27,806 nt of DNA, taken from a virus. How positions within the stretch are numbered: the stretch's first letter is position 1; the number at the start of each line of letters is the position of its first letter. The notes under the pieces are model-generated. The model was given only the letters and a program-made list of their open reading frames with translations. It was not told where the DNA came from and searched no databases. Below, one piece after another: positions 1-27,806 of this stretch. Made by a program: the position numbers and the translations under genes. The stretch spans positions 1-27,806 of IMG/VR virus record IMGVR_UViG_3300047476_001152. One strand, given 5' to 3'.

Positions 1-585
1 CTTACGGCCACGTCGATGCGCCCGAGCTCTGTTGTGAGCTCCGTGCGAACCTGAGTAGCTCCTTGCGACGCTGTCGGGATATCTCCCGTTCCCGCTGGCG
101 ACGCTGGTAGATTGTCAGTCTTTGCCTTGATCGCAGCGATGCCCGCATTGTCTGGTGCAACTGAGTTTCGGGTGCTGACCGCCACATCAATCCTGCCAAG
201 CTCCGTAGCCAGCTCAGAGCGAACCGCCGTAGCGTTCGCAGAAGCGGTCGGAGGAGCCGTGTATCCTGCGGTTGCGAGTCTTGTGGAAGTAGCGACATCG
301 ATCCTCCCAAGTTCGGTAGTCAGTTCACTGCGTACTGCCGATGCTGTCGTAGCTGCCGATGGAGGTGCCGTGTACCCGGAGGTTGCAAGCCGAGTGCTCA
401 CTGCGACATCGAGCTTCGTGCTATTGGAGTCAATCTCAGACCGTATAGCTGATGCGCTTGGAGGCGCTGTATATCCAGAGGTTGCAAGCCGAGTCGAGGT
501 CGCTACGTCGATGCGGCCAAGCTCTGTTGTAAGCTCTGTGCGAACCGCCGATGCAATCGTCGATGCGCTCGGAGCCGCTCCCGAT
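1..585 (-). repeat. Degenerate 99-111 bp in-frame repeats in fibre gene
   Basis: Five copies of a segment encoding L-GRIDVA(T/V)STR-LATSGYTAPPSA lie in the fibre gene. The conserved ACGTCGATGCG-like core occurs at about 502, 403, 292, 181 and 7. Spacings are 99, 111, 111 and 174 bp; the last is longer because an AIKAKTDNLP segment intervenes. All spacings are multiples of three, so the protein frame is kept. The final copy is cut by the window edge. Such stalk repeats can change fibre length by recombination (inference). Confidence 0.85.
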
Positions 586-3500
586 GTAAGAGTGCGAGTG
601 CCGTAGTTCCACACGTCTGCGGCAGTGAGAGAGCCTCCACCGCCGCCGCCTGTTGAGTAAATACGCTGCGGGTCCATCTGAATAGACGATGAGAGTGCAG
701 CAATTACAGTTGAGCCATCGCTCTTAAACAATCGACCACCGCCGATAATAACAGGTGTCGGTTGAGTGTTGTCGAGTTTTAGATTGAGAACGCTTGCATC
801 AATTTCATAGTTCACATCGTCGCTTGCGGTTACTGCATTGAACCACTGAGCGATACCATCATCAGTAGTTTCAATATAGCGCAGCCAAGCGTATATGCGC
901 TGCACCGTGGTCGCTTGGTCTGGGTCTGAAATATCAACCTGAACATTCGGATAGTCTGCCGTAAACTCTGTAACAGTAGAGCCGTCGATTGCATTGCTAG
1001 TGTAAACATCATCCGGCAGTTGGTTAGCGGCTGCGGCAAATCCGGTATCTGTAGCGATAGCAATAAGCGTTTGAGGTAAGCATCCAGTTTTAGCTACCCG
1101 TATACGAATAGTATCTCCAGCGGATATGTCGGTGCCATTCAGGTATTCATAGATATATGATGTGCCGACTACGATTCCGTTGTACAACTCTGTGTTCGTG
1201 TCTTGGTTGTAAACTTGAATCCTAGAACCAGCAACAAGGTTTTCAATTAAACCACTTGCGTCGTTATCGTATGGATAAAGAATCTGTTGTCCTGCCGCGC
1301 TAGACGTTGTTGCAATACGAATGTTAGCAAACGAGTTAGTTCCTGCGACAGCACATACCAGCCGCACCTTGAGTGCCACGCCAACCGCAGGGTCGATAGC
1401 TCCTACCGCTACCAGATTTGCATCAGTAAGCGCAGTCCATGTTCCGTTCCAGCCGCTTCCGATGTCCCATTGGAAAGTAGATGTAACGTTAGCATTTAAT
1501 CCTGTTACTGCGGTTAACCCAGTGTGGCCAAGAGCACGATATGGCATCGTCCACTCAATCGAGTCGTTCACAGTTGCAAGCGTAAATCCACCGCCGCCGT
1601 TGAATCCTGAGTTTCCGCTGAACGAATACACACACTGCGATGCTGTGTCTGTTGTTGGTGCAGAGCCGCAGATATTGATTGCTCCGACTGTTGCAGATGT
1701 AAAACCGTCAATGAAATGTAACCCAGGGTAGTTACCGACTCCTGTTCCCACCGCTGGAAATGCGGAGTGCTGTATTCCTCTTGCGTTGCCTTGAATACCC
1801 CACTGGTTTCCTGATGGTTTTGTGTAACTACCGCCGCAGTTTTTGAAATACGTCTTATTAGATGATGAACCAGCAGCTATACTGGTACTTGCTGACGTGT
1901 TGTTAATCGAATAACAACGGCGAGCAATGCAATCAAATGCAGTAGAAAAGTTGAGAAACGTCAATGTTCCGTTCACCGTTCCGCAATCGTACGGAGATGA
2001 ATAGGTCCCAATATCCTCTACAATGCAATTTCTAGTTGCTTGATTTACTAAAACTACATTGCCTCTCGGATGTACGTTTGCCAATCCAGCAAAGTTCGAG
2101 AATCCTGTTACTCTGATATTATCAGAACTATTTGTGACGTTTATTCCGTTGGTGCTTGTGGTGGTAGTTGTGCCGTTGATTGTTGAGGCATATTGGCTGC
2201 CTGTTATTGTCACATCGCTACAAACAGACACACGAAAATTAGTGCCAATACATACGCAGTTTGTAACTGTTACTCCTACGGAGTTGCTTAGAGAGATACC
2301 AGCCATAGCAACTGTATCTGCAAGTCCAGCACTACCAAACGACTCTCCATAGCAGTTTGTTAGTGTCACATTGTTGCTTTCGTTTATTGCAAATGATGCG
2401 CCTGACGTTGAACCAATCGAATTACCAGTTCGTGCGTTAGTAATACTATAGCCACTGGGATTACGAGTTCCCGTAAAGGGTGACGCTGAAACACCATCAG
2501 GACAAATAGCCAACCCATCGAATGTTGAATAACCTGACGTATCAATCAGGTTGATAATGCGGCTTGTAGTTACGTTTTCAAAAATTGCCCTATTGCCGCT
2601 AATCATGTTCCAGTACCACGGACCGCCAACGTATTTAGCCGTTATCGTCCCGTTATTAGTGATGGACGTTTCATAGCGTGATGCAATCGTTGCGTTAAGG
2701 TTATTAGCGTTCCAGTTTGCTGATGTAGAATTTGAAACAATGATGTTGGGGATTCTTACTTTGCAGCCGCTCGGAGGTTTGTAACCGCAAGCGTTCGTAG
2801 CTCGTCGTGCAATCGTAATAACGCCAGTAGCTAGATCCTGACCGTAGTACTTGCCTCGTACATCTGTACTAACAAATTGCGTAGCAGTTCCCCATCTGTC
2901 GCTAGCGTAAAGCCACCACTCATACACGCCACTACCTGCCGAAGTCTCCATTTGAAAGGCAGGACACAAATCAGCTACGGGATATTGGAACGTCTGATCG
3001 TCTGTTCCGTTTGTCTCGCCAATATAGTACCAATCACCAAGAAACTCGCACGTTGCAAGCTCGCCAACCGTTAATGTTGTTGTTTCTGCACCTACTGCAT
3101 GAATCCAACTACGCTTGCCACCTGTCGCACTGTTGACTGTAACAGTTGCACCCCCAGGAAGAGTGATGATTTCGTTGTCCTGAAACGTACCTGCTTTTGT
3201 TCGGAGCTTGATATATCCCGTCGCTGGCATGGCACCACCAGCATTTGCAGGAGTTAATGAACCTGCTGCCCATACACGCAAAAGCTCGCCAGTTGCTCCA
3301 CTTGTTCCACCAGTTACTCCGTTACTCCCCAGGGCATTTTGAGTTGGAACATTGCCCGTACTTGCATCAAACGGAATCTCCCAAACATCACGACCATCAA
3401 TCAATAGCGAGCCTCGTGTCGTCACGGTAAACGTAATGTTACCAAAAACAGCGGCTTGCTGATTCCAGCGAACGTCTGAGTTAATCGTGAGATTGCCGCC

Positions 3501-3587
3501 AGTGATGGTGATGGTCTCGCCGTTTAATAGGCCAGAGATTGAGGCGTCGTCGTAATTTACTGTGGTAGTTATGGTTTGGTTAGCCAT
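1..3587 (-). CDS. Large tail fibre/adhesin, 3' end outside window
   Basis: I checked this minus-strand frame triplet by triplet: it is open from ATG at 3587 to the window edge, at least 1195 residues with no stop. The start overlaps the upstream stop as TAATG, so translation is probably coupled. The N-terminus (MANQTITTTVNYDD...) precedes a region rich in Asn, Thr, Ser and Gly. Residues about 280-560 hold recurring short V-T-N-C or V-T-I-T-type strands typical of right-handed beta-helix phage adhesins. A Gly6 linker (near 635-655) leads into 33-37-residue repeats built on LGRIDVA-STRLA and AVR-ELTTE, then an IAAIKAKTDNLP segment that I recall from other phage proteins. Position last in the tail block fits a receptor-binding or host-surface role. 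No catalytic motif is visible, so depolymerase activity is possible but unsupported. Reading frame is certain; function is inferred. Confidence 0.85.
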   Translation of the reverse strand, partial: MANQTITTTVNYDDASISGLLNGETITITGGNLTINSDVRWNQQAAVFGNITFTVTTRGSLLIDGRDVWEIPFDASTGNVPTQNALGSNGVTGGTSGATGELLRVWAAGSLTPANAGGAMPATGYIKLRTKAGTFQDNEIITLPGGATVTVNSATGGKRSWIHAVGAETTTLTVGELATCEFLGDWYYIGETNGTDDQTFQYPVADLCPAFQMETSAGSGVYEWWLYASDRWGTATQFVSTDVRGKYYGQDLATGVITIARRATNACGYKPPSGCKVRIPNIIVSNSTSANWNANNLNATIASRYETSITNNGTITAKYVGGPWYWNMISGNRAIFENVTTSRIINLIDTSGYSTFDGLAICPDGVSASPFTGTRNPSGYSITNARTGNSIGSTSGASFAINESNNVTLTNCYGESFGSAGLADTVAMAGISLSNSVGVTVTNCVCIGTNFRVSVCSDVTITGSQYASTINGTTTTTSTNGINVTNSSDNIRVTGFSNFAGLANVHPRGNVVLVNQATRNCIVEDIGTYSSPYDCGTVNGTLTFLNFSTAFDCIARRCYSINNTSASTSIAAGSSSNKTYFKNCGGSYTKPSGNQWGIQGNARGIQHSAFPAVGTGVGNYPGLHFIDGFTSATVGAINICGSAPTTDTASQCVYSFSGNSGFNGGGGFTLATVNDSIEWTMPYRALGHTGLTAVTGLNANVTSTFQWDIGSGWNGTWTALTDANLVAVGAIDPAVGVALKVRLVCAVAGTNSFANIRIATTSSAAGQQILYPYDNDASGLIENLVAGSRIQVYNQDTNTELYNGIVVGTSYIYEYLNGTDISAGDTIRIRVAKTGCLPQTLIAIATDTGFAAAANQLPDDVYTSNAIDGSTVTEFTADYPNVQVDISDPDQATTVQRIYAWLRYIETTDDGIAQWFNAVTASDDVNYEIDASVLNLKLDNTQPTPVIIGGGRLFKSDGSTVIAALSSSIQMDPQRIYSTGGGGGGSLTAADVWNYGTRTLTSGAAPSASTIASAVRTELTTELGRIDVATSTRLATSGYTAPPSASAIRSEIDSNSTKLDVAVSTRLATSGYTAPPSAATTASAVRSELTTELGRIDVATSTRLATAGYTAPPTASANATAVRSELATELGRIDVAVSTRNSVAPDNAGIAAIKAKTDNLPASPAGTGDIPTASQGATQVRTELTTELGRIDVAV

Positions 3588-4627
3588 TAGTTGTAAGTCT
3601 CCGTCTGCGTGATTGAGGCTAGTGTGCCATCGAGATTATAGCTGAACACCTTAGTGATTGTCCTTCCCGCAAGAACGTATACGAGCTGAGTCAACGTACT
3701 CCCTGAGTAGGTAAACGTCTTGTAGTTTCCGTTTGAGTAGTCGATGCGAGTAAGGTTCCCGCCGCTGTAGGTAAACGTCGGACTCTTGTCCGGTGCCTTG
3801 TTTTTCCAGAGGCCAGAGAGTCCGTCGTAGGTAAGAACCTCTCCGTCCTTTTTCGACGTTATGAGCACATCGTGCAACTCATCGACCTCGAAGCCGTTTA
3901 TTACATGAACGAAGATGCTCCCCGAGCTTCCTGAGCCCTGTCTCGCTATCCAGCCAAGAAAGACCAGGTGGTTTGGCTGCACGGGCTTGGTGGTCGTGAA
4001 AGTGCCAGGGATTGAGCCGAGCCAGATGGCTGCGCCTTCCTGATAAATCCCAGTGTTCATGCCTCTTAAAAGACCCTGGGTAGCGACAAACCCTTCGGCC
4101 TGGTCGGCGATTGGCTCCGCTACGAATCCAAAGGTCTTAGAGCTCCCGGCCTCCGTAGTCGAGGTGGCAAGAGTCACCGTAAGCCTCTGACCCTGAGCGC
4201 CAGATATGGCTACTACCTGACCCTTTGACAACGCCGAGCCCGTCGTATTCTTAATGCGAACAAGCTGCTCTTGGCCAACGGACAGGTTAATATTCCCGCC
4301 CGCAAGCCCTACCTGAATCGTACCGTCATCGGCAAACCAACTAACCTTGCCGACCGCTGAAGGCTCTACGGCCCCTACGTCGAACTGCACTCCATCGAGC
4401 GTGGGCGCATCGGTCCAGGCAGTGTCGTAGTCCGACCCGCTCACCTTCCGCAGAATATCGTTAGCCACCCCGCCAGGAGCCACACCTGGCCCGACAGCGC
4501 CCTGCGGCCCCGGAGACTTAACCTCCACCACAGTCACTGGAGGCGAGGAGACCGTAATAGTGTTGTTGGCCTCTTCAACGACCACGAACCTTTGGTCTTC
4601 GGTGGCTACAACAACGATATCGGTCAT
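3587..4627 (-). CDS. Tail fibre-like protein with collagen-like and YD-like parts
   Basis: The product has 346 residues. The first 35 residues are strand-rich (VVVATEDQRFVVVEEANNTI), followed by a short collagen-like stretch GPQGAVGPG near residues 40-48. A central region (about 100-250) with NTTGSALSKGQVVAISG and FGFVAEPIADQAEGFVATQG resembles a segment I recall from phage structural and fibre proteins. The C-terminus has three echoes of a Y(S/N)-G-N/T-LT-I motif (FTYSGGNLTRIDYSNGNY, FTYSGSTLTQLVY, FSYNLDGTLASITQ), reminiscent of YD/RHS repeats. Its ATG overlaps the upstream stop (ATGA at 4624-4627) and its own stop overlaps the next start. It is probably a trimeric fibre or fibre-attachment subunit. 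The exact role is not shown by the sequence. Confidence 0.7.
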   Translation of the reverse strand: MTDIVVVATEDQRFVVVEEANNTITVSSPPVTVVEVKSPGPQGAVGPGVAPGGVANDILRKVSGSDYDTAWTDAPTLDGVQFDVGAVEPSAVGKVSWFADDGTIQVGLAGGNINLSVGQEQLVRIKNTTGSALSKGQVVAISGAQGQRLTVTLATSTTEAGSSKTFGFVAEPIADQAEGFVATQGLLRGMNTGIYQEGAAIWLGSIPGTFTTTKPVQPNHLVFLGWIARQGSGSSGSIFVHVINGFEVDELHDVLITSKKDGEVLTYDGLSGLWKNKAPDKSPTFTYSGGNLTRIDYSNGNYKTFTYSGSTLTQLVYVLAGRTITKVFSYNLDGTLASITQTETYN

Positions 4628-4971
4628 CGAGTTACCTCTCTCGATATTGTCGCCTTGCCCTGAATGAGCCGAGTAACCGTCAAGCCGTTTACAAGCTCAA
4701 GGTCATATACGGCCTCATCGATCTGGAGAAGCTGAGTGGCTGATGCTGCAATGGTAATTGCGATGGTTCCAAGAGCTCCACCGAGCACGATGTCCCCACC
4801 TGCCGACGTAAGAGACACGAGGGTGTCTTCGGCCTCGTAGTTTGTCCGAACCTGCATGCGGGCAGAATACCCAGTGATATTCACGGGGCTTCCAGTGCTA
4901 TCTTTCCACGTGAGGCTCATCTGGAAAGTAGCTCCCTGCTCTATTGTGATGTCGTAGATCCCTGCTGCCAT
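4624..4971 (-). CDS. Small all-beta protein of the fibre operon
   Basis: The product has 115 residues, starting MAAGIYDITIEQGATFQMSL. The pattern IEQGATF-W-D-G-P-ITGY-ARMQVR, then strand-rich sequence ending TRLIQGKATISREVT, is one I recognise from many phages as a small conserved protein next to fibre genes, similar to the N-terminal beta-sandwich of baseplate/receptor-binding upper-fibre proteins. No signal peptide, membrane segment or catalytic motif is seen. A GAGGA ribosome binding site lies just upstream of ATG. It overlaps the next fibre gene by four bases, so the two are probably made together. It is likely an adaptor joining fibre to tail tip, or a fibre chaperone; neither can be distinguished here. 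Confidence 0.65.
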   Translation of the reverse strand: MAAGIYDITIEQGATFQMSLTWKDSTGSPVNITGYSARMQVRTNYEAEDTLVSLTSAGGDIVLGGALGTIAITIAASATQLLQIDEAVYDLELVNGLTVTRLIQGKATISREVTR

Positions 4972-5013
4972 AATGTCCTCATTCTACTGTAATGCTCGTC
5001 TTGTCGGGTACCC

Positions 5014-5412
5014 CTAATACTGAGGGCCAACAATCACCGTATTTCCCTTTGCCGCAAACGAGTCCCCCGAGCAGTTTTTTACGCTGAAGCTACTTAGGAA
5101 GTCAGACGGGATATCAACAAATAGAATTCTTCTTGCCACATTACCTGCCCCTTCGATTGTAAACTGATAGGCTGAATCTCCAGAGACAAGCTGTATTGCA
5201 CCACCTTCAACAGGCATAATTGGATTAAGAACTAGTTCGACGTATGAAAGCGGTTGGCCAGATGTATTAAAGTACTCCATTGGTGCGCTTAACTGCTCAT
5301 CCATAAGACCATCCAGTACATCAGAGCCAACAAGCGTAGGCCCAAAGGTTGGCGCTATCTCAGTCTCCATGGAACCCTGTGGTGCTGGTATAACTGTTGT
5401 GTCTTCGCTCAT
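5014..5412 (-). CDS. Hypothetical tail-region protein, 132 aa
   Basis: I do not recognise this protein. It starts ATG with an AAGGG ribosome binding site overlapping the end of the collar gene. It is acidic at the N-terminus (MSEDTTVIPAPQGSMETEIAP). The rest is strand-rich, with alternating hydrophobics (LSYVELVLNPIMPVEGGAIQL, FTIEGAGNVARRILFVDIP) and no Cys pair, signal peptide or transmembrane helix. It lies between the collar/fibre gene and the small beta protein in a run of fibre genes, so a minor virion or fibre-assembly role is the simplest reading. The 42 bases between its stop and the next gene hold a GGGTACCC palindrome but no clear terminator. Confidence 0.6.
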   Translation of the reverse strand: MSEDTTVIPAPQGSMETEIAPTFGPTLVGSDVLDGLMDEQLSAPMEYFNTSGQPLSYVELVLNPIMPVEGGAIQLVSGDSAYQFTIEGAGNVARRILFVDIPSDFLSSFSVKNCSGDSFAAKGNTVIVGPQY

Positions 5413-5421
5413 ATAAAACCC

Positions 5422-6531
5422 TTAGTGCTTAATGATGTAGTTTATAAATATATATGGCTGAGTAGTTGTTCCTGACGTTGTCCCAGTTTGCTCAGTAATA
5501 GAAACCGCAGATTGAGTTCCAGTAGTACTGAAGTTCGTAGTATCTGCACTTGCCCCGCCAGTTGTTGAGACACTTGGCCCAGAGCTTGTTGGCGTCTCTG
5601 AGTTGGTACTACCAGACAGGCTTAATCCATGAGTACTTGTAGTTGTGCTAGACGTAACAGTTCCTGATATTGGCTTATCATGACTTGCAGTCCAACTTGG
5701 ATTTCCCGTTGTCCTTGAATATAGGATTTGCGTGTCCTGAATCTCCAGTCTGGCATATCCAATATTACTCAGACCGTGACTATGCGCGACAGTATGCGTA
5801 TGGCTATTAAGTCCGTGAACGTGCGCTGGGATTGTATGCGTATGCCCAGGAAGTGTATGCGTATGCGAAATGGTATGGCTATGTGACATACTTCGTGAAG
5901 CATAAGCAGTGCCACTGTTATTTCCGCCTTCAGTAAATCCAAGAGTATCTGAAGAACCTGTTCCTGTCGGTATTCTTCTTCGCAAGTCAGGAACTTTGAA
6001 TGTAGTAACTGCCGCTGGCTGATCAGTAACACCAGGGTTATAGGCGGTTCCTCCATATATATTACTTATCACAGAGTGAAGCACTCTATATGTGTATGTA
6101 TTCAAATCACTCGCATCGCAGAGGAGCCATCCAGTAGGAGCTGTTGTCCCGGCGTATGCTGTCATCTGCCCCACGGGTATGCTTACATTCTGAAGCAGAA
6201 CCTCGAAATGCGTTCCGTTGTACGCAAGAATTGTGGGCACTCCAGTTTGAATCACTCCAGCGCTAATCGCTACTCCACCTATCTTGAGATCAATAGCGCC
6301 GAGTCCACTAACGTTAATAGTAGCACCGGCAGAGTTTGCCGTATGGGGAGTGATAATAAGAATAGATGACGCAGTATACTCCGACCAAGCTGGATTGGGG
6401 TTAGCTATGTATGCGCTAGAAAGCCCGCTTGTCGTTGTCGACTGTCGTGTAATAAGCCCGTCGAGAGCATCGGCAATGTCGTTAAACTTAACCGAAGTCG
6501 TGCGAATGTTATAATTATCACTATATGTCAT
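5422..6531 (-). CDS. Tail collar-domain fibre protein with HxH metal motifs
   Basis: The product has 369 residues. Residues about 27-115 are a beta domain (AWSEY...SAGATINVSGLGA...YNGTHFEV) also found inside the upstream hub gene. Residues about 117-195 match the phage tail collar domain: PVGQMTAYAGTTAPTGWLLC, D, Y..L, YGGT and FKVPDLRRRIPTG. Residues about 215-250 contain a string of His-x-His pairs (HSHTISHTHTLPGHTHTIP), as in T4-like gp12/gp37 tips, where such His clusters bind metal along a trimer axis. The rest is Ser/Thr/Gly-rich and ends QPYIFINYIIKH, a classic collar-family terminus. Its ATG overlaps the hub stop by four bases. It is probably a trimeric receptor-binding or short tail-tip fibre. 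Confidence 0.9.
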   Translation of the reverse strand: MTYSDNYNIRTTSVKFNDIADALDGLITRQSTTTSGLSSAYIANPNPAWSEYTASSILIITPHTANSAGATINVSGLGAIDLKIGGVAISAGVIQTGVPTILAYNGTHFEVLLQNVSIPVGQMTAYAGTTAPTGWLLCDASDLNTYTYRVLHSVISNIYGGTAYNPGVTDQPAAVTTFKVPDLRRRIPTGTGSSDTLGFTEGGNNSGTAYASRSMSHSHTISHTHTLPGHTHTIPAHVHGLNSHTHTVAHSHGLSNIGYARLEIQDTQILYSRTTGNPSWTASHDKPISGTVTSSTTTSTHGLSLSGSTNSETPTSSGPSVSTTGGASADTTNFSTTGTQSAVSITEQTGTTSGTTTQPYIFINYIIKH

Positions 6532-9263
6532 GTTGGATCGTACTCCGTATTAACTAGCACCTGAACCGTCAAGCGAATCGCCGGAGCGTGTTCCATGGCC
6601 ATTACATAACTAACTGCCTCAACTAACCCTCGATAGCTTTGCGCCCTTACGAGCTCCTCGCCATAATTTGCGCTCGGAACGGTCGTAACGCTCGTTCCAT
6701 CATTAACGACTCCAGCACGTGCCGCTGGATCTGTTCCAAAGTATGCTGGAAACTCGGAATGATGAAATGATATCACGTCAAACATCTTGATGTCCTTATA
6801 GCGATGATACGGCACCACAAAGCTGCAGTAGATAAACGGCAGCGCAAACCGAGAGATGTAGTAGTCGGCCAGGAAATCGACTGAGTAGATCACCACTCCG
6901 CCGGAGGAAGGCTGGCTTGCAGTGCTACCGCCAGTCAAATACCCTGGAAGCCCAACAACCGGATTAGTGTCCGAGAACCCAAATACGTTAAACGTGTTCT
7001 CAACGATATTCTTTGCGCCAAAGAGCGAGCGGCTCTGCTCAGTTATTTGCTGTACGGCAAGATATGACTCGTTCGAGAAGTCGATTGAGTACTTATAACC
7101 TTCCTTCGCTGCATCCTGAGAGATGTTAGTTGCGTAGTACTTCTCAAAGGTTATTTGGCTTCTATTAACTACAGAGTCTTCCGGCCTGTTCTCCCACGAG
7201 AGCGGAATGATATCGGCCTGCGGAATTACGTACGAAAGATCTGAGTTAACACCCCATGGGTGAACAAAAAGCTTTCCATTACTAAATACGCCAATCTTTG
7301 ACGCAGTGCCACGTGCAATCTCAGAGATAACCTGGCTGTATGTGCTCTTCGCTTCGATAATCCCTGTAAGATATCGTGCCCGATGATTGCCAGAGGCGCT
7401 CGCAAACAGCTCGTCGTAATGAGAGGCCTTAAGCGTAGTTGTATCTACCGCATTAACATCACTCCACTGCTCTCCGTCCCATTCGTATGAGAGTAGCTTC
7501 AAGACTGTTGGTGGATCATAAAACCGAGTGCTGCTATCTGTTACTTCGAAAGACGTGCCGTTATAGACGAGCGTATATTCAATGCCATTGAATAACGCCA
7601 GAGCCCCGACAGGAGAGCCATTTACTGTGATTGGAACAGCGCCGAGCCCGTTTACGTTAAGCGTTGCGCCTGCTGCGCTACTTACATGAGGAGTGACGGA
7701 TATAAAGCGACCTTCGATATACGATGACCATGCTGGAGAAAGCGTAGCAGTATATGCACTTGAAGTTCCTGCGGTAGTTCCTCCGTTGAATACATATCCA
7801 CAAAAGCCCTCAACCAAGCTTACGATCTCAAGAGAGTCTAAGTCGCAGTTATACTGCCCGGCGTCTGGTGTGGGTTGCGTCAGTGTCATTGAGGAGTACG
7901 TATAGCCATCTCGGGTATACGTATCTTCGTGCGAGTTGGAGGTTCCTGTCGCAATACGTAGCCTATGCGCTACCATCTGCTCGGATGTGCCTCTGCCCCA
8001 GTTATCCTGCGTGTTCGCTTGGCTTCTATAGAGCATTGGGACTGTTTCATTATACTTTTGAAGTACAAGATCATCAGTCGCAATGTTTGCTCCCTTCCAC
8101 GAGATATAAAAGTCGTAAGAGCGATCGCTTGTAAGCTCTATAACTGATGGCGTATCAAACGACACGTTAACCGAGAAGGTGCCGCCAGCATTGTTAAGGG
8201 CATCGTAGTTATTAAGCTGCACCGTCCCCGTCCCAAGTGTTTTTACAACATCGTAGGTATCTCTATCTACAAGAAGTAAGGATACCGTCATTGATGCTGT
8301 GCTTACTCTAGTAGGACTCGTGCTATTGCCTTTAACTCTAAGCTCGACGCCAGTTACCACAAACCCCTTCTCCCCATCTATGGTTGTTAGCTGCGGTATC
8401 CTATGGGCCTTTTCAGAGACTGTATTTATTGAATAGTAAGTACCAACCAGTGGAGTTGTGTAGTTTGGCGCTGTTCGAGTAAGTGATATCGGAGCCCATA
8501 TATCGCTCCCGTCTTCCCATGCTTTCTTTGCATAGTAGACAGGCTGGATGCGAGCCTTAGTAACTTCATACAGCTGAGTAGTCAGAGCGTATTTTGCGCT
8601 TTCTGAGCCATCGAATGATATACGAGTAGGTAGTACCTGCGGGTATCTATCGAGTGGAGATGATAGCCCCGAGTTAACCTTGTTGAATACTATTGGGAGT
8701 GCCTTTCCGAGCGATGCTTGCGGAGCGTTCTCCATGCCCTCGATGTCTCTTGAAACTTCGATGTTCATCACTCTTTCAGAAATCTTGAATGGCTCAATCT
8801 GAATGGTCATCGTTGGCTTGTCGCCAGAGAGGGCCTTTGACCATGATGTGATGCGGCCTGCGCCAAGCTTTGTCCAGCTGCTTGGGGCATCTATCTCATT
8901 AGGCGACTCACCAAGATATATTGTGAGCGGCTGGCCAATAAGCGTAAAGCGCTCAAGAAGATCAGAGAACCGCCTATCTGGTCCAAATGAGCCACGAGAG
9001 TCATCAAGAGCTATAGAAGATAAGGAGAAGGATGGAAGAACCTCTCCCGCAGAAAGCGTTACTTCGCCGATGCTTTCAAGAATTGGAATGTATGTTTCTC
9101 TATCGCTCGGAGTAGTTGCATCTCTAAGCGACTTGTTCACAAAGTTATACGTGCGAGTGATAAGCTCACGAACGTTAAGTCGATCGTCCTTGATACCCCC
9201 AAGGGTATACTGAGCCACCTGTATTTCGACTCGGTAGAAGTAGTTAAAACTCGGAGAGGTCAT
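6528..9263 (-). CDS. Tail tip/baseplate hub-like protein, 911 aa
   Basis: This is the largest protein after the tape measure and lies just downstream of the two distal-tail-like genes, the position of the hub or tip protein in siphoviruses. The N-terminal part (FNYFYRVEIQVAQYTLGGI, then SLSSIALDDSRGSFGPDRRF and GQPLTIYLGES, WTKLGAGRITSW) looks like the beta-domains of tip proteins. Residues about 492-575 carry a fibre-type module (LNVNGLGAVPITVNG, YNGTSFEV) shared with the next gene. The C-terminal third (ISEIARGTASKIGVFSNGKL and onwards) is hub-like. No peptidase or lysozyme motif was found. Start and stop both form ATGA overlaps with neighbours. The role is assigned mainly from size and order. 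Confidence 0.65.
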   Translation of the reverse strand: MTSPSFNYFYRVEIQVAQYTLGGIKDDRLNVRELITRTYNFVNKSLRDATTPSDRETYIPILESIGEVTLSAGEVLPSFSLSSIALDDSRGSFGPDRRFSDLLERFTLIGQPLTIYLGESPNEIDAPSSWTKLGAGRITSWSKALSGDKPTMTIQIEPFKISERVMNIEVSRDIEGMENAPQASLGKALPIVFNKVNSGLSSPLDRYPQVLPTRISFDGSESAKYALTTQLYEVTKARIQPVYYAKKAWEDGSDIWAPISLTRTAPNYTTPLVGTYYSINTVSEKAHRIPQLTTIDGEKGFVVTGVELRVKGNSTSPTRVSTASMTVSLLLVDRDTYDVVKTLGTGTVQLNNYDALNNAGGTFSVNVSFDTPSVIELTSDRSYDFYISWKGANIATDDLVLQKYNETVPMLYRSQANTQDNWGRGTSEQMVAHRLRIATGTSNSHEDTYTRDGYTYSSMTLTQPTPDAGQYNCDLDSLEIVSLVEGFCGYVFNGGTTAGTSSAYTATLSPAWSSYIEGRFISVTPHVSSAAGATLNVNGLGAVPITVNGSPVGALALFNGIEYTLVYNGTSFEVTDSSTRFYDPPTVLKLLSYEWDGEQWSDVNAVDTTTLKASHYDELFASASGNHRARYLTGIIEAKSTYSQVISEIARGTASKIGVFSNGKLFVHPWGVNSDLSYVIPQADIIPLSWENRPEDSVVNRSQITFEKYYATNISQDAAKEGYKYSIDFSNESYLAVQQITEQSRSLFGAKNIVENTFNVFGFSDTNPVVGLPGYLTGGSTASQPSSGGVVIYSVDFLADYYISRFALPFIYCSFVVPYHRYKDIKMFDVISFHHSEFPAYFGTDPAARAGVVNDGTSVTTVPSANYGEELVRAQSYRGLVEAVSYVMAMEHAPAIRLTVQVLVNTEYDPT

Positions 9264-10033
9264 GGCATCTCCTCGAATGTAGCTGTGACATCGCAGTAGT
9301 CAGTGACTCGTGGCGGAAGGCTCATTTCCGTTAACCTGCAGTAAATAACTCTATTGCCCATGAGTATGTCATGCCATGAGTTTGTGGAGATAATAAGCGG
9401 CGTATACCGTCTAGTTCTATAGAACTTAAGGTACATCTGAACAGCTTTTGCATAAGAGAGTCCATTCCATGAGAACTCAAAGCTGTACGTCGGCCTGCGC
9501 TGCGCTCCGCCTTGCTTTATGCGAGTGATTGTCGCTGGGGCATTGGGGTCAAGCCCTGGGTCAAACGAATTTCCGAAGAAGAACTTTGCGTGAGGAATCT
9601 TTGATGCGCTGGTGGCGTTATAGTTAATGAACCAGTAGCGATACGCTGCGCTCTGAGCGAAGTGCTCTATGTAGTCGTCGTCGTTTGGACCATAGAGCGT
9701 TTGCGAGCCAAATGATGAGATTGTTCTTATCGTTGTAGCAGTAGCATAGTCGTTTGTCGTATTCGCCTTCAGTGTTACTGAATCCACGTTTGCCTGCTGC
9801 AGAAGGTTCGCTCGGCCAATGTAAATAAAGTTGCACGACTTTGTTGTGCCGCTCGGAAGCTCTAGCGTGATGCGAGTATCTCCGCTGGTAGCAGTATTGA
9901 GATAGTGCAAGTCTGTCTTATTGCCGCCAAACAGATTCTGATACGGATAGATCGAGGCAGAAGGATTGTTAATGGAGCTCGACGTAGCTGCGTTTGGGAT
10001 CTCTGCGTAGCTTATAAGAAGGTTAGTTGCCAT
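9260..10033 (-). CDS. Distal tail-like protein, paralogue 2
   Basis: The product has 257 residues and is homologous to the gene directly upstream. Both contain Y-R-Y(F/W) followed by a K-FFFG-SFDPG or KLYFGESFDMG turn, a T(Y/V)-FEFSWNG or TVEWDGVS strand, and a C-terminus with N-(R/L)-CR-...-TATFEE or RAVFEE. The first half is a beta-sandwich of the discoidin/F5-8-like kind seen in tail tip proteins (inference from strand pattern). A strong GAGGAGGT ribosome binding site overlaps the end of the preceding gene. It lies between the tape measure and the hub, where Dit (distal tail) proteins that cap the tube are found. It could also be a minor tip protein. Confidence 0.6.
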   Translation of the reverse strand: MATNLLISYAEIPNAATSSSINNPSASIYPYQNLFGGNKTDLHYLNTATSGDTRITLELPSGTTKSCNFIYIGRANLLQQANVDSVTLKANTTNDYATATTIRTISSFGSQTLYGPNDDDYIEHFAQSAAYRYWFINYNATSASKIPHAKFFFGNSFDPGLDPNAPATITRIKQGGAQRRPTYSFEFSWNGLSYAKAVQMYLKFYRTRRYTPLIISTNSWHDILMGNRVIYCRLTEMSLPPRVTDYCDVTATFEEMP

Positions 10034-10036
10034 CTG

Positions 10037-10876
10037 CTATACCTCCTCAAAGACTGCCCGGATGTTATTCCAGCTTTCTACTTCATTGTCTTTTGAGACC
10101 GTGCATTCGCTCGAGACTACCCTGCAGTGCATAAGCTTATTGTCATAAAGCGGGTCTTGATAGTTTCCAGCGTACAGATACACAGTGCTGCGGTACGGGT
10201 CGTTAAGCACTCTCTCGATAAACTCATTCGCCTTTGCGTCGCTAACGCCATCCCACTCAACAGTAACCTTGTGCTTTGGATAGTAGGCCTTTGATAAAAT
10301 AGTATGCCCTCGTGGGTATCTCCACGTGTCTGCGTCCCCTTCGCTGAAGACCTCAATATTGTAACTGTCAGGCTCTTTGCCCATGTCGAATGACTCACCG
10401 AAGTATAGCTTTCTAAAGGCAAACTGAGCGGTCCCAGAGGCCTTTGATATCGCAAGCTTAAAATACCTATACGGGGAAATAGTACCAGCAATCTCATCGT
10501 TATATGTGGGCGTAAATATAACATCGTCTTGGTACGGCCCGTTGGCGGTTCTGGTCAAAAAGTTAGAAGAAGTCCCAAGCTGCGTGACCCATGCGCTTCC
10601 ATTATTAGAGCCGCTAAGAACGACACCTGTCGTAGAGGCCGCTACGAGCGATTTAATGCCGCCTATGACAAGATGATCCACAGCCCTTGAGTTACCTGTC
10701 CCAAGGTCGAATGTAATCTCCAAAGAGCTCACAGCGCTCTCTATGCGGGCATGGGTATAGCCTCGCCCGTAGAAGCTTGCAGATACCGGGAAGTCCTCTT
10801 GAAAGGGGGTAGAAGAGGAGATGACCAGAGCAGCGTCCGGGACATCTGGTTTTAGGATAAGAAAGCTCGATGTCAT
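10037..10876 (-). CDS. Distal tail-like protein, paralogue 1
   Basis: The product has 279 residues and is the first gene after the tape measure. The N-terminal two-thirds is strand-rich (LEITFDLGTGNSRAVDHLVI, VVLSGSNNGSAWVTQLG, YRYFKLAIS), a pattern like F5/8-type carbohydrate-binding sandwiches in tail tips. The last third, from KLYFGESFDMGKEPD to WNNIRAVFEEV, matches its downstream neighbour. It has a GAGGTAGG ribosome binding site before ATG, and the tape measure stop lies nine bases upstream. It is probably a ring-forming distal tail protein or host-contact tip component. The duplication is directly visible; which copy forms the Dit ring cannot be told from sequence. Confidence 0.6.
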   Translation of the reverse strand: MTSSFLILKPDVPDAALVISSSTPFQEDFPVSASFYGRGYTHARIESAVSSLEITFDLGTGNSRAVDHLVIGGIKSLVAASTTGVVLSGSNNGSAWVTQLGTSSNFLTRTANGPYQDDVIFTPTYNDEIAGTISPYRYFKLAISKASGTAQFAFRKLYFGESFDMGKEPDSYNIEVFSEGDADTWRYPRGHTILSKAYYPKHKVTVEWDGVSDAKANEFIERVLNDPYRSTVYLYAGNYQDPLYDNKLMHCRVVSSECTVSKDNEVESWNNIRAVFEEV

Positions 10877-10885
10877 CCTACCTCG

Positions 10886-13800
10886 CTACGCCCCTGGGTT
10901 TTTGGCGGACCTAATAACACGTTTGGTCTTCTTATTTCTCCAGAAGCCTGGACTCTCTCTAGTCCAATCACTCTTCTTGCCATTGCCAGTTGCCCTGCCC
11001 CCGCTAGTTGGCTTTCCGCCGCCAGTAGAGCCACCTCCTCCAGTGGTCCCTCCGCCGCCGCTACCAGTTGGCGCAGAAACGTCAGTACCATCTCCAAATA
11101 TCAGCTCCACCAGAGCTTGGCCACCCTGATCGCCAGTAGTTCTAATGTTGAAAACAATATCGTTCTCAAAGGTATTGCCGCTAAGCTTTCCAAGCTTTTC
11201 GACTATATTCCCAAAGCTATTAGCGAGTTTTTCCAGTGGGCCATTAAGCTTGTCTATCGCTTCGGTCGTAGAGTTAAAAGCTGGAGGAAGGGTCTCCGCC
11301 CCCTCATTGAATTGCCGCACAAGGTCGATAGCTTGTGCCAGCGGATCTAGGCCGCCATTAGCAGCGGTCTCTGCATCGACAAGCCCTTGATTGACCCCCT
11401 GTATTTCTTCTGAAGTCTCGTTGAACTTAAATCCAAGCTCCTCAATCCTTCCAAGGATTGAAAGGACAGTTTCCGTGCTGGCATTCTCAAACTCTTCAAA
11501 TGTTTTAAGCCCGCTTTCATCCAATGCACGGAAGAATATATCCACCTGCTCAGGGCTGAATGAGCTCTTCAGCTGCTCTTTAAGGTCAGAAAGGTCTGGA
11601 ACTAGGGGCTCGTTTCTAAAGTCATCAAGAGCCTTCTTGGCCACATCAAGAGCCTTAAGGGCGGCTTGAGATGCTTCTGGCCCTACTGCCGTTCTTACAG
11701 CTTCTTGAGCTGCTGCAAGGTTCTCGTTGAGTTGCTTTCTTTGCGCCTCTCGAAGCGCAGATCCTTCACGGTTAAACTTCTCACGGAACTCAGCAAAGAT
11801 ATCTACAAACGCATCTGTGCTAAATGAACCACCAGTTGTGCCAGCATCGATAAGGTTTTGGAACGCATCGGTGACAGCTCCGACCGAATTTGGAATACCT
11901 GGGCCGAGAAGCTCTTTTGTCTTTGCGATCTCCTTATTGGCTTCAGAGATACTTAAGCGCCCCTGCATGAAGCCCTTAACAAGCACATCGATGTTCTTCT
12001 TAAGGTCTACGCCAATCTGCCGAGCCACTACGCCAAGAGAGTTTTGGCTTCTGATGAGCGGGATAATGGCATCGATATCGAGAGTCTTGTACTCTCTCGT
12101 AACTTCGCCAGCTTTCTTTCTAGCTTTCTCAAGCTTTTCTTCAAGCTTAGAAAGCTCTGCTGCAAGCTCTGCAATTCGCTTCTTGCTTCCCTTAGCCCCC
12201 TTGTCGAGCTCTGCATTAAGAGCTTTCTCAATCTTATCTCGAGCGATGATTGTATTAAGGAGATCTTTTTGAAGCCGTACAATCTCTTTGCCAGCCTCAA
12301 CATTCCCAATCTGGCCCTTGTTAATTTGATCTATAATCGTAAGATATGCCTGAGAGTCTTGAAGAAGCTTTCTAGCCTCCTCTCTCTGCTTTTCTAATAG
12401 CTCCTTGGCAAGTTCTCCAGCACTCTTCTCTCGCTTTCCACCGCCGCCACTTCGCACTTGTGGAGTTGGAACATTTGGAATTGCAGTTACTTCTTGCGCC
12501 GTTGTAGCTATTCCATCCTTAATAGCCTTAGCTTTTGCAAGGATAGAAATAAATGCCTCAACGCTCGCATTCTCAAGTTGGCTGAGGTTTGTAATTCCCA
12601 CCGAGCGCATTGCGGCGAAGAATAGGCCTACCTGTTCCTCAGTAAGTCCAAGAGAGCCAGCAATCTGCCCGCCAATCTCTTCGAATGTCTTGCCAGCTTC
12701 GATACCTTCACTTGCTATGTCTCGGAATGCATCAAGCGCATATCTACCCGGCTGCTCTTCTCTTATAGCCGTTGAGAAGTTATCGAGCGCCTCCTTCCAT
12801 GCGCCAAATGCGCCAGGTATACCTTTCTCGGAAAGGTTCTGAAGCTGAATGAGAGAGTTATAAGCCTCGTCGATTGTCAGCTCTGCATTTAAGAATGCTT
12901 CGGTGATAGCCTTTGAAAGGTCTTCAAACGACTCTCCAGTCGCTTGTATAAGCACCTGAAGGTTCTGCAAGCTTCCGCCAATGTTGTTTGCGAGCGCTAC
13001 GCCAATCAATCGTGCAGTCTCGGTGGATACACCTTGAAGCTTTCCAATCGCAAGACCAACACCGTTGAATGAATTCTGCACACTCGATGCGAGCGTGTTG
13101 AAGTAGTTAAAGAACCCTTCGCCACCAAATTGAACTTGTCCGGCAAACGGCGTGAAACCTTCGAATACAATATCGGAGATGCGCTGAAGTTGTGGCTTAG
13201 CCTCTTGGAGTGTTTCGCCAATTGTAACTATGCCGTTTGAAACGGCGGTACGAACCTGACCTTGTATGATAACGCCGAGTCGTCCGCCATCAAAAAGCTC
13301 TCCAAAGTATTTGTCTATTTGCTTACGCTCTTTGGTGCTGGCGAGATCCTGAGTATTCCTCATGATGTATTCGCCAACAAGCCTTCCAACTATTCCGCCA
13401 ACCTCCCCGCCAAGGATTGTGCCTATTTGAGTGCCAATCTGCGGTGCGTCATTTCTTGTAAAATCAGAGAACGCAAGATCGATGGCGAGCTTAAGGCCAT
13501 CTATAAGAGCCTTAGCAACTGCAGCCTCAAATCCGGCAAATGTCTCTGACCCGGTTATCTCTTGTAATTGCTTTTGCGTATCTTCAGAAAAAGATCCGCT
13601 TGTATCAAATCCAAAAAACCCTCCGCCCTGCTGTCTCCCTTCTGCGTCCTTATCTATGCCTTTAAGAGCATCTCGTAGGTTTAATACGCCTTGCCGAGCT
13701 TCGGCCAATTGAGCGTTGTATGCTTTAATTTCCTTGGTTTCTTCCGAGCTCGTAAGAAGCTTTTCGTTTGGAAACTGCTGTTTAAGGTCATTGAGTCCCT

Positions 13801-16354
13801 TAACTTCCTTAGCAAACGCCTGATAGTCTCCGCCTGCCTTAAGGAACTCTTCACCTATAGCTTCGATCCTTGCACGGAGCTCTTCAGCGCTTTGCTGTGG
13901 CGCATTAAATACATCGAGAAGTTTTTGCTGAACATCTCTTGGTATAGCCTGCCCGAGAGAGCGACCAAGAGACTTGGTGAGCTCTTTGAGCTGTTGCTGC
14001 TGCTGCTTTAATGCATTAGCAGCATCTTTAGCTCCCCTTTCTGCATCTTTTCTTTCATCAGCAACTTGCTTCTTAACTCTAGAACGTCTTTCATCTAAGA
14101 ACTTAAAGACTTGCTGCCTTTGTTTTTCATCTAATCCAGCGGACTCTTCTCTAAGTTTAACTTCTGCTTCTAAATTTGCGATCTTTACTTTACTTGCTTC
14201 GACGCTTGCTTGCTCTTTTGCAGTTAGCTCACCAGTTTTTGAGGTTAATTGAGCTAAAGCTTCTTTCTCGGCATCCAAAGCCTTCTTTGCAATCTGGATA
14301 TTCGCATTACCAACTGTGTTAATAATTGAAGAAGCAAGTTGGCTTACTTGCTCCGCAGCTTGCTGTGCAGTGCCAGCTGTCCCAGATTCTATTTTTGAAA
14401 AAAGTCCATCAACTTTAGGGATAATCTGGTCTATTGCTTCTGTGTTAAGACCAGGGATTCTAATCAGACCAAGAGACTCTTCTGTCTTTGCCTTAAACTG
14501 CGCTAAGGCTGTGCTTGTGTCAGTGATAGAGTCAGATACTGCAGTAGTATCAACTTTAGCCTGAATTGTAATACTCTGCTGTTGTTGCTGACGTTTCTGA
14601 GCTTCGTCCAACAATCCCTGAATTTGTTTCTTTTCTGCCTCATACTGCTCTATAGAATAGAGAATGCCAGCACGTGCCTCTGGGGATTTAGTAACACGTA
14701 AAGATGCTTTAGCTTTTGCAATTGCAGTACTGAGCTCTTCGAGCCTTTCTACCTTTGCCGCATTGGATAAATTGAATATGTCATTTACTGCGTTTGCAGC
14801 TGCGGTTCCAAGTATTCTAAAGCGAAGAGCTAGCTCATCAATTACCGGGATATAATCAGCGTTGATTATTTTTCCGATGAAGCTGCCGAGCGCATCACCT
14901 GCGCCTCTAAATACTCCGGCAAGTGGCTTTGCAGTTTCATTAAGATTCGTAAGCCCACGCTCGAGCTCTACGGAGTTATTAAATCCAAGGAGGAATTGAT
15001 CAACTAAGTTGGCCGCAGTTGTCTTAGCTTCAGTAAAAGCGACTCCAACATCTCTGCTAATTGGTGGGAGCGTCTCCAATCCTTCTTTGAGCTTCTTGCT
15101 CGTCTCATTAAAGAATGCGAGACGCTTCTCAGCATCAGTGAGATCATCGACAAGCTTATTATTCTCTCTGGCGAAGTTTGAGTACGCCTGAGTTGCACTA
15201 ACTACTATACCAAGGTTGTCGAGATAGAGACGTGATTGACGACCGAGACCGATAGAAAGAGACTCAAGGGCGAATGCTGCATCAATGCCCATGGCTCTTC
15301 CGAGCTTAACAGCTGCCTCTGCAGATTCTTCAAATAGTTGAGTTGGGACTTGAAGAAGTACAGCTTGGTTGGCTTTTTGATACAGCTCAGTGTCACTAAT
15401 AAGACCTTGAGTCGCTGTTCGAAGTCTTTCGATACTAGCCGCTGGGTCTCTTCCTACTGATTGCTGAAGAGTGCTAAATGCTGTTGCAAGTGCTTGAACC
15501 CTATTGCCTTCTTCGGCAAGTGATATGACTGCATTCTTAAGATTGTTTACAAGCCCAATGGCTTCTTTGAATAAGAAGACGCCGGAGGCCAAGCTCGGGA
15601 GGTCTACTCCAAGTCCTCCTTTCCCAGCCCCCTCGGTCTGCATTGCCACTGTAGCCTGCCTAACCTTGGCAGCATCAAGTCTAAGCTGCTCAACGGTCTT
15701 CTTTGCTTCCGCCCGCTTAGTAGCCTCTGACTCTTTGAATATCCTGACCTCTTTGGAGGTTTCTGCTTTGAGAGCTTCCGAAGCGGCCTTAAGTCCAGCG
15801 ATTCGCTCAAGAGACGCTTGCTTGGCAGCGCTTGTTTCTGCCTTAAGACCAGCGATTGTTTGCGACAGGCTCGCCTTGGCGGCGTCTCGCTTGCTAACCT
15901 CAAATAGCTTTGAAGCTTCCGCAGAGGCACGAAGCTTCTGCATCTCTTCGTTGTGAGCAGAGATAAGCTCTGCTCGCTTGGTCATCTGAGACTGCTTATA
16001 TGCATTAGCAGTTGTCTTGAGCCCCTGGATTGTCTTATCCGCAGTAGCCTTTAACTGCTCTCTTTTAGTGACTTCGCCCTCTTTGAACTCAGCGACATCT
16101 TTCTTAATGCCCTCAATTCTTTCTGCGCTAGTAGAGCGAATGGTAGCTACTTCCTCCGCTGCGGCCTTCTTAATCTCAGCCACACGTATATCAGCAAGGT
16201 TGCTAGTAGCCTTTGCGATTGTCTTAAAGTCTACGCCGATATTCTTGGCGATGCTGGCAAATGCCTCTCCGATATCGAGAGCAGCGTTAATTGCTGGCCC
16301 AGCGTCTACCGTTACACTAATCTTAATATCGTTAGAGTCGCCAAAGCCTGCCAT
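10886..16354 (-). CDS. Tail tape measure protein, 1822 aa
   Basis: It sets tail length and is threaded inside the tail tube. It is very long, rich in Ala, Lys, Glu and Gln, and almost wholly helical or coiled-coil. Residues 93-237 are five 29-residue coiled-coil repeats. A hydrophobic stretch follows at about 250-285 (SLASGVFLFKEAIGLVNNLK), then typical tape-measure sequence. A second apolar stretch (IGTILGGEVGGIVGRLVGEY) lies near residue 1000. Two copies of a roughly 150-200-residue module lie at about 1129-1278 and 1442-1639. The last 75 residues are Gly/Ser/Thr-rich, then basic (RNKKTKRVIRSAK). The ATG overlaps the stop of the frameshifted chaperone as TAATG. At about 0.15 nm per residue the tail would be near 270 nm (inference). 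No peptidoglycan hydrolase motif was recognised. Confidence 0.97.
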   Translation of the reverse strand: MAGFGDSNDIKISVTVDAGPAINAALDIGEAFASIAKNIGVDFKTIAKATSNLADIRVAEIKKAAAEEVATIRSTSAERIEGIKKDVAEFKEGEVTKREQLKATADKTIQGLKTTANAYKQSQMTKRAELISAHNEEMQKLRASAEASKLFEVSKRDAAKASLSQTIAGLKAETSAAKQASLERIAGLKAASEALKAETSKEVRIFKESEATKRAEAKKTVEQLRLDAAKVRQATVAMQTEGAGKGGLGVDLPSLASGVFLFKEAIGLVNNLKNAVISLAEEGNRVQALATAFSTLQQSVGRDPAASIERLRTATQGLISDTELYQKANQAVLLQVPTQLFEESAEAAVKLGRAMGIDAAFALESLSIGLGRQSRLYLDNLGIVVSATQAYSNFARENNKLVDDLTDAEKRLAFFNETSKKLKEGLETLPPISRDVGVAFTEAKTTAANLVDQFLLGFNNSVELERGLTNLNETAKPLAGVFRGAGDALGSFIGKIINADYIPVIDELALRFRILGTAAANAVNDIFNLSNAAKVERLEELSTAIAKAKASLRVTKSPEARAGILYSIEQYEAEKKQIQGLLDEAQKRQQQQQSITIQAKVDTTAVSDSITDTSTALAQFKAKTEESLGLIRIPGLNTEAIDQIIPKVDGLFSKIESGTAGTAQQAAEQVSQLASSIINTVGNANIQIAKKALDAEKEALAQLTSKTGELTAKEQASVEASKVKIANLEAEVKLREESAGLDEKQRQQVFKFLDERRSRVKKQVADERKDAERGAKDAANALKQQQQQLKELTKSLGRSLGQAIPRDVQQKLLDVFNAPQQSAEELRARIEAIGEEFLKAGGDYQAFAKEVKGLNDLKQQFPNEKLLTSSEETKEIKAYNAQLAEARQGVLNLRDALKGIDKDAEGRQQGGGFFGFDTSGSFSEDTQKQLQEITGSETFAGFEAAVAKALIDGLKLAIDLAFSDFTRNDAPQIGTQIGTILGGEVGGIVGRLVGEYIMRNTQDLASTKERKQIDKYFGELFDGGRLGVIIQGQVRTAVSNGIVTIGETLQEAKPQLQRISDIVFEGFTPFAGQVQFGGEGFFNYFNTLASSVQNSFNGVGLAIGKLQGVSTETARLIGVALANNIGGSLQNLQVLIQATGESFEDLSKAITEAFLNAELTIDEAYNSLIQLQNLSEKGIPGAFGAWKEALDNFSTAIREEQPGRYALDAFRDIASEGIEAGKTFEEIGGQIAGSLGLTEEQVGLFFAAMRSVGITNLSQLENASVEAFISILAKAKAIKDGIATTAQEVTAIPNVPTPQVRSGGGGKREKSAGELAKELLEKQREEARKLLQDSQAYLTIIDQINKGQIGNVEAGKEIVRLQKDLLNTIIARDKIEKALNAELDKGAKGSKKRIAELAAELSKLEEKLEKARKKAGEVTREYKTLDIDAIIPLIRSQNSLGVVARQIGVDLKKNIDVLVKGFMQGRLSISEANKEIAKTKELLGPGIPNSVGAVTDAFQNLIDAGTTGGSFSTDAFVDIFAEFREKFNREGSALREAQRKQLNENLAAAQEAVRTAVGPEASQAALKALDVAKKALDDFRNEPLVPDLSDLKEQLKSSFSPEQVDIFFRALDESGLKTFEEFENASTETVLSILGRIEELGFKFNETSEEIQGVNQGLVDAETAANGGLDPLAQAIDLVRQFNEGAETLPPAFNSTTEAIDKLNGPLEKLANSFGNIVEKLGKLSGNTFENDIVFNIRTTGDQGGQALVELIFGDGTDVSAPTGSGGGGTTGGGGSTGGGKPTSGGRATGNGKKSDWTRESPGFWRNKKTKRVIRSAKNPGA
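15644..16078 (-). repeat. Five 29-residue coiled-coil repeats in tape measure
   Basis: Residues 93-121, 122-150, 151-179, 180-208 and 209-237 align without gaps. Units begin GEVTKREQLK, SQMTKRAELI, FEVSKRDAAK, ASLERIAGLK and SEATKRAEAK. The T/S-KR pair is kept in four of five; several units carry a G/K-LK or KLR segment about 18 residues in. The DNA copies (87 bp each) have diverged, so this is an old expansion under protein-level constraint. A 29-residue unit is close to four heptads plus one. Confidence 0.85.
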
Positions 16355-17006
16355 TACTTGATCTTCGTCTTGCTGTTCTTCTTAGCTGTCCACTCCCTAT
16401 ATTCCGATAGAATGGACCTCATCTCCAAGATGGTTTCTGCAGTTTCGTCGGCAAGTCCGCTCTCTTTCAGGAGTTTTTCCTGAAATGAGCCATAGCCGCT
16501 CGACATATCCAGAATCTCTATCTGCAGAAATGCGTCAGCAAGACGGTTGAGCCGCTTGTTGCCCGCTATGTCTACAATGGGACATAGGTTCTTGAGACAA
16601 GCGGGCTTCTTATTATTTTTGGCGTAGAGTACGTGACAATTAGGACAGTTGAGACCAGGCTCAAAGAGCTTGTATCTCAGTAGCCTAATTAGTTCACCGT
16701 TACGTCGTTTTTTGCTTCCGCCTCGCCTTTAAGGCCTTCAACGATGGCCTTTGACCAAGCTTGAATGAGCTGGAAGAAGAACTTTGCCGAGAACTTCTTG
16801 TTCTTCAGGTCTTCTACGGTAACGATCGTGCCATCCTTATACTCAAAGCCACGGAGCTCTTTAAGCTTTGGAAGAAGGATATCCGCCTGCTCATCGAGAG
16901 TCTTTCCAGACATCTCGATCATGATAGCCCAGTCACGGAGAGTGGGCTCGTCAAACACAGCGACTCCGTCGCCAACTTTTACCGTAAGGTCATTATCAAT
17001 AATCAT
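16354..17006 (-). CDS. Frameshifted tail assembly chaperone (gpG-T type), 217 aa
   Basis: This is the -1 frameshift product. Translation of the 105-residue chaperone reaches A AAA AAC at 16713-16707 (0-frame codons GCA AAA AAC), slips back one base, and continues CGA CGT AAC GGT in a frame open to TAA at 16354-16356. The result is 100 + 117 residues. The downstream part has no start codon of its own, so it can only be made by the shift. It contains NCPNCH and ACLKNLCP, a CxxC...CxxxxC group (fusion residues about 121, 124, 137 and 142) that could bind zinc, then helical sequence rich in Leu and Glu, ending KKNSKTKIK. Its stop overlaps the tape measure ATG (TAATG). Order, length and shift match the lambda G/GT chaperone pair, which loads the tape measure for tube assembly. 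Confidence 0.87.
16689..17006 (-). CDS. Tail assembly chaperone (gpG-like), 105 aa
   Basis: This is the short, unshifted form. It starts MIIDNDLTVKVGDGVAVFDE and is mixed alpha/beta, with a helical second half (LRDWAIMIEMSGKTLDEQAD, FFFQLIQAWSKAIVEGLKGE), ending DVTVN. The ATG has an AAGGG ribosome binding site and follows the terminator of the major tail gene by under 50 bases. It lies between the tail tube and tape measure genes, the invariant place for this chaperone. It is assembly machinery and normally absent from the finished virion. It shares its first 100 residues with the frameshifted product. Confidence 0.85.
   Translation of the reverse strand: MIIDNDLTVKVGDGVAVFDEPTLRDWAIMIEMSGKTLDEQADILLPKLKELRGFEYKDGTIVTVEDLKNKKFSAKFFFQLIQAWSKAIVEGLKGEAEAKNDVTVN
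16707..16713 (-). promoter_or_regulatory. -1 ribosomal frameshift slippery site A AAA AAC
   Basis: On the coding strand the heptamer AAAAAAC lies in the correct phase (A|AAA|AAC) 16 bases before the zero-frame stop codon. The -1 frame is open for 118 codons after it. A short possible stem downstream pairs AGGCT (16682-16686) with AGCCT (16657-16661), and an inner GCTC-TTT-GAGC is present. I do not see a convincing pseudoknot. Confidence 0.88.
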
Positions 17007-17053
17007 AGCTTAAGCCCTTATTTGATGGGGGTGGGTATGAGCCGAATATATAG

Positions 17054-17086
17054 AAAAAGCGGCATAGCTCAAGAGAACTATGCCGC
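17054..17086 (-). terminator. Intrinsic terminator after major tail gene
   Basis: On the minus strand GCGGCATAG pairs perfectly with CTATGCCGC (9 bp, 10-base loop) and is followed by TTTTT. It starts about 25 bases past the major tail protein stop and ends some 48 bases before the chaperone start. It should cut most transcripts after the tube gene, lowering chaperone and tape measure expression. Confidence 0.9.
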
Positions 17087-17110
17087 CCAAGGGGAGTACT
17101 GCCAAGTCAA

Positions 17111-18169
17111 CTAGGCAAGCAGGGAGGTTGCAAGCCCGTTTACAATCTCGAAGTACGGATATGTGCTTCCGCTCATTCCCGTTGGAGTAGCCGCAGCCTT
17201 AAGGAGGCGGAACTCCATCGAAAGGGTGTTCGTACCCTGGTCAGTGAGAGCGTATTGCGGCTCAGTAACCAACAGCATTCGAGGGATGTAAATCGAGAAC
17301 GACTTGTTAGAGCCAGTGCCAATCTGCGACCCCTCGATCTGGATGAGAGCCTTGCGAGCTGTCTCAGCGCTCCAGATTGTGTAGTAAGCATGGTCAGCGA
17401 GCTCTTTAACGTCAATGCTGAGCGAGCCTTCAAGAAGATCCGTAGCCAAAGGAGCTGAGTTACCAGCGCTGCCCTTGATCTCTGGAATAATCTCTTGAGG
17501 ACGTGACATTGAGAAGTTGAAGCCAGTGATGTTGTATTGGTCACCGGAACCAACAGCCGATCCGCTCTGTGCGTTCGTTTGGAACTTGTCTACAAGGTCA
17601 ACAGCTACAAGCTCTGGAACGCCCTCTGTGAAAGTGCAGTTTGCAAGAGTTGCATTGGTGTTTGTTGACGACGAGAGGTTTACATCGTTAGCCAAGAGCT
17701 CTGCTGTGAAGTCCAGGTATCCAGGTACGCCAGTTGTAGCGATACCGATAGACTGGACAGCGCAGGTTGGAAACTCCATAACCGTTGCAGATGACGACTC
17801 AAACGCAAGCGTAACGTACTTAGTGTTGAGTGTGCTATTGAATGTAATAACGTGCTTGTAGTCTGATTGACCTGTCGTTACCTCTGTAGGGGCCGCAGAT
17901 GTTCCCATGAACTGAGCCAAGAGCACATCGCAGTTATTGCGATAGCCAAGGTCCGCAGTAAGCGAAACAGTCGGGATAACCGAGCCACGAGTTGCAGTCG
18001 AAAGCATGTATGCTCCCGAGCCGATTTGACGTGAAGTAATTTCCGACACGTTGAAGCTCGGCGAGATTTCACCAGCAAAGCTATTTCCAGCTCCGCAGGC
18101 TACTGCCGTTCCCCAAGTGGTCGCAACTTTCACGCCAGCTTTAGTTTGTGCGCCTGTGATACTTGCCAT
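17111..18169 (-). CDS. Major tail (tube) protein, 352 aa
   Basis: This is the probable tube subunit. It starts MASITGAQTKAGVKVATTWG, and its first 100 residues (AGEISPSFNVSEITSRQIGS, RGSVIPTVSLTADLGYRN) resemble siphovirus tube proteins of the beta-barrel fold. The whole protein is strand-rich with many Thr, Ser and Ala and few Cys, as usual for a major virion protein. It lies after the connector and tail terminator genes and immediately before the chaperones and tape measure, the standard place. A GGAG site is upstream of the ATG with rather long spacing (about 13 bases). A strong intrinsic terminator follows directly, fitting high-level expression. At 352 residues it is longer than many tube proteins and may carry an extra surface domain near residues 180-260 (inference). 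Confidence 0.8.
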   Translation of the reverse strand: MASITGAQTKAGVKVATTWGTAVACGAGNSFAGEISPSFNVSEITSRQIGSGAYMLSTATRGSVIPTVSLTADLGYRNNCDVLLAQFMGTSAAPTEVTTGQSDYKHVITFNSTLNTKYVTLAFESSSATVMEFPTCAVQSIGIATTGVPGYLDFTAELLANDVNLSSSTNTNATLANCTFTEGVPELVAVDLVDKFQTNAQSGSAVGSGDQYNITGFNFSMSRPQEIIPEIKGSAGNSAPLATDLLEGSLSIDVKELADHAYYTIWSAETARKALIQIEGSQIGTGSNKSFSIYIPRMLLVTEPQYALTDQGTNTLSMEFRLLKAAATPTGMSGSTYPYFEIVNGLATSLLA

Positions 18170-18190
18170 AAAATCTTAAATCTCCATTCA

Positions 18191-18661
18191 CTAAACAGTT
18201 TTAGTACCAGTATAGACAAAGCCACCTCTCCAGCAGGCTTTATTGTCGATGGTAACTACTGAAATATCTTGTGGGGTGCCACCATTGTAAAAGTCTACCG
18301 TGCCATCCCACGACCCGCCTAGATTACTTCTAACCAGGTTATCCACTGTCTCAAGCCGATCTACCAGCGTGTTATAAGTGTTGGAGGAACTCTCCTCCTG
18401 TTGAAGATAATACTGCACTGTGACTTGGAAAGTGTACCTAGTATTTCCCATGATAAGTGGCTCATGCTGACGACGCACGAGGCACAAAAAGAAGTTAATC
18501 GTCGGATACTTGCCAGGAGCTCCATAATAGAGCTCGGCCATGTTGAATGCGCTGTCTACGCTAACGTCATACATGAAGACTTTTGACGTCATTGCGCCGA
18601 CAAGCTTATCGGCCCAAACCTTCTCTTGCCATGCATCCCTTACCGCCGCTGATGAAGTCAC
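18191..18661 (-). CDS. Tail terminator/neck-like protein, 156 aa
   Basis: It starts with GTG at 18661, just after the connector stop, with an AGGTAG ribosome binding site. The N-terminal 20 residues are helical (AAVRDAWQEKVWADKLVGAM). The middle has aromatic-rich strands (YTFQVTVQYYLQQEESSSNT), then a helix (LVDRLETVDNLVRSNLGG), then a C-terminal sheet (TPQDISVVTIDNKACWRGGF). This alpha/beta plan and size suit tail terminator or head-tail joining proteins that cap the tube. Its place between the connector and tube genes agrees. No family signature is strong enough for a firm name. Confidence 0.6.
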   Translation of the reverse strand: MTSSAAVRDAWQEKVWADKLVGAMTSKVFMYDVSVDSAFNMAELYYGAPGKYPTINFFLCLVRRQHEPLIMGNTRYTFQVTVQYYLQQEESSSNTYNTLVDRLETVDNLVRSNLGGSWDGTVDFYNGGTPQDISVVTIDNKACWRGGFVYTGTKTV

Positions 18662-18664
18662 AAG

Positions 18665-19402
18665 CTACCTCGCAATAAGGATAGTTGATGTGATTCTAGC
18701 GTTCTCTATCGTGCCGCCTTCCATCTCTTGGTACTCAAACTTCAAGCTATCCAGAGAGCTCTGAAAGCCGTTCTTATACTCCTGATACTTGATGGAGAAC
18801 TTATCCCCAGGCTCCTGGATCTGGCCAACCATTACCATCGAAAGAGCCTTGTAGATTACGCACAGGTCGAGTCGATCGGCATTGGTAATTTTTGCCCACT
18901 CATACCCTTTGGAGCGCAGCTCGCCCTTTATCTCCACAATCGCCTGGGCAATAAATGCCTTACGCTGAACATCAGAAGAGTATGCGTCAATTTGTGGAAA
19001 GTAAGCCCGGAGGTCTTCTTCGGTAACTGTTACAACCTTATCGTGCCCAAGTACCCGCTCAAGCTGAAGCGGCTTAATAACTGTCTGCGTCTGCCCACCG
19101 CTCTGGAGTACAAAGTTTAGGGCAATCCAATAGACTCTGGTTGTAATGTTGCTATCTGGATGTGGGTCATTGATGGCCTGAATCGTAAAGCTCCAAGCTT
19201 TCTTCTGGGCGCTCCAGGTCCACGAGCTCACAGTCTGAAGGCTGCCAGACCCGGAAGCCGCATTCCCACGAGATGGTACAGACTCATCGAACACATAGAT
19301 TGAAGGCGTCTGCGCCTGAACGGCTGACGGCACTACAGCCGTGTCGTTGTCGAGCAGCGGGTAGAACCAATATGTGATGTTCTGACCAAATGGGTAGCCC
19401 AT
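18665..19402 (-). CDS. Head-tail connector-like protein, 245 aa
   Basis: Two parts are visible. Residues 1-130 are beta-rich with many aromatics (MGYPFGQNITYWFYPLLDND, WSAQKKAWSFTIQAIND, VYWIALNFVL). Residues about 135-235 are helical (EEDLRAYFPQIDAYS, QAIVEIKGELRSKGYEWAKI, DLCVIYKALSMVMVGQIQEP, YKNGFQSSLDSLKFEYQEM), the helical-bundle plan of head-completion adaptors that dock under the portal. The ATG shares a base with the preceding stop (TAATG). It is longer than usual adaptors because of the beta domain, so it may be a fused stopper plus adaptor (inference). Order between the capsid block and tail tube supports a connector. Confidence 0.65.
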   Translation of the reverse strand: MGYPFGQNITYWFYPLLDNDTAVVPSAVQAQTPSIYVFDESVPSRGNAASGSGSLQTVSSWTWSAQKKAWSFTIQAINDPHPDSNITTRVYWIALNFVLQSGGQTQTVIKPLQLERVLGHDKVVTVTEEDLRAYFPQIDAYSSDVQRKAFIAQAIVEIKGELRSKGYEWAKITNADRLDLCVIYKALSMVMVGQIQEPGDKFSIKYQEYKNGFQSSLDSLKFEYQEMEGGTIENARITSTILIAR

Positions 19403-19590
19403 TATATCTTACCTTCCTTCTTATCCCGCTCGGCGTTCTTGACCATATCCTTGCGGAATGAGTCATGGCTGCGGTCCCCTTCGCCACGTTGCTGTGCAAT
19501 GTTGCGAGCCGTCTGAGCGGCTTTCTCAATACTATCACGCACCTGTCGCTCGGACATCTTCTCTTTCTGCAGGTCTACTTTGTATCGCAT
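19402..19590 (-). CDS. Small charged protein, 62 aa
   Basis: I do not recognise it. I choose the ATG at 19590 (MRYKVDLQKEKMSERQVRDS) because AAAAGGA lies just upstream; an earlier in-frame start at 19632 lacks such a site and would overlap the previous gene more. The protein is highly charged and helical (DSIEKAAQTARNIAQQRGEG, MVKNAERDKKEGKI) with no Cys and no membrane segment. It overlaps the end of the Cys-rich gene by 16 bases and leads into the connector as TAATG, so it is translated as part of this run. A short assembly factor or internal virion peptide would fit, but nothing proves it. Confidence 0.62.
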   Translation of the reverse strand: MRYKVDLQKEKMSERQVRDSIEKAAQTARNIAQQRGEGDRSHDSFRKDMVKNAERDKKEGKI

Positions 19591-19919
19591 GATTCCTTTT
19601 CCTCTAATAGCTCTGGATGTGCGTAACAGCACTGCTCCATTATTTCAGATGGCATAGCGCCACTGGCTATAATCTCCTCTATGCGGCCACAGTAGAAATT
19701 ATAGACGACGGGCACCCCATCGACATCTGTATTCTTTTTAGACTCCCAGCGGCCCACTACGACAAGCGGCAAACTACCCATCTCCCCATATCTCTTTTGA
19801 TACACGGAGCAGGAGCAGTCTGCCGACAGCCTAGGGCACCTTACGGGCTCTTCGTTTGGAGGATAGAGTGTGCAGCATTTCCCACCGCAAACCTTAATGC
19901 AGTAGGTGTCTGCGTCCAC
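19575..19919 (-). CDS. Cys-cluster protein, YkgJ (CxxCxxCC)-like, 114 aa
   Basis: I place the start at GTG 19919, preceded by AAGGAAG and one base after the previous gene's stop (TAGCGTG). A longer frame to 20009 would overlap that gene by about 90 bases. The N-terminus holds YCIKVCGGKCC, then RCPRLSADCSCSVYQKR: Cys at 7, 11, 15, 16, 28, 35 and 37. This spacing, with C.C.(V/I)Y..R at the end, is that of the YkgJ-like putative zinc- or iron-chelating domain. More Cys lie near the C-terminus (NFYCG, MEQCCYAHPE). The family's biochemical role is poorly known. Its presence among head-tail genes is unusual; roles could be metal/Fe-S binding or host modulation, none shown here. Confidence 0.75.
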   Translation of the reverse strand: MDADTYCIKVCGGKCCTLYPPNEEPVRCPRLSADCSCSVYQKRYGEMGSLPLVVVGRWESKKNTDVDGVPVVYNFYCGRIEEIIASGAMPSEIMEQCCYAHPELLEEKESCDTK

Positions 19920-19920
19920 G

Positions 19921-20277
19921 CTAGTCTTCCTTCTTTTGCTTTTCTGACTTGTAGGCAATCTCTTCGGCTTTCTTACGCCCTTCCTCGTAAGAGACCTCAT
20001 TGCCGCCATTACGCATCTTCAAGACCTCTTTGGTCGTTGGAACCATGCGCTCGATTGCGTCGCGAGTACGCTCTTCTGGCGTCATCTGAGTGCGCCAGCG
20101 CTGAACCTCGGAGTTGGACTCGTACTTCTCTTTGAGCTCAGATGCGGCCTGGGCCTTCTGCTGAGCATAGTGCTGCTGAAGCGCCTGGAACGTCTGCAGA
20201 GACTCTACGGTCCTCATGATGCCCTTGCGGGGCGGTGGGCGAGAGCCGAGGTGCTCTTTCTTGATAAATGTAGCCAT
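19921..20277 (-). CDS. Hypothetical charged helical protein, 118 aa
   Basis: It is not recognised. It has a good AAAAAGGA ribosome binding site before ATG. The N-terminus is basic and Pro-rich (MATFIKKEHLGSRPPPRKGI). The middle is a Gln/Ala/Lys helix (LQTFQALQQHYAQQKAQAAS, ELKEKYESNSEVQRW). The C-terminus is again charged (EEGRKKAEEIAYKSEKQKKE). No Cys, signal peptide or transmembrane segment is seen. It starts 4 bases after the stop of the preceding gene and ends next to the GTG of the Cys-cluster gene, so all four small genes here form one translational run. A virion-internal or assembly role is possible but only by position. Confidence 0.72.
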   Translation of the reverse strand: MATFIKKEHLGSRPPPRKGIMRTVESLQTFQALQQHYAQQKAQAASELKEKYESNSEVQRWRTQMTPEERTRDAIERMVPTTKEVLKMRNGGNEVSYEEGRKKAEEIAYKSEKQKKED

Positions 20278-20281
20278 AAGC

Positions 20282-20770
20282 CTATTGTTCCTTTTTAAGA
20301 ACTGACTGTTTGATTTCGAGCTTCTTGCGCTCTTCCTCTAACTTCTTCTTAAGGACACTAATCTCATTTTCGTAGTTGGAAGCTCGCTCATCCCAGTTTA
20401 TCTCACTGGCCATCTTTTGTTTTACAAACTTCTCGAGGTTATCCCATGGGTTAAGTCCAGCGCCCTGCGAGTAGTGCAATGCTTTCGCAGCCCTTTGTGG
20501 GTTTTTATCGTTAAACTTCGGGAAGTTACCGTAGTCAAGGACTCGGAACCCCTTCTGAAGGTACATGTCCACGTGGTGATAAATCTCTGGTCGGCTCTCT
20601 GCGTTAAGAGTCATGAGGCCAGTTCCGAGCCGCCGCTCGCCGTCGTGCGAGACATGCCACTCTTTGGTTTCAAAGAGGATGTATGCGTAGTTTGGACGCT
20701 TCCATCCAGTGAGGTATTTAATCGTCTCTTCTTTGGGCTGAACAATAGTCTTGTAGACTTCCTGCTTCAT
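20282..20770 (-). CDS. Hypothetical protein with C-terminal coiled coil, 162 aa
   Basis: It is unrecognised. The start is ATG at 20770 (MKQEVYKTIVQPKEETIKYL): it has a GAGAGAAG purine-rich site, and any longer frame would begin inside the capsid terminator hairpin. Residues about 1-100 look globular and mixed alpha/beta with Trp and Tyr (GWKRPNYAYILFETKEWHVS, YHHVDMYLQKGFRVLDYGNF). A possible linker (SQGAGLNPWDN) follows, then a charged coiled coil (ENEISVLKKKLEEERKKLEI). It is the first gene after the capsid terminator, so it depends on read-through or a promoter not seen. Function is unknown. Confidence 0.73.
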   Translation of the reverse strand: MKQEVYKTIVQPKEETIKYLTGWKRPNYAYILFETKEWHVSHDGERRLGTGLMTLNAESRPEIYHHVDMYLQKGFRVLDYGNFPKFNDKNPQRAAKALHYSQGAGLNPWDNLEKFVKQKMASEINWDERASNYENEISVLKKKLEEERKKLEIKQSVLKKEQ

Positions 20771-20789
20771 GGCTTCTCTCGATTGCAAT

Positions 20790-20835
20790 AAAAAAGGGGG
20801 CGATGAAGGAGTCAACAACCTCCTTCACCGCCCCC
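20790..20835 (-). terminator. Strong intrinsic terminator after capsid gene
   Basis: On the minus strand GGGGGCGGTGAAGGAG pairs with CTCCTTCATCGCCCCC (16 bp with one G-T wobble, 8-base loop), followed by TTTTTT. It begins 16 bases past the capsid stop, and the run of T ends 20 bases before the next start codon. It is one of the clearest signals in the window. Confidence 0.95.
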
Positions 20836-20850
20836 TCAACCTACCTTAAA

Positions 20851-21723
20851 TTAGGTATCGCTCAAGAGCTTAACACCGCAGAGGTCGTTCCACTCAAGTA
20901 CGTCGTAGAAGTAGTACGTAGCATACTCAGTGTAGAAACCTTCCGAGCCCTTCTCCTTAACCCATGTAACAGGTGCTGGAGCGAAGAAGCCAGCGAATGC
21001 CCACATTGGGTGGAAGATAGCCTGAACGGTATCTCCAGACGATGTAGCGTGTCCGCTTGTAGCGTAGAAGTCGATCGAGCCGAGGAGCGAACCAACGTAG
21101 CAGTTAGCTTGTGGAGTTCCGCCAAGTACCTCGAGCCAGCTCTCGTTGCTCCAAACAGAAGCACCGGACTGAACGATCTCTTTCTTGATGTTGTAGTGAC
21201 CACGGTGAGAAAGAACCGCCTTAAGAGGAACTTCCTTGTTAGGGCACTCAGAGTTGAAGATGTTGAACTGGCCAAGCATCACATCATCAATCGTAAGGAT
21301 GCTGGATGAAGTTACAGAGGTCGAGAGACCAGAGAACAATCCAAGAGCATCGTTATCAACGTAACGAGCGATAGCAGCACCGTGCTCAGCAGCAATACGG
21401 TCAGCAGTGATGCTTCCGAATTGGCCTTGCTCTACGGATACGCCAGAAACTACAGCGCACTTAGCAATCGTTGCAGACACTGAGGAATCAGTGAGCTCGC
21501 CGTTTGCATCTGGTGCAAGAGCGGTAGCCTCTGCAAGAGCTGCAGCAGTCAAAGACCCACGCTTGGTGAGCTTTGCTGTCATAGTTCCAGCAGGAAGTCC
21601 TTCAGTGTGCATGAGAGCCATCATGCAGTTTGCTTTTACAAGCGCTGGGGAAATTCCAGCTGCGAGAACGTCGGTGACGTTAACGCTATTTCCAAATTCA
21701 GTGATATTACTCACGGCACCCAT
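20851..21723 (-). CDS. Major capsid protein, 290 aa
   Basis: I choose ATG at 21723 (MGAVSNITEFGNSVNVTDVL) because AAAGGAG lies seven bases upstream; the longer frame to a TTG at 21747 would read through that site. The product has the look of an HK97-fold coat protein: an N-terminal arm, a long helix with AADRIAAEHGAAIARYVD-type sequence (about 115-132), a VPLKAVLSHRGHYNIKKEIV strand-helix (about 180-200), and a late VGSLLGSIDFYAT segment typical of the A-domain. It lies after the scaffold and small decoration-like genes. A promoter-like palindrome precedes it and a strong terminator follows, fitting very high expression. No cleaved prohead domain is obvious. The name rests on position, size and pattern. 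Confidence 0.85.
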   Translation of the reverse strand: MGAVSNITEFGNSVNVTDVLAAGISPALVKANCMMALMHTEGLPAGTMTAKLTKRGSLTAAALAEATALAPDANGELTDSSVSATIAKCAVVSGVSVEQGQFGSITADRIAAEHGAAIARYVDNDALGLFSGLSTSVTSSSILTIDDVMLGQFNIFNSECPNKEVPLKAVLSHRGHYNIKKEIVQSGASVWSNESWLEVLGGTPQANCYVGSLLGSIDFYATSGHATSSGDTVQAIFHPMWAFAGFFAPAPVTWVKEKGSEGFYTEYATYYFYDVLEWNDLCGVKLLSDT

Positions 21724-21733
21724 ATAAATCTCC

Positions 21734-21763
21734 TTTACATGTCCCAAGGCGTAATATTATATA
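21734..21763 (+). promoter_or_regulatory. Possible promoter for the HNH gene
   Basis: On the plus strand TTTACA (21734-21739) and TATATA (21758-21763) are 18 bases apart and precede the HNH ATG at 21789. The -35 differs from TTGACA at one base; the -10 matches four of six. No Shine-Dalgarno sequence precedes that ATG. The site overlaps the capsid gene's ribosome binding site and promoter-like palindrome, so expression of the two may compete. Confidence 0.35.
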
Positions 21764-21768
21764 ACGCC
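21748..21768 (-). promoter_or_regulatory. Palindrome with perfect TATAAT before capsid gene
   Basis: GGCGTAATATTATATAACGCC is a 21-bp imperfect palindrome (one mismatch pair). On the minus strand it contains TATAAT at 21761-21756, 32 bases upstream of the capsid ATG. The -35 region (TAATTT at 17-base spacing) is poor, so a phage activator or phage-modified polymerase could be needed. It could be a late promoter, an operator, or both. Confidence 0.5.
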
Positions 21769-21788
21769 CATTTAGTTAAAATTACTTT

Positions 21789-22277
21789 ATGCCAGTCAAA
21801 TCATTGCAAGAAAGATTCGAAAGACATTTTAAGAAAGGCGACTATTCAAGCTGCTGGAACTGGACTGGCCGCACTAATTGTTATGGCTATGGAACCATTA
21901 GAACCAGTGGCACTCAGAACAGAAAACAACTTTATGCTCATCGACTTTCTTATTCTTTTTATGCTGGAGAAATTCCCGAAGGATTTCTTGTTTGCCACAA
22001 GTGCGATAATCGCCTTTGCGTAAATCCGCAGCATTTGTTTCTTGGCACACACCAAGACAACTGCTCTGATAAGATTGCGAAGGAACGACATCTTCCAAAC
22101 ACACCCAGAGGTAGCCGTCATGGTATGGCTATACTCAATGACACTTCCGTTTTGCAGATACGAAAGCTTTACAAGACCAAGCAAAAAACCCGCAAAGAAC
22201 TTGCAGAGATGTTTTGCGTTGGTAAGCATGTAATTCATTCTATCGTTACCTATAAAACTTGGCGTCATTTACCTTAA
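21789..22277 (+). CDS. HNH homing-type endonuclease with C-terminal HTH, 162 aa
   Basis: This is the only convincing rightward gene. The HNH fold is seen as CWNWTG (22-27), AHRLSY (50-55), VCHKCDNRLCVNPQHLFLGT (68-87): H70, N79 and H82 are the catalytic set, with Cys 69, 72 and 77 nearby as likely metal ligands. Residues about 113-160 (AILNDTSVLQIRKLYKTKQK, RKELAEMFCVGKHVIHSIVT) form a helix-turn-helix for target binding. This plan is typical of free-standing phage homing endonucleases, which cut unoccupied copies of a locus and spread by repair. The stop lies two bases from the end of the convergent decoration-like gene. The base composition looks more AT-rich than its neighbours by eye. It interrupts the decoration-capsid gap without breaking either gene. 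Confidence 0.93.
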   Translation: MPVKSLQERFERHFKKGDYSSCWNWTGRTNCYGYGTIRTSGTQNRKQLYAHRLSYSFYAGEIPEGFLVCHKCDNRLCVNPQHLFLGTHQDNCSDKIAKERHLPNTPRGSRHGMAILNDTSVLQIRKLYKTKQKTRKELAEMFCVGKHVIHSIVTYKTWRHLP

Positions 22278-22279
22278 AA

Positions 22280-22519
22280 TTAAACCGCCTTCGTGAGAGC
22301 GGCAAAAAAGTAGCTAGTTCCATTACTAACTATCAGTTTAACCGTGGTATCAGCACCGCCGTCATCTTGAATGAAAACTTTACCAGCTTGAGAAGCAGCG
22401 CTTCCAAAAGCCGCTACAAGCTCTGCAGCCGTAGGGGTCGTTACATTCGAGACGTCAACCTTGGTGGCGACACCGTTGGCAAACCTCACGCCATCGACAT
22501 CCTTAAACTGTGTTGCCAT
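22280..22519 (-). CDS. Head decoration-like small protein, 79 aa
   Basis: The product has 79 residues: MATQFKDVDGVRFANGVATK, then a helix (TPTAAELVAAFGSAASQAGK), then two or three strands (VFIQDDGGADTTVKLIVSNG, TSYFFAALTKAV). It lies between scaffold and major capsid, the place held by head decoration or stabilising proteins in many phages (in Mu, gp33). It has no Cys or membrane segment. Its stop is two bases from the convergent HNH gene, so its transcript must cross HNH antisense to reach the capsid gene. The decoration role is a guess from size and place. Confidence 0.55.
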   Translation of the reverse strand: MATQFKDVDGVRFANGVATKVDVSNVTTPTAAELVAAFGSAASQAGKVFIQDDGGADTTVKLIVSNGTSYFFAALTKAV

Positions 22520-22537
22520 AGGTAAAATCCTTCCTAA

Positions 22538-23284
22538 TTACGCAGATATGGTTCGCAAAATCTTTTGAACCGCAGCGGGATTCTCCTTCTTCAGGCGCTC
22601 CAATACCTCTCTGGCATTCGGCATAGCTTGCAATTCGGCCCATGACTCAGGGACTTTATTGCCCCCACGAGGCGCTGAGCGTTGCCCTGGAGTAGCGTCC
22701 TTCACACCACTAATACCAGATGCTTTAGCTAGGCTTGGATACTTCTCTACGAGGAGCTCGCCAAACTCTTTTGGAGTCATGGGGCGAGTGCCTTTATAGA
22801 GAATATCTCCGCTATCGTCTTTCACAACGATAGAACCATCTTCGTCTAAATCGCAGGACTCTTCCACCTCTCTTTTGATCCACTTAAGAGCGTCTTGATT
22901 GAACAAGCCGGAGATTTCAGACATCACTTTATCGGTTACTGCGAGCGTTTTATTGACCTTAGCAAGAGCCTCTAACTGCTCTTTGAGAGACTGCTTCTCT
23001 GTCTCGACCTCGTTTCTGTACTTGTCGAGCTTTCGCTGAAAGAGCTCTTCCATCTTCTGCGGGTCTTTCTCTGCAGCTTCCCGTTCCTTCTCTTCCAGCT
23101 TTTGCTTGAGGGTCTTGTACTCATCAGGGTCGATATCCTTATAAACGGACACTACCCGATTGTACTCTTTCTCCTTTGTGGACAAGAGCCCTTGAAGGCG
23201 CTGGATCTTCTCCTGCAGCTTGTTGGTATCATCGCTGACAGGCTCTTGCTGAGGTTGGTTGGAGTTATTGTTATCGTCGCTCAT
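22538..23284 (-). CDS. Capsid scaffolding protein, 248 aa
   Basis: It is acidic and strongly helical. The N-terminus is Asn/Gln/Asp-rich and disordered (MSDDNNNSNQPQQEPVSDDT). Residues about 20-120 form a long coiled coil (LQEKIQRLQGLLSTKEKEYN, YKTLKQKLEEKEREAAEK, LDKYRNEVETEKQSLKEQLE). A short globular part follows (DEDGSIVVKDDSGDILYKGT, MTPKEFGELLVEKYPSLAKA). The C-terminal 30 residues are basic and helical (NAREVLERLKKENPAAVQKI), as in scaffold tails that bind coat protein. Such proteins shape the procapsid and are then lost or cleaved. I see no protease catalytic triad, so a separate or host protease, or no maturation cleavage, is implied. The ATG overlaps the preceding stop (ATGA). Confidence 0.78.
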   Translation of the reverse strand: MSDDNNNSNQPQQEPVSDDTNKLQEKIQRLQGLLSTKEKEYNRVVSVYKDIDPDEYKTLKQKLEEKEREAAEKDPQKMEELFQRKLDKYRNEVETEKQSLKEQLEALAKVNKTLAVTDKVMSEISGLFNQDALKWIKREVEESCDLDEDGSIVVKDDSGDILYKGTRPMTPKEFGELLVEKYPSLAKASGISGVKDATPGQRSAPRGGNKVPESWAELQAMPNAREVLERLKKENPAAVQKILRTISA

Positions 23285-23697
23285 TTTGCGTTCCGTAGTT
23301 TGTTTTTAATTATCTCTACCTGCTCATTAGAAAGGCCAAAGAAGTTACGCCCATAGTTTTCGTTCTTCAGAACCTTCCAGCTCTCATCCCCAAAGCTAAG
23401 CACTCCAGTAATTGTCCATTCTGTCTCTGAAAACCTAGCCTTGAGTGCTCTGAACATATCGCCATTGAATGTTAGGTCAACGTGGTTAACCTGCTTCCTA
23501 TTCTTCCGTCTATTCCTAACGGTATATGGCTGGTAGTACTTGAATGTATTCCCATCGACATCCACGCCACTCTGCGTTCTTGTTTTAATACGCTCTCTTT
23601 CTACCTCAAGCGCCTCTTTGAATTCCGGTTTTAGCTGCTGAAATTTAGCCTGAAGAGCTCTCTGTATCGCTTCGAGATTAGTTATCGTTATCTTCAC
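23281..23697 (-). CDS. Mu gpG-like virion morphogenesis protein, 138 aa
   Basis: It starts GTG at 23697, inside the end of the gpF-like gene (GTGA). The N-terminal 45 residues are helical (LEAIQRALQAKFQQLKPEFK, EALEVERERIKTRTQSGV). Then comes GVDVDGNTFKYYQPYTVRNR, VNHVDLTFNGDMFRALKARF and a strand TITGVLSFGDESWKVLKN. The D-G-F-Y-PY-T-R-R turn followed by LTFNGDMFRAL is like phage virion-morphogenesis/neck proteins of the Mu gpG type. In Mu, gpG follows gpF and precedes the scaffold/protease gene, exactly as here. The role may be neck or tail-joining; sequence alone gives moderate support. Confidence 0.62.
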   Translation of the reverse strand: MKITITNLEAIQRALQAKFQQLKPEFKEALEVERERIKTRTQSGVDVDGNTFKYYQPYTVRNRRKNRKQVNHVDLTFNGDMFRALKARFSETEWTITGVLSFGDESWKVLKNENYGRNFFGLSNEQVEIIKNKLRNAK

Positions 23698-24434
23698 CTA
23701 GGCCTCTCTACTGGAATAAGGACGTGGCGACATCCATACCCACCGCAGTAGAGGTAGGCTGGAATGCCTTGCCCGTTATCCCAAGTATACACGACTTCAA
23801 TGGGGTAGATGTTATTGACTCTCTCGGCACAGAACGGTCGATTGCGAGCGTCCCGTGGCCCAGCGTAAAGGACAAACTTCTTGCCCTGATTCATCGCTAT
23901 CATGCGGCCATAGGTAGCCGTGGCCGTCTTCAAGTCAGTGTCGAGCGCTTTGAATATTCGAGTCGCTGGCACGTCTGCCAGGTCAAAATCCGAAACAGGC
24001 TGCCCAGTGATAATCGAGTCGGCGAGCCCTTGGCGTACTTCATTCGCATAGGCTCTGGCCATTACAGCTACATTCTGCTCTCTGGAGTTAACGAAGACTC
24101 CCATGTTTGGAAGTCGCCTATCCTCCATCGGCTCGTCATTGGCGGCTCGATACCACTGCTCCATAAGCCGATACTGCACGTCGAAGATGTCTTCAAGACT
24201 TTGGATATGCTCCTGCACCTCGTCAGTCAACACGATCGACTCAAGACCGCCAAGAAGGCGAATGACCCGTGACTGCCGAAGGCTACGAACCGGAGGAAGG
24301 TCTGAGAGCTCCTCAAGAATCTTTCGCTGCATGAGAAGGCGAAGGGTATTGATATACCCACTCACCTCTCGGTCTATGCGTCGATTCCCCCTTTCGACTA
24401 GAAGGAGGAGTGCGTCTAACTCATCTTCCGTCAC
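23694..24434 (-). CDS. Mu gpF-like head morphogenesis (minor capsid) protein, 246 aa
   Basis: It starts GTG at 24434, overlapping the portal end by 14 bases. The first 150 residues are helical (LLLLVERGNRRIDREVSGYI, YINTLRLLMQRKILEELSDL, EQNVAVMARAYANEVRQGLA). The C-terminal region has the gpF/SPP1 gp7-type signature: KFVLYAGPRDARNRPFCAER, then YLYCGGYGCRHVLIPVERP, with C-x(n)-C-x4-C spacing near the end. These proteins ride with the portal into the procapsid and are needed for infectious heads; some are injected with the DNA. It is shorter than Mu gpF and SPP1 gp7 (roughly 300 or more), mainly in the helical part. Its place directly after the portal supports the call. Confidence 0.86.
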   Translation of the reverse strand: MTEDELDALLLLVERGNRRIDREVSGYINTLRLLMQRKILEELSDLPPVRSLRQSRVIRLLGGLESIVLTDEVQEHIQSLEDIFDVQYRLMEQWYRAANDEPMEDRRLPNMGVFVNSREQNVAVMARAYANEVRQGLADSIITGQPVSDFDLADVPATRIFKALDTDLKTATATYGRMIAMNQGKKFVLYAGPRDARNRPFCAERVNNIYPIEVVYTWDNGQGIPAYLYCGGYGCRHVLIPVERPR

Positions 24435-25938
24435 TGTCTCTTACCCTTGGCTCTGGAAGCGGTACGTTAACTTCTTGCCCCGGTGTTCCTTGAGCGGTAA
24501 GGCCACGAGGGAGCGCCGTCTGATTGAAGCTAGGAAGCGGCTCAATCTCATCGATGTCACTGACAATCTGCGTGAGCTCCTCTTCGTTGTAACCCATGGT
24601 GGCCGCAACCTTCTTAAGGTGCGCCTTACGCCATGAGTCGATGTTACGGATCTCATCACGGTACGCCAGGAAGAGCTGAATCTGCTGATTGACGTCATCT
24701 GCAGTGATGTCACGAGAGAGCGTTACACGACCTTTGAAGTCCTGAATGCCTTTGAAACGAGCGTAATGTGCCAGTGCATCGTTTAATGCGCTCTCCAGCT
24801 CTCCAACCGCATGGATAAGAAGAGCAATGAGCTCTGTGGACATCTCTCGAAGGGTCGCGGCCCCAGGAGCCTCGTTGGAGGTGCTCGAGACACCACGGGT
24901 TCGGTTGAACGCCACTCGATACAGCTGGTCGACTGAGGTGTTGATGGCACCTAACAGGGCCTCGGTCGATGCGGGCTCAATGACATACGGCTTGGCCTCT
25001 TGAGGAAGTACAGAGACCGCATACTCAGAGATGCTGATGAGGTGCTTGTCCTGAAGGTCGCCAGAGACGAAGACACGCTGGAATGCCTGGGTGTTCAGCT
25101 GGTTGTAGTAAGCCGACATGAGGTTGTAGATGACCAGCTGAAGCTCTGCGACATCTTTGACCCACGATATGTTATTTACCGTAATGGACACAGGGATCTC
25201 TGTGAAGCCATCGAGCGGAATGTCGACCGAGACCGCCTCCCACTCCTCAGTCTCCTCGTTCTCTCGGTAGATGGAGACGAATACGCCACCATCTTTTCGC
25301 TCAATTATCTTGCAGTACTCAACCTCTTCTGGCTCTTTCATAAAGGAGGAGCGAGGCGCAATGACTTCATACTCGTAACGGATGCCGTCATACTTTCTGT
25401 CGCTGCCAATCTGCCAATCTTTGAGCTCTAACGGGTCAATCATCTCCATGTACGGTCTGAATCCGCTGAGCGCCTCTTCTACACGGCTCCTAGCGGTATT
25501 CTCCGGTGCATCCACAAGGATGCAAGCCTTTCCGTCACGGAAGAACGATACGGCGATATCGTTCATGAGAAAGTTTTGTAAACTTGTGCCCTTACCGTCA
25601 ATGTTATTCACATCCTCGCCAAGCATACGGGCCGTCTCGTCATCAAGCCTAATTGGCTTTGACAGCGCCATCGAAATCCAAGTTGAGATCACTGGCTCAA
25701 AGAGATTGAAGTAGCGAGAACGCATAGCTCTGATGCGGCGAATCTTCTGCCCCACCGTCTCTGACGTCCCAGTCATTGGGTCGGTCGATGCTGATTGATT
25801 CGAGAACTCAAGCTCATGCGGCCAAAGATACTTCTGCCCGACAAGCTCTTCTCTATTCCCTTCGTAAAGGACTCGATAGGTCTCTAAAGACTCTTCGCTA
25901 TCTTCGTACTCTGGATGGTCGTAAAATTTAATGCCCAT
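24421..25938 (-). CDS. Portal protein, 505 aa (DUF4055-like)
   Basis: It forms the dodecameric DNA channel at one capsid vertex. The ATG overlaps the terminase stop (TAATG). Residues about 65-110 (GQKIRRIRAMRSRYFNLFEP, WISMALSKPIRLDDE), 130-160 (FLMNDIAVSFFRDGKACILV, DAPEN), 180-200 (MEMIDPLELKDWQIGSDRKY) and the helical 330-400 region (STSNEAPGAATLREMSTELI, AVGELESALNDALAHYAR) follow the portal plan; the Gly-x-x-x-ILVD-P element recalls the DUF4055 portal group. The C-terminus is Pro-rich and probably flexible (VNVPLPEPRVRDSDGR). Its neighbours, terminase and gpF, are the usual partners. Family assignment within portals is moderate; the portal call is strong. Confidence 0.92.
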   Translation of the reverse strand: MGIKFYDHPEYEDSEESLETYRVLYEGNREELVGQKYLWPHELEFSNQSASTDPMTGTSETVGQKIRRIRAMRSRYFNLFEPVISTWISMALSKPIRLDDETARMLGEDVNNIDGKGTSLQNFLMNDIAVSFFRDGKACILVDAPENTARSRVEEALSGFRPYMEMIDPLELKDWQIGSDRKYDGIRYEYEVIAPRSSFMKEPEEVEYCKIIERKDGGVFVSIYRENEETEEWEAVSVDIPLDGFTEIPVSITVNNISWVKDVAELQLVIYNLMSAYYNQLNTQAFQRVFVSGDLQDKHLISISEYAVSVLPQEAKPYVIEPASTEALLGAINTSVDQLYRVAFNRTRGVSSTSNEAPGAATLREMSTELIALLIHAVGELESALNDALAHYARFKGIQDFKGRVTLSRDITADDVNQQIQLFLAYRDEIRNIDSWRKAHLKKVAATMGYNEEELTQIVSDIDEIEPLPSFNQTALPRGLTAQGTPGQEVNVPLPEPRVRDSDGR

Positions 25939-27359
25939 TAAAGTGTTGCTCCCAACGGCCTTGTGTAATCGTAGAGGCCATCAATCTTAATTCCCTTAGA
26001 AATCTGGAAGAGACAGTACGTGCATGCATCGGCATAGTGCGTCCAGTCTTCGTCCCTCGGCTTCTCAATCTCGAAAGTCCCTTCTTTCAACGAGCTCTTC
26101 ACGAAACTTTGGATGAGTCTTCTGCAGTTTACACTCACGAGGAACTTTTCGTAAGCCATCAAGGCCGCCACCCTCTCAAGCCTGTGTTTAATCTGCGGGT
26201 TCTTCCTCTCCGCCACAATCGAAACGTTGTAGTAGCCGAGCGAAGCCAGGTAGTGCTGGATGGAAGTGTAGTCACTTCCTGCCGTATGGATATTTCGGGC
26301 AAACCCAGAGGCGTCTCCGAAGACCCGAATGGGCGTGGAGCCATATTCTTGAGGCGGAAACTGTGCGGCGAATTCGGCGATGGCGTCCATGAGTCCCCGT
26401 GATTCTCCGCTGCTCTCCCCCAGCGCCACTACCTGATGAGTGCGTGGAGCGAATGGCCCTCTATCAGCCCGCCTGAACTCCTGCATGGCCACCCAGGCAA
26501 GCGGAGCCACGTTGAAGTCAAAGGAGAGCATGATAGGGAGGTCCGGCGTGGGCTCAAAGGACGAAGTGACGTTCCTAGATTCCACGAACTCCCAGTACGC
26601 TGAACCCTTTGTGAACTTGGTGAACAGGCCCTTCTCGTACGAAAGAGCCTTTGCGGGATCGTATGCGTAGACGTCTCTAATCTTTGTCTTCGCATAGACC
26701 TCGGGGCTTGGCATGAGATGCCGATTCATCGTGGTCTCTACGATAAAGCGCCGGAAGTTGCGCTCCTCGTCCGAGCGGTCATAGGTGGTCCCTGGAATAT
26801 CCGCCAGGTCTGCGTACCAGTTAATCCCTTCGGGCGTTCCTTCCCCAATGCCTTGACGCACGATGGCGCGAGGGCATCGTAGACGTGTCTGGCACTTCTC
26901 GAACACCTCTCGGCGCTGGAGTCCAGGCTCTGTAATCCACCATGACGCAATGTTCGAGCCGACGAATAGTTCTGGCCGATCTCCAGACAAAAAGTGCATC
27001 TCGTGCTGATAGCCCTTGAGTATCAGCTTCCAGAAGGGAGTGCGGGTCAAAGAGTAGTGAACACGCTCTCTGAGGCCATAGACGTCAAAGAGCACCTGGA
27101 CGACTGCCGGAATTATAATCTGCTCGACCTTTGTGTACGTGGGGGCCACGCCCCACGAGAAGCGGGAGTGGCGGTTGAGGAGCCACCTGTCTATGAACCA
27201 GTGGGCCGCCCCGGTGGTCTTGCCTGAGCCGAGACCCCCCGTAATCCAAAAGATACGCTCTGGCGTAAGGTCTTCAATGGCGTCGTAGACCCACCAGGGC
27301 GCTGGGATCTCACGTGATTCGATGGGGCCCTGTGGTGTCTGAATGATTGTCGGGGACAT
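25938..27359 (-). CDS. terL: Terminase large subunit (TerL), 473 aa
   Basis: This is the ATP-driven packaging motor and headful/cos nuclease. The Walker A is GGLGSGKTT at residues 41-49. A Walker B-like strand, IASWWITEPG, lies near 137-146 with catalytic E144. GEGTPEG at 172-178 looks like the coupling motif. The RNase H-like nuclease domain has SFDFNV (D281), VFGDASG (D349) and DWTHYADACT (H441/D444 region) as its acidic centre. Length is normal for the family. I take ATG 27359, but no good Shine-Dalgarno lies before it; the frame stays open upstream to a TGA near 27457 with no better start. No small subunit is seen in the window, so it lies further right or is unusually placed. The stop overlaps the portal start. 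Confidence 0.97.
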   Translation of the reverse strand: MSPTIIQTPQGPIESREIPAPWWVYDAIEDLTPERIFWITGGLGSGKTTGAAHWFIDRWLLNRHSRFSWGVAPTYTKVEQIIIPAVVQVLFDVYGLRERVHYSLTRTPFWKLILKGYQHEMHFLSGDRPELFVGSNIASWWITEPGLQRREVFEKCQTRLRCPRAIVRQGIGEGTPEGINWYADLADIPGTTYDRSDEERNFRRFIVETTMNRHLMPSPEVYAKTKIRDVYAYDPAKALSYEKGLFTKFTKGSAYWEFVESRNVTSSFEPTPDLPIMLSFDFNVAPLAWVAMQEFRRADRGPFAPRTHQVVALGESSGESRGLMDAIAEFAAQFPPQEYGSTPIRVFGDASGFARNIHTAGSDYTSIQHYLASLGYYNVSIVAERKNPQIKHRLERVAALMAYEKFLVSVNCRRLIQSFVKSSLKEGTFEIEKPRDEDWTHYADACTYCLFQISKGIKIDGLYDYTRPLGATL

Positions 27360-27406
27360 GGAAGCCGATGTAGCACCAGCACCCAGAGGGCTCCAGTGGG
27401 CCGTCG

Positions 27407-27429
27407 GTTTGCCGGAAAGTTTGCCGGAA
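27407..27429. repeat. Direct repeat GTTTGCCGGAA x2
   Basis: Two identical 11-mers are separated by a single A, so the period is 12 bases, about one helical turn. They lie 48-70 bases before the terminase start. Same-face spacing would suit a DNA-binding protein such as a regulator or small terminase, but this is inference. Confidence 0.75.
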
Positions 27430-27443
27430 CAACTGATGCGGGG

Positions 27444-27486
27444 AAGGGGTTGGAAGCGTCAACAAAAACCCCTTTTTTGTTTTTTT
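27444..27486 (+). terminator. Terminator-like hairpin facing rightward
   Basis: AAGGGGTT (27444-27451) pairs with AACCCCTT (27467-27474), an 8-bp stem with a 15-base loop, followed on the plus strand by TTTTTTGTTTTTTT. It would stop rightward transcripts, though no rightward gene ends here. It could insulate this end from antisense transcription or be chance in a homopolymer-rich stretch. Confidence 0.5.
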
Positions 27487-27567
27487 CGGCGGGGAGTGGA
27501 GGGGAATCGTCCTGTTTTGCTCTTAGACCTTCCGCAAAATAGCGGGCTCATGGGTCGAATAGAATGG

Positions 27568-27589
27568 AAAGCGACTAGAAAGCGACTAG
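27568..27589. repeat. Direct repeat AAAGCGACTAG x2
   Basis: Two adjacent identical 11-mers are followed by a further AAAG. They lie 35 bases before the 19-bp array. Together with the array they mark this intergenic segment as repeat-prone. Confidence 0.75.
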
Positions 27590-27624
27590 AAAGAAAGTGA
27601 GGGATTGCGGGGTCAAATAGGGCG

Positions 27625-27806
27625 GCGGCCCCTCATCCATCGAGCGGCCCCTCATCCATCGAGCGGCCCCTCATCCATCGAGCGGCCCCTCATCCATCGA
27701 GCGGCCCCTCATCCGTCGAGCGGCCCCTCATCCGTCGAGCGGCCCCTCATCCGTCGAGCGGCCCCTCATCCGTCGAGCGGCCCCTCATCCGTCGAGCGGC
27801 CCCTCA
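27625..27806. repeat. 19-bp tandem array, 9 full copies plus part
   Basis: The unit is GCGGCCCCTCATCC(A/G)TCGA, head to tail without spacers. Copies 1-4 (27625-27700) carry A at position 15; copies 5-9 (27701-27795) carry G; an 11-base tenth copy is cut by the window end. No other differences are seen, so expansion is recent. On the plus strand all frames are open through the array; on the minus strand every frame meets TGA. It has no spacers, so it is not CRISPR. Possible roles are iterons, a packaging site or a repeat-coding gene; assembly may have stopped here because of the repeat. Confidence 0.95.

Follow-up and report, generated by a model that had tools for sequence, protein, structure and literature searches.

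A conserved candidate -1 frameshift like those of tail assembly chaperone genes, with a cysteine-bearing extension, in a tailed phage fragment and its relatives

Among phages, programmed frameshifting is best known from the tail assembly chaperone genes. The binding partner of lambda G is the tape measure protein, and that of the T domain is the tail tube subunit (PMC5009743, PMC4493119). In phiCbK, the tail chaperone is reported to shift frame at the heptamer A AAA AAC; the same heptamer is listed for HCTV-2 (PMC3556154, PMC5009743) and has been proposed for Loki. A close variant, A AAA AAG, with a hairpin after it, occurs in the E. coli dnaX gene (PMC3711429). In E. coli, A_AAA_AAC is far less shift-prone than A_AAA_AAG (PMC5009743), so that a stimulator, or a host with other tRNAs, could come into play at an A AAA AAC site; E. 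coli may not be the host of the phage described here.

We analysed a 27,806-nucleotide stretch of viral DNA (IMG/VR record IMGVR_UViG_3300047476_001152; hereafter the window). Because it encodes portal, terminase, scaffold and tail collar genes, we take the window to be a fragment of a tailed phage. The phage is uncultivated and, in our reading, long-tailed. The frameshift principle and the A AAA AAC heptamer are already known; the additions made by this locus are a cysteine-bearing T family, a swap of heptamers among relatives and a stem-loop. The best explanation of the whole is a lambda G/GT-type slip that produces a G-T fusion, with a stem-loop downstream of the site and a cysteine-bearing T family, and we put its probability at about 94%. 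The features on which the argument turns are the following.

18169-17111, minus strand: tail tube (major tail) protein gene, assigned by homology through L017, L019 and L030
17006-16689, minus strand: G, putative tail assembly chaperone gene (zero-frame product), 105 codons; an open reading frame located after the tail tube gene and before the tape measure gene, with dN/dS low among relatives
16713-16707, minus strand: slippery heptamer A AAA AAC in X XXY YYZ phase, read from the sequence and its relatives
16707-16354, minus strand: T, the -1 extension of G, 117 codons and a stop, defined by alignment, by substitutions that follow the -1 frame and by the lack of a start of its own
16697-16632 (conserved part 16691-16637), minus strand: candidate stimulatory stem-loop, from folding z, pairing in relatives and consensus energy
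16647-16582, minus strand: four invariant cysteines of T, at extension residues 21, 24, 37 and 42
16354-10886, minus strand: tape measure gene, 1822 codons, assigned by position, length and PHROG matches in homologues

Gene order and the identity of G and T

The identity of G and T is drawn from their neighbours, as neither protein has a family match of its own. The tail tube protein of the window shares 51-61% identity with those of L017, L019 and L030, the last of which matches Phage_tube_2 (PF18906) at E 1.9e-14, above the Pfam cut-off. On the other side of the pair, PHROG tape measure families are matched by the gene that follows T in L060 (9.8e-12), L068 (2.5e-4) and L039 (7.6e-10). For the tube and tape measure proteins encoded in the window itself, Pfam and PHROGs returned only chance-level hits. 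By homology, then, G and T are flanked by the tail tube and tape measure genes. This placement, together with the heptamer and selection on the -1 frame, bears out the lambda G/GT arrangement that an earlier note on this DNA had proposed from the letters and open reading frames. The tail chaperone label is supported by synteny and architecture and not by similarity of sequence or fold to gpG or gpT.

Both G and T gave chance-level hits in Pfam, PHROGs and the PDB, with no hhalign match to known chaperones, and tblastn against INPHARED found nothing beyond chance. Scanning GTDB genomes with T found no relative, and Foldseek comparison of the T model with the PDB and BFVD reached a best E of 0.75; the structure model of G was poor (pLDDT 50). 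Profile matches in the PDB to de novo helical barrels were set aside as reflecting helix composition only. A profile search of the extension against gpT-like families was one of the checks that the earlier note had proposed, and no similarity to gpT was detected; such families are reportedly highly diverged (Pell et al. 2013). Judged by these searches, G and T form a previously unnamed family without a match in Pfam, PHROG, PDB or INPHARED. Within the family, G of L017 is 32% identical to that of the window (E 8e-16) and the G proteins of L019 and L030 are clearly related only to each other. T is better conserved than G, since it keeps 45-60% identity across the set (45-94% to the window over the full range) where similarity in G is low or undetected.

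The tape measure protein varies widely in length among relatives, from about 870 to 1820 residues. Elsewhere in the window, a small protein encoded at 4971-4624 (minus) matches phrog_1084 (2e-29) and has weak matches to families annotated as 'L-shaped tail fiber protein assembly'. The left end (positions 1-3500, about 3.5 kb) holds no open reading frame longer than 164 codons on either strand, and the three tested there had no Pfam match.

The shift site and the translated -1 frame

The 3' end of G reads GAA GCA AAA AAC GAC GTA ACG GTG AAC TAA on the minus strand, which places A AAA AAC in the phase that the earlier note had claimed, and the -1 frame beyond it is open for the 117 residues described there. 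The heptamer is indeed close to the G stop (TAA, 16691-16689), at 15 nt from its end rather than the 16 previously counted. Neither ATG, GTG nor TTG occurs in the -1 frame of the window from the upstream stop (16731) to the first cysteine, in agreement with an extension that lacks its own start. The T stop (TAA, 16356-16354) shares its last base with the tape measure start (ATG, 16354-16352), giving the TAATG noted before.

Relatives were collected as IMG/VR matches to G or T as query, and identical copies were merged, leaving ten distinct sequences: the window, L003, L006, L007, L008, L027, L028 (same contig as L016), L017, L019 and L030. The layout of G, a -1 T and a tape measure gene is common to all ten distinct contigs. 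A AAA AAC stands in the same phase in nine of them. In the tenth, L030, the site (3965-3971, plus strand) reads GGT TTT TTG, which puts T TTT TTG in phase; slipping by -1 at this site leads into the same T frame. All ten thus have an in-phase slippery heptamer within the short overlap of the G and T frames, so that the alignment of relatives suggested by the earlier note speaks for conservation of the site, with a natural exchange of two slippery heptamers at one homologous position. Across the ten, the distance from the opening of the -1 frame to the heptamer is 3-45 nt and that from the heptamer to the end of the zero frame is 3-54 nt, which confines the change of frame to a narrow stretch. 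The same frame change in independent contigs also led us to reject sequencing error as its cause.

The site is constrained at the nucleotide level. All three synonymous sites of the heptamer (GCA/TCA/CCA/GGA, AAA, AAC) are invariant; across G, 92 of the 105 third positions vary and 13 do not. AAA is a minority lysine codon in this phage (28%), yet it is invariant at the shift site. In the other genes of the window, in-phase slippery heptamers (with Y = A or T) occur at 5 of 5782 codon positions, one of them as AAAAAAC; their rarity and the recurrence of the site in relatives exclude a chance origin. A second in-phase A AAA AAC lies at 5080-5074 (minus), within the open reading frame 5412-5014. 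We regard it as probably fortuitous because the -1 frame that follows shuts at 33 codons.

Past the G stop, the pattern of substitution changes register. Among close relatives, the variable columns in the body of G are distributed 38/24/88 over codon positions 1/2/3; in the T region, counted by the same G-frame index, they are distributed 31/84/43, the free position now being the third of the -1 frame. This move of variable sites indicates that the extension is translated. Pairwise dN/dS in T is about 0.06-0.17 (for pairs with computable dS only), and by these comparative measures the -1 frame is under protein-coding selection. Taken with the gene order and the conserved heptamer, the comparison strongly supports a programmed -1 shift that is conserved and belongs to the type seen in tail assembly chaperones.

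A candidate stimulator and the proposed mechanism

The earlier note saw no clear pseudoknot and left open what would stimulate the slip. No pseudoknot is evident downstream of the heptamer in our analysis either, but a stem-loop of 66 nt (16697-16632) begins 9 nt downstream of it, with a folding energy of -24.2 kcal/mol (z = -4.9). Its outer 4 bp are confined to the closest relatives. Over the conserved part, 88.7% of cells in the seven close relatives are paired; sliding the partner strand brings this down to 50% or less. Both partners have changed in five pairs, among them columns 25/75 (A-U, G-C, G-U) and 36/63 (G-C, A-U, U-A), and among all 60- and 66-nt windows over G and T the lowest consensus folding energy falls at this place. 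In protein-preserving controls built from synonymous codons, the window, L003, L006 and L007 scored z = -2.4 to -3.4. L008 showed no signal in this control, and the stem-loop is not its predicted fold; when the distant L017 and L019 are included in the consensus folding, most of the stem-loop is lost and a short remnant is left. We consider this conserved stem-loop, with its covarying pairs, a likely though not certain candidate stimulator.

A sequence resembling a Shine-Dalgarno (SD) site, GAGGCGG, is also found upstream of the heptamer in most relatives and is absent from L006 and L028. Pairing with the anti-SD as good as that seen in the window is reached by about 9% of 25-nt stretches drawn at random from the phage genes. 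We set this sequence aside as a stimulator, as it is weak, inconsistent across relatives and not unusual for the genome.

We propose the following course of events. Most ribosomes would stop at the TAA at 16691-16689 and release G (105 aa). A minority, their two tRNAs re-paired with AAA AAA after a one-base backward slip on A AAA AAC, would continue in the -1 frame and produce a 217-aa G-T fusion; the stem-loop probably raises the rate at which this happens. By analogy with lambda, the product of the next gene, the tape measure protein, would become coated with many copies of G and a few of G-T, whose T domain would recruit the tail tube protein and so start the tube.

Two other routes to the product of the -1 frame are both unlikely. 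T might be a gene in its own right whose translation begins, by coupled re-initiation, at a weak start codon after the G stop (ATT at 16689, CTG at 16680, or TTG in some relatives), with the A-run incidental. The ATT of the window does overlap the region of the G stop, and codon 9 of the extension (counted from 0) is TTG in L006. However, between the heptamer and the first cysteine eight of the ten sequences lack ATG, GTG and TTG altogether and none of these codons is shared. An incidental A-run would also leave unexplained why the AAA and AAC codons are invariant at their synonymous sites and why L030 exchanges the heptamer for another slippery one. The earlier note had named as contrary to its reading a relative without the heptamer and with its own start for the downstream frame; no such case was found among the ten, all of which have a slippery heptamer and none of which has a usable conserved start codon. 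We therefore consider re-initiation very improbable. We give still less credence to slippage of RNA polymerase, in place of the ribosome, on the A-run. The site does hold a run of six A, but this is short for transcriptional slippage, which usually needs about nine or more. Moreover, the phase of the heptamer is exactly kept, the third base ahead of it is A in every case and the AAC end is present in nine of ten sequences. A conserved downstream stem-loop is what would be expected for ribosomal slips.

The cysteines of T and comparison with known systems

The extension carries the motifs NCPNCH and ACLKNLCP reported in the earlier note, and with them a CxxC-x12-C-x4-C pattern that is invariant in ten of ten sequences, down to 45% identity. 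G has no cysteine, and neither has the 1822-residue tape measure protein. Four conserved candidate metal ligands are present in T, as a C4 zinc domain requires. Based on this conservation, the four cysteines are predicted to form, probably, a metal site, which would most likely hold one structural zinc. The possible zinc site of the earlier note is thereby strengthened as to its cysteines and weakened as to its histidine, since the His of NCPNCH is variable in relatives (H, Y, L or S).

The frameshift could also operate as described with a cysteine cluster that binds no metal, the cysteines being either structural noise or partners in disulfides. The variable histidine is consistent with this, as are the low confidence of the T model around the cysteines (pLDDT about 58) and the searches of Pfam and the PDB, by sequence and by Foldseek, which found no zinc-domain family or fold match for T. 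Noise is difficult to reconcile with four cysteines kept in ten sequences to 45% identity in a system whose G and tape measure proteins have none, and disulfides are improbable in a cytoplasmic chaperone. We regard the non-metal alternative as possible and lean against it. A fuller hypothesis, in which T is a zinc-binding domain, recruitment of the tail tube in a clade of uncultivated phages hangs on a metal site delivered solely by the ribosomal frameshift and the stem-loop sets its dose, seems to us evenly balanced between right and wrong.

In the largely open-access literature that we consulted, we found no case of zinc or of a cysteine site in a tail assembly chaperone. A zinc-binding T domain, if true, would be a modest novelty. 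The conserved cysteine motif can flag the chaperone in metagenomes where the T half escapes gene finders. A degenerate C4 pattern scan returned 38 stretches, and outside the known family none was convincing as T.

The locus adds an unnamed G/T family to those already described, and it resembles lambda gpG/gpGT most fully. The order of tail tube, G, -1 extension T and tape measure is the same, the heptamer lies about 20 nt ahead of the G stop and the T frame overlaps the tape measure start. It differs in that the lambda heptamer is G GGA AAG (starting 22 nt before the stop), there is no detectable sequence similarity in G or T, and lambda gpT has no cysteine cluster after the slip. Among three reference systems only, the cysteines after the slip number none in lambda, none in P2 and at most one in HK97. 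P2 E/E+E' likewise has a -1 shift before the tape measure gene (per the record annotation), and its T TTT TTG, which starts 25 nt before the E stop, is the heptamer of L030; however, the E' extension is short and without cysteine, and the P2 tail is contractile. The heptamer is shared with phiCbK gp93/gp94 and with the haloarchaeal HCTV-2, AAAAAAC being the tail chaperone site reported for the former and listed for the latter. Finally, E. coli dnaX combines a near-identical heptamer with a hairpin downstream, as we propose here, but it also has an upstream SD-like stimulator, whereas the corresponding sequence in the window is weak and inconsistently present among relatives.
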